A stretch of DNA of 40,039 nucleotides from a virus: IMG/VR virus record IMGVR_UViG_3300018012_000002, positions 1 to 40,039 of that record. One strand, given 5' to 3'. The notes under the pieces were generated by a model. It was not told where the DNA came from. It searched no databases and was given only the letters and a program-made list of their open reading frames with translations. Made by a program: the position numbers and the translations under genes. Positions 1 through 40,039 of the stretch are shown one piece after another. The stretch's first letter is position 1; each line of letters starts with the position of its first letter.

Positions 1-123
1 CTGAATTATACGGGCTGTAATTCAATCCAGATTGATAATTTGTTGTGATGAAAGTAGATCCGTTATCTGTACTCACTTCAAGTAAAAAAGTAGAATTAGC
101 AGTATTAGGGCCTACATTTATAA
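1..123. repeat. Terminal direct repeat, left copy (assembly overlap)
   Basis: These 123 bases recur without change at the right end of the window, so the two ends are the same piece of DNA. The overlap lies inside a tail-fibre gene that reads continuously across the join. An exact overlap in the middle of a gene is what a circular assembly leaves. A real short terminal repeat of the packaged genome is possible but less likely. Confidence 0.95.
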
Positions 124-826
124 CAAGAAGGCAATTATAATTGGTCAAATTGTTTATTACAACTTCGCTAACAGTATTAACAGCATTAGAGCTAATTAAA
201 ATGAGTCCAGGACGAGGAGATAAATTAATCGTCACCGTGCTACCTGATCCTGAAGTAGAAACACCTGTACCGCCAACGATTGATAACGAATTAGATGAAG
301 GTGTTGCAGTGCCGACATCTTCTACGTAAGTGGTGGCTACGTTTGTTCCTGCACTAATCGTAGTCGATCCGCCTAAAGCTACTGGAGAGACAGAGATGCT
401 AATGCCAGAGCCAGCCACAAGGGTAATGTCGTCATGTTGTAGGCTTGAATTTGGGATGTTCGCAAGAGTTCCGGTCAATGTGCTTGTAGCAGCGTTTCCA
501 GTGAATTCAATGCCGCTTGCAACATCTCCGACTACGTTAATATTGCCAGATGTGGGTGGAACAACGACAGAATCGTTTCCAGTCAAAGTCTCAGCCGTCA
601 TGCCTCCGGCAGATAGCTGTACCCAATTTGCTTGGACCACTCCTCCCGTTGAGGTATATCCCAATAAGAACCATTCAGAATCTCTATCTGAAGTATCGAT
701 CCATCTTTGAGTAATTGGAAAATTGATATCGTTTGTTGTGGGCGCTCGATTAAAAATGACAGTGGGGAAAATAGTTCCCGTTCCATTCGAAACAAGGTAA
801 GCATTCTGTGTGACTGGATTTGTCAT
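1..826 (-). CDS. Tail-fibre-like protein, N-terminal part (continues at 39916-39651)
   Basis: The frame opens at an ATG at 826 and has no stop down to base 1. On the closed circle it continues from 39916 to a stop at 39651, giving about 363 residues. Near residues 35-70 is a short module containing RWIDTSDRDSEWFLLG that resembles the start of the 554-residue fibre at 5867-4203 (GQMWVDSS, SANWV). The rest is Ser/Thr/Gly-rich with alternating hydrophobic residues, as in phage beta-structured fibres, and ends in a compact beta-rich tip. It is the last gene of the receptor-binding cluster and starts next to the end of the glycine-rich gene. The role in host binding is inferred from composition and position. 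Confidence 0.75.
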   Translation of the reverse strand, partial: MTNPVTQNAYLVSNGTGTIFPTVIFNRAPTTNDINFPITQRWIDTSDRDSEWFLLGYTSTGGVVQANWVQLSAGGMTAETLTGNDSVVVPPTSGNINVVGDVASGIEFTGNAATSTLTGTLANIPNSSLQHDDITLVAGSGISISVSPVALGGSTTISAGTNVATTYVEDVGTATPSSNSLSIVGGTGVSTSGSGSTVTINLSPRPGLILISSNAVNTVSEVVINNLTNYNCLLVINVGPNTANSTFLLEVSTDNGSTFITTNYQSGLNYSPYNS

Positions 827-827
827 T

Positions 828-1832
828 CTATACCGATAAAAATTCTGTTATTATTACAATTCCCGCAAAACCAGCAGCACCAGCAACTTGTGATCCATTA
901 TTTCCCGCAAATGCTCCTCCTCCTCCTCCTCCATAAGAAGTTGATGCTCCTCCAGCAGTACTTCCAGGACCAAATCCAACTACTGATATACCTCCGCCTC
1001 CAAAAAATGAAGAACCTCCATAGCCACCAAAGGCAAATGTTCCTACAACAGAATCAAAATATGAATAACCATTTCCTCCCGGATTCCCAGTAGTTTGAAA
1101 ACTTCCGTTAGAACCAGCACCCCCACCACCGCCAGAAGTGGATACGAATTTAGCAGCGGATGATCCATTTCCTCCAACCCCTCCAGTAGCTGATATTAAA
1201 GAACCGACAGAAGTTGTACCACCTGTGCCACCGTTATTAGCTCCAGCAGCTCCAGCAGTTCCAGCAGCTCCAATAGTCACTGTTTTCGAAGCTCCTATAG
1301 ATGCCGCAGAAAATGTTCCTCGTGCATAGCCACCGCCACCGCCACCACCTGCGGCCGATCCAGTAACATTGCTAGGAGTAGCCGCACCTCCTCCTCCTCC
1401 CCCTCCACCAACTACCTCAATTGTACAATATTTCATTCCAGAAGTTGGAGTGTAAGTTCCGCTTGAAGTAAAAACTTGAACTGTAATTTGATCAAAGCCT
1501 GTACCAGAAGAGGCCGCTTGAAATGTTGGGAGAGCTCCAGCTCCGTTACTCGTAAGAACTTGACCGGAAGTTCCGACGCCAGCAATCGATTGGAGAGCTC
1601 CTGTTGACGTTGTTCCTCCGCAAATGACTGCATAAGCTGTCGCACTGGTATTTCCTGTGCCACCACCCGCAACAACAGCTGTTCCGAAAGCAGGTTGACT
1701 AGATGAGCCTTGAGAAATAACAGGAACGCCGCTCGTAGCGCTTGGAGCAACGTTATTTAATGTACCGTTAGCTCCTCCAGTTTGTACATTGTACTGGGTC
1801 GGAGAGTAGTCACAACTGTTATTGGTTCCCAT
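828..1832 (-). CDS. Glycine-rich receptor-binding (adhesin-like) tail protein
   Basis: This 334-residue protein has three parts. Residues 1-28 are a conserved N-terminal segment (MGTNNSCDYSPTQYNV) shared with the next gene upstream. Residues 30-110 are a linker including a GQVLTSNGAG motif common in phage fibres. From about residue 135 to the end it is extremely glycine-rich, with several runs of six to eight Gly, closing with AGIVIITEF. Glycine-rich tips of this kind occur in T-even gp38-like adhesins, where poly-Gly layers present variable loops to the receptor. The likely role is a swappable receptor-binding tip. The assignment rests on composition, not on a recognised family signature. 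Confidence 0.65.
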   Translation of the reverse strand: MGTNNSCDYSPTQYNVQTGGANGTLNNVAPSATSGVPVISQGSSSQPAFGTAVVAGGGTGNTSATAYAVICGGTTSTGALQSIAGVGTSGQVLTSNGAGALPTFQAASSGTGFDQITVQVFTSSGTYTPTSGMKYCTIEVVGGGGGGGGAATPSNVTGSAAGGGGGGGYARGTFSAASIGASKTVTIGAAGTAGAAGANNGGTGGTTSVGSLISATGGVGGNGSSAAKFVSTSGGGGGAGSNGSFQTTGNPGGNGYSYFDSVVGTFAFGGYGGSSFFGGGGISVVGFGPGSTAGGASTSYGGGGGGAFAGNNGSQVAGAAGFAGIVIITEFLSV

Positions 1833-1833
1833 T
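1753..1833. repeat. 81-bp direct repeat, copy 1 (fibre N-terminus)
   Basis: This stretch is identical to 2480-2560. Each copy encodes the first 27 or so residues of a fibre gene and its start codon. The identity at DNA level, next to unrelated downstream sequence, points to recent duplication or recombination that attaches different tips to the same base. Confidence 0.9.
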
Positions 1834-1863
1834 TAAATTCTTTAAATTTCCTTTTTTATTACT

Positions 1864-2559
1864 TTAACATAATAAATATCCGGTAATAAATGTAACAATA
1901 GGAGTATCACTTCCAACAATAGTTTGAGGATTAGTGCTACAATAATAAAAAATATTTATTGCATCACCGGCTGTCATATCTACTATGGCTGTTCCTGAAA
2001 CGGATGCTTGGCTTACTACAGATGAAGCCAATTGTACTGCATTAAATGAGAATGTTCTAGAATTGGCTATTATTTCCACGACAATGCCTTGTTCACTTGT
2101 ATATGAATTCATTGTTATCATTACGAAAATAAAATATTTTCCTGTAACTGAAGCTACAAATCGACCTGTCGTAAAGTTGCTTGCTTGGTCAAATACAACA
2201 GTATCAAAGTGAACTATTCCTGCTGGTTGACCTGTTCCAGCAAGACTTAAATAAGCTAAAAAACAAGGTTGGTTAGTATTAGTCATCACTCCTGTAGAAC
2301 TGACAATCGGTGATGGAGGACTTAATAAAGCTGTTCCTCCTGTCCCATTCCACGTAGCAATACCATTATTCGTAGAAGAGCCGGGGCCTGTTACTCCACC
2401 AGAGGCTGACGTTTGAAAACTCGGTTGAGCACTAGCCCCATTACTTGTAAGAACCTGTCCGGAAGTTCCAGGAGATACATTATTTAATGTACCGTTAGCT
2501 CCTCCAGTTTGTACATTGTACTGGGTCGGAGAGTAGTCACAACTGTTATTGGTTCCCAT
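1864..2559 (-). CDS. Tail-fibre protein with C1q/TNF-like C-terminal domain
   Basis: This 231-residue protein begins with the same N-terminal segment as the glycine-rich protein, followed by a GTSGQVLTSNGASAQPSF linker. From about residue 97 it changes to a pattern of short beta strands: FLAYLSL, VHFDTVVFD, GRFVASVTGKYFIFV and a closing TFITGYLL. The spacing, and GKYFIFV in particular, resemble C1q/TNF jelly-roll domains, which trimerise and bind ligands and are found on phage fibres. The start overlaps the stop of the upstream gene at 2559. The likely role is an alternative receptor-binding tip. The C1q call is by eye and needs a profile search. Confidence 0.65.
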   Translation of the reverse strand: MGTNNSCDYSPTQYNVQTGGANGTLNNVSPGTSGQVLTSNGASAQPSFQTSASGGVTGPGSSTNNGIATWNGTGGTALLSPPSPIVSSTGVMTNTNQPCFLAYLSLAGTGQPAGIVHFDTVVFDQASNFTTGRFVASVTGKYFIFVMITMNSYTSEQGIVVEIIANSRTFSFNAVQLASSVVSQASVSGTAIVDMTAGDAINIFYYCSTNPQTIVGSDTPIVTFITGYLLC

Positions 2560-2560
2560 T
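2480..2560. repeat. 81-bp direct repeat, copy 2 (fibre N-terminus)
   Basis: Identical to 1753-1833. It covers the start codon and first codons of the C1q-like fibre gene. Confidence 0.9.
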
Positions 2561-3155
2561 AAACAACCGTTATGTTTCCGATGCTATTAATTACAACAAA
2601 AGAGGTGTTAGCCACATTACAAACCATGTAGACAGCGTCGTATGTTTTTGTAGAGGCTAAGCTGCCTCCAGTTCCAGAAGTAGTAGAAGCGGCTCCAAAG
2701 AAGATTTGTTGACCTGCGTTCTGAGCGATTTGCCAGCCGGTTGCGTTATTCATGCCAGCGACTGCAATGACCGAACCAACCACACATGTTGCAGGGAGAG
2801 TGAACACTAATGTGCCAGCGTTGTTCGCAAAATAACCGTTGTTTACCGACATCGCTTGAGTTGCGCCTGTGACAACTGTCCAGCTCAATCCGCTACCAAC
2901 AGCGCTGATCGTGATTGATCCAGATCCGTTGGAGATCGTAACCCCGGTTCCTGCTGTAAGAGTTGCCGCGCTCGGGTCATTGCCCGTGTTACCTATTGCA
3001 AGCTGACCATTGGTCAGGGCAAGAGAATCAATTGCATTGGAAGCTCCTCCAAGAAGAACCGCATGTTGTGTAAGTGTGCTGGCAGTAAAGGTGCCTGCGC
3101 CATCATACGTTGGCACGCCAGCCGACTGAAGGTTGATTGCATTATTTGTAGCCAT
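2559..3155 (-). CDS. Tail-fibre-like protein
   Basis: This 198-residue protein has an N-terminal half with the GVPTYDGAGTFTASTLTQHAVLLG and LTAGTGVTISNG themes of phage fibres. (Only short parts of those themes are meant as motifs.) The C-terminal half, about residues 95-198, is a beta-rich domain of the form NNGYFANN, LPATCVVGSVIAV, GWQIAQNAGQQI, GGSLAST and SIGNITVV. The same domain closes the next gene upstream (3679-3173), so the two are paralogous at their C-termini. It belongs to the receptor-binding cluster. Its exact structural place is unknown. Confidence 0.65.
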   Translation of the reverse strand: MATNNAINLQSAGVPTYDGAGTFTASTLTQHAVLLGGASNAIDSLALTNGQLAIGNTGNDPSAATLTAGTGVTISNGSGSITISAVGSGLSWTVVTGATQAMSVNNGYFANNAGTLVFTLPATCVVGSVIAVAGMNNATGWQIAQNAGQQIFFGAASTTSGTGGSLASTKTYDAVYMVCNVANTSFVVINSIGNITVV

Positions 3156-3172
3156 TTATTTCCTCTTTTTTT

Positions 3173-3679
3173 TCAAACAACTATTGGATTTCCCATACTT
3201 GAAACACAAAACCATCTTAAGTTGGGCGTTCTACATACAAGTCTTAAACAATCTCCTTGTTGAGTGGAGGTTAAACTTCCACCTACTCCCGCTGTGGTAG
3301 ATGTATTTCCGATCACAATCGTTTGGCCAGCTCCTTGAGTTATCTCAAAAGAAGTGGCTCCATCTAATGCAACTTGTATGACATCTCCTTGTTTGGATAC
3401 TGCGGGCAATTGCAATGCAAGAGCGCCGCCGGGAGATACGCAAAAATATCCCATGTTCACAGCCAACATCTGACTTGCAGATATGCTGGTCCATGAGGAG
3501 TCCATGTCGCTGATGGTAAGGGTATTTGTTCCAGCGTTGCCAGAGACGGAAATCGTCCCGGCGCCTAAGACAAAAATTATGCCCGATCCGTTCGGACCGA
3601 CTGGTCCGCCGGTATTACCTTCTAAAAATTCTGGGGTTCCTGGGAAGGCGTTTACATTTAATGGACCTGCTTGTGAAAT
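3173..3679 (-). CDS. Tail-fibre-like protein, probable ATT start
   Basis: The frame is open from the codon after the preceding gene's TAA and contains no ATG, GTG or TTG until residue 60 (ATG at 3505). The sequence before that ATG still looks coding, with Gly/Pro-rich and beta-rich segments such as GNTGGPVGPNGSG and GAGTISVSGNAG that match neighbouring fibre linkers. An excellent AAGGAGG site lies four bases before ATT at 3679, so I place the start there, giving 168 residues. The C-terminal domain is paralogous to that of the gene at 3155-2559. Initiation at ATT is rare but known (infC). The alternative is a short protein from 3505. Confidence 0.6.
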   Translation of the reverse strand: MSQAGPLNVNAFPGTPEFLEGNTGGPVGPNGSGIIFVLGAGTISVSGNAGTNTLTISDMDSSWTSISASQMLAVNMGYFCVSPGGALALQLPAVSKQGDVIQVALDGATSFEITQGAGQTIVIGNTSTTAGVGGSLTSTQQGDCLRLVCRTPNLRWFCVSSMGNPIVV

Positions 3680-3688
3680 AAAGCCTCC

Positions 3689-4042
3689 TTAAAGTGGTAT
3701 ATTCAAACTCGGAGAATACGCATACAGAATTACAACGTATACTTTGCCTGTTCCTGCTGAGCCTTTTGCATAAAATTGTAATGGTGGGAGATTGAATTCA
3801 GGCGACGCGTCACCTTTATTTGTTCCTACGTCATAGAGAACGAATGTGGAAGCAGGGATGAAATCGTTATCATTTATGCCGTCTGTTGAGATGGTAACGC
3901 CTACATTACTATTGTTTACAATTTTAAAGATTCTGGCAGGATGGGAGAAAGCTGATCCTATTGCCTGATAACTTCCAGTAAAAGACGCACTATCAATACT
4001 TCTGAGAGTTTCATATTTTATAACAGTGCTTTGAGAGCCCAT
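3689..4042 (-). CDS. Small beta-rich virion protein, unknown
   Basis: This 117-residue protein lies within the fibre cluster. It contains SFTGSYQAIGSAFSHPARIFKIVNNSNVGVTIS-like strand patterns, quoted here only as a theme of alternating hydrophobic residues, and ends in YAYSPSLNIPL. No family was recognised. Its position between fibre genes, its short gaps and its lack of membrane segments suggest a structural or chaperone-like tail component. The upstream 49-residue gene ends two bases before this ATG. Confidence 0.6.
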   Translation of the reverse strand: MGSQSTVIKYETLRSIDSASFTGSYQAIGSAFSHPARIFKIVNNSNVGVTISTDGINDNDFIPASTFVLYDVGTNKGDASPEFNLPPLQFYAKGSAGTGKVYVVILYAYSPSLNIPL

Positions 4043-4043
4043 T

Positions 4044-4193
4044 TCACTCTTCCTTTACTTCTGGTTTAAACTGTATGGAATTACGAATCTTATCGATGTG
4101 CTGGAGTAAGTTCATCCCGCCGCTTTTTAACGCAGCATCCATAACCTGTATGAGCGCTGATTCAACTTCTGCATTTATCTCTAAATATTTCAT
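4044..4193 (-). CDS. Small acidic helical protein, unknown
   Basis: A 49-residue frame begins with MKYLEINAEVESALIQVMD and ends with KPEVKEE. It is mostly amphipathic helix with no cysteines or membrane segment. It fills the space between two structural genes, and its TGA is followed directly by the next ATG, which suggests translational coupling. It could be a chaperone or a minor structural piece. No family was recognised. Confidence 0.55.
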   Translation of the reverse strand: MKYLEINAEVESALIQVMDAALKSGGMNLLQHIDKIRNSIQFKPEVKEE

Positions 4194-4202
4194 TCATTTC
4201 CT

Positions 4203-5867
4203 TTATGCTAATGCGATTCCAACCCATGACCCGCCAATGTAGGCCCAAAGCTTTCCAGTGCCTGTAGAAGTATCTATAACGAGAGGTACGGATGCTCCTG
4301 AAGCTCCTTGAGAAGTTGGTACGCCTGTAGGTGCTCCTGCGCAAGAGGCTACATAGAGGAAGCCGTCGGTTGCGGTTGTTAAAATTGCTCCCAATGAGCT
4401 GAATAGTGAATTGTTATAGGAAATAGATGCCGAGCCAGCTTGTAACGCAAGAGAAGATGTGCCAAAGGAGCTACCTACGATGACTGTCTTATCAGCTCCT
4501 CCAGTGCCCACATTAACAGCTGTAGCGGCTGCATCGTCCGAGATGCTTAATGATCCCGTTCCGGAAATCATGTCTATCGTACCGCCATGAGAATTGATCG
4601 ACATGTTGCCAGAGCCGCATTGGAGTGTAAGAGAAGATGCTCCGTTAGAACTGCCTAAGGTGACCAGTTTTGCAGCTGCACCGTTGGCTATTCCAACTGT
4701 TGTGGCTGCGGCGTCTGAAGAAAAGCTAATTGCTCCAACGCCAGATCGGATGTTCAAGGTTCCGCCGTTCGAGTTAACGACCATGTTGCCAGAAGCAGCT
4801 TGCAATAAGAGAGAAGCGCCGGCAGTAGCCGAACCTACGATGACTGCATTCGCAGCGGCGTCATTGCCGAGGCCAACTGTATTGCCTCCGCCGATGAGAG
4901 CGAAGTTGCCACTTCCCACGAGGAGGCTCATGCTCGAAGCGCCTGAAGCTGATCCGATGGTGATCACCTGTGCGCTGGCTGAAGTACCGATATTGATACT
5001 TTGCCCAGCGGTTGAATCTCCGATGGTTATGGTTCCTGTCATGCCAGCTGAGCCAACGGTAATGGTGCCTGTTGCTGATGTGGAGAGGAGCATATTGCCG
5101 GTGCCGGCATGTAAGGTTAAAGCAGCGGCACCACTTACCGAGCCAATGGTAATTAGATTTGGGCCAGCAGCTGCACCGATGTTAATAGACTGACCGGAGG
5201 TAGATTCGCCAAGAGTTAATGTGCCTGTATTTGCAGCAGAGCCGATGGTGATGGTGCTTGTGGTAGCAGGGGTAAGAACAAAATTGCCCGTTCCTACTTT
5301 TAGAAGTAATCCGCTAGCGCCTGAGTTATCACCAATCGAGGTTAACCTTGCGCCAGCAGTTGAGATATTTACAGCGTCATTATTTGCATCGGCAGCAATA
5401 TTGATCGCTGTACCTGCGGAATTTAACGTAGCTCCTGCGTCTCCTTTCAAAAGTCCAGTAACTTCTAGTGAGCCGGGTGCGACTAGCGAAGAAGGGAGAG
5501 AAAAGGTAATGGTGTTACCAGATCCTGCCGTTGTGATTTCACCAGCTGTTCCACTGAGGGTAATATTACCGCCTCCCGAAGGAGAGATAGCTCCGCCTGA
5601 ATCGCCTTCTAATGTTAAAACCGTTCCAGCGCTCTGAGTTGCTACCCAGTTAGCTGATACACTTCCATTCGAGGAAGATAAGCTCGCGAGAACATATACA
5701 GTGTCTGCTGAACTATCGACCCACATTTGTCCTATCTTGAAAGGACCATTGGGACCGACTACGTTGCTCGAGCTCGGACTGGAATTACTAACTACAGGAA
5801 CCATTGCTGCATTAGGAGCTGAACCAACTGATACAGCATAACCATTAAAGGCGACGGGAACGGTCAT
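4203..5867 (-). CDS. Long repetitive tail-fibre protein
   Basis: This 554-residue protein has an N-terminal module at about residues 40-78 (GQMWVDSSADTVYVLA, then NWVATQ) that is similar to the start of the fibre at 826-1. Residues 80-110 resemble common fibre linkers (GGNITLSGTAGEI). Residues 150-480 consist of degenerate repeats built from TITIGSA, TGTITIGDSTAGQSINIG, GNMLLST and related strands, typical of a triple-stranded beta-helix shaft. The C-terminal part (about 490-554) contains GFLYVASCAGAPTG and SGTGKLWAYIGGSWVGIA, a short domain often found at the end of such fibres. It is probably the first and longest fibre of the cluster. Confidence 0.75.
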   Translation of the reverse strand: MTVPVAFNGYAVSVGSAPNAAMVPVVSNSSPSSSNVVGPNGPFKIGQMWVDSSADTVYVLASLSSSNGSVSANWVATQSAGTVLTLEGDSGGAISPSGGGNITLSGTAGEITTAGSGNTITFSLPSSLVAPGSLEVTGLLKGDAGATLNSAGTAINIAADANNDAVNISTAGARLTSIGDNSGASGLLLKVGTGNFVLTPATTSTITIGSAANTGTLTLGESTSGQSINIGAAAGPNLITIGSVSGAAALTLHAGTGNMLLSTSATGTITVGSAGMTGTITIGDSTAGQSINIGTSASAQVITIGSASGASSMSLLVGSGNFALIGGGNTVGLGNDAAANAVIVGSATAGASLLLQAASGNMVVNSNGGTLNIRSGVGAISFSSDAAATTVGIANGAAAKLVTLGSSNGASSLTLQCGSGNMSINSHGGTIDMISGTGSLSISDDAAATAVNVGTGGADKTVIVGSSFGTSSLALQAGSASISYNNSLFSSLGAILTTATDGFLYVASCAGAPTGVPTSQGASGASVPLVIDTSTGTGKLWAYIGGSWVGIALA

Positions 5868-5948
5868 CGTGATACCTCGAAGATGTTTTCTTTCAATCTA
5901 TCAATGATAATATTTACTTAACAGGGAAATTAAAATAAAGATTAGGTC

Positions 5949-5977
5949 TTACGAAAATGAGACATTTGTGGTATAAT
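5949..5977 (+). promoter_or_regulatory. Putative sigma-70 promoter for the 6002-7129 island
   Basis: A perfect -10 hexamer TATAAT at 5972-5977 follows a weaker -35 TTACGA at 5949-5954 with a 17-base spacer. It lies 25 bases before the first gene of a plus-strand cassette inside the minus-strand late block. Confidence 0.65.
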
Positions 5978-6001
5978 GAAAAGCAAAGAGGAAGAGGAAA
6001 T

Positions 6002-6274
6002 ATGAAAGACATATTTACAATCGAATTAAATTTAGACGGTGATTTTGCGAATGCTTGTGCATATCATGTGGATAGTCTTCAGAGGACGATCCGAAGAAAT
6101 GTTTTTCTTGCTGACAATAAAAAAGCAACGAAGAGGTGGGTTCTGGTCGGATTAGCTTTTTCTTTAGATGAAGCTCAAGACAAAGCAGAAAAGCTTAGAA
6201 ACATTCTTTGTGAAAAACATAATCGATCTCCTTATGGAATGAATGAACTTTTAGAAAAAATGAAGGACGAATAA
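6002..6274 (+). CDS. Small hypothetical protein
   Basis: This 90-residue protein starts MKDIFTIELNL. An in-frame ATG at 5957 lies upstream of the -10 box. I chose 6002 because a strong GAGGAAGAGG site lies just before it. The sequence contains a charged, Cys-poor region with RRNVFLADNKKATKRWVLVG and a C-terminal helix (EAQDKAEKLRNIL). No family was recognised. Its TAA overlaps the ATG of the next gene (TAATG), so the island is translationally coupled. Confidence 0.65.
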   Translation: MKDIFTIELNLDGDFANACAYHVDSLQRTIRRNVFLADNKKATKRWVLVGLAFSLDEAQDKAEKLRNILCEKHNRSPYGMNELLEKMKDE

Positions 6275-6459
6275 TGGATTGGAGTCATGTATTAGGGATT
6301 ATTTTGGGCAATGCTGCATTTACTATCCCACTATTTTTATGGAATAGATCAGAAGCGAATGCGGACCGAAGAGACATTGTAAATTTAATTGTGGCAATCA
6401 AAGAAGAAATGAAGGATTTCCATGGAAGACTTTGTGCAATTGAAGAGAGAAGAAAATAA
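6274..6459 (+). CDS. Small membrane protein with coiled-coil tail
   Basis: This 61-residue protein has one membrane segment at about residues 5-24 (LGIILGNAAFTIPLFLW), followed by a charged helical tail with heptad-like spacing (IVNLIVAIKEEMKDFHGRL). It is coupled to both neighbours by TAATG overlaps. The size and layout recall small phage membrane proteins, including class II or III holins and the haemolysin XhlA group, but this is not enough to call it a holin. Confidence 0.6.
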   Translation: MDWSHVLGIILGNAAFTIPLFLWNRSEANADRRDIVNLIVAIKEEMKDFHGRLCAIEERRK

Positions 6460-6899
6460 TGCAACCAAAAAAATGCTTATACGAACAGGATTTTTATGCT
6501 TGGGGGAAAGTACAACTTTCTTTGCTTGAATCACAGAAATTTACAAGTTTAGATCTTCCAAATTTAATTCAGGAGTTTGAATCGGTGGTTAGAAGAGAAA
6601 AAAATGAACTGAAAAGTAAACTGGCTCTTTTGATCATGCATCTTTTGAAATGGAAGTACCAACCTGAATTCAGATCAAAATCTTGGGAAAATACGATTAG
6701 CTTTTGTCGTGATGATTTACAAGAGTTATTGAAGGACAGTCCTAGTCTAGAGAACGAAATAGATAATTGCTGGGAAGATAGCTATAAAAGGTCAAAAAAA
6801 GAAGCAAAAAAAGAAACAGGTCTTTTGCGTGAATTTCCAGAAAAATGCCCTTTCAATAGAAAAGAAGCTTTAGATGAAAATTGGATGCCGGAAGAGTAA
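6459..6899 (+). CDS. DUF29 family protein
   Basis: This 146-residue protein matches the DUF29 pattern well: an N-terminal YEQDFYAWGKVQLSLLE, then LDLPNLIQEFESV, the basic REKNELKSKLALLIMHLLKW, the YQPEFRSKSWENTI box, LLKDSPSL, and a terminal GLLREFPEKCPF. DUF29 proteins are small helical proteins widespread in bacteria and phages, with no agreed function. Here it is the third gene of a coupled plus-strand island with its own promoter, which suggests a non-structural accessory gene. Confidence 0.85.
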   Translation: MQPKKCLYEQDFYAWGKVQLSLLESQKFTSLDLPNLIQEFESVVRREKNELKSKLALLIMHLLKWKYQPEFRSKSWENTISFCRDDLQELLKDSPSLENEIDNCWEDSYKRSKKEAKKETGLLREFPEKCPFNRKEALDENWMPEE

Positions 6900-6901
6900 A
6901 G

Positions 6902-6997
6902 ATGGAAATTGAAGAAAAAATACACAATGAAAAAGATCCTCCTCCATTTGAGGAAGAGGAATTAGATCCAAATGATGAATTTGATTATGGGAGGTAA
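6902..6997 (+). CDS. Very short acidic peptide
   Basis: A 31-residue frame starts two bases after the DUF29 stop. It is highly acidic (FEEEELDPNDEFDYG) with a Pro-rich centre and no family. It may be real because it fills the gap exactly and continues the tight spacing of the island, but its length makes chance possible. Confidence 0.4.
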   Translation: MEIEEKIHNEKDPPPFEEEELDPNDEFDYGR

Positions 6998-7000
6998 AAT

Positions 7001-7129
7001 ATGTTTTTAGATAGAGATGCTGGTTATTTAATTTTAGGATTTCTTTGGATACTACTTCAAAGATATGACTACAAGCAAACGAAAAAAGAATTAATCGAAG
7101 AAATTGAAGAAAGATCCAAGAATAAATGA
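7001..7129 (+). CDS. Small single-pass membrane protein
   Basis: This 42-residue frame is preceded by GGGAGG seven bases before its ATG. A hydrophobic segment at residues 8-20 (GYLILGFLWILL) is followed by a charged helical tail. It ends two bases before the convergent end of the ejection protein gene. It could be a small holin-like or regulatory membrane peptide. No family was recognised. Confidence 0.5.
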   Translation: MFLDRDAGYLILGFLWILLQRYDYKQTKKELIEEIEERSKNK

Positions 7130-7131
7130 TT

Positions 7132-9465
7132 CTATTTTCGGAAAGATTCTTTCACTTTTTTCTGAATAGAAGGAGAGAATTCCTTAAATTTTTTCATATC
7201 ATTTTGCTTATAGGCTTCTTTGGCCCTTTCAACATGTACTTTTTGGATGACTTTTCTGGTCATATAATGAGAAAGAGCTCTTATACCTCGTATGTTTTTT
7301 CCGCCATAACCTACTAGTATAGCTGTTAATCCTGATGGCACTTCTATACCTATTTCTTTGCCAAAATCAGTAGCAATTGCCGTTCCAACTCCAATCAAAA
7401 ATTCACGTCCTATTCTAGATTTCCAAAAAAATGGCATCGAATTTTTAAGAGATTCCCATTCTTTTTTTAATTTATCCAAATGATTACTTATTTCTTTTGA
7501 TATTTTTTTATCTGATTTCTTGATGAAATCATCCGCTTTTGGATAGGGTTTTTCTTTAGAAAAGAACTCTTTAGCTTTCTCTTTTTCTTTACTGAATTGT
7601 TCTGCATGTTGAGGATCACTTTTGGCTGCTTCTTCAGCCGCTTCTTCGACTACTTTGGCTTTTCCTTCAGTTGTTTTTGCACTAGATATGCGATCTCTCC
7701 AGATATTTTTTTGAGCCACTTCAGATACTTTTGGCTCAGCTTCGATGGGCTTCAATTTAGAGAGTCTTTCTTGAGCCAATTTACGTTGATTCATTTCGCG
7801 GAGAGCGATTTTATGTCTGTGGATTGCATTTTCTGCTTCGACGTGATCGATCAAGTTTTTTAAAACTTTTCTTTGTTTATCTAGCTGTTGGCGCTGATAA
7901 ATACTTCCCAATGTTCTTGTTTTGGCTAGGTCTTCTATTTGTCTGTTTAAATCGGCTAATCGATCTTTGTAAACCTGTCCATAGGCATCATGAACTTGAG
8001 TGAAATAATCATCAGTACGAGTTGCTGGCAAAGGTTTTTTCTTAGATAAATCTTTTGCCTGCTTAATAAATTCAGGATTGTAATCTTTTTTAGTTAACGG
8101 AAAATCTCCTTTATCGGAAATTTTATCTTCTATATCCAAAACTTTCTTCTGAGCATTGCTTTTCATCGTATCAAATCCAACACGAGATTCCCCCGTTTTG
8201 GCATTATTCAAAGTCTGTCTTAGAAGAAATTCATCTTCCTGGAGGGATTTTTGTGCCGCAGAGATTAAAGGAGCAATGCGAGTTGAAAGTTCTGGATTAA
8301 GTGCAAGTTCGTTTTCGAGAGCTCTGACTCTTGCGATCGATGACTCATATGCTTTTCGCACGTCAGGAAGTTGCTTGGTATAATATTCCATCTTTTGAGC
8401 TTGAGTTTCTAAAGCTTTTGGCCCCAATACTCTGTTGTATCTAGCTGCTCTATCCGCAACGTCATCTGCAATTTCTTGGGCATATTTTGGATATTGTTTA
8501 AGTTGAGATTGAATAATTTTTTGCTGATTTTTAGATTCAAAGAGTCGTTCTTTTGGAGAAAGTCTTGCCATGCGCATTTCAGTAGCAGCGGCAGCTTCTG
8601 GCGCTTCACGAGCAGTTCTTTCTGCAAGAGTTGGAGAAATGGCCTCAGCTGCTCTTTCAGAAGTAGCGGCAGGAATTTCTTTAGGAGAAACAAATGGCAA
8701 CTCTTTTAGTGATTGTAACGATGCTGCTTCTTTGCCTAGTGAAGGTAAAAGACTGATCGCACGTTCAATAGGTATGAATCCAGCTAAGCCTTCTGCAATT
8801 TCTGATTCAGTTTTTCCTTCAGGAGAAAGTTCAGATATTCCAGCTTTCCTTCGAAGGAAATCGCTTAAAGGGGTATGAGTACTTCCTTTTTCAACTCCAA
8901 ACCATTTCTCAGGTAATTTAGATCCTAAAAAAGAACTAGCTCTTTCGATTGGAGAAATGAGTCCGATACCTCCGGCAGCCAAAGCTTTAAGAGGATCTTT
9001 TGCGATGAAAGAAGCTAATCCATAAGGATATTCTTTTTGTGCCCGTTCTTCTTTTGTTAAACGTCCAAGGCCCATTCTCATTTTTTTTGCTTCAGGAGTT
9101 TCTTCAGGCTGTGCTGAAACTTTGCCTCCCATGCCCCCTTCAGAAACTGGAGAATTAAAAATGCGTTGAGCTTCTAAAAACGCCTGATCTTCGCTGAGAT
9201 CAGTATCTCTCATTAATTGAGAAAATATAGGGATAATAGCCTGGATACTTTCGTCATTGTATTTATCTTTTAGAAGTCTTGGCAATACAGAAAAAGCTTT
9301 AGAAGCAGTTCTTTCTCTATCACTTCTCAGTTTCTGTAAAGCTTGTTGATTAGCAAGCATCATTTTTTGGGCTAACTCAGCTCCTTCTCCTACTCCTTTT
9401 ATTGAAGCTTGAGCCAATCTTTGTCCTAAAGTAGGTTGTGGTTGTAAAAACCCTTGAAATGCCAT
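7132..9465 (-). CDS. Large internal virion (ejection-type) protein
   Basis: This 777-residue protein is the largest in the ejection block. The N-terminus is a long helical segment with Gln and Ala (LAQKMMLANQQALQKL). Residues 270-640 are strongly coiled-coil and Lys/Glu-rich. Near residues 695-735 lies a short hydrophobic patch (FLIGVGTAIATDFG and GLTAILVGYGG) followed by a basic tail. There is no lysozyme or transglycosylase motif that I can recognise. Size, coiled-coil content and position after the nozzle genes resemble P22 gp16/gp20-type or T7 gp15/gp16-type injected proteins. The function is inferred from context. Confidence 0.55.
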   Translation of the reverse strand: MAFQGFLQPQPTLGQRLAQASIKGVGEGAELAQKMMLANQQALQKLRSDRERTASKAFSVLPRLLKDKYNDESIQAIIPIFSQLMRDTDLSEDQAFLEAQRIFNSPVSEGGMGGKVSAQPEETPEAKKMRMGLGRLTKEERAQKEYPYGLASFIAKDPLKALAAGGIGLISPIERASSFLGSKLPEKWFGVEKGSTHTPLSDFLRRKAGISELSPEGKTESEIAEGLAGFIPIERAISLLPSLGKEAASLQSLKELPFVSPKEIPAATSERAAEAISPTLAERTAREAPEAAAATEMRMARLSPKERLFESKNQQKIIQSQLKQYPKYAQEIADDVADRAARYNRVLGPKALETQAQKMEYYTKQLPDVRKAYESSIARVRALENELALNPELSTRIAPLISAAQKSLQEDEFLLRQTLNNAKTGESRVGFDTMKSNAQKKVLDIEDKISDKGDFPLTKKDYNPEFIKQAKDLSKKKPLPATRTDDYFTQVHDAYGQVYKDRLADLNRQIEDLAKTRTLGSIYQRQQLDKQRKVLKNLIDHVEAENAIHRHKIALREMNQRKLAQERLSKLKPIEAEPKVSEVAQKNIWRDRISSAKTTEGKAKVVEEAAEEAAKSDPQHAEQFSKEKEKAKEFFSKEKPYPKADDFIKKSDKKISKEISNHLDKLKKEWESLKNSMPFFWKSRIGREFLIGVGTAIATDFGKEIGIEVPSGLTAILVGYGGKNIRGIRALSHYMTRKVIQKVHVERAKEAYKQNDMKKFKEFSPSIQKKVKESFRK

Positions 9466-9474
9466 TTCTATCTC

Positions 9475-10053
9475 CTATAAAAACGCTTGTCCGGCTGCGG
9501 CGCCAACTTTACCACCTATTGCAGCTCCTGTACCACCTCCAAAATAACCTCCGACACCAGCTCCAATAATCGGCAATGAACCTCCTAAAAGACTTCCCCA
9601 TCCGCTTTGCTTTTTGGGTACTAAAAATTGATTAGATAAATCTCTACCTAGCAGAGATGAATAAAGCCTCAAGAGTTGTTGAATGGCACTTTGTTGTAGT
9701 CCTAAGCGTTGGCTTTGGAGCTGTTCAGCCAGGTCAGCAGCGGAACCGGTTAAAGCATTTTGGAAAGATGAGCTCCTTTGCGCTGACATCGCTCCTGGAG
9801 CCAATTGGCTGTACCTAGCTCCTATCCCTCCAAGAGCTTGTCCGTATTGCCTGAGAGCAGGCGCTTCCAGTTGTTCGAAAAACTCTGGAGAGCCTTGGGC
9901 CATTTGAGAGAGACGATTGATGCCGCCAAGAATACCAGGACCTGATGCTCCCATAACTTGAGAGAATAATTGTTGCTGCTGGGGACTTAATCTAGGAGCG
10001 GAGATTTGACGATAGCCAGTGCCAGAAAGGTTAAAACTTGCAGGAGTTGCCAT
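9475..10053 (-). CDS. Small ejection or pilot-like protein with glycine-zipper tail
   Basis: This 192-residue protein has an N-terminal Gln/Ser-rich helical part (LSPQQQQLFSQVMG) and a central helical region. Its C-terminal hydrophobic Gly-rich stretch is at about residues 148-190, with GAGVGGYFGGGTGAAIGG and similar zippers. Glycine-zipper tails of this type occur in phage DNA pilot or ejection proteins and in membrane-inserting peptides. It sits directly upstream of the 777-residue ejection candidate (nine-base gap), so the two are probably co-translated and injected together. Confidence 0.6.
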   Translation of the reverse strand: MATPASFNLSGTGYRQISAPRLSPQQQQLFSQVMGASGPGILGGINRLSQMAQGSPEFFEQLEAPALRQYGQALGGIGARYSQLAPGAMSAQRSSSFQNALTGSAADLAEQLQSQRLGLQQSAIQQLLRLYSSLLGRDLSNQFLVPKKQSGWGSLLGGSLPIIGAGVGGYFGGGTGAAIGGKVGAAAGQAFL

Positions 10054-10089
10054 GAGAACCTCGTTTTCTCAAAGATACAATACGAAAGA

Positions 10090-10437
10090 TTATAGCTCTA
10101 CTATGTCATTAACTATTTGAGTAATTCTTTGGAGGTCGCCATAAGTGATAAAATCTCTTTTTTTCGAAATATCTATTTGTAGTTCATCCTTTACCCGACA
10201 GATAGATAGTTCAGCTTCATTCTGAGACTCGCATTTATGCCTGATGTAATATTCAATCCTTTCGTGTGTTTCTTTGATTTTTTCATGACAGTTTATATAA
10301 GTAAGGTCCAATTTCTTCACCTGGTACTTTCGAGTGATATAAATCGGATCAGTTTCACGAGGATGACAGCAAAACAAGCAGCATTTCCAGTTGCAAGACT
10401 GAGCTGCATCTAGATTGATCGAGACATTTGGGGACAT
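10090..10437 (-). CDS. Cysteine-rich small protein, unknown
   Basis: This 115-residue protein has a cluster of cysteines near the N-terminus (CNWKCCLFCCHPRE), two more Cys in the centre, and a helical C-terminal half. The first cluster could bind a metal. It is preceded by a possible promoter that contains a relative of the repressor operator, which makes it different from the structural genes around it. No family was recognised. Confidence 0.6.
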   Translation of the reverse strand: MSPNVSINLDAAQSCNWKCCLFCCHPRETDPIYITRKYQVKKLDLTYINCHEKIKETHERIEYYIRHKCESQNEAELSICRVKDELQIDISKKRDFITYGDLQRITQIVNDIVEL

Positions 10438-10505
10438 AAGACCTCCTAAGCTCTAAATCCATATTTAAATATCGAGAAATTAAAGAAAAGATTTGATATT
10501 CCTTC

Positions 10506-10520
10506 ATATTAGACAAGTGC
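10506..10520 (-). promoter_or_regulatory. Putative promoter -10 with operator-like sequence
   Basis: Read on the minus strand, GCACTTGTCTAATA overlaps a -10-like TAATAT (10511-10506) upstream of the gene at 10437-10090. It matches 13 of 14 positions of the sequence in the repressor/ERF intergenic region (GCACTTGTGTAATA). The -35 is weak. The site fits repressor control of an otherwise isolated gene. The 10438-10602 gap holds nothing else I can see. Confidence 0.45.
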
Positions 10521-10602
10521 GTAAAATCCTGAAAATATTCAATTTAAGGGGGAAAAGTGGAATTAGAAGAAAAAGAAAATGAATCTTAATTTTTCAAATT
10601 AG

Positions 10603-11097
10603 TTAAGGCTGGCTCAACCATTCAAGAACAACAAATCCCGAACTGATACTTGGTGGAGAGCCACCTCCTGCTGTAATCACAATATTCGCTGATTGAACCA
10701 CGACATTGACCTGGTTAGTCGCTGATACGACATCTACATAAGGAAGAGGATACCAATTCGTTCCATCTGTGAAAGTGCCGTAGATTTTAGTAAAGCCACC
10801 AATTGTCTTGAGATTGATCCCATGCACGATATTGCCAGCAGAAGTAAAGGGATAGACTCTTCTAAGTGTCTGTTGCCTTTGATTGCCTCCTCGGACAAAC
10901 CAATCTTCGCCTGTGATGGCGGGGAGATTAGAAGGAAATGTACCGATCGTTCGCATGTTTACGACGATCGCTACTTCGTTCATCGTCCGTGCAAGCTCAG
11001 TGAATAATTGCTTGTCGTCCGTGAAATGCCAATGCATCCTTAGGTATGGATCGACGTTGACGAGGCTGGTGCTACCTGCATTGACCGGGGATGACAT
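10603..11097 (-). CDS. Structural protein, unknown (head-tail region)
   Basis: This 164-residue protein contains NVDPYLRMHWHFTDDKQLF and a C-terminal beta-rich part with QVNVVVQSANIVITAG and FVVLEWLSQP. No family was recognised. Its ATG overlaps the stop of the large nozzle-like gene at 11097, so it is likely co-translated with it and part of the same tail structure. Confidence 0.6.
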   Translation of the reverse strand: MSSPVNAGSTSLVNVDPYLRMHWHFTDDKQLFTELARTMNEVAIVVNMRTIGTFPSNLPAITGEDWFVRGGNQRQQTLRRVYPFTSAGNIVHGINLKTIGGFTKIYGTFTDGTNWYPLPYVDVVSATNQVNVVVQSANIVITAGGGSPPSISSGFVVLEWLSQP

Positions 11098-14000
11098 TAG
11101 GCTAGATATCCTCCAGGCTTTACATCGAGGGTCATGGCGTGGAGTTCTAACTCTACGAATTGATTGCTGAAGGAAGGATCGAGCATCTGATCATCAGATA
11201 TGGTAAATCCAACTTGCACTGTATCGCCAATGAGACTTGTGTTCATGCGATGCCAGATCTGGGCCTGGTTATTAGAGCTTGTGCCGTTGCTGCTGACTTG
11301 GTTGAGCTGTTGGAGATTGACGTTTGCGGGGGTGAGTCCTAGATTTGTCGACTCGGGACAAGTGTAGAGCGTCTGGCTATAAATGATCGCATTGTTCATC
11401 GAAGGATCGTTATAGGCAGTAGAAGGATCAGTTGACAGGTAGATGTTGATGGTAATCTGACCATTGGCAGTACGGGTAAGGAGATACATCTGAGGACCCA
11501 AGATCGTCTTACGGGATGTTCCCCAGGAGACGGGAAATTGCTTGGTCTGGATGAACGGGACGTAAGCTCTGGTCATCGTTCCTCCTCCTAGATAGCTACC
11601 TCCATCTATGACTGGATAGGTGGTAAATGTATTGGCATCGAGGACAGAAACTCGAAAGATTCTTCCGTTGATATCTACGCCGCCTGAAGTGACAGGGCCA
11701 ATGACATCTTCGAATACAACGTAGTTTGGGGCGTTGGAATAAGGATCATTGAAATTGAGGCAATGATTGGGAGAAGTAACGACACCTGTAGAAGTATTGA
11801 TGTTTGAAATGAAAAGAGAGGAGCCTTCTCCAGTGTCATTTGTTCGGATGAGCAAAAAGCCTTGCTGATTGCCTCCTACTAGCTCTGCATTGCCAACGGT
11901 AGGGATACTTGCGCTCCAAGTATCGGTCTCTTCTTCCCACATCTTTTTTTTGGTTGCCCAGGTATCTCCGGTTTCGGGATAAAATAGGCCGTAACTGGTG
12001 TAACATTCGTTATGGATAGCCCAAGAATTATCGCGATAATTGTACATGAGCGTCTGGTTGGGAAACTTCCACAGTACTGAGTTGCTGGGATAAGTAATGT
12101 AAACCCATTCGTTGAGGAAGTCTCGGCCCGCGCATACTCTTTGATAGCCATTATTCATGAAGTTGATCTTGAAGACCTGATCAGGGATATCCAAATCGAC
12201 TCTTTGAGAGGCCACTTGAGTAGTTAGACAAATGCCGAAATTGCCTGTGGTAAAGGAGCCTTTATCGAACGTGATTGCCGAAAAGGTAGAGCTAGCTCCT
12301 AATTCTGTGTTGATGCGATAGAAGAGGAAAGGAATGAGATTGTTACCGGTGTAAATGAGACGTGTAAAGGCTTTGGTATAGCCCATGATGAGGACGTCTT
12401 CGTTGGGAACTAATGTAGTAATCGGTTGGGCAACGCCTGAGGAAATGTATCCTCCAAAGCCAGTGACATCCTCCCAGGCGACCATTGGATAGGCACTTTG
12501 GTTCAGGGGCACAAGCAATGGATAATAGGTTTTTACAAAGGAATAAGGAGCGGTGCTATTGTCGAATGATGCTGTGTAATAGGGAGTGCCATTTGCGCAA
12601 AAGATTACTGTGTCTTGTAACCAGATTTGTTCAGTAGGTGCGCCTAAACCAGATCCTTGTATCCAGGGGCCTATAAAAAGAAGAAAATCCCTGAAGGGAT
12701 AGATCATGGTTGCTCCCACCAAGTAATATTGGCCGCTAGGAGCGCCTCCTACTGAGAATGATCCTTGTGATAGTGGAGGAGCGTAGTTCACCCAACCGAA
12801 AGGTAGAGCTGGGGGATATGTACCTCCTCCTGTAGGATCGCCGTCGTACCAACGGATGCCGTCTCCTGGATTGGAGGGAGAGAAGTTGGTTAGGTACTGA
12901 ACCATGCCGGGAGATACACCTCCTGACATATTTGCATTGGGAAAAGTAGCGGTGAAAGTAGTAGTGCCAACTCCTTGTACGGGATTGGCATCAATATATC
13001 CAGTTTGTTGATCAACGGTTTGATTGCCGGTTTCGTTGACAAAGACCCAATCTCCCTTCACTAGATTCAAATTCGTGGGCACTTCGATTGTCAATTGAGT
13101 AGATGAGCTTATGGAAATTGTATTCATCAATTGAAACTGCATTCCAGGCTTGCCGTTTGTAGCCCACATTGCTCCAGAAAAGTTAATTGTCCAGAATTGC
13201 TGATAATCTGCGCCTGACCAGGTTATTGGGGTCCATACAGTTTTAGAAACGGGAGTTGTTGGATTCTTGAAGAAACTGACGTCATAGATGAGATATTCTG
13301 CGTTTGCTCCTAGAGTATTAGCAATTTCGTAGGAATAGACTGTATCGAATGCAATCGTGCGAGCAGGAACCAATTGTAGATCCGGTTGCACTTGAGCCGT
13401 TCTGACTCCCATAACTGGAAGGTCAGGATAATAATTGAACATGGCGGTTACTGTGTCCGAGCCAGCTCCTGTGATGGTAAAAGATCCTGTGGAATAATCG
13501 ATTGTTCCGGCTAATGAGAAATACGATGCAATTCCTCCAGCTATGTATGGATTAAAAGATGTAGAATCAACTGATAATGTGATTGAAGCGGCGTTATCAG
13601 ATACGATACTATAAGTATTGCCATTGAGTTGAGTCATTCCATTTACACCGGTCACATATACAGATCCAGTTGCAGGGAAATTGTTGGAAGCAGTTAAGAC
13701 ACAATTTACAGCTTGGGTTGCATTCGTGATGATGGCGGTATTTGAATAAGATGCTACGCCACCACTTGTGTAGGGAGTAAATCCGGTAGAATCTACGTTG
13801 ATCGTGATACTTGAAGATGTCCTGGAAATGATGGCATATTTATTTCCATTGAGTTCAGTCATTCCCTGAACACCAGAAATGAACACCATTCCGGTAGAGG
13901 GAAAATTATTTGCAGAGGTTAGTACACAGGGATTGGCTTGAGTTGCGCCAGTAATTGTAGCTGTTACATTATAAAGGTTACCATCTGCATTGGGATCGGT

Positions 14001-14306
14001 GTATATAAATCCACTGACTGTATCGGTGATAGTGATGCTTCCGGGAACTAGAGTAGCCCCTGCTTGAGGAATGGAAAATCCTGTGAGGAGATTTCCAGTT
14101 CCACTTACGAGAGTGATTGTAGTTGCTCCGGAGTTAAAAAATCGGTTCAGTCTACCGAGAAGTTTGGTGCCGCGCTTTCTTCTGATTCTTCCGCGCCATT
14201 GGTAAGCGTTGACTAAATTAGGAAAGGAATCGTTATCGATAATGAATGGCTCTCTATCTTGGCGGAGGCCCTTGTTGACTGGTCCGACGATGATTTGTTC
14301 AGCCAT
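11097..14306 (-). CDS. Large tail nozzle or stabilisation-type protein
   Basis: This protein has 1069 residues from the ATG at 14306, chosen over the upstream in-frame start because MAEQIIVGPVNKGLRQDREP reads like the N-terminus of such proteins. Residues 25-60 contain NDSFPNLVNAYQWRGRIRRKRG, a pattern common to large beta-rich tail proteins of podoviruses. Residues 115-260 hold two tandem repeats of about 75 residues (VQGMTELNGNKY and VNGMTQLNGNTY). The remainder is beta-rich with many aromatic residues. The proposed role is the tail tube or nozzle through which DNA leaves. This rests on size, composition and position. Confidence 0.6.
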   Translation of the reverse strand: MAEQIIVGPVNKGLRQDREPFIIDNDSFPNLVNAYQWRGRIRRKRGTKLLGRLNRFFNSGATTITLVSGTGNLLTGFSIPQAGATLVPGSITITDTVSGFIYTDPNADGNLYNVTATITGATQANPCVLTSANNFPSTGMVFISGVQGMTELNGNKYAIISRTSSSITINVDSTGFTPYTSGGVASYSNTAIITNATQAVNCVLTASNNFPATGSVYVTGVNGMTQLNGNTYSIVSDNAASITLSVDSTSFNPYIAGGIASYFSLAGTIDYSTGSFTITGAGSDTVTAMFNYYPDLPVMGVRTAQVQPDLQLVPARTIAFDTVYSYEIANTLGANAEYLIYDVSFFKNPTTPVSKTVWTPITWSGADYQQFWTINFSGAMWATNGKPGMQFQLMNTISISSSTQLTIEVPTNLNLVKGDWVFVNETGNQTVDQQTGYIDANPVQGVGTTTFTATFPNANMSGGVSPGMVQYLTNFSPSNPGDGIRWYDGDPTGGGTYPPALPFGWVNYAPPLSQGSFSVGGAPSGQYYLVGATMIYPFRDFLLFIGPWIQGSGLGAPTEQIWLQDTVIFCANGTPYYTASFDNSTAPYSFVKTYYPLLVPLNQSAYPMVAWEDVTGFGGYISSGVAQPITTLVPNEDVLIMGYTKAFTRLIYTGNNLIPFLFYRINTELGASSTFSAITFDKGSFTTGNFGICLTTQVASQRVDLDIPDQVFKINFMNNGYQRVCAGRDFLNEWVYITYPSNSVLWKFPNQTLMYNYRDNSWAIHNECYTSYGLFYPETGDTWATKKKMWEEETDTWSASIPTVGNAELVGGNQQGFLLIRTNDTGEGSSLFISNINTSTGVVTSPNHCLNFNDPYSNAPNYVVFEDVIGPVTSGGVDINGRIFRVSVLDANTFTTYPVIDGGSYLGGGTMTRAYVPFIQTKQFPVSWGTSRKTILGPQMYLLTRTANGQITINIYLSTDPSTAYNDPSMNNAIIYSQTLYTCPESTNLGLTPANVNLQQLNQVSSNGTSSNNQAQIWHRMNTSLIGDTVQVGFTISDDQMLDPSFSNQFVELELHAMTLDVKPGGYLA

Positions 14307-14310
14307 GTTC

Positions 14311-14934
14311 CTAGAATTGAAAAATAACAAATGAAATAGAATTAACTGGAGCTACAACATTATTAGCTACGTTTACAGTTTTAAGATTGAATTGTGTAGC
14401 AGATAAAATGGTGTAGTTCATCACAATTTGATCTGTTGATGAGCCGCTTGATGCTAAACTACAATTTGCTATAACGGCGTAGCCCGTTCCTGTAGTGGCA
14501 TTTGGTTTGAGAGTAACGGTCGAGGTCCAGTTGGCGGATGTGGTGGCAATGGAGGCGACATTGTAGCTATTGTAAATTGTAGGGCTACCATTGACATTAC
14601 CTGCAAAGTTTGCGAAAGCTGCGACGGCACTGAGAGGAAAAGAGAGATTCGAATTTGTTAAAATGAGCTGGGCTGCTACAGAATCCGCTACTCCGGGGAC
14701 TGAAGAAATGACCGAAGCTAGACCGCTTTGTGTTCCTTGAGAGGTTGTTAGAGGAAGAGTAATTTGTTTGTGATAACCATCATCTCCTGATGCCATTCCT
14801 GCGCTTTCGAAAGTGTAATGGTCTACATCTAAGATGCCGTCTGTACTTTTGAAGTTTTGGAGAAGTTGAGGTTGCGATTGAGCGATGACATCCGTCGCTT
14901 GAGGAATGTTTTCATAAAAGGTAAATGCTGGCAT
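14311..14934 (-). CDS. Structural protein, unknown
   Basis: This 207-residue protein starts MPAFTFYENIPQATDV. It is rich in Ser/Thr/Asn and short beta strands, with no cysteine cluster or membrane segment. Its stop lies four bases before the start of the nozzle-like gene. Composition resembles small tail proteins. No family was recognised. Confidence 0.6.
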   Translation of the reverse strand: MPAFTFYENIPQATDVIAQSQPQLLQNFKSTDGILDVDHYTFESAGMASGDDGYHKQITLPLTTSQGTQSGLASVISSVPGVADSVAAQLILTNSNLSFPLSAVAAFANFAGNVNGSPTIYNSYNVASIATTSANWTSTVTLKPNATTGTGYAVIANCSLASSGSSTDQIVMNYTILSATQFNLKTVNVANNVVAPVNSISFVIFQF

Positions 14935-15047
14935 TATGATTCTCCTAACCCGCTAAAATAATCTTTGAAATCGTGACACATCTTTTTTTTAACGATATTC
15001 TTTTGAAAATTTGTTCGCGAGAGATTTGCTTTTAATTTTTCACTCAT
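14934..15047 (-). CDS. Very short basic protein
   Basis: A 37-residue frame from an ATG at 15047 (MSEKLKANLSRTNF) has AGGATCC just upstream and a stop touching the next gene. A longer in-frame version would run into the divergent promoter region. It is basic and helical, with one Cys and one His. Function unknown. Confidence 0.4.
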   Translation of the reverse strand: MSEKLKANLSRTNFQKNIVKKKMCHDFKDYFSGLGES

Positions 15048-15086
15048 GTTAGGATCCTGGCTACGTTTTGAGAAAAAGGAGAAAAA

Positions 15087-15371
15087 ATGACAACTGCAAC
15101 GCAACTTCAAAACAACGCTACACAACTTCAAAATATTTCTTCATATTGCTACAACTCTCTTCCAGAACTAAATTTTAAACAAGCAGCAAGGAATCTTTCA
15201 TCAATCATGGTTCCAATGGTTACTCTGGCTGCTTTAGCATCTATCCCAACAGTCGAAGGATGGTTTGGATCAGATGGCCAAATTATGAATGAATGCATGC
15301 TTTCGTGCGATAGAATGGCCGCGGATGCACAAAAGTTACTCTGTTATACAATGTGCTGGGTATTCAGCTGA
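15087..15371 (+). CDS. Small Cys-containing membrane protein
   Basis: This 94-residue protein has a Gln/Asn-rich N-terminus, a hydrophobic segment at about residues 37-54 (LSSIMVPMVTLAALASIP), and a C-terminal part with four spaced Cys (CMLSCDRM, LCYTMCW). AAAAAGGAG precedes the ATG. Its TGA overlaps the next ATG, so the two genes form a coupled pair on the strand opposite to the structural block. It could be membrane-active (lysis or superinfection), but no family was recognised. Confidence 0.6.
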   Translation: MTTATQLQNNATQLQNISSYCYNSLPELNFKQAARNLSSIMVPMVTLAALASIPTVEGWFGSDGQIMNECMLSCDRMAADAQKLLCYTMCWVFS

Positions 15372-15589
15372 TGAAAGAATTTTTTTTAAGTCCTTTTGGA
15401 TTTGTATTAAGTCTGTTCGTTAAGTCGATCATTATCTCCGCATGTATGTGCGGAGGTATGGATATGCTTCAAATTGTGAAAGAAAAAAAGTTCTCAAACT
15501 TTAGAGGTATTTTTGGCTTTTTCTTGATCATTTTAGGGATAAAAATATTTCTTACACTTTTACAGAGCCAATTTTGCACAAAGTATTAA
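15371..15589 (+). CDS. Small two-pass membrane protein
   Basis: This 72-residue protein starts at the ATG overlapping the previous stop. Two hydrophobic stretches, about residues 7-27 (PFGFVLSLFVKSIIISACM) and 46-66 (GIFGFFLIILGIKIFL), are separated by a short charged loop. Size and topology match many class II holins. No endolysin lies next to it, so holin is only a possibility. Its end overlaps the convergent structural gene by four bases. Confidence 0.55.
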   Translation: MKEFFLSPFGFVLSLFVKSIIISACMCGGMDMLQIVKEKKFSNFRGIFGFFLIILGIKIFLTLLQSQFCTKY

Positions 15590-16773
15590 GTTGCGCCCTG
15601 ACCAACTCCATTTAGATTGCTTTGAGGTCCTTGTAGATCGGAAAAGATAGTTCCGGTGCGCTGGCTGGTGAAGATTCGTTGCGATCTCTTCCATACAAGC
15701 CTCTCTTGTTCTATGAAAAGTGGTTCATAGGCGTTAAATTGGTCCCAATCCCCTACATCGCTAAGGATCTTTCTTGCAGCTCCCCTAGCGATATATTCGC
15801 TCATGTAGCCAAAGGGAAGTGATTCGGATGTCGCTAAAAATGCTGCTGGAGAAAGGTATGCATCCACCTCAATAAGGTAAGGGATATCTGGGGGGGGCCG
15901 TATTGTAAGAACGTTATTATACTGAAGAATGGCTCGCGGGATGCCTTGCTGAAAATAATAGCTCTGCACTTGAATAGGAGTGTTTGGAACTGGGTCAGAA
16001 GGGAGAGTAACGTTAATAATCCCCGATTCATAATTCACCGTGTTCGAAGTGATGCTATAACCACCTGACAAAGGAGAATAACCGAAAGGACTCGGATTGA
16101 AACCGCCCGGATTGCTGTACTCGATCAATAATCCGTATAACTGACCATTTGTATTGCCTGATAGAAAGATTCCTGTGTCCGCAATTGTTGTTGTGCTTCC
16201 ATTAAGATTTTGGTAAGTAATATAAACCCCAGGATAAAAACTACTATAGGGAATGTTACTAGGAATAGATGTTCCAAAGATCGGGTCATTAAGAATGCCT
16301 CCATTAGCTGCTGCGATAATACCAGTCATATCCAAATGACCTGGAATAGCTGGGAAAAAGGGAACGGTTAATTGATAGGGCCCTACAGTTCCATTACTTG
16401 AACCGGCATTGGGCAAAGATTGTAAATAGTTCGGCCAGATCTTCCAAAAAGCATCTCTTTGGATGTACATAGGAATCTGAATGCCGTTGACATAGCTCGT
16501 GCCAGTAAAGCCCTGATATACGGGATAATAGCTAATGGGCTGATTCCCTGGCTCTGTTTGGATGGAGTAGACAGGCATATTGTAGTCACTGATTAACTCC
16601 ATCGTTTGAAATTGCCATTTCGTTTTGAAGTCAAAAAGCTGGACTCTCGCGTCCATGTCTTGAGTCCAAAAGCGATTGATGTAATCGATGATGAGATTGT
16701 CGTTAAGACTCGTGTTGGAAGGAGTCTTTACAATGCGACGGATATATGTGATGACATCGCTTAAAAGGTTCGT
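15586..16773 (-). CDS. Head-tail connector-like structural protein, probable ACG start
   Basis: The first ordinary start codon in frame is the ATG at 16656, but the preceding 39 codons are clearly coding (LLSDVITYIRRIVKTPSN, then IIDYINRFW). They read like the helical N-terminus of podovirus connector or adaptor proteins. The frame closes with a TGA immediately before them. The only codon with a suitable ribosome site is ACG at 16773, four bases after AGGTG, giving 395 residues. The rest is beta-rich, with a helical C-terminus (YIARGAARKILSDVGDWDQF). A hidden 5' exon was considered, but no group I core is visible upstream. Confidence 0.6.
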   Translation of the reverse strand, partial: TNLLSDVITYIRRIVKTPSNTSLNDNLIIDYINRFWTQDMDARVQLFDFKTKWQFQTMELISDYNMPVYSIQTEPGNQPISYYPVYQGFTGTSYVNGIQIPMYIQRDAFWKIWPNYLQSLPNAGSSNGTVGPYQLTVPFFPAIPGHLDMTGIIAAANGGILNDPIFGTSIPSNIPYSSFYPGVYITYQNLNGSTTTIADTGIFLSGNTNGQLYGLLIEYSNPGGFNPSPFGYSPLSGGYSITSNTVNYESGIINVTLPSDPVPNTPIQVQSYYFQQGIPRAILQYNNVLTIRPPPDIPYLIEVDAYLSPAAFLATSESLPFGYMSEYIARGAARKILSDVGDWDQFNAYEPLFIEQERLVWKRSQRIFTSQRTGTIFSDLQGPQSNLNGVGQGAT

Positions 16774-16780
16774 AAATCAC

Positions 16781-16957
16781 CTATTTTTCTTCAAATTCTT
16801 CGATCATCCATACATATAGATCTCGAAGATTTTTTTTAAAAACAACTACGTTACAAAGAGCCCAACCATCTTCTCCATCTTCTTGGCCTGTTAGAAGATG
16901 TAACCCAAATTCGTCCATCAATCTGTTAAAATGTTCCTTTTCCTCAGTATTTAACAT
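16781..16957 (-). CDS. Small acidic protein, unknown
   Basis: This 58-residue frame starts MLNTEEKEHFNRLMDEFG and ends WMIEEFEEK. It is acidic with Trp residues and a central VVVFKKN strand. It lies directly downstream of a short GGCAN pentamer tract and ends a few bases before the connector-like gene, so the two may be coupled. No family was recognised. Confidence 0.55.
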   Translation of the reverse strand: MLNTEEKEHFNRLMDEFGLHLLTGQEDGEDGWALCNVVVFKKNLRDLYVWMIEEFEEK

Positions 16958-16965
16958 TATGATAC

Positions 16966-17040
16966 CTTGCCATACCCTGCCCAGCCGAGCTTTGCCTCGC
17001 GTCGCCTCGCCTTGCCCTGCGTTGCCCTGCCCTGCCGTGT
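16966..17040 (-). repeat. Short GGCAN/GGCGN pentamer tract
   Basis: About 15 imperfect pentamers of the GGCAN type (minus strand) fill the gap between two structural genes. It is the same motif as the long array at 25347-26325 but lacks the stem-loop units. The shared unusual motif at two loci suggests a phage-specific element rather than chance composition. Confidence 0.75.
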
Positions 17041-17054
17041 TTATTTAAGTTACT

Positions 17055-17621
17055 TTAAAACCCAAATCCTACAGGTCTTGCATCAATTCTATTTTTTACC
17101 ACGTCAACGACAATACCACCAGTGATCGTACCGATGTAACTTTGCTCTCGAATGGTTGCATCGTTCATGACTAGACGATGGTATTGGCATTTTGCCAATT
17201 GCTTCGCTAAAAGGCGTGGGATCATGATCGGCTTGTTTACAGGCACTTTCCAGAAGTGAGCAGGGTCTCTGCCGTATTTACAGGTCCATACTTCTACGTC
17301 TTCTCCGATAATTTCGTTATTTTCGACGATGCAACGAACATATTCCCAATCTTCATCGTGATATTTTTGGAAAGCTTCGTTCCAATAAACTTTGGCTTTA
17401 TCGTGGTTGGGCCGATTAATCGAGCGAATCGGTTTGAGATAAGGAGCTTCCATATCCTTTGCCTCTCTGGTCGATAAGCGGGTTTGAGGCTCTTTCTCTT
17501 CAACAGGACCCGATGCATTGAAAGGATCAAAGGATTTGATTGATTCGTTCCAATGATCAAACTTTTCTTGTGCTTTGTTGAGCTCTTTTTGACTTTCGCT
17601 ATTTACTTTTGGCTCTTTCAT
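17055..17621 (-). CDS. Structural protein, unknown (head-tail region)
   Basis: This protein has 188 residues from the ATG at 17621, preceded by AAGGG and placed just after the upstream stop. An in-frame upstream extension is open but runs through the neighbouring gene. Residues 1-70 are charged and helical. The C-terminal half contains EVWTCKYGRDPAHFWKVPVN, PRLLAKQLAKC and a beta-rich end (YIGTITGGIVVDVV). It lies between capsid-side and connector genes, which suggests a minor capsid or head-completion role. No family was recognised. Confidence 0.6.
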   Translation of the reverse strand: MKEPKVNSESQKELNKAQEKFDHWNESIKSFDPFNASGPVEEKEPQTRLSTREAKDMEAPYLKPIRSINRPNHDKAKVYWNEAFQKYHDEDWEYVRCIVENNEIIGEDVEVWTCKYGRDPAHFWKVPVNKPIMIPRLLAKQLAKCQYHRLVMNDATIREQSYIGTITGGIVVDVVKNRIDARPVGFGF

Positions 17622-17625
17622 ATTT

Positions 17626-18084
17626 TTACCCTTGTTGTTCCGGAGATACGTTGATGAACGATCCGGAGATAAATGTTTGTTGATTCGATCTACCCGATGC
17701 GTTGGTAGGACCGGAATTGGTATCTCCAATGGCAGCTACTTGCGGAGGTGTAGGGCCATAGATCGGCGATGGAATAAAAGAGCTAAATGCCACAGAGTTT
17801 ATGTCAACCGTGAATTGATCAGGAGGCGCCACAGAAATGACATATCCACTAATACCATTTAGCTCTTGAATGCCATAAGTCATGGGAATAGTAAATCTAA
17901 CTAATTGTCCTATCACAAAGTTATTAATCGATGGTGCTGATGTACTTGGAGCAGTTGTAACCGTTGTGGTGACACCATTGGTGATACTTGCGATGGTGAA
18001 ATTTGATGGAAGAAACCATAGTGGTTCAATAGGAGGATTCGTTTCGGGAGCTATAGGACCGGGAAAAGGAAAAGGAAAGCTCAT
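17626..18084 (-). CDS. Virion protein related to the next gene upstream
   Basis: This protein has 152 residues from the ATG at 18084 (MSFPFPFPGP), with GGA five bases upstream. A segment around residues 85-130 (QELNGISGYVISV, DQFTVDINSVAFSSF, PPQVAAIGDTNSG) is closely similar to part of the 381-residue protein encoded just upstream (VVNINSSNFTAF, PPQVVAVGDVN). The pair therefore arose by partial duplication. The shared fold is beta-rich, as in decoration or minor capsid proteins. Function is inferred from position next to the capsid gene. Confidence 0.6.
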   Translation of the reverse strand: MSFPFPFPGPIAPETNPPIEPLWFLPSNFTIASITNGVTTTVTTAPSTSAPSINNFVIGQLVRFTIPMTYGIQELNGISGYVISVAPPDQFTVDINSVAFSSFIPSPIYGPTPPQVAAIGDTNSGPTNASGRSNQQTFISGSFINVSPEQQG

Positions 18085-18135
18085 TAATTCCAACTTTTAT
18101 TTTTAGTATGCAATATAAAATGTTTTAACAAAACA

Positions 18136-18155
18136 GGGAAGGATTGCTCCTTCCC
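18136..18155 (-). terminator. Rho-independent terminator after the 381-residue gene
   Basis: A perfect 8-bp stem (GGGAAGGA with TCCTTCCC) and a 4-base loop are followed on the minus strand by the U-rich TGTTTTGTT. It lies between two structural genes and could lower expression of the downstream genes relative to capsid. Confidence 0.75.
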
Positions 18156-18173
18156 CTTAATCTAAAGAATAGA

Positions 18174-19319
18174 TCAGTTGACAGCTAAGTCAGCTAACTC
18201 AGCTTCCCAATAGACAACGTTTCCACTTTGTCCAACGAGAACTGCGGTTGATGCACTCACTGATTGCCCTACACCTGCTCCGATCACAAATCCTTGAGCG
18301 GTATTGTTAACAAATGCACCTTGAATTGCAGGTCCATTGATTGACGAGATACCACCCGAGTATGTTGGGAAGAATGGAGAAGGATAAAGAGCTCCGCCAC
18401 TATATGGAACACCACCGAGATTTACATCGCCGACGGCTACCACTTGTGGAGGAGAGAGACCAATAGCTTGCGCAACTGAAGGATTCGAATTGAATGCCGT
18501 AAAGTTGGAGCTATTGATGTTCACTACAAATTGAGTGTTGCTAGATAGTGATTGCACATATCCATAAACTGGAGAACCAGGGACTAATGGATTTGGCAAA
18601 CTATTTAGCTCTACGGTACCCCATACAGCTGGGATTCTGAACGCCACTTCTTGTCCCACAACGTAATTGTGGTTAGAAGCAGTTGTCACCGTAGTGCTTG
18701 ATCCAAGACTTAGCGCACTAATTACATTTACTCCAGGGAGATAATTCCATGGGAATAATACTTGTCTTACATAAGCGCCTGCTGGCGATCCTGAAAGAGC
18801 AGTATAGTTCGATTGGTTTGTGTTCCAATCGACACTAAATGTAGTTGAGCTAAGAACTGTGATCACAAATGGAATGCCAGCGATTTGTGGCATACCAGTT
18901 GACGCAGATTGGTACAGTCCTTCGAGTATTACGACTTGTCCAGAAGCTAAACCATGCGCTGAAGCGGTGGTTACGACTGCTGGGCTTGCTTTAGTAATAC
19001 CTGAAATCTGAAGTTGAGGTCCATATTGGAGCATCAATCCAGAATTTGGGCTAGATAGAGGCCCAAAAGAATTAATACCGTGACTTGATACTGCATCGCC
19101 AACGAGAACAGAACTGGAATTGTACCATTCACCAACGGCAAAGCCTTGGCCCATGGATACATCCCAATATGCGTTCAAGTTAACGCTTGCTGCTGGTCCG
19201 TTATAATAAGCGGAATAGTTGTACAACCTGACTCTATCGGGCTGGAAAGGCAGATAAACTACCTGAGCAGCACCTGAAGAAGTAAAGTGACCTTTTGCAT
19301 CTCTTGAATATTCAGCCAT
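18174..19319 (-). CDS. Abundant-type virion protein (decoration or minor capsid candidate)
   Basis: This 381-residue protein starts MAEYSRDAKGHFTSSG. It contains two related segments with ASAHGLASGQVVILEGL and ASNHNYVVGQEVAFRIP, each followed by a strand that ends in the pattern FxVxxNxxNF. The second continues into a PPQVVAVGDVN segment also seen in the next gene. The C-terminus (VGQSVSASTAVLVGQSGNVVYWEAELADL) closes a beta-rich region. It follows the capsid gene by nine bases and is followed by a terminator, so it is probably made in amounts close to capsid protein. Family not recognised. Confidence 0.6.
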   Translation of the reverse strand: MAEYSRDAKGHFTSSGAAQVVYLPFQPDRVRLYNYSAYYNGPAASVNLNAYWDVSMGQGFAVGEWYNSSSVLVGDAVSSHGINSFGPLSSPNSGLMLQYGPQLQISGITKASPAVVTTASAHGLASGQVVILEGLYQSASTGMPQIAGIPFVITVLSSTTFSVDWNTNQSNYTALSGSPAGAYVRQVLFPWNYLPGVNVISALSLGSSTTVTTASNHNYVVGQEVAFRIPAVWGTVELNSLPNPLVPGSPVYGYVQSLSSNTQFVVNINSSNFTAFNSNPSVAQAIGLSPPQVVAVGDVNLGGVPYSGGALYPSPFFPTYSGGISSINGPAIQGAFVNNTAQGFVIGAGVGQSVSASTAVLVGQSGNVVYWEAELADLAVN

Positions 19320-19328
19320 GATTACCCC

Positions 19329-22186
19329 CTAGTTCCCGCTGCGTGTGCAGAGTAGATTTCTAATCGCTGTATCTTGAGTGATCGCTTGCGCTTGTGCAAA
19401 CTTCACTGCAAGGGTCGCGTTTTGGGCTAACATCCCTGAATAGTATGGATCTCGGTAAATCAGGTTCATCGAGTAGCCATCCTGGTTGATATGGGTGATC
19501 GCTTGTTTTCCAACAACGCTATTGTAATAGACGTCTCTGGAGTTGAGCGATGCGCCACGTGCAACAGGAGCTTCCGAAGAAACTAAAATCCTGATGTTAT
19601 ATACCGATCCATATTCCGCTGGTAAAGCGTCTTTTGGTTGTGGGTACGACCACTGGGCCAAAAAGCCGCTACCAGTGAGAGCATCGAAATCTGGCTGTAG
19701 CTCAGTTGAGCTCAGCATAAAGTATGCCGAACGGACTGGGCCAGTTCCAAATTTCAAGTCGCCTTCGATCCCAGACATAAATTTATACAAAACTGTTACT
19801 TTCAGTGACTTACATCTCTGTAAGCGGGAAAATCTCTTCGGATTTTCCTCTCTATGTTTCCATAGAGGCCAGACTTTCGCATCCCTTTCGGGCCCATTCG
19901 TTAAGTCGTTCAGGCTGTAAGAATAAAATAGTTGTTTCCCATTCTGCTTTCTGTAAAAGATCTACCAATTGATCTCTACATAGTCTACAAATACAATAAT
20001 CTATGCGAGGATCTCTGTGCATAAGAGCCCCATCAGTTGATTTAGTTTCTCGACATTTATCACATTGGAAAATTTCATCGCCTAATTTCATTCACTTGCC
20101 CCTTATCACCACCGTCTTTACGCTGCGGCTTCTAAGTCAATTAGAATAGGTTTTACAACGCCTATAAGTCTAGCGTTGTTTGTGTCTAGAGTCGCTGCAA
20201 CCAACGAGAAGTCAGAGACTCCAAGATTGGTTGGGTTGTCGCTATTGGCTCCGCCGGCCGCATAAATTTGCGACGCTGCGGATACAATAAAGTCGCGAAG
20301 GATAAGCATTCTGTTACTTTTATGACCGTTATGATATTCTTAAAACTTGATCTAATGATCAATGTTCCGTGGGTCTGCTATGAGTGGGGCTCGCAGACAT
20401 CTGGCCCTGCTTTTTTCGGCTGATGAGCCATTCCGGCGAAACACCTTTGTGTCCCGTGGAATCACCCCAGCAGGGGAATAACTGGTGATCACACCCACTC
20501 ACTTTCATATTCATAACGGCGGGGAAACCTCTTCGGATCTCCCTCACTGCCTTTCTTTATTCGCAGTGTTCAGACTATCGCATATCAGTTGCTCGCTTTT
20601 ACCGAACAACTGATCCGGCTCGTTTAGTCGTTCAGACTGACCATGTAATTTTACACCAAGCCATTTCCTAAGATTTCTAACTCGGCAATCACAAAAGTAA
20701 TCACCTTCCCAGTGAATACTATCTTTTCGACGAACTCGTTTCTTTTGAAATGTCTTTTTGCTCATCATCATAATCTTGCCCCTTGTCACCCATTTGGTCC
20801 CGTGCTTTTTGGCATCGATCGCAGTAGACAACCCAAACTTGTACTCCATTTCCATTGAGTTCAAGTTCCATTTCGTTGTCTGTCTCGCGCTCACACCAAT
20901 GACACTCCATATGGGCTTCCAAGTCAATTAGAGTCGGTTTATCGAGGACTTATCTCTCAATCCTCGGCTTGTCTCATAGCGACCAAATATTTTACTGAGA
21001 CAAGCTATATTGGCCATCGCTTATGCAGCCAATCTTTCAGAAACCCAGGCGAGAACGCCTTCTTGGTCCTGAAGAATTCAATCTGTTACTTTTGTGACCA
21101 GCCGATTACAAAATGTAACCGACTGGCGGGGATGGCACTTCAACCTTCCCTCCGCAATTTTATTTATAGTTGCGGTTCAGACTTTCGCTTCACCTTTCGG
21201 TGTCCACTCGCCTAAGTCGTTCACGGTGGCTTGCGCCTTCCGCCTTGTCACCCATTTGGTCTGTTGCTTTTTGGCATCGATCGCAGTAGACAACCCAAAC
21301 TTGTACTCCAAATCCATTAAGTTCAAGTTCCATTTCGTTGTCTGTCTCGCACTCACACCAATGACACTCCATATGGGCTTCCAAGTCAATTAGAGCAGAT
21401 TTAAAGCAGGCTTTCCTTTCAGACACCTGCTCGTTGATGATACATCCTGTCTTCGTTCATCAACTATTTTTGGCACAGGATTACGCTGCCTCTTCTAAGT
21501 TATTGAGGTTAAGCGCGTTAAATCGACCAAAAAAAGCCATTTGAGCATCTATGATGTCCCTTTGTGGCACTTGTGCAGGTGGATCTCACCCTTGTTACTT
21601 TTTTTACCTTGCCACCAAGGCGGTCGGGCCTATTGCACCCGACTCACTCAGTTTCCTGAGTGTTCAGAGCACCGCATCTATCCCAATTTACTTCTGTGAA
21701 ATGTTTAAATCTTCCTAGATTTACCCATTTGTCTTCAAGTCGTCCATAAAAGACATATGTTTCGTCTTCTTTGTTCCAGGTTGAAGAGTCTTGCCACAGA
21801 CTTCCATTTGGATAGTCTTCTCGCTTGCTGCGTTCAGGCTGAATTATCTTTTTCCATCCTTCTTTATCATCAAACTTAGGATACATCGGAGATATTTTCA
21901 TAATTCTTGCCCCTTGTCGTCGCCGTCTTTACGCTGCGAGTTCCAAGTCTATCAGAGAAGATTTACCCGGGACAGATCTGTTTATCCCGCTATTTCCCAA
22001 CTGTACGGTTGGGGGAACTAACGCCCTCGGCCTCATAAATCGGCAAGTAGTACCGCCATTGGCAGGCATACTCACTTTATCACAAACGAGGATGTAGTTC
22101 ATCGTTGGCGTTGGAACGTAAAGAAGCGCCGGAGCTAAGCTCTGGAGAATCATTGGTCCCAAATTGCCAGTTGTGGTTATTGACAT
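19329..22186 (-). CDS. Major capsid protein (N4-gp56-like), split into five exons plus two micro-exons
   Basis: The spliced coding parts on the minus strand are 22186-21984, 21586-21526, 21450-21425, 21078-21027, 20983-20960, 20306-20172 and 19787-19329. They make 960 nt in one frame, or 319 residues. The joined protein reads as an N4-gp56 family capsid: GGTTCRFMRPRALVPPTV, then DPPAQVPQRDIIDAQMAFFG, IINEQVILQDQEG, LAWVSERLAVAMRQAEDL, ILRDFIVSAAS and FGTGPVRSAYFML. No single fragment is a usable capsid, and this is the only capsid candidate. I start at ATG 22186, eight bases after AGG. Splicing must work during infection or the phage makes no capsid. The family call is from sequence pattern. 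The exon boundaries come from guide pairings and frame. Confidence 0.85.
19788..20171 (-). ncRNA. Group I intron 4 in capsid gene (384 nt)
   Basis: The 5' exon ends AACGCT and pairs with the internal guide GGCGTT, with U.G at the cleavage site. The TTATA just before the guide pairs with the first bases of the next exon (TATAA), giving a P10. P7 strands GACTT (19907-19903) and AAGTC (19876-19872) flank a small P8 (CCC-GAAA-GGG). The intron ends AAAGTAACA...TTTTG, with G last. A 79-codon frame covers much of the core. Confidence 0.88.
19852..20091 (-). CDS. Intron 4-encoded small zinc-ribbon-like protein
   Basis: A 79-residue frame starts at an ATG just after the conserved AAGGGGCAAG, which can serve as ribosome site. 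It has Cys pairs CDKC and CICRLC with a His between, resembling a small zinc-binding domain. The C-terminal stretch (QPERLNEW) is simply the translation of the ribozyme P7 region, so that part of the similarity between intron frames is due to RNA, not protein. No homing-endonuclease motif (LAGLIDADG, GIY-YIG, HNH) is seen. Confidence 0.5.
   Translation of the reverse strand: MKLGDEIFQCDKCRETKSTDGALMHRDPRIDYCICRLCRDQLVDLLQKAEWETTILFLQPERLNEWARKGCESLASMET
20544..20771 (-). CDS. Intron 3-encoded basic protein
   Basis: A 75-residue frame from an ATG after AAGGGGCAAGATT starts with three Met codons and SKKTFQKKRVRRKD. It is very basic, then has GDYFCDCRVRNLRKWLG. Part of its C-terminus (QSERLNEPD) is imposed by the ribozyme P7 sequence. 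It could be an RNA-binding maturase-like peptide, but no family was recognised. It partly overlaps the zinc-ribbon frame in another phase. Confidence 0.4.
   Translation of the reverse strand: MMMSKKTFQKKRVRRKDSIHWEGDYFCDCRVRNLRKWLGVKLHGQSERLNEPDQLFGKSEQLICDSLNTANKERQ
20719..20910 (-). CDS. Intron 3-encoded zinc-ribbon-like protein
   Basis: This 63-residue frame begins MECHWCERETDNEMELELNG, with CHWC and CDRC pairs about 27 residues apart, as in small zinc ribbons. It is nearly identical to the frame in intron 2 over the first 50 residues, showing that the two introns share a recently duplicated or transferred insert. It ends in an acidic then basic tail (SKETSSSKR). No nuclease motif was recognised. 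Confidence 0.5.
   Translation of the reverse strand: MECHWCERETDNEMELELNGNGVQVWVVYCDRCQKARDQMGDKGQDYDDEQKDISKETSSSKR
20960..20983 (-). other. Micro-exon 2 (24 nt) of the capsid gene
   Basis: It encodes VAMRQAED. It is bounded by the acceptor G of the 43-nt mini-intron and the donor U of intron 3. Its bases 20979-20970 form a perfect 10-bp stem with 21005-20996 in the mini-intron, leaving the acceptor in the hairpin loop. Confidence 0.8.
20984..21026 (-). other. Core-less mini-intron 2 (43 nt) with group I guide pairings
   Basis: It contains an in-frame TAA. The 5' exon end TTGGCT pairs with GGCCAA inside the element (6 bp, with U.G at the cut). The AGCGAT before this guide pairs with GTCGCT at the start of the micro-exon (P10, 6 bp including one G.U). 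The element ends in G. There is no room for P3-P8, so it cannot be a self-sufficient ribozyme. Removal restores VSERLAVAMRQAED. Confidence 0.8.
21079..21424 (-). ncRNA. Group I intron 2 in capsid gene (346 nt)
   Basis: The 5' exon end GCAGGT pairs with the guide GCCTGC (6 bp with U.G). P7 strands GACTT (21218-21214) and AAGTC (21184-21180) enclose a P8 hairpin CACC-GAAA-GGTG at 21202-21191. The 3' end is AAAAGTAACAGATTG. P10 is weak here, unlike the other introns. It is the shortest of the four and resembles intron 3 in its first 200 nt. Confidence 0.87.
21190..21372 (-). CDS. Intron 2-encoded zinc-ribbon-like protein
   Basis: This 60-residue frame has CHWC and CDRC pairs like its relative in intron 3, followed by a basic end (RERLRRVDTER) that is the translation of the P7-P8 ribozyme region. 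It starts at the ATG of MECHWC; a TTG upstream is also in frame. The function could be intron mobility or RNA binding, but no motif proves it. Confidence 0.5.
   Translation of the reverse strand: MECHWCECETDNEMELELNGFGVQVWVVYCDRCQKATDQMGDKAEGASHRERLRRVDTER
21425..21450 (-). other. Micro-exon 1 (26 nt) of the capsid gene
   Basis: It encodes TGCIINEQ plus two bases of the next codon. It is bounded by the acceptor G of the 75-nt mini-intron and the donor U of intron 2. An 8-bp stem (GTTGATGA with TCATCAAC) joins it to the mini-intron and places the acceptor in the loop, the same layout as micro-exon 2. Confidence 0.8.
21451..21525 (-). other. Core-less mini-intron 1 (75 nt) with group I guide pairings
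   Basis: It contains TAA and two TGA codons in frame. The 5' exon end TTTTTGGT pairs with GCCAAAAA (8 bp, U.G at the cut). The ATCCTGT just before it pairs with ACAGGAT, the first bases of the micro-exon (7-bp P10), so a 15-nt guide spans the ligated junction. The element ends in G. Its first half contains ACTTAGAAG and GCAGCGTAA, which also occur near the 5' ends of introns 1 and 4. It may therefore derive from a reduced group I intron. Confidence 0.82.
21587..21983 (-). ncRNA. Group I intron 1 in capsid gene (397 nt)
   Basis: The 5' exon end CGGGAT pairs with GTCCCG (6 bp, U.G at the cut). The GATCT directly before the guide pairs with AGATC of the next exon (P10). P7 differs from the other introns on both strands (GCAGCA at 21831-21826 with TGCTC at 21671-21667), a compensatory change that supports the helix. 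P8 is CTATCC/GGATAG with a long loop. The 3' end is AAAGTAACAAGGGTG. Confidence 0.87.
21644..21901 (-). CDS. Intron 1-encoded protein, unknown
   Basis: This 85-residue frame begins after the conserved GGGGCAAG, starting MKISPMYPKFDDKEGW. It is rich in Trp, Tyr and charged residues (LWQDSSTWNKEDETYVFYG, DKWVNLGRF). It spans the ribozyme P7-P8 region, and much of it lies in the P8 loop. It is unlike the zinc-ribbon frames. No endonuclease motif was recognised. Confidence 0.5.
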   Translation of the reverse strand: MKISPMYPKFDDKEGWKKIIQPERSKREDYPNGSLWQDSSTWNKEDETYVFYGRLEDKWVNLGRFKHFTEVNWDRCGALNTQETE

Positions 22187-22192
22187 AGTCAA

Positions 22193-22400
22193 ACCTAAAC
22201 TACAAATTTGTATTCTAGTTTTGACCTTTGCGAGAGGACTTTACGCCTATGAACACAAAATCCGTCGACTGTGTGTCCACGTTTGTCAAATTTGGATACA
22301 AAACCGTCGTTTTGTATGCATAATCTAACTATTGCCTTTGCGAAGGGCTTTACGCGAGGCACATAACGCCGTGCTAGCGAAATTCAATCTATAACAAATA
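22193..22400. other. Non-coding region upstream of the capsid gene with hairpins
   Basis: No gene is visible. A perfect 9-bp stem with a 4-base loop lies at 22296-22317 (ATACAAAAC/GTTTTGTAT). Two similar segments, CCTTTGCGAGAGGACTTTACGC and CCTTTGCGAAGGGCTTTACGC (each quoted only as a theme), occur at about 22225-22247 and 22335-22356. The 22401-22537 stretch up to the tRNA-like gene holds nothing recognisable. Confidence 0.5.
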
Positions 22401-22537
22401 CTTTAATTAATGGGAAGGACGTTTCAAAATCGACAAAAATTCAGCGGTTTGATTACGATTTAGATAAATCACATTTTTACGATAGCGTATTTCCCCTGTG
22501 GGTGGTCCATGGGGGGATAAGCTTTTTATATAAGAGT

Positions 22538-22634
22538 ATGGGAGAGTAGGATTCGAACCTACACCATGCCGACCTGAGGTAATCGACAACTCTAGCGAGA
22601 CGAGCTAGCGGGTCTACCATTCCCCCATCTCCCA
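22538..22634 (-). tRNA. Type II tRNA-like gene, abnormal anticodon loop (GUC by position)
   Basis: The cloverleaf is clear: acceptor TGGGAGA/TCTCCCA, U8-G9, a Leu-like D arm (GAATGGTAGA), anticodon stem CTAGC/GCTAG, a long variable arm with a 6-bp stem (TGTCGA/TCGGCA), and T arm GTAGG-TTCGAAT-CCTAC. The loop TCGTCTC has C instead of U at 33, a pyrimidine at 37, and GUC where the anticodon should be, which does not fit Leu or Ser. The discriminator is U and no CCA is encoded. It may be a degenerate tRNA, an allo-tRNA-type molecule, or a tRNA-like structure with another role. Confidence 0.65.
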
Positions 22635-22732
22635 ATGAGTTTAACATTCATCGAGCTGATAGTTTAACATCACAAGATCATAATTTATTCTTATACAAAA
22701 GAATATATACGACCTAAGTTGGCTAAACTTTA

Positions 22733-23389
22733 TCAAAGCCTCAATCTAGACTTTAACTCCTGAAGTTTCTCATAAGCCGATTTTTGACCTGCTGGAGAAA
22801 AGTCTCCTGCGGCTGCGTAAGGCGAAGCGCCAATGCCCGAAGGCTGATAAAATGGTGTTCGTCTGTTTTGGTCGATCTTTTGCTGGACTGCAGACTTTTC
22901 TTCTTCCACTTTCTTTGAGGCCTGGATAGCTTTCATCTGTTCGTAGAGAAGCGCTTGTCGGTCAAATGTATCGGGCATTTTCAGCATTCTTTCGGCGATT
23001 GCCGGATGCTCTCTGGCGAATTTATCAATGTTTTCAGCGGATAAAACTTGGGAAAAATCGGGATTTTTCTGCATATAGTCGCGCTGTTTTTCTTGCTCTA
23101 GGAGAATTCGAGCCTTTTCTTCTGCGCGTCGGTCGATCTTTTCCTCTAGTTTCTCCTCGAACTTGTTCATTTTCTTATTGAATGATTTGTGATCCATGTA
23201 AGGCTCGTCCGAATCATCTTCATCATCATTCTTGGAGGCTTTTTGAGCTCTTTCTATAGCCTCGAGGCGCTGTTGCATTTGTAATTTTTCGGCCTTTTCC
23301 TGCTCTAATTGCTTGCGAAGCCTTTCAAAATTGAGCTCCTTTTCAGTTGGTTTTGGTGCTTCGATATTTTCCTGTGTATTGACTGTCAT
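22733..23389 (-). CDS. Scaffolding-like protein
   Basis: This 218-residue protein lies just upstream of the tRNA-like gene and capsid. It is highly charged and almost entirely helical, with coiled-coil segments at about residues 20-50 (LRKQLEQEKAEKLQMQQRLEAI) and 70-110. An acidic patch (DDEDDSDE) and a basic helical C-terminus (YEKLQELKSRLRL) match the usual layout of phage scaffolds, whose C-terminal helix binds capsid protein. It would guide procapsid assembly and leave before packaging. Support is composition and position. Confidence 0.75.
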   Translation of the reverse strand: MTVNTQENIEAPKPTEKELNFERLRKQLEQEKAEKLQMQQRLEAIERAQKASKNDDEDDSDEPYMDHKSFNKKMNKFEEKLEEKIDRRAEEKARILLEQEKQRDYMQKNPDFSQVLSAENIDKFAREHPAIAERMLKMPDTFDRQALLYEQMKAIQASKKVEEEKSAVQQKIDQNRRTPFYQPSGIGASPYAAAGDFSPAGQKSAYEKLQELKSRLRL

Positions 23390-23401
23390 ATGATCCTTGT
23401 C

Positions 23402-23431
23402 TTGACGCCGACCAGCGATTTAAGATATATC
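23402..23431 (+). promoter_or_regulatory. Putative promoter of the 23470-24202 island
   Basis: TTGACG (23402-23407) and TATATC (23426-23431) are 18 bases apart, ahead of the plus-strand pair. In the same intergenic region the minus strand has TTGACT with TATTAG 17 bases on, which may drive the scaffold gene, so the promoters diverge. Confidence 0.5.
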
Positions 23432-23469
23432 TTACTAATACTAAATATTATCAATGGAGTCAACTCTTT

Positions 23470-23730
23470 ATGTATTCTAAAGAAGAAATTCAAGATGCTT
23501 CCATTGAGGAGATAAAGGACTTTTTGATTGAATTATATGATTACATAAATGAAGTTGACTACAAATTAAAACAAGTCATTGATTTGATACCCATGAAATA
23601 TAAGAGAATACCATCTAATAGAAACGATAGGTTATTTTTTGGACGACAAAATATAAAAATTGATCTGGAAGAATTTGAATTGGCCAAAAAAAGAATGGAA
23701 GAATTGTTGAAAAAATATGATGAAAGTTGA
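23470..23730 (+). CDS. Small helical protein, unknown
   Basis: This 86-residue protein starts MYSKEEIQDASIEEIKDFL. It is mostly helical and charged (ELAKKRMEELLKKYDES at the end), without Cys or membrane segments. Its last 14 bases overlap the next gene. It belongs to an island with its own promoter on the strand opposite to the late genes. Function unknown. Confidence 0.65.
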   Translation: MYSKEEIQDASIEEIKDFLIELYDYINEVDYKLKQVIDLIPMKYKRIPSNRNDRLFFGRQNIKIDLEEFELAKKRMEELLKKYDES

Positions 23731-24202
23731 TCCATTAGACGCTCACGATAGACTACTACACTTTAAAAAAGATCAAGCGGAGAATCTTTTTCAAGGAGTG
23801 CATGAATGTTTGACACAGAACAAAGATTGCGTCTCGATGCAAGAGTATTTTCCATATGTGTACATTTTTGCTCATCCAAGAACTGCGGATGATGGTGTTA
23901 CTAAAAGGATGATCTGGCAGCCAAGACTAACTATTCCGAAAGCACAAACGAATTCTTACCTTTTTAGAGCGATTTCCAAGACTGATTTAATACAAATCGT
24001 TTGGTTATTGCCGCCAAGAGAACTGTGGGATCAATACCAAATTGGCAAGGTGACGGAAAGCAAGGATGTTGTAACTAGCATCATGAACTTTTTACATGCT
24101 CGAGAGGCTTTAGAACATCCTCATGCTGACGATTGGTCTGAGGAGAAGATTAAGGAAAAGTTATTAGAAATCGAATCGAGCTTTAAATATAAGATGATTT
24201 GA
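23717..24202 (+). CDS. Hypothetical protein
   Basis: This 161-residue protein has an aromatic central part (MQEYFPYVYIFAHPRTADDG, IWQPRLTIPKAQTNSYLFR). A segment DLIQIVWLLPPRELWDQYQ looks like a pattern used in small enzymes or binding proteins, and the C-terminus is helical. It overlaps the previous gene, so the two are co-translated. No family was recognised with confidence. Confidence 0.65.
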   Translation: MMKVDPLDAHDRLLHFKKDQAENLFQGVHECLTQNKDCVSMQEYFPYVYIFAHPRTADDGVTKRMIWQPRLTIPKAQTNSYLFRAISKTDLIQIVWLLPPRELWDQYQIGKVTESKDVVTSIMNFLHAREALEHPHADDWSEEKIKEKLLEIESSFKYKMI

Positions 24203-24250
24203 TTGAATAAGAGACGATTTTTCAGTCAGTTGTTAAAGTAAACTTGAATA

Positions 24251-24454
24251 CTAGACTACTGACCGGGGTTTGCTGCCTAATTGCTTCTTGGACACTGGCC
24301 TAAAGCCAACGCTGGCATCTCTCATTCTTCCGAGAGGATTTTTTGAGCCAGTGCCATAGTAATCGCCCATTCCATGCTTAGTAAATTGAGTGTGAGCTTC
24401 TCTCAGTTTGGGTTTAGAGGCTTTGGGACCGGACTTTGCCTTTAAAGGAAACAT
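24251..24454 (-). CDS. Small basic protein, paralogue of the next gene
   Basis: This 67-residue, strongly basic protein has GMGDYYGTGSKNPLGRMRD in the middle. The gene upstream contains a similar block (GSDYGKGFNNPVGKFSARG), so the two are probably related. Its ATG overlaps the upstream stop. Small basic proteins of this kind are common in phage morphogenesis clusters and may be minor capsid or DNA-associated. Function unknown. Confidence 0.6.
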   Translation of the reverse strand: MFPLKAKSGPKASKPKLREAHTQFTKHGMGDYYGTGSKNPLGRMRDASVGFRPVSKKQLGSKPRSVV

Positions 24455-24687
24455 TATCGAATCGCTTCGTTAGGTAAAAAGGCACATGCCTCTTGTGGAA
24501 TCGGTCCGCTTTGTGGACCTCTGGCAGAGAATTTACCAACGGGGTTGTTAAAACCTTTGCCGTAATCAGAGCCAGCGGGCATGAATCTTCCGGTGGTGGT
24601 TTGTTCCTTTCTAGGGGCCGGAAACTGAATGTCTACCATACGATTGTGGTAAGCGATGGGGTCATGTAGAACTTTTTCTTTACTCAT
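24454..24687 (-). CDS. Small basic protein
   Basis: This 77-residue protein starts MSKEKVLHDPIAYHNRMVD and contains FMPAGSDYGKGFNNPVGKF, matching the repeated theme of the following gene. It lies between a structured non-coding stretch and the scaffold-side genes. It may be a minor virion component. Confidence 0.6.
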   Translation of the reverse strand: MSKEKVLHDPIAYHNRMVDIQFPAPRKEQTTTGRFMPAGSDYGKGFNNPVGKFSARGPQSGPIPQEACAFLPNEAIR

Positions 24688-24702
24688 GTTTACCTCAAAA
24701 AA

Positions 24703-25059
24703 GTGCCCATCTCCAGTTTACCGGCGGATCTCTCAGGGCTACCGCCTCTAAGTGGTGTGAGTCCACTGGCTTATTAAAGTCCGCCGCCACGACTAAATGA
24801 CGCTCTTGGCTCGGGCCAGCCTTTAGTCAGGAGCAGAGCGTGAGACCTCCTGTTCAGTTGATCGGGATTTATGACTTAAACTCAACCCAATCACTTGCCC
24901 TCTGAAAACTCGAGTTTGCTCTTGGCAGCTCTTACGGGTAACTCGGAATCCCGCACGTCTAACAGGGAACCAAGACTCCCACGCGTGGTCCTTAGGCCTA
25001 AACCTAAGGGGCCTTATGACTAGCAAGGAGAAGGGTCTTAGTCATAAGGGGAGGAAACT
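24703..25059 (-). ncRNA. Structured non-coding RNA candidate
   Basis: About 350 bases without a convincing gene are richer in GC than their surroundings and full of local helices. These include an 11-bp stem at 25013-25023/25040-25050, a 7-bp stem just below it (CCTTAGG/CCTAAGG), a 7-bp pair GACTAAA/TTTAGTC at 24791-24797/24822-24828, and GGCGGA/TCCGCC at 24723-24728/24780-24785 enclosing AGTGG/CCACT. The strand is taken from the flanking genes. It could be a ribozyme or a phage-specific RNA. I could not match it to a known class. Confidence 0.5.
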
Positions 25060-25272
25060 CTAGTAACGATATCCTGGTTTCATGGGACGGCCTTTAATGT
25101 GACGATCGCCATGTTCCTGATCTCGTTGCACATGCTCGCTGGTGTCTGGATAATCCTTAATTCCTCCAGATCCTTCAGCGCTGTGGTACTCTTTAAGGTG
25201 GTTTTTTGATTTCATAGCCATATCAGAACTATGAGGCCATCCACCATAATCATTTATTTTCCGACCGGCCAT
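25060..25272 (-). CDS. Small hydrophilic basic protein
   Basis: This 70-residue protein starts MAGRKINDYGGWPHSSD and ends KGRPMKPGYRY. It is very hydrophilic with many His, Lys and Gly, resembling the other small basic proteins of this phage. It is flanked by the stem-loop/pentamer array upstream and the structured RNA candidate downstream. No family was recognised. Confidence 0.6.
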   Translation of the reverse strand: MAGRKINDYGGWPHSSDMAMKSKNHLKEYHSAEGSGGIKDYPDTSEHVQRDQEHGDRHIKGRPMKPGYRY

Positions 25273-25346
25273 CTTATACCCCTAATTTACCGTTTTTTCT
25301 CATTATATCGATCAACAAATCTTTTGCAACAATCTTCATTGCGTCT

Positions 25347-26325
25347 CGAATAAAACCGTGCCGTGTGTTGCCTTGTCTTGCCATGCCCCGCCATGCCATG
25401 CCTCGCCGTGCCCTACCAAGATACCTGAGATCTTACGATCACATTAAACCGTGCCATGGGTTGCCTTGCGATACCTCGCCTGGCCAGGCCTTGCCAAGCC
25501 ATGAAACTTAGGCCTTGCGACCATATAAAACCATGCGATGCCTCGCCGTGCCATGCCAGTAAACTTTTGATCTTTCGACCATATGAAACCATGCCGTGTC
25601 TAGACGTGCCTTGCCCCGCCAAGCCATACCATACCTTGCCATGCCACGCCAAGATACCTGAGATCTTTCGATCATATAAAACCGTGCCATGCCACGTCTC
25701 GCCAAGCCTTGCCACGTCTCGCCAAGCCTTGCCCTACCGTAACGCGCATTGCCTTGCCCGACCTCAACTTGCCAAACCATGACTTGCCTTGCCCAATCAT
25801 TCCATAACAGGCGATACCTAACCGAGAAACTTTTGATCTAGCGATCATATTAAACCGTGCGATGCCCTGCCCTACAGCGCCGTGCCATGCGACGCCACGC
25901 CGTGCCAGGATACCTGAGATCCTTCGATCACATTAAACCTTGCCGTGCCAAGCCATGCCTAGCCAGGCCACGCCATGTCAAGCCATGCCGAGCTAAGCGA
26001 AGCCACGAAACTTAGGCCTTGCGACCATATTAAACCGTGCGATGCCAATCCTTGCCAATCCTTGCCATACCAGGCCCCACCATGCCACGCGCTGCCGAAC
26101 CAAGATATTTGAGATCCTTCGACCACATAAAACCGTGCCGTGCGATGCCTTACAGCGCCGTGCCATGCCACGTCTCGCCAAGCCTTGCCATGCCCTACCA
26201 GGTCTAGAAACTTTAGATTCTTCGACCACATAAAACCGCGCCTTACCAAAACGCGCTAAACGCCGCCTGACCTTAACTTACCAAACATCACCTTGCCAAG
26301 ACCACACCGCGCTATGCCTAGAAAC
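25347..26325 (-). repeat. Stem-loop repeat array embedded in GGCAN pentamers
   Basis: About 980 bases consist of two alternating components on the minus strand: runs of GGCAN pentamers, and a conserved unit of about 35 nt containing GGTTTxATxTG followed by a 4-bp hairpin. Nine hairpins are readable, starting near 25429, 25511, 25569, 25662, 25835, 25918, 26015, 26113 and 26216. Loops are GUAA, GCAA, GAAA, GAAA, GCUA, GAAG, GCAA, GAAG and GAAG. Stems vary between GATC/GATC, GGTC/GATC and GGTC/GGCC, keeping pairing by wobble or covariation. Long open frames here are by-products of stop-poor pentamers. Confidence 0.75.
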
Positions 26326-26910
26326 TTAGTCTTTGACCTGAGAGAAGGATAAAAGCTTGTATCGACCAAAACCTATCTTTCGTCCATCTCCGATGCCTTC
26401 AAATAGGCCGCCATTCTCGACACAGGATTTCATATCCTCTTTGGAAACGGCTCGATCATCCCAGCTTATTGTAGCTGCTGCTTGCCAGCCCTCTTTGGCA
26501 GCTACTCTATAGCGAAGATTTCGTCCTTTTGTCATGGGATTGACTACAGAACGTACATCTAGATAGACGAGTTCGTCAGATTTGCGAAGTATCTCATCGT
26601 CCGGGGGGACAAATCGATCTTTGATAAGAATTTTTTCCTCGACTACCTCAAGAGTAGCGCCAACTTTTTTGGAAAGATTCCCTTTGCCCACTTTAATGTG
26701 CTTTCCACCCCCCGTAATTGATCCTACGAGATAGGTATTGTAGACAAAGAGATTTCTGTCGGGAGTCATAAGTACAGTTCTTTTCCATGACTCCTCATCA
26801 TTACCTGTCATTCCTGACTTTGGTTTTGAAGCAGATAAAGTGTCGATAGGGAAGGTATTAAATAGAATTGTTTTAACACCTTCAATTTCGATTCTAAAAT
26901 ATATTTTCAT
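26326..26910 (-). CDS. RAMP-like (Cas7/Cas6-fold-like) phage protein, uncharacterised
   Basis: This 194-residue protein has an N-terminal strand (IYFRIEIEGVKTILFN), a middle part with LVYLDVRSVVN and RNLRYRVAAKEGW, and a C-terminal glycine-rich loop GLFEGIGDGRKIGFGRYKLLSF. The same order occurs in a widespread family of about 190-residue phage and plasmid proteins, and the last loop resembles the G-rich loop of RAMP RNA-binding proteins. It is controlled by its own promoter with a leader shared with the next upstream small gene, so it looks early and non-structural. RNA binding is an inference. Confidence 0.6.
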   Translation of the reverse strand: MKIYFRIEIEGVKTILFNTFPIDTLSASKPKSGMTGNDEESWKRTVLMTPDRNLFVYNTYLVGSITGGGKHIKVGKGNLSKKVGATLEVVEEKILIKDRFVPPDDEILRKSDELVYLDVRSVVNPMTKGRNLRYRVAAKEGWQAAATISWDDRAVSKEDMKSCVENGGLFEGIGDGRKIGFGRYKLLSFSQVKD

Positions 26911-26933
26911 GATAGCCTCCTGTTGCGTGCATA

Positions 26934-26963
26934 AGTATACTACAGAGAAACAGTTAGATGCAA
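26934..26963 (-). promoter_or_regulatory. Promoter of the RAMP-like gene
   Basis: On the minus strand TTGCAT (26963-26958) and TATACT (26939-26934) are 18 bases apart, followed by a leader GCAACAGGAGGCT and the ATG. The promoter and leader are near-duplicates of those at 27402-27373. Confidence 0.75.
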
Positions 26964-26986
26964 GGAAAAGAAATGATTAACACAAA

Positions 26987-27030
26987 GACGCATTTCATCC
27001 CAGTCCTAAAGAACTGGGTTTTCATGCGTC
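26987..27030 (-). terminator. Long bulged hairpin after the 101-residue gene
   Basis: GACGCAT and ATGCGTC pair at the ends and CCCAGT/ACTGGG inside, forming one long interrupted hairpin. It lies between the stop of the upstream gene and the next promoter, and is followed on the minus strand by TTTGTG. It is a likely weak terminator or RNA-processing element. Confidence 0.55.
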
Positions 27031-27042
27031 CAAGGATAAATT

Positions 27043-27348
27043 CTACTTCAAACTTTGTCTAATTTCTTCGAACTCTTTTTTTTCTTTTTCTAAATATTCT
27101 TTGACTTTGTCTTGAAGTTCCCCTAAGCCGCAAAAACATCCATATCCTTTAAAATGTTCATAAGATTCATAAAAAAAACTTTTTGCAAGCGAAAATTCAT
27201 GCAAATTCTTGTCTGAATCAAATATTTCATCTAGACATTCTAAACAAAAATCTAGCAATAGTTCTTCAGTTTCCATAGCTTCGATTAAGCGTCGCCTGAT
27301 CTCTCTTGATTGACTGACACGCGTTGTTATTTTACCGGTATTCTTCAT
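27043..27348 (-). CDS. Small early protein, paralogue of the next upstream gene
   Basis: This 101-residue protein has SREIRRRLIEAMETEELLLDFCLECLDEIF, which parallels TREIRTVLKDTLVAEETLYNYCVYLLGEIF in the gene upstream (both shown as themes), so the two arose by duplication. The C-terminus is a charged helix. It has a strong AGGAGG leader and its own promoter. The fold may be a death-domain-like or effector-associated helical bundle, but this is uncertain. Probably an early host-takeover or regulatory gene. Confidence 0.6.
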   Translation of the reverse strand: MKNTGKITTRVSQSREIRRRLIEAMETEELLLDFCLECLDEIFDSDKNLHEFSLAKSFFYESYEHFKGYGCFCGLGELQDKVKEYLEKEKKEFEEIRQSLK

Positions 27349-27372
27349 GATAAGCCTCCTGTTGCTTGTATA

Positions 27373-27402
27373 ACCATATTAGAGATAAAGAGTTAAGTGC
27401 AA
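27373..27402 (-). promoter_or_regulatory. Promoter of the 101-residue gene
   Basis: TTGCAC (27402-27397) and TATGGT (27378-27373) are 18 bases apart, with the same GCAACAGGAGGCT leader as the promoter downstream. The -35 lies inside the end of the preceding gene. Confidence 0.7.
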
Positions 27403-27689
27403 GAAGATGCTTCGTCTTGCATTTCAAGTTTGCTTCTCAGCTCACTCATTTTATCGATGATGTTTTCTTCTTTTTTCCTCTTTTTAATCCTATCTATCAT
27501 TTCATCTATTGTTATGAAAGTTGGATCAAGATAAATAGAAAGATCTTCATGCCACAGCTCAATTTCGATGTTGATATAATCCTTATCCTCAGGGAATATC
27601 TCCCCCAAAAGATAAACACAATAATTGTACAAAGTTTCTTCTGCGACTAGCGTATCTTTTAAAACTGTTCTTATTTCTCTTGTGCTCAT
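27393..27689 (-). CDS. Small early protein
   Basis: This 98-residue protein has an N-terminal helical part similar to the next gene's, then an acidic middle and a Lys/Glu-rich C-terminal helix (IDRIKKRKKEENIIDKM). It is the first gene downstream of a promoter containing an operator-like site, so it may be repressed in cells that carry the phage repressor. No family was recognised. Confidence 0.6.
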   Translation of the reverse strand: MSTREIRTVLKDTLVAEETLYNYCVYLLGEIFPEDKDYINIEIELWHEDLSIYLDPTFITIDEMIDRIKKRKKEENIIDKMSELRSKLEMQDEASSCT

Positions 27690-27730
27690 AATTTCTTAAT
27701 CCTCAGGTTTGTTTGTTTAACGCTCCTAAG

Positions 27731-27760
27731 AGCATACGACACTTGTGTAATTACTGTCTA
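27731..27760 (-). promoter_or_regulatory. Promoter with operator-like site in the spacer
   Basis: On the minus strand TAGACA (27760-27755) and TATGCT (27736-27731) are 18 bases apart. The 12-base CACTTGTGTAAT (plus strand, 27740-27751) in the spacer is identical to that between the repressor and ERF genes. A repressor bound there would block this early promoter. Confidence 0.65.
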
Positions 27761-27854
27761 TAAGAACAAATATTTGAAAAATACGAATGAATCTGTATGG
27801 ATCAGAAACTCTGAAAAATAAAAAATATCTACTACGTTTTGGTTGTAATAGGGA

Positions 27855-29954
27855 TTATTGCTGAGCCATTCCCCCGACGCCTTGCAACATCTGTTGAACG
27901 AAGTCATTGCCCATGGCTGTTTGCTTTGACTGCATCTTATCGGCATGCTCTCTTACGTCTTGTGCGTAATCGAATGACTGGAGTTTAGCTTCAGCTAATG
28001 CCGTCTCTACTTCTCCATACTTAGAAATAACATCGATTAGCTTCTCGAGTGCCTCAGCTTTTGCTTTAGTCGAGAGAGCTTCGTTCTTTTGGACCTCACT
28101 GATTCTTTCCTCGAAAAGCCCAATATTGCTTTCATTTCTGCCGTGTCTTTCTCGGGCACTTGCCAAAAGATTAGCAGCGCGAGCATAAAGCTCTTTAATT
28201 TTTGCATCTTCGAGAGATTGAGCGACCATTTGAGTATGCTGAGCCATCGCTTGTTGCTGTTGTTCTTGTTGAGCAAGGAGCTGGACGAGTTCGTTTTTGC
28301 CTTGGATAACAGCTCGTTTTGCGATCTCTGATGGTGGGATGATGCCTCCGAGAGCTTGATTAAGCTCCATCCATTGCATAAATTCTTGCTGTTTCTGCGT
28401 GGCAGTATTGAGGCCTTCTTCCACGAGGACTTGGTACCTTGAAAAGATACTGGAGTAGAAAAAAGGAGATAGTTCTTCCCCCACGAAGAGCTTAATCTTA
28501 TCCGCATTCCAATTGGTTAAGACTATTTTCAAAAGAATATCTCCTAAACATTTGAGAGAATAATCCCATTGGTCGAAGTATTTTTGTAAAACCATGAGAT
28601 TTGCGGCTTGTTTCATCAGAAGTGTGAGACCGCTCATTTGCTTGTGGTCGTCACCAGCCCAAGATTCTAGATTCACTCCTGAAGTGGAAAAGATTAAGTT
28701 GGCTAGTTGATCTGCTAGTTGGAGAGTCGATGCTGGGACCGAGGAAGGCATGATTTTTTCGACGTCGGTCATCTGATAGCCTTCGTTGACGACGATGTCC
28801 CAGCCTTGGCCGGAGCGTTTTAAATTGTCCTCGTTAGCGACGGCGCCGACTTTTCTTTTCCATCCAGCGTTAATCGTCGCCTCTTCGATGTCATTGGCGA
28901 TAATGATCTTCCTATTCATGAGAAATTGTGGGTCTCTCATTGTTTTTACGAGAGAACGGACGCGAAGATCGTAGTAATTGATGTGAGGCTCGTAATTCCA
29001 AAAGACTGGAATGAAAGGACAGCAGTAATCGAAGCCTAGAGGATTATCTCCTTGGAACATCAGTTGATCATTGAGTACGACGGCTAATTTCCAAGTGGGA
29101 ACATCGACGGTTACGACTTGCAAATCTGGAATTTGATAGAGTACTTGATCTAAATTTGTGTGTTGCTCGGAAAAATCGAAGAACTGATTTCTAGTTTTTG
29201 AATAGAGCCTTTTCTTTTTGCGCTTCCATTTGTACCACACATAACTCAAGACCATGAGATCATTACGGGCCATGTTGTAGTTCTCAGGTAGGAAATAGAA
29301 GCTACCATAGCGTTGGGGCGAACCGGACATCGGAGCGATATTTTCTACTTTATCCGGGAATCTGTTCTCTGCTTCCTTTTTGGAGATGTACTCTTGACAC
29401 CAGACAAATTGCGCATCGGACATATCTGGTTCGCGGAAATAGGGATCGACGAGGAAAGCGTTATATTCCCAAATCTTTAGCTTAAGTTGGCCTTGAGCTG
29501 GATCATCGTTCATGAAGTCAAGATATGGCTGGAGAAGTACCATTCCTGAAACAGCAGCGAGCTCGCATGCTTTGGAAAACTGCTCGTTGATTCCTTCAGC
29601 GTTACAAACATGAGTAATTAAGCGAGTGTATTGATCTGTAGTTTGTGTATCTGCACCTTCGCCGGGAATATAATTGATCGATTTTCGGTGTTGACGCTGA
29701 TAACCAGTTACCATGTTCACGGGCTGTTGTATCAGATTAAAATAGAAGTTCTGATACGAAAATGAGGGTGTGAAATTAAAATATCTGTTTATGAAGGTTT
29801 GAGAACCAGCGTAAAAGAGCGTATCTATATTGCTTTGATTCCAGCGAGCTTGCTCAATTGGCTGAAATTTCGAATACAGATTATCGAGCCATTGACGGAC
29901 ATTACCCTGGTTCGGCTCCAAGGCGTTGTTCCAGGGAGGATAGTAGAAGCTCAA
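27855..29954 (-). CDS. Portal protein (P22-like)
   Basis: This 699-residue protein has the order expected of P22-type portals: an N-terminal helical wing (NVRQWLDNLYSKFQPIEQAR), then NLIQQPVNMVTGYQRQHRKS, DQYTRLITHVCNAEGINEQF and GMVLLQPYLDFM. A central VWCQEYISKKEAENRFPDK is followed by PFIPVFWNYEP and the stem region (RDPQFLMNRKIIIANDIEEAT). The last 200 residues are helical and Gln-rich, as in the barrel of such portals. As a dodecamer it forms the DNA entry pore at one capsid vertex and docks the terminase. Length is close to the P22 portal (about 725). Confidence 0.85.
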   Translation of the reverse strand: MSFYYPPWNNALEPNQGNVRQWLDNLYSKFQPIEQARWNQSNIDTLFYAGSQTFINRYFNFTPSFSYQNFYFNLIQQPVNMVTGYQRQHRKSINYIPGEGADTQTTDQYTRLITHVCNAEGINEQFSKACELAAVSGMVLLQPYLDFMNDDPAQGQLKLKIWEYNAFLVDPYFREPDMSDAQFVWCQEYISKKEAENRFPDKVENIAPMSGSPQRYGSFYFLPENYNMARNDLMVLSYVWYKWKRKKKRLYSKTRNQFFDFSEQHTNLDQVLYQIPDLQVVTVDVPTWKLAVVLNDQLMFQGDNPLGFDYCCPFIPVFWNYEPHINYYDLRVRSLVKTMRDPQFLMNRKIIIANDIEEATINAGWKRKVGAVANEDNLKRSGQGWDIVVNEGYQMTDVEKIMPSSVPASTLQLADQLANLIFSTSGVNLESWAGDDHKQMSGLTLLMKQAANLMVLQKYFDQWDYSLKCLGDILLKIVLTNWNADKIKLFVGEELSPFFYSSIFSRYQVLVEEGLNTATQKQQEFMQWMELNQALGGIIPPSEIAKRAVIQGKNELVQLLAQQEQQQQAMAQHTQMVAQSLEDAKIKELYARAANLLASARERHGRNESNIGLFEERISEVQKNEALSTKAKAEALEKLIDVISKYGEVETALAEAKLQSFDYAQDVREHADKMQSKQTAMGNDFVQQMLQGVGGMAQQ

Positions 29955-30050
29955 ATAATTCCTACAAGTAAATAATAAATTTACTTATATCTAGCTTCTT
30001 CCGAAAAAACAACGATATTTTAAAGTGCCTTCATTCAGGTGCCGTTAGCA

Positions 30051-30341
30051 TCATCCGGGAAGATCTGGGAAGATCTGTTGACCGCTAATATACTCAACAT
30101 TTTTAATCAATGCGGTTGCTTCCGAAAGCGCGGCATCTTTCAAACCTTCGGCATCGATAAGTTCTACGAGTAGTATAGCATGAAATCGATTGAACGCCGC
30201 AATAGCAATGCCCGAATTATGCCCTTCGACTGCTTTTTTAAAGTGGATTCCTAGCTTGATCACTAGCTCTAGTACTTCATGAATAATATGATCAGGTACT
30301 TCATCGGAACGATAAAGACGAGTTCTATCAATTTTGTCCAC
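30051..30341 (-). CDS. Small helical protein, unknown
   Basis: This 96-residue protein starts with GTG after GGAGATTAG, directly behind the upstream stop. It has LYRSDEVPDHIIHEVLELVIKLG, then a helical central part with VEGHNSGIAIAAFNRFHAILLVELI. No Cys or membrane segment. It sits between TerL-side genes and the portal. No family was recognised. Confidence 0.6.
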   Translation of the reverse strand: MDKIDRTRLYRSDEVPDHIIHEVLELVIKLGIHFKKAVEGHNSGIAIAAFNRFHAILLVELIDAEGLKDAALSEATALIKNVEYISGQQIFPDLPG

Positions 30342-30605
30342 CTAATCTCCCATGTTGAGATGGCCGTTTCCTCCCGTATCGCGATCGGGGGAATCATTGG
30401 AATTATTCCAGCCGCCACAAACTCTATCCCATGCATTAGATATGGATTCACTATCTCTTGTCTCTTGTTCCCGCATCCATTCGCCGAAAGAAGGGATATA
30501 GTCACCTTCGTTCTTTTGGTTTACCGCGTCTATATATTCTTGATAAAAGTGTGTGTTCGGCTCCAAGTCCAGAACGAACGAATGTACCGGAACGCTAACA
30601 TGCAT
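30342..30605 (-). CDS. Small acidic protein, unknown
   Basis: I start at the ATG at 30605 (MHVSVPVHSF), 13 bases after AGGAGG, giving 87 residues. The frame is open further upstream, but that part overlaps a divergent gene. The sequence contains HFYQEYIDAVNQKNEGDY and a Gly/Asp/Asn-rich end. Its stop touches the next gene's start, so the two are coupled. Confidence 0.5.
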   Translation of the reverse strand: MHVSVPVHSFVLDLEPNTHFYQEYIDAVNQKNEGDYIPSFGEWMREQETRDSESISNAWDRVCGGWNNSNDSPDRDTGGNGHLNMGD

Positions 30606-30772
30606 AAATGCATAAATACCTCCTAGAAAAATGTGTCTACCAATCATAACAACCCAGTGTTTAATTTCCAGAGGATCAGAGGATAACGCACTACTCAATA
30701 TTTGTCTAAGACTATAAATTTTCTGGATTTTCACGGTTTTTGTGATATCATTAATGGACCAAAGGAGGATCG

Positions 30773-30967
30773 ATGAGCGAGAAAGCAAATTGGAAAGTAC
30801 ACGAAATTTTCGATGATATCGCACATATACAAATCAATGGTTTAAATTATTTTATTGACGGAGAAGAAGCCTGTCTAGCTCATGCGATTCTTTGTTTGGT
30901 CGACGAAGTGAGAAATGTACGAGACGAGCTAATGCTGATTGGGGAAAAGATGCATGTCAAAAGATAA
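30773..30967 (+). CDS. Small protein, unknown
   Basis: This 64-residue protein is preceded by AAAGGAGG seven bases before the ATG. It contains HEIFDDIAHIQINGLNYFIDG and a helical end (LCLVDEVRNVRDELMLIGE). The TATCAT 25 bases upstream may be a -10. It is coupled to the next gene by overlap. Accessory plus-strand island between portal and TerL. Confidence 0.6.
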   Translation: MSEKANWKVHEIFDDIAHIQINGLNYFIDGEEACLAHAILCLVDEVRNVRDELMLIGEKMHVKR

Positions 30968-31163
30968 AAAGAGAAAAAGTGTTCAATCGTTTGTTATATA
31001 TCAGAACCTTCCAGAAAAATTTGAACAAAAAATGAATCAAGCTTTGGAATCAATTGAAGATAGCCCAACTGGTAAATTGATTGATGTTAAATTTTCATTC
31101 GGTTCTGATGAGAATTCTAATTACTTTTGCGCAATTATTCTTTATGAATATGAACAAGAATGA
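30954..31163 (+). CDS. Small basic-acidic protein, unknown
   Basis: This protein has 69 residues from the ATG at 30954, which overlaps the end of the previous gene. The N-terminus is basic (SKDKKRKSVQSFVIYQNLPEKF). The C-terminal half holds two strands (LIDVKFSFGS and YFCAIILYEYE). No family was recognised. Confidence 0.6.
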   Translation: MSKDKKRKSVQSFVIYQNLPEKFEQKMNQALESIEDSPTGKLIDVKFSFGSDENSNYFCAIILYEYEQE

Positions 31164-31192
31164 AAAGTTTTGTGAACACAATCAAAGCGGAA

Positions 31193-32569
31193 CTATCCAA
31201 AAGCTCCCCTATTCTGATAGGGATTCATATAGGTTTTGCTCTGATCTTGAACTGGATCGTCTTGAAATAAACGTTGGCTTTTGGAAAGAGAAGCGTTCTT
31301 TAAGTTCTCTTGGGGCTTTTTGAGGGAAGATCGGTCGCCGAGATAGCTTTTGATGGCATAACGAAGAGCATCGCAGCTGTGATCGTCTTTCTTGAGAGGT
31401 TCGTCGTTGCCATCTTTACTTGCTTTCGGATCCCAGCAATAGCTTTCCATCTCTCTAATGAGATTAGGGCAATTAGGCCCTATCTCGAGGATGCCGTTCT
31501 TGAGAGCATTTGTGAGCGATAGAATGCCGTCGTATACATCATTGATTGTTTCGGCTGTATGAATTCGGTTGCGGGAAAGCTCTGCTTTAAAAGATGCGGC
31601 ACTTGGATCCAGATATACGCATCGAACATCAAAATCGCCAAAGAATGAAATAAGATCTCGCACGTATTCACTATTCGTTTTCTGCCTTTGTTGCTTTTTA
31701 GGATCATAATAGTACTCTTTTTCTGCCCAAAGGATGCCTCCTTCAGGCAGTTCGCTTACTCGGATGAGGACGCAAGCGAAGGCGTTGGAAGCTCCGTAGT
31801 CGATGCCAGCGATCCAATATAGAGTAGTGCCCCGAGCCCGGGGAGTTACGTGGACTTTTCGGTCGAAGAAGTCGAAGATAGCCCCTTCAGCCAGGCACCA
31901 CTCGCCAAGATAATTCCTTCGATAAAATAGACCGGTAAGTGTTTGTTTCTGGATTTTTTTGAATTCGTCGGTAAGATAAGGATTATCATCGATTGTAAAA
32001 TGTAGAGCATAGTAGTTTTTGTCTCCATTTTCAGCATAATCTATCCATCTTTTACAGATATGATCGGGCTGAACGGGGTTCATGTCTGCAAAGAGTTTGG
32101 AATGGGGCATCGAAAGGCGTGTAGAGATCATTTCTATTACATTGAGAGGATATAGAGTCATCTCGTTGCAATAGCAAAGATCAAAAGTCTTTCCTTGAAT
32201 CGCTCCAATCGCCCCTTCGTTCCCGGCACCGAGGCAAGTGATCGTTTTATTCCCGAAAAGTAATACTCCATCGCCCTTCTTCCAAGTGCAAAAGGGAGAA
32301 AAGATGCCGAATTTATCTTTATATTGCTCAAGAGTTTCGAAGATCGGACGAACACAGTTGAGATAAACGTCGGTAAAGGTTCGACCTATCATCCAGATTT
32401 GATCGCCGGGGCATTTCAAAACCTCTTGAAGGAAGCGAAAGAGTACGCCGACCGTTTTCCCCGAGCGAACTGATCCGTGAGCTATGTTAAATTTAGTGTC
32501 TGCATTGAGGATAAACTCAGCCTGTTTGGGGGAAAAAGGCTCTTTATACATTGCGTTAAAATAATTCAT
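31193..32569 (-). CDS. terL: Terminase large subunit
   Basis: This 458-residue packaging motor has Walker A GSVRSGKT at residues 32-39 and Walker B near residue 133 (FDLCYCNEMTL, with the Asn-Glu pair). A C-terminal RNase H-like nuclease starts at about residue 255 (WIAGIDYGASNAFACVLI, first catalytic Asp), with further acidic residues at VRCVYLDPSA and near the end (DDHSCDALRYAI). It cuts concatemers or circles and pumps DNA through the portal. Length is normal for phage terminases (about 420-550). TerS lies 430 bases upstream, separated by a plus-strand insertion. Confidence 0.92.
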   Translation of the reverse strand: MNYFNAMYKEPFSPKQAEFILNADTKFNIAHGSVRSGKTVGVLFRFLQEVLKCPGDQIWMIGRTFTDVYLNCVRPIFETLEQYKDKFGIFSPFCTWKKGDGVLLFGNKTITCLGAGNEGAIGAIQGKTFDLCYCNEMTLYPLNVIEMISTRLSMPHSKLFADMNPVQPDHICKRWIDYAENGDKNYYALHFTIDDNPYLTDEFKKIQKQTLTGLFYRRNYLGEWCLAEGAIFDFFDRKVHVTPRARGTTLYWIAGIDYGASNAFACVLIRVSELPEGGILWAEKEYYYDPKKQQRQKTNSEYVRDLISFFGDFDVRCVYLDPSAASFKAELSRNRIHTAETINDVYDGILSLTNALKNGILEIGPNCPNLIREMESYCWDPKASKDGNDEPLKKDDHSCDALRYAIKSYLGDRSSLKKPQENLKNASLSKSQRLFQDDPVQDQSKTYMNPYQNRGAFG

Positions 32570-32678
32570 TTACATCATTAATGTCAAAAAATGTTTGTAT
32601 ATTTACATAATGATGGAGTAATGATATGATCGACTGCGTTATGGGCTTAATCCACCTGTGGCAACATAAATAACCTTT

Positions 32679-32700
32679 CTTCCCCCTAACTAGGGGGAAG
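32679..32700 (+). promoter_or_regulatory. Hairpin covering the ribosome site of the 32709 gene
   Basis: CTTCCCCCTA and TAGGGGGAAG are a perfect inverted repeat with two bases between. The right arm includes the GGGGGAAG that would bind the ribosome eight bases before the ATG. It may limit translation or act as a weak terminator between the two strands. Confidence 0.55.
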
Positions 32701-32708
32701 TTTATTTC

Positions 32709-32936
32709 ATGAAAAAAGACATATATTCTCTAGAAGAGCTAGCGAAAAATTTTGCAAATCACGCTGTGCAATATGAAAAATATCGTCTAGAATGGCTTGA
32801 GAAGTTCAAAATTGATTATCCCAACGAACGCGTGCCTTCTCACATGAAAGAATCATTTAATATTTCCAGCGCATTGGAAGCAATTTGCCTTGAAATTTTA
32901 AAGCTAAAAAATAGCTCGTGCGAAAAGAAGAGATAG
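32709..32936 (+). CDS. Small helical protein, unknown
   Basis: This 75-residue protein starts MKKDIYSLEELAKNFANHA, has a Trp-Leu-rich helix and ends in a short Lys-rich tail. It overlaps the next gene by 19 bases. It is an accessory gene inserted between TerS and TerL on the other strand. Confidence 0.55.
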   Translation: MKKDIYSLEELAKNFANHAVQYEKYRLEWLEKFKIDYPNERVPSHMKESFNISSALEAICLEILKLKNSSCEKKR

Positions 32937-33103
32937 TCACTCTAGATGAAATCATTCGAGATATCGAGAGACTACCCGATCATGCGATGATGATGGGCAT
33001 CACTCACTACGACTTTCTGCGTCTTTTATATCTACTGAAGGCTGCGCTTTTCTCTGAAAGCGAGCGAGAGAGTCAACAACAATCTGAATCTGATCCGCAT
33101 TGA
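32918..33103 (+). CDS. Small protein overlapping the end of TerS
   Basis: This 61-residue protein begins with GTG (MRKEEIVTLDEIIRDIERL) and has a helical centre (HYDFLRLLYLLKAALF). Its last 104 bases run antisense through the end of the TerS gene, which is unusual. The N-terminal part looks coding. The Gln/Ser-rich end is the antisense of the TerS tail. Confidence 0.45.
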   Translation: MRKEEIVTLDEIIRDIERLPDHAMMMGITHYDFLRLLYLLKAALFSESERESQQQSESDPH

Positions 33104-33455
33104 CCGATTGCTTTTGCTCTTTGTTGCGAGCAGCTTCTCGGTCCCTTGCATCCTCTTCATCTTTATTTAACTCATCGTCATATCTATGTAAATAACGATT
33201 TCCATATGATTGTGCGATTTCTTTGTTGAGCATGATATTATTCGCCATTAACTGGCGTGCGCACTCATAATACGGGCGGAAAATCGACCTTTTAATTAAA
33301 GCATGCCAGTCTTCTCTAAACATACTATGTTTTAAAAAATACCAATTAACCCACATTGCGTTGGATTTTCCTTCGGGGGATTTTAGCCAACGAATCAGGT
33401 CTTCTCCTAGTTCGGCCGCTTCTTCATCAGAATAAATGTAAGGAGTTCTTCCCAT
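33000..33455 (-). CDS. terS: Terminase small subunit-like protein
   Basis: This 151-residue protein lies upstream of TerL on the same strand. The N-terminal two thirds are helical and aromatic (ELGEDLIRWLKSPEGKSNAM, YFLKHSMFREDWHALIKRS), similar to the DNA-recognition part of small terminases. The C-terminus is charged (DEEDARDREAARNKEQKQ). It would recognise the packaging site and regulate TerL. The call depends on position, size and general pattern. Confidence 0.65.
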   Translation of the reverse strand: MGRTPYIYSDEEAAELGEDLIRWLKSPEGKSNAMWVNWYFLKHSMFREDWHALIKRSIFRPYYECARQLMANNIMLNKEIAQSYGNRYLHRYDDELNKDEEDARDREAARNKEQKQSVNADQIQIVVDSLARFQRKAQPSVDIKDAESRSE

Positions 33456-33462
33456 TTTTCAA

Positions 33463-33642
33463 TCACCTTGTTCTTATTGAGCTTTCGATTTCGTCCTTAA
33501 TCTCTTCGAGGGCAGGCATAACATAGTTTAATAAGCACCGAACACATTGTCCTTTATCAGATATATTATCATGAGAAATTACAATTACATTTAGTAAATC
33601 TAATAAATTGTTAATTTCATCAATGACAGCGATCGAAATCAT
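33463..33642 (-). CDS. Small protein, unknown
   Basis: This 59-residue frame starts MISIAVIDEINNLLDLLNVI and contains GQCVRCLLNYVMPALEEIKD. It has two Cys and helical segments. Its ATG overlaps the stop of the upstream small gene (TAATG), and it ends just before TerS. Coupled gene of the small-protein series at 34.6-33.5 kb. Confidence 0.55.
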   Translation of the reverse strand: MISIAVIDEINNLLDLLNVIVISHDNISDKGQCVRCLLNYVMPALEEIKDEIESSIRTR

Positions 33643-33779
33643 TACTTTCTTTTCTTAGCCAGTTTTTCAGCGTGTTCGCATTTCTTATCTCGTTTCTTAT
33701 CCATTGAGACAAGCTTTTTTTCTTGCGAAGATGCTTTTTTCTTAACTTGTTCGAAACCTTTTTTTATCGCTTTGTCCAT
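33642..33779 (-). CDS. Very small Lys-rich protein
   Basis: This 45-residue frame is almost half Lys/Glu/Asp (KKGFEQVKKKASSQEKKL, KKRDKKCEHAEKLAKKRK). TAATG overlaps at both ends tie it to its neighbours. Probably a DNA- or RNA-associated basic peptide. Confidence 0.5.
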   Translation of the reverse strand: MDKAIKKGFEQVKKKASSQEKKLVSMDKKRDKKCEHAEKLAKKRK

Positions 33780-33952
33780 TATTTCCCTGCAAATTGAGAG
33801 GCTGATTTAGCTTTGAAGTTTCCTTTTTCTCTAGCTTCTTTCGTTGAATAGGGCTTTGGTTTCTTCGGGTTAGGGATTTGATAGTCGCTTTCTTTGCGGG
33901 ATGAAGCTCCCATTTCGCCTTCAAAGGGAAGGTTATTTTTATTTCGTTTCAT
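33779..33952 (-). CDS. Small basic protein, unknown
   Basis: This 57-residue protein starts MKRNKNNLPFEGEMG and ends KSASQFAGK, with a Pro/Lys middle (NPKKPKPYSTKEAREKGNF). It is coupled by overlaps with genes on both sides. An alternative frame here is a shadow of this gene, because only this one preserves the overlapping start and stop pattern. Confidence 0.55.
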   Translation of the reverse strand: MKRNKNNLPFEGEMGASSRKESDYQIPNPKKPKPYSTKEAREKGNFKAKSASQFAGK

Positions 33953-34173
33953 TTCTTTTTCGATTTACCGGCTTCATGCATAGCAATTGCTATTGCTTGT
34001 TTCGGATTTTTTACGTGATGTCCAGATCCTGAACGAAGTTTGCCTCTTTTATATTCTTCCATCACAGTTGCGATTTTCTTTTGAGGATTTTTAATATGTC
34101 TTCTTTTAGCGGCTCCAGCACCAAGTTTATCGGGATGTTTAAGAGCTGCTTTTGAATGATGTTGTTTAGACAC
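33949..34173 (-). CDS. DUF6496-like small basic protein
   Basis: This 74-residue protein has VMEEYKRGKLRSGSG followed by VKNPKQAIAIAMHEA, the core pattern of a family often found in phage morphogenesis clusters and listed as DUF6496. It is highly basic with a HHSKAALKH N-terminus. The role is not known. It may bind DNA or be a minor virion component. Confidence 0.7.
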   Translation of the reverse strand: MSKQHHSKAALKHPDKLGAGAAKRRHIKNPQKKIATVMEEYKRGKLRSGSGHHVKNPKQAIAIAMHEAGKSKKK

Positions 34174-34212
34174 TAAAATTTTCCTTCAAAAATTAAAGAA
34201 AATTTATTCTTT

Positions 34213-34470
34213 TTATTTTTTTTCTTCATGTCTCTTTTTGAGGCCTGGATATTTGGAATAGACTTTCTTTTTAATCGCTTCAGGATTTTTTGAGAAATGG
34301 GCCCTCGCAAGGGCATTTCGCGCATGAGCAATATCCCCAATGGGATAAGTGTGATGCGGTCCAGCGTAAGCACTTGATTTGTGCTTAAATGCTCCCGACA
34401 TCCCCTTTTTCTCTCGAATGTCTGAAATGCCCTTCGGGGCTGATCCTGCTGGTGCCTTTTTAACTGCCAC
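34213..34470 (-). CDS. DUF6582-like small basic protein
   Basis: This 85-residue protein contains HTYPIGDIAHARNALAR and a C-terminal VYSKYPGLKKRHEEKK. This core, with a typical HTYPI start, occurs in small phage proteins annotated as DUF6582 and sometimes as part of larger phage serine-protease or head proteins. It is coupled to its upstream neighbour by overlap. Confidence 0.65.
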   Translation of the reverse strand: MAVKKAPAGSAPKGISDIREKKGMSGAFKHKSSAYAGPHHTYPIGDIAHARNALARAHFSKNPEAIKKKVYSKYPGLKKRHEEKK

Positions 34471-34601
34471 TATTTGCCTCGAGCAGAGTGCATATGATGC
34501 TTCTCTTTATGCATTTTGTTTTTGTCTTTGTGAGCTTCCATTTTATGAGAATGGTGCTCTTTCGCCTGTTTTTGCATATGAGCTTTTTTCTTGTGTGCCA
34601 T
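34470..34601 (-). CDS. Very small His/Lys-rich protein
   Basis: This 43-residue frame has about 10 His and 13 Lys (MAHKKKAHMQKQAKEHHSHK, MHKEKHHMHSARG). GGAGGG precedes the ATG. It may bind metal or nucleic acid. It is the first of the six coupled small basic genes leading to TerS. Confidence 0.5.
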   Translation of the reverse strand: MAHKKKAHMQKQAKEHHSHKMEAHKDKNKMHKEKHHMHSARGK

Positions 34602-34671
34602 ATTCCCTCCGAAGTTTATTTCAGTAAAACATTTCTTTAATTTTTGAGAAACGATTTTTGTGGGGAATATT

Positions 34672-34968
34672 TCAATAGAGAAGAAGGAGAAAGGCGAAGA
34701 ATCCTAGGAGGGCGAATCCTGCGCAAATCCATTCGAAGAGGACGGAGTAGTAGGGCTGGGGGGCCGGCCGGAAAGAGCAGCAAGTAAAACGGGGTGTTTG
34801 TTTTCGGAAAGAGTCGGGTTCTGCGAGAAAGCGCACTTCGTTTATGTGATGTTCTTTGGCCGGGAGTTGGTAATAGTGAAGCAGGCGCGCGATGGAATTC
34901 GTGGCTAGGAGCACTGCCATTATACAAAATATTTTAAAAACCAGGCTATCCAAACTTGATTTCATCAA
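34672..34968 (-). CDS. Two-pass membrane protein, lysis candidate
   Basis: This 98-residue protein has hydrophobic segments at about residues 9-26 (VFKIFCIMAVLLATNSIA) and 78-97 (FEWICAGFALLGFFAFLLLLY), with a charged, Cys-containing loop between. The topology is compatible with a pinholin or holin, but no endolysin is nearby. It overlaps the stop of the upstream gene. The other open frame in this region lacks a signal or lipobox, so I did not call a spanin. Confidence 0.5.
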   Translation of the reverse strand: MMKSSLDSLVFKIFCIMAVLLATNSIARLLHYYQLPAKEHHINEVRFLAEPDSFRKQTPRFTCCSFRPAPQPYYSVLFEWICAGFALLGFFAFLLLLY

Positions 34969-35248
34969 ATTCTGGCTGTTCGACTCCTATGTACGGTTCC
35001 AAAGCCCTCAAAATGGCCGTTTGCAGCGCCTCAGATCGTTGATTAGATACCTCAATGTAGTTATGCCAAATTTTGTTACCAATCGCATCCTGAGCCGAAT
35101 AAGAGGGACTGCTGACGAAAAGCTTATTCTTCCTGGATCGGATTAGTTTCCAGCGACGGCAGGTGAAGCCGAGGGCCGGAATGGTAAAGTCAAAGATGGC
35201 TACGATGTTTCCGCTATCTGTTAGTCTTTCGAAGTTCAAGATTTCCAT
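34946..35248 (-). CDS. SpoVG-like small protein
   Basis: This 100-residue protein has AIFDFTIPALGFTCRRWKLIRSRKNKLFVSSPSY in the middle (cited as a theme), followed by an acidic-helical end. The order strand, RRWKLIRS, KLFVSSPS recalls SpoVG, a small nucleic-acid-binding regulator in bacteria and phages. Identity is low and the call uncertain. It overlaps the end of the replication protein gene, which suggests co-expression. Confidence 0.5.
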   Translation of the reverse strand: MEILNFERLTDSGNIVAIFDFTIPALGFTCRRWKLIRSRKNKLFVSSPSYSAQDAIGNKIWHNYIEVSNQRSEALQTAILRALEPYIGVEQPEFDEIKFG

Positions 35249-36056
35249 GTTTCTTCCGGTTGATTAAGTCTTGTAATGCTCGTACAAAACTTTTTGGTTT
35301 CCAATCGAATTTGTCGATTCTAGAGCATAATTCTTTAGCACATTGTATCGTATTTGCTAATTTTTCTCTAAAAACAAAGTGATGGATGTCACCTTCTCTT
35401 AAATGAAAACGATCTCTTAGGATCCCGACCGTCTGGCCTATGCTCTTTTGTATCGGATCCTCGGTATATTCGTTTTCCCGTAAGGCTTTATTTCCCGTAG
35501 GATTTATACCGGCCCCTATAAGGCCATTACCTGCGGCCCCTATAAGCCCCCTTTTTGTCGATAACTTGTTCATAACTCCGTTCCAGATCTCTTTTAAAGT
35601 CTTGCCTTTCTGGACTAAAGGAATCAGCCATTTGTAGATCCGTTTTTTGAACTCGGACCTCCATTTTTCGAAGTTGGTTTTGAAGTTTTTCATCATTCCG
35701 GATCGCCAAAAAAGCATGAAAAGTTGAATGACCCAGTCTTTCAAAATGTACCGGTTGGGCCTGAACCTTTTGTTCACATGATCGTATTCCCGGATCACTT
35801 CGCAAAACTCCGAACAAGCCGGCGAGTTGATGAACTCGGTCACCTTTCTCCGGCCGCAGCCAGCGACTTTAGCGATCGTCTCTTTGCAAGGATACGTCTC
35901 TTCTCGGCCTTTGCTGTGGTTAGTCCTCGCGATTAAATAAATCGCCTGGAGAACCTTGAAGGGCGTATTAGATATTTTCTGTCGGATGTTGTTGGGATTT
36001 ACAAAGTTTGCAAGTCCTAGAAACTGATAGAGTTGAATTTCAAGATTTGCGTCCAC
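35214..36056 (-). CDS. Replication initiator-like protein with helix-turn-helix
   Basis: This 280-residue protein starts with GTG eight bases after AGGAG. Residues 1-100 have the pattern of HTH_36/phage replication proteins: KISNTPFKVLQAIYLIARTN, then ETYPCKETIAKVAGCGRRKV with an HTH at about 55-75. The middle is basic and helical. The C-terminal part has FVFREKLANTIQCAKELCSR. It begins directly at an inverted repeat that resembles a replication origin or operator. No helicase or polymerase motif. It probably recruits host replication proteins. Confidence 0.65.
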   Translation of the reverse strand: MDANLEIQLYQFLGLANFVNPNNIRQKISNTPFKVLQAIYLIARTNHSKGREETYPCKETIAKVAGCGRRKVTEFINSPACSEFCEVIREYDHVNKRFRPNRYILKDWVIQLFMLFWRSGMMKNFKTNFEKWRSEFKKRIYKWLIPLVQKGKTLKEIWNGVMNKLSTKRGLIGAAGNGLIGAGINPTGNKALRENEYTEDPIQKSIGQTVGILRDRFHLREGDIHHFVFREKLANTIQCAKELCSRIDKFDWKPKSFVRALQDLINRKKHGNLELRKTNR

Positions 36057-36071
36057 CGAATTTGCTCCTTC

Positions 36072-36199
36072 GGATGACCACTATCTTACCAACTATCAAG
36101 CAATTCTTTTAGTTTGCCTTTAATTGTCGATCTGCTATTCTACCAAGTATAACTTTCTACGTTATTGGTTGATTAGTGTTGGTAAGATGGTGGTCATCC
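36072..36199. promoter_or_regulatory. Origin- or operator-like region with 22-bp inverted repeat
   Basis: The segment at 36072-36093 is repeated in inverse orientation at 36178-36199 (21 of 22 bases match), with 84 bases between. Between them lies CTACCAAGTATAACT, which resembles part of the repeat arm (TTACCAACTATCAAG). The left arm ends just before the ribosome site of the replication gene. These are plausible initiator- or repressor-binding sites, as in plasmid-type origins. Confidence 0.6.
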
Positions 36200-36204
36200 A
36201 GTTG

Positions 36205-36230
36205 GGGCACTTGAAAAAGTGCCCTTTTTT
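36205..36230 (+). terminator. Strong rho-independent terminator
   Basis: GGGCACTT-GAAA-AAGTGCCC is a perfect 8-bp hairpin followed by six T on the plus strand. No convincing plus-strand gene ends here, so it probably terminates a short RNA that starts within the inverted-repeat region (TTGTCG and TATAAC 18 bases apart at 36124-36153 form a possible promoter), antisense to the replication leader. Confidence 0.75.
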
Positions 36231-36329
36231 AATGTCTGTTTCTTTCGATCGTATTTTTAAGATTTCTTTTTTTCAAGGAGATTCTTCAGTCTCAAGCCCT
36301 TTCTCTCTATGAGAAAAAAATTTCGGTGC

Positions 36330-36497
36330 CTATTTCCAGCGAGTGATAGATCGGCCCTGAGTCGTATAATTTATCCAGATATTTCCGCAATGCTTGCACT
36401 CTAAGACATCTTTCCATAAGACGATCGTTAGGTTTTTGTTCACGTCGGTTCGGCATCGTGGGCATTCTTTAGGGAGTCTTCTCCGCTTTGCGTGCAT
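36330..36497 (-). CDS. Small zinc-ribbon protein
   Basis: This 55-residue protein has CPRC and CKHC pairs 22 residues apart (ECPRCRTD, LECKHCGNIW), a classic zinc ribbon with a basic N-terminus (MHAKRRRLPK). It lies alone between the origin-like region and the plus-strand early genes. It probably binds nucleic acid. Bases 36231-36329 and 36498-36592 hold no gene I can see. Confidence 0.65.
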   Translation of the reverse strand: MHAKRRRLPKECPRCRTDVNKNLTIVLWKDVLECKHCGNIWINYTTQGRSITRWK

Positions 36498-36592
36498 ATT
36501 CAACTTTTAGGTATAAGGAATTCTTATGATACATCCTATAGTGCTACATTTCTTTAAAAATTTTCCTTACAACTTACGATTGAAGGTTATCT

Positions 36593-36802
36593 ATGGCAAG
36601 AACAAGAGTAGAAGACTTAGGAAAAATTGCGATTCTTATTGATGAGGTGCTGAAGAATAAATTTTTCGAAGAGGAAATTTTCGTTATATACGCAGAAACG
36701 GAGAGGAATCAATTCATCAAGGTATTGACCGATGGGATCGATGAAATCCGGAAAAAGCTTTATCTAATCAAGCAGATTGCTGATGGACATAATTCAGATT
36801 GA
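36593..36802 (+). CDS. Small helical protein, early region
   Basis: This 69-residue protein starts MARTRVEDLGKIAILIDEV. It is almost entirely helical and charged, ending IDEIRKKLYLIKQIADGHNSD. It overlaps the RusA gene start by 20 bases, so the two are likely co-translated. No family was recognised. Confidence 0.65.
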   Translation: MARTRVEDLGKIAILIDEVLKNKFFEEEIFVIYAETERNQFIKVLTDGIDEIRKKLYLIKQIADGHNSD

Positions 36803-37178
36803 GATTTGGGGTTCTCCGATTCCTTGGTCGGCTCCAAAGATAACAAGGAAGGGGCATTCGTTCAGTCCTCACTCTCAAAAAAAACAAATCATTCAATGGA
36901 CGGTTAAAAACACATATCGAGGAGAGCTACTCACTGGTCCTATTGCCCTGTCATTCATTTTCGAAATGCCTATACCAAGATCTTTTTCTAAGAAGAAAAG
37001 AAAAGCGATGGTTGGTCAATTTGCCCCGGTTCGCCCTGACACTACGAACTTACAAAAAATGTACGAGGATTGTTTGATCGGGATCGTGCTCAAGGACGAC
37101 AATCAGGTCTGTAGGATTCTGTCTGAAAAGATCTATTCAGAAATTGCAAAAACTACTATACACGTCTGCAAGTTGTGA
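36783..37178 (+). CDS. rusA: RusA-like Holliday junction resolvase
   Basis: This protein has 131 residues from the ATG at 36783. It has the RusA layout: an N-terminal strand with IEIWGSPIPWSAPK, a basic KKKRKAMVGQFAPVRPD, then the catalytic D-rich stretch PDTTNLQKMYEDCLIG-VLKDDNQVC (Asp residues near 87, 97 and 105). RusA is a dimer that cuts four-way junctions symmetrically. Here it would process recombination intermediates made by the ERF/exonuclease pair downstream. Length is typical (about 120). Confidence 0.88.
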   Translation: MDIIQIEIWGSPIPWSAPKITRKGHSFSPHSQKKQIIQWTVKNTYRGELLTGPIALSFIFEMPIPRSFSKKKRKAMVGQFAPVRPDTTNLQKMYEDCLIGIVLKDDNQVCRILSEKIYSEIAKTTIHVCKL

Positions 37179-37276
37179 AAAATTTATTGATCGTGCTTTT
37201 GATTATCGTGGTGGCTATCTTGACGCTATACCACGATAAGAAGATAAATGGGCCTAAAGACCCGCCTTTAGATTGA
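37175..37276 (+). CDS. Very small membrane peptide
   Basis: A 33-residue frame starts with GTG overlapping the RusA stop (GTGA). It has one strong hydrophobic segment (LLIVLLIIVVAILTLY) and a short charged tail. No family. Its overlap and hydrophobicity make it plausible as a small membrane protein of the early operon. Confidence 0.5.
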   Translation: MKNLLIVLLIIVVAILTLYHDKKINGPKDPPLD

Positions 37277-37282
37277 GGGAGT

Positions 37283-37432
37283 ATGCCGCTAAAAAAAGGA
37301 AAGAGCAAAGCAGTCATTAGCTCGAATATTCGAAAAGAGGTAGAAGCTGGCAAGCCGCAAAAACAAGCTGTGGCGATTGCTCTTTCAAAAGCTCGGGAAT
37401 CTGGAGCTAAGATCCCCAAGCCAAAAAAGTAA
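37283..37432 (+). CDS. Small basic phage protein ([13 protein letters not shown] family)
   Basis: This 49-residue protein has [20 protein letters not shown] and [18 protein letters not shown], a very common small phage protein pattern (similar to DUF6496 relatives, with the QAxAIALSKA motif). GGGAG precedes the ATG. It usually occurs near replication or structural genes. The role is unknown. Confidence 0.7.
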
Positions 37433-37434
37433 GT

Positions 37435-37671
37435 CTAAGAAACTAGTTTCACCGAATCCCAATTCTGGAACCGGGCGCATTCGATCATTTCATCCCCATA
37501 TCTCATGAAAAAGATGAGGATATTGTCTGGAGATAACACATAGCCATGGGCCTTGACTAACTCACAGTCTGAGCTCATGCTGCTCATGTATCTAACTGCA
37601 TATTCGTTGAGACCGTTTGTTAAATCTTTTTTTGAAACTTCCGGCTTTTTCTTTACGGCTTTACTTATCAT
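37435..37671 (-). CDS. Small protein downstream of the repressor
   Basis: This 78-residue protein has a basic N-terminus (SKAVKKKPEVSKKDLTNGL) and an acidic C-terminal half (MRYGDEMIECARFQNWDSV). Its start overlaps the end of the repressor gene by 11 bases, so it is expressed with it. It could modulate repression. No family was recognised. Confidence 0.6.
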   Translation of the reverse strand: MISKAVKKKPEVSKKDLTNGLNEYAVRYMSSMSSDCELVKAHGYVLSPDNILIFFMRYGDEMIECARFQNWDSVKLVS

Positions 37672-37867
37672 TTTTCCTCTTGTCTAATAGCTGCTCGAAG
37701 CTATGTATTTTCCCTTTTGTAAACGATGAAATCCTATTTAAAATTTCTTGAGAAGGCATATTAGATCCTGTAAACCACAGATAAATATACTTTCTGCTGA
37801 CGTTTAAATGCTTTGCTAAGTCACTGACCGATATACGTTTAGAAAAGATGTATTCTCTTAAATTCAT
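37661..37867 (-). CDS. Cro/cI-type helix-turn-helix regulator
   Basis: This 68-residue protein has an HTH_XRE pattern: ISVSDLAKHLNVSRKYIYLW forms helices 2 and 3 at about residues 12-31, and SQEILNRISSFTKG follows. There is no C-terminal cleavage domain, so it is Cro-sized. It is divergent from ERF, and the intergenic region carries a partly palindromic operator candidate. It probably represses the early promoters. Confidence 0.8.
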   Translation of the reverse strand: MNLREYIFSKRISVSDLAKHLNVSRKYIYLWFTGSNMPSQEILNRISSFTKGKIHSFEQLLDKRKNDK

Positions 37868-37871
37868 TTCG

Positions 37872-37924
37872 CACTTGTGTAATAAGTGGTCCGTATGATA
37901 GCATAAGGTCGTTTAACAAGTCAA
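37872..37924. promoter_or_regulatory. Repressor/ERF control region with operator
   Basis: On the minus strand TTGACT (37924-37919) and TATCAT (37900-37895), 18 bases apart, form the regulator's promoter. The site CACTTGTGTAATAAGTG (37872-37888), a CACTT/AAGTG inverted repeat, lies just downstream of the -10, suggesting autoregulation. It sits beside a TATGAT that may serve the ERF operon. The same core occurs at 27740-27751, and a near match at 10507-10520. Confidence 0.65.
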
Positions 37925-37936
37925 ACAGAGGTAAAC

Positions 37937-38548
37937 ATGCAATCAGAAAACATCAATGAACTCGCTGGGGCTTTGTCTAAAGCTCAAGGCACAATGAAAA
38001 GCGCTTCGAAGGACGGGATGAACCCTCACTTCAAGAGCAAATATGCTACTTTGGATTCTATCTGGGAAGCGATCAAAGAGCCTCTTAGCCAGAATGGACT
38101 ATCGATTTCTCAGCTCATTAGCCAAGAGGCCGATACGACAGTGATGACGACTCTTTTAATGCATTCGAGCGGACAGTGGATCAAGTCGACGGTTCCCGTT
38201 ATTGCGGGCAAGCCGACTCCTCAAGCTCTTGGATCATCGATCAGCTACATGAGACGTTACTCTTTAGCTGCGATTGTCGGGGTAACTGTAGGCGATGATG
38301 ATGATGCCAATGAGGCGCAGAAGCATTATTATACTGCTACGAAAAAGCACTATCAAGCGCCTGTAGAGAAGGCTTCTGTGGATTATATTTCAGAGGAGCA
38401 AAAAGCGGAGATTGAGGCGCTTTTGAGCGATGACACTCAGCTCTACAGCAATCTTTTAAGTGCTTACAAAGTATCGGATTTGACTGAGATACCCTCTCGG
38501 TATTTCGAAAGCATCGTTAGAAACATTAAAACCAAAAAGGCAATATAA
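37937..38548 (+). CDS. erf: ERF-type single-strand annealing protein
   Basis: This 203-residue protein has the conserved ERF N-terminus: LSKAQGTMKSASKDGMNPHF, SKYATLDSIWEAIKEPLSQNG, LSISQL, then SSGQWIKSTVPV and PQALGSSISYMRRYSLAAIVG, and VGDDDDANEA. The C-terminal 60 residues are variable. ERF proteins anneal complementary strands and pair with a 5'-3' exonuclease, here the next gene, whose start overlaps this stop. The pair would circularise or recombine the phage genome. Confidence 0.93.
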   Translation: MQSENINELAGALSKAQGTMKSASKDGMNPHFKSKYATLDSIWEAIKEPLSQNGLSISQLISQEADTTVMTTLLMHSSGQWIKSTVPVIAGKPTPQALGSSISYMRRYSLAAIVGVTVGDDDDANEAQKHYYTATKKHYQAPVEKASVDYISEEQKAEIEALLSDDTQLYSNLLSAYKVSDLTEIPSRYFESIVRNIKTKKAI

Positions 38549-39441
38549 TGAGAAAGTTTAGAATTGTTGAAGGACCGGAAAGTGTACAGGGATCTGCGGA
38601 ATGGCTCCAATTCCGCAAAGATAAGATCGGGGCGTCGATGGCGCCCTGTATCATGGAGATTGATCCATGGAGGACCAAGTTAGAGCTTTGGGAGGAGATC
38701 ATCTTTGATCGGCCTAAAGAGAAGACCGCTGCGATGCAGAGGGGAAATGACATGGAAGAAGAAGCGAGGGGTTGGTTGAATGAAATGTGGAACTTTCATT
38801 TCCAACCCGCCGTTATTCAGAGCACGGAATATCCAAACTTGATTGCGTCACTGGATGGATATTTCGAGGACCAAGATGGTAACATATCTCTGGCTGAAAT
38901 CAAAGTGCCTTCAATGGAGGTGTATAACAAAGCGGTGGATGGGATCATTCCCGATCACTATTTTGCACAAATGCAGCATCAGATGATGCTCGCTGGCGTG
39001 AAGCAAATGGTCTACTTTGTCTATCGTGGCGGAGGCGGGGCTATGTTGACTTGCAAAAAGAATGATGCATACTGCAAGGATCTTTTGAAGAAGGAATTGG
39101 AATTTTTGAAGTCTATTCAAGATTTCGAACCGCCTTCTCCTTCCGAAAGGGATTGGAAAGAGATTAGCGATCCTCAACTGCAATCGAAGCTAGAGGCTTA
39201 TGACCAGTTGAATCGACAAATGAAAAGCATCAAAGATGAAATGGACTGTATAAAAGATTTTTTAATCTCTCAAGCAGACCATCCTAGGTTAGAGTATGGC
39301 CAAATGAAGATGCAAAAGATTCAGTCGAAGGGCGCTTACAACTACAGGATGCAAGTAGAAGAAATGGGCGTTGCCTTAAGTGAGAAGTACCGAGGCAAAG
39401 GCAAAGAGTACTGGACAATCAGATGTCATGAAATGGCTTAA
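38548..39441 (+). CDS. YqaJ/lambda-type exonuclease
   Basis: This 297-residue protein contains GSAEWLQFRKDKIGASMAPC, which begins the YqaJ domain, then a helical EEEARGWLNEMW. The catalytic core LIASLDGYFED...LAEIKVPS follows (Asp near residue 98, Glu-x-Lys near 115), then DHYFAQMQHQMMLAG, the expected Gln-containing motif after the core. This metal-dependent 5'-3' exonuclease makes 3' tails for the ERF protein. The residues after 190 form a helical extension. Confidence 0.9.
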   Translation: MRKFRIVEGPESVQGSAEWLQFRKDKIGASMAPCIMEIDPWRTKLELWEEIIFDRPKEKTAAMQRGNDMEEEARGWLNEMWNFHFQPAVIQSTEYPNLIASLDGYFEDQDGNISLAEIKVPSMEVYNKAVDGIIPDHYFAQMQHQMMLAGVKQMVYFVYRGGGGAMLTCKKNDAYCKDLLKKELEFLKSIQDFEPPSPSERDWKEISDPQLQSKLEAYDQLNRQMKSIKDEMDCIKDFLISQADHPRLEYGQMKMQKIQSKGAYNYRMQVEEMGVALSEKYRGKGKEYWTIRCHEMA

Positions 39442-39649
39442 ATGCTTCATTTATGGTCATATGTGGAAGTATCAAGGGAGTGCGCAGCTGTCGGTCTTCA
39501 AGCCACGCTGCTCTACTCCCATTAAGAACTTTGATTCGCATCTATTCATTTGCCGAAGATGTTGCAAGATGAAAGAAAAGATACTTAATTATTCTTACAA
39601 CTACTTGGAAGTGGATTTACAAAACGAAGTGCAGATCGAAGAAGAGTGA
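39428..39649 (+). CDS. Small Cys-containing protein, possible zinc finger
   Basis: This protein has 73 residues from the ATG at 39428, overlapping the exonuclease stop. It has Cys at CFIYGH, PRCST and an FICRRCCKMKE block, so it may bind zinc. It ends just before the convergent tail-fibre gene. It is the last gene of the recombination operon. Function unknown. Confidence 0.55.
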   Translation: MKWLKCFIYGHMWKYQGSAQLSVFKPRCSTPIKNFDSHLFICRRCCKMKEKILNYSYNYLEVDLQNEVQIEEE

Positions 39650-39650
39650 A

Positions 39651-39916
39651 CTATTGAACATATCCGTATAGCAATACGTATCCATTGAATGTTCCAGCAG
39701 AAGCTCTTATTCTAATTGCATTTACACCAGTTACTAGACATTCACCGCCTGCTGTGCCAAATATAGTGGTCCCGAGTACGGTTTCCTGCTGATCAAAATT
39801 TCCGACCATTAAAAAGTTATTTGCACCATTAAGTCCAGATAGATTGAAATATCCATTAAAAGGTCCAGCAGAAGATAATACAAAGTTGGAAGAAGAATTT
39901 ATATTAGTTAATGATG
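39651..39916 (-). CDS. Tail-fibre-like protein, C-terminal part (starts at 826-1)
   Basis: This is the end of the frame that begins at 826 and passes across the circle junction. These 88 codons include STDNGSTFITTNYQ, a Ser/Asn-rich stretch, then a beta-rich tip (FNGYFNLSGLNGANNF, TGVNAIRIRASAGTFNGYVLL). It stops at 39651, one base after the end of the recombination operon on the other strand. Bases 39917-40039 repeat the start of the window and belong to the same frame. Confidence 0.75.
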
Positions 39917-40039
39917 CTGAATTATACGGGCTGTAATTCAATCCAGATTGATAATTTGTTGTGATGAAAGTAGATCCGTTATCTGTACTCACTTCAAGTA
40001 AAAAAGTAGAATTAGCAGTATTAGGGCCTACATTTATAA
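39917..40039. repeat. Terminal direct repeat, right copy
   Basis: Identical to 1-123. It marks the overlap by which the sequence closes into a circle. Confidence 0.95.

Follow-up and report, generated by a model that had tools for sequence, protein, structure and literature searches.

Introduction

Viral Interference Programmable Repeat (VIPR) systems were described in a 2026 preprint (PMC13142463). The Vipr protein is an early-branching RAMP that partners vrRNAs, each a run of 9 to 16 YNNGG repeats ending in a 3′ tail. Through the NN pairs, with a one-base skip between them, the complex recognises double-stranded DNA and represses the transcription of competing phages (PMC13142463). Seven types have been published, of which type II includes the systems of Escherichia phage SUSP1 and of a P. 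fulva prophage, and the experiments covered two closely related cultured systems (PMC13142463). Phages are thought to use VIPR to switch off their rivals. Here, we report, from an uncultivated P22-like phage, what is very probably the vrRNA array of a VIPR system: ten vrRNAs in a cluster, carried as a mobile gene-plus-array cassette, and one orphan tract. Its decoded guides are directly testable, and comparison across the family separates the truly invariant positions of the repeat from the others, a distinction relevant to guide reading by Vipr and to the ancestry proposed for the CRISPR RAMPs.

Results and Discussion

The window, meaning the whole stretch of DNA analysed, comprises 40,039 nt (IMG/VR record IMGVR_UViG_3300018012_000002, positions 1 to 40,039). 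On its minus strand, positions 25347 to 26320 parse into ten tandem units, starting at the stop codon (26326) of a gene for a 194-aa protein. Each unit has a 2- to 3-nt lead, a pentamer tract in a single register, and a tail opening with GGTTT; in nine of the ten, a conserved 30-nt tail with a 4-bp hairpin ends the unit, 3′ of the tract. In plus-strand coordinates the units start at 25420, 25503, 25560, 25653, 25826, 25909, 26007, 26104, and 26207, and a tenth, partial flank at 26321 overlaps the stop codon.

The pentamers are strictly periodic GGY-NN, and the only indel lies in vrRNA 1. Over the 117 pentamers of vrRNAs 2 to 10, G occupies the first and the second position in 87% each and C or T the third in 97%, with entropies of 0.69, 0.71, and 0.81 bits versus 1.54 and 1.80 bits at the two N positions. 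The top GGYNN run scored 62 (≤22 in 200 dinucleotide shuffles), and the same parser, run as a positive control, found GGY/NN tracts flanking the SUSP1-like vipr of Felixounavirus ESCO50 (OM386664) on either side.

Numbered along the minus strand, the tracts hold 16, 14, 13, 13, 10, 28, 12, 5, 10, and 12 repeats, so that eight of ten carry 10 to 16. The first (26238 to 26320; tail GGTTTTATGTGGTCGAAGAATCTAAAGTTTC, 26207 to 26237) is degenerate, with a single 1-nt insertion and a decayed look. vrRNA 2 (tract, 26135 to 26206; tail, 26104 to 26134) reads NN = CT AG AT AA TT GA GT AT AC GC AA AT AC AC. It is followed by vrRNA 3 (26037 to 26103; tail with hairpin GGTC-GCAA-GGCC, 26007 to 26036), vrRNA 4 (25940 to 26006; tail, 25909 to 25939), and vrRNA 5 (25857 to 25908; tail, 25826 to 25856). 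With 28 pentamers, vrRNA 6 (25684 to 25825; tail with hairpin GATC-GAAA-GATC, 25653 to 25683) probably represents two fused or duplicated tracts. vrRNA 7 (25591 to 25652; tail, 25560 to 25590) reads NN = GT AT AA AT AT TT GG AA AC TA AC AT, and vrRNA 8, with 5 pentamers (25533 to 25559; tail with hairpin GGTC-GCAA-GGCC, 25503 to 25532), is probably truncated; vrRNAs 6 and 8 both fall outside the published repeat range. vrRNA 9 (25451 to 25502; tail with hairpin GATC-GTAA-GATC, 25420 to 25450) precedes vrRNA 10 (25358 to 25419; NN = AG AC GA AT AT GG AT AA AA AA AC AC), where the array finishes in a short end without a hairpin (GGTTTTATTCG, 25347 to 25357). In most tracts the final two NN are alike (AT/AC) and may therefore be part of the tail rather than of the guide.

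About 8.3 kb from the array, an orphan tract of the same GGY-NN kind (minus strand, 16962 to 17036) carries 15 repeats and has no hairpin tail. Directly downstream of it is a possible small open reading frame (ORF) (ATG near 16958, minus strand), and the tract could act in trans or regulate this adjoining ORF.

A decayed stretch is common to vrRNA 1 and the first half of vrRNA 6, and blocks of NN are common to vrRNAs 2, 5, and 6. Judging by these shared stretches, the vrRNAs of the array seem to have arisen from one another via duplication and recombination. Internal duplications, among them the shared decayed stretch and the repeat GGCAAGGCTTGGCGAGACGT within vrRNA 6, would also suit functionless low-complexity sequence grown by replication slippage, which we consider very improbable: slippage would give identical units instead of two free and three fixed positions, hairpin pairing has been kept through sequence changes, and the linkage of tracts to vipr is family-wide.

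The nine complete tails share GGTTTNATRTGRTCG followed by a paired hairpin. Their minus-strand loops are GCAA (two), GAAA (two), GTAA (one), GAAG (three), and GCTA, making five of nine GNRA. When three tails of the closest relative were added to the nine of the window, 97.9% of the pair cells of the 4-bp stem were paired, and the stem covariation score was 0.455, a value reached by 2 of 500 shuffles; the third stem pair is altered on both sides, from U-A to G-C. Two tail subtypes alternate along the array, which suggests that it grew via duplication of a two-unit block. As a whole, the array is not unusually structured as RNA (folding z = −0.58 against shuffled sequence), which rules out stem-loops as its main feature; the hairpin is thus a small conserved tail of each unit and a minor part of the array.

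The original prediction had described an array of stem-loops separated by GGCAN pentamers. Its coordinates and copy number hold (nine hairpin units plus the partial tenth flank), as do the beginning at the stop codon of a RAMP-like gene, the five GNRA loops, the alternating flank types, and the stem changes that mostly keep pairing, also when tails of the closest relative are added. The hairpins are real, but the informative part is the pentamer tracts, read here as guides, with the hairpin as their 3′ tail; the pentamers themselves proved to be in-register GGY-NN, varying little at GGY and much at NN, rather than GGCAN tracts between units. The isolated pentamer tract that it placed at 16966 to 17040 exists, at the position given above. 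Searched as DNA against IMG/VR and phage records, its 35-nt unit gave no match or chance matches.

The 194-aa protein (26326 to 26910, minus strand) matches phrog_4652 and is a Vipr homologue, a minimal RAMP with an RRM core and a G-loop. phmmer matched it to SUSP1 Vipr (PDB 36pp; E = 8.5e-4), and a 20-member family profile matched the same entry at E = 1e-8, G-loop included, at a low identity to SUSP1-like Vipr (~25%). The C-terminal GxGDGRxIGFGR (GIGDGRKIGFGR) is the RAMP G-loop and is conserved in the family, of which 4 of 20 members have weak PF03787 RAMP matches. The AlphaFold (AF2) model used was built from 20 sequences (pLDDT 87.7, pTM 0.82; four sequences gave pLDDT 34). Foldseek returned 140 matches at E ≤ 0.001, and the best 50 matches in the PDB were all to type III-A Csm or type VII CRISPR complexes (best E = 2.2e-8), in chains that we take to be Cas7/Csm3-like RAMP subunits. 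Profile and fold matches thus bear out the earlier view of this neighbour as RAMP-like. Between portal and vipr are two small ORFs whose family is unassigned; they have no homologues near other viprs in the fetched loci, and no accessory vap gene was recognised.

Like the VIPR systems of SUSP1, the P. fulva prophage, and ESCO50, the locus is phage borne and combines a RAMP-fold Vipr of ~195 aa that has a G-loop with YNNGG (GGY/NN) tracts of 9 to 16 repeats, a conserved 3′ tail, and vrRNAs adjoining vipr on its sense strand. It differs from SUSP1 in protein sequence, in the number of vrRNAs (four there versus ten clustered and one orphan here), in the tail (a pseudoknot there versus, here, a short hairpin of 4 bp whose two subtypes alternate), and in having no recognised vap gene. 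With class 1 CRISPR-Cas and its Cas7/Csm3 backbone it shares the RAMP fold, the G-loop, and an RNA array with variable and constant structured parts, but the variable information here is split over NN pairs and there are no repeats with unique contiguous spacers. A CRISPR array was accordingly rejected, as it had been in the original prediction: the sequence between units is periodic GGYNN rather than a unique spacer, and no cas genes were found among the ORFs examined. In some VIPR arrays, hammerheads are interspersed among the vrRNAs (PMC13142463). Structured RNA separates the vrRNAs here as well, but as a 4-bp hairpin without a hammerhead core, and a hammerhead ribozyme array was discarded as a candidate after the window array gave no Rfam hammerhead match even at E 5. 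In one relative (L118), the units have between them a UUCG hairpin together with CTGAGGAG/CGAAA motifs that resemble a hammerhead core, with no match in Rfam.

An alignment of four Vipr sequences retrieved 23 viral loci, of which 22 were counted after removal of one duplicate. In 21 of these 22 loci, and in none of the shuffles, the sense strand of vipr carried pentamer tracts no more than ~640 bp from the gene; the sequence of L133, the one locus without tracts, breaks off where the matched gene ends, and the tracts of L117 are of a weaker, mixed form. Relatives carry the same type of tract beside vipr with other hairpins or none, and in some, tracts also precede vipr. In L118, L119, L121, L122, L126, and L130, inspection by eye picked out HNH-endonuclease-like ORFs just 3′ of vipr, as expected for nuclease-bearing VIPR types. 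A Vipr protein search of genome contigs returned none.

Most members have GGY as their constant triplet; it is GGA in three non-adjacent lineages (L115, L116, and L131), GTY in L124 and L130, and a mixed GKY in L120. On the protein tree, GGA needs three gains or losses, forced by well-supported branches, and GTY forms one clade. Across these variants the NN positions remain free to vary, and of the triplet only the leading G is close to invariant. It is conceivable, and we put it forward tentatively, that the frame marks of VIPR are evolvable and that Vipr tolerates, or co-evolves with, different spacer triplets, in which case differing triplets could give competing phages mutually independent guide sets. 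Such drift may be partly known already, because a supplementary figure of the preprint mentions "a related consensus" (PMC13142463). Four GTT-NN tracts (minus strand, about 25 to 74, 233 to 282, 616 to 715, and 3094 to 3163) occur in L049, a portal relative whose 20.7-kb fragment contig has no Vipr match; vipr may lie outside the fragment, or the array may work with another protein.

A P22-type portal and terminase are on the same contig as vipr. In the window, vipr and the array sit between the portal gene and a gene for a 70-aa protein; homologues of these two are 0.3 kb apart in L025, and the close relatives L025 and L028 lack the cassette at that site. The 70-aa protein (25060 to 25272; 11481 to 11693 in L025), of unassigned function, is kept in most portal relatives (76 loci) and marks the empty cassette site. 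In L031, L045, and L029 the cassette is near the portal but flanks it from the opposite side and is inverted. Between the window and L031, identity is 82% for Vipr and 73% for the portal, values that fit transfer of the cassette between phages. Only 1 of 42 further portal-relative records had vipr, and that distant vipr is also flanked by tracts; among near-complete relatives scanned whole, tracts occurred only in the two with vipr.

This distribution bears on whether the array might instead be a DNA element whose 5-bp iterons a phage protein binds, as a signal for packaging, replication, or partition. A 5-bp spacing is about half a helical turn, and the cassette is near portal and terminase genes, but its position and orientation vary among relatives, most of which lack it, tract-free relatives of the same lineage exist, and the tracts accompany vipr into other phages while keeping to its sense strand; we regard such an element as extremely unlikely. 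Among the roles originally suggested for the array, binding by the RAMP-like protein is plausible, but an RNA decoy, capsid binding, and a packaging or replication signal gain no support, because the same tracts, with other hairpins or none, adjoin vipr in other phages and are absent from close relatives without it.

As a vrRNA array, the region would likely serve this phage by repressing rival elements, through the same mechanism and competitor targeting as in the published system, whose expression, RNP formation, one-base skip, and repression are carried over here by analogy (PMC13142463). In this model, vipr and the array would share a transcribed strand, and processing or termination would yield from every unit a small RNA with ~10 to 16 GGY-NN repeats and a 3′ hairpin tail. 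Copies of Vipr would assemble along the repeats, keeping the constant GGY unpaired and presenting the NN pairs, which would jointly read DNA of the form NN-x-NN-x-NN. Once bound, the complex would block transcription of its targets, for which genes of rival phages or of satellites are the likeliest candidates.

Searches that applied the one-base-skip rule recovered no natural target: sub-patterns of vrRNAs 7, 2, and 10 against IMG/VR viral contigs, and all guides against ~3.5 Mb of partly overlapping fetched phage DNA, gave nothing above controls, and in the DNA examined a skip of 1 was no better than skips of 0, 2, or 3. For vrRNA 7, 8 NN had 72 matches, none extending across all 12; for vrRNA 2, 9 NN had no match in viral contigs. 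For vrRNA 10, 9 NN gave six matches, about the chance rate and none convincing, one of them with 22 of 24 bases (in L214). Two of the six, with nine consecutive NN matched and differing wobble bases, lie in a portal-like gene of two other phages (VRTDIIGIKNPQT; L209, 6176 to 6201, and L212, 173 to 198) and, though no more than such a scan would give by chance, offer a lead. A match of vrRNA 6 at 19 of 20 in L219 was set aside as not significant, since permuted guides reached 18 and ~186 windows were tried. Because the IMG/VR scan covered three guides only, each as an exact sub-pattern, the target result is weak evidence against the guide reading.

The missing target would also suit a 3′ element of the vipr mRNA with a regulatory role, or a sponge RNA titrating the RAMP-like protein, in either case without DNA targeting. 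The array lies directly at the vipr stop codon on the same strand, and vrRNAs 1 and 8 look degenerate or too short. We nonetheless hold this explanation to be unlikely, since NN is hypervariable while GGY is held, as in a guide, the orphan tract is 8.3 kb away, tracts also lie upstream of vipr in relatives, and the homologous system has been shown to be RNA guided (PMC13142463). For the vrRNA reading, sense NN falling on codon positions 1 and 2, as wobble skipping predicts, is only slightly favoured: this phase was best by a small margin both in the window (log-likelihood −292.8 versus −294.0 for the next) and in L031 (−255.9 versus −259.2).

Among genome contigs, portal relatives lay on phage contigs that had been binned with Nitrospiraceae, Patescibacteria, Bacteroidetes, Pseudomonadota, and Simkania, with no agreement on a host; of 116 Simkania-class genomes, 2 had a related portal. 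Elsewhere in the window, an ERF-type annealing protein is followed by a YqaJ-type recombinase nuclease (37937 to 39441), and a tRNA-Arg (TCG; ARAGORN and Rfam) at 22538 to 22634 is unusually long at 97 nt.
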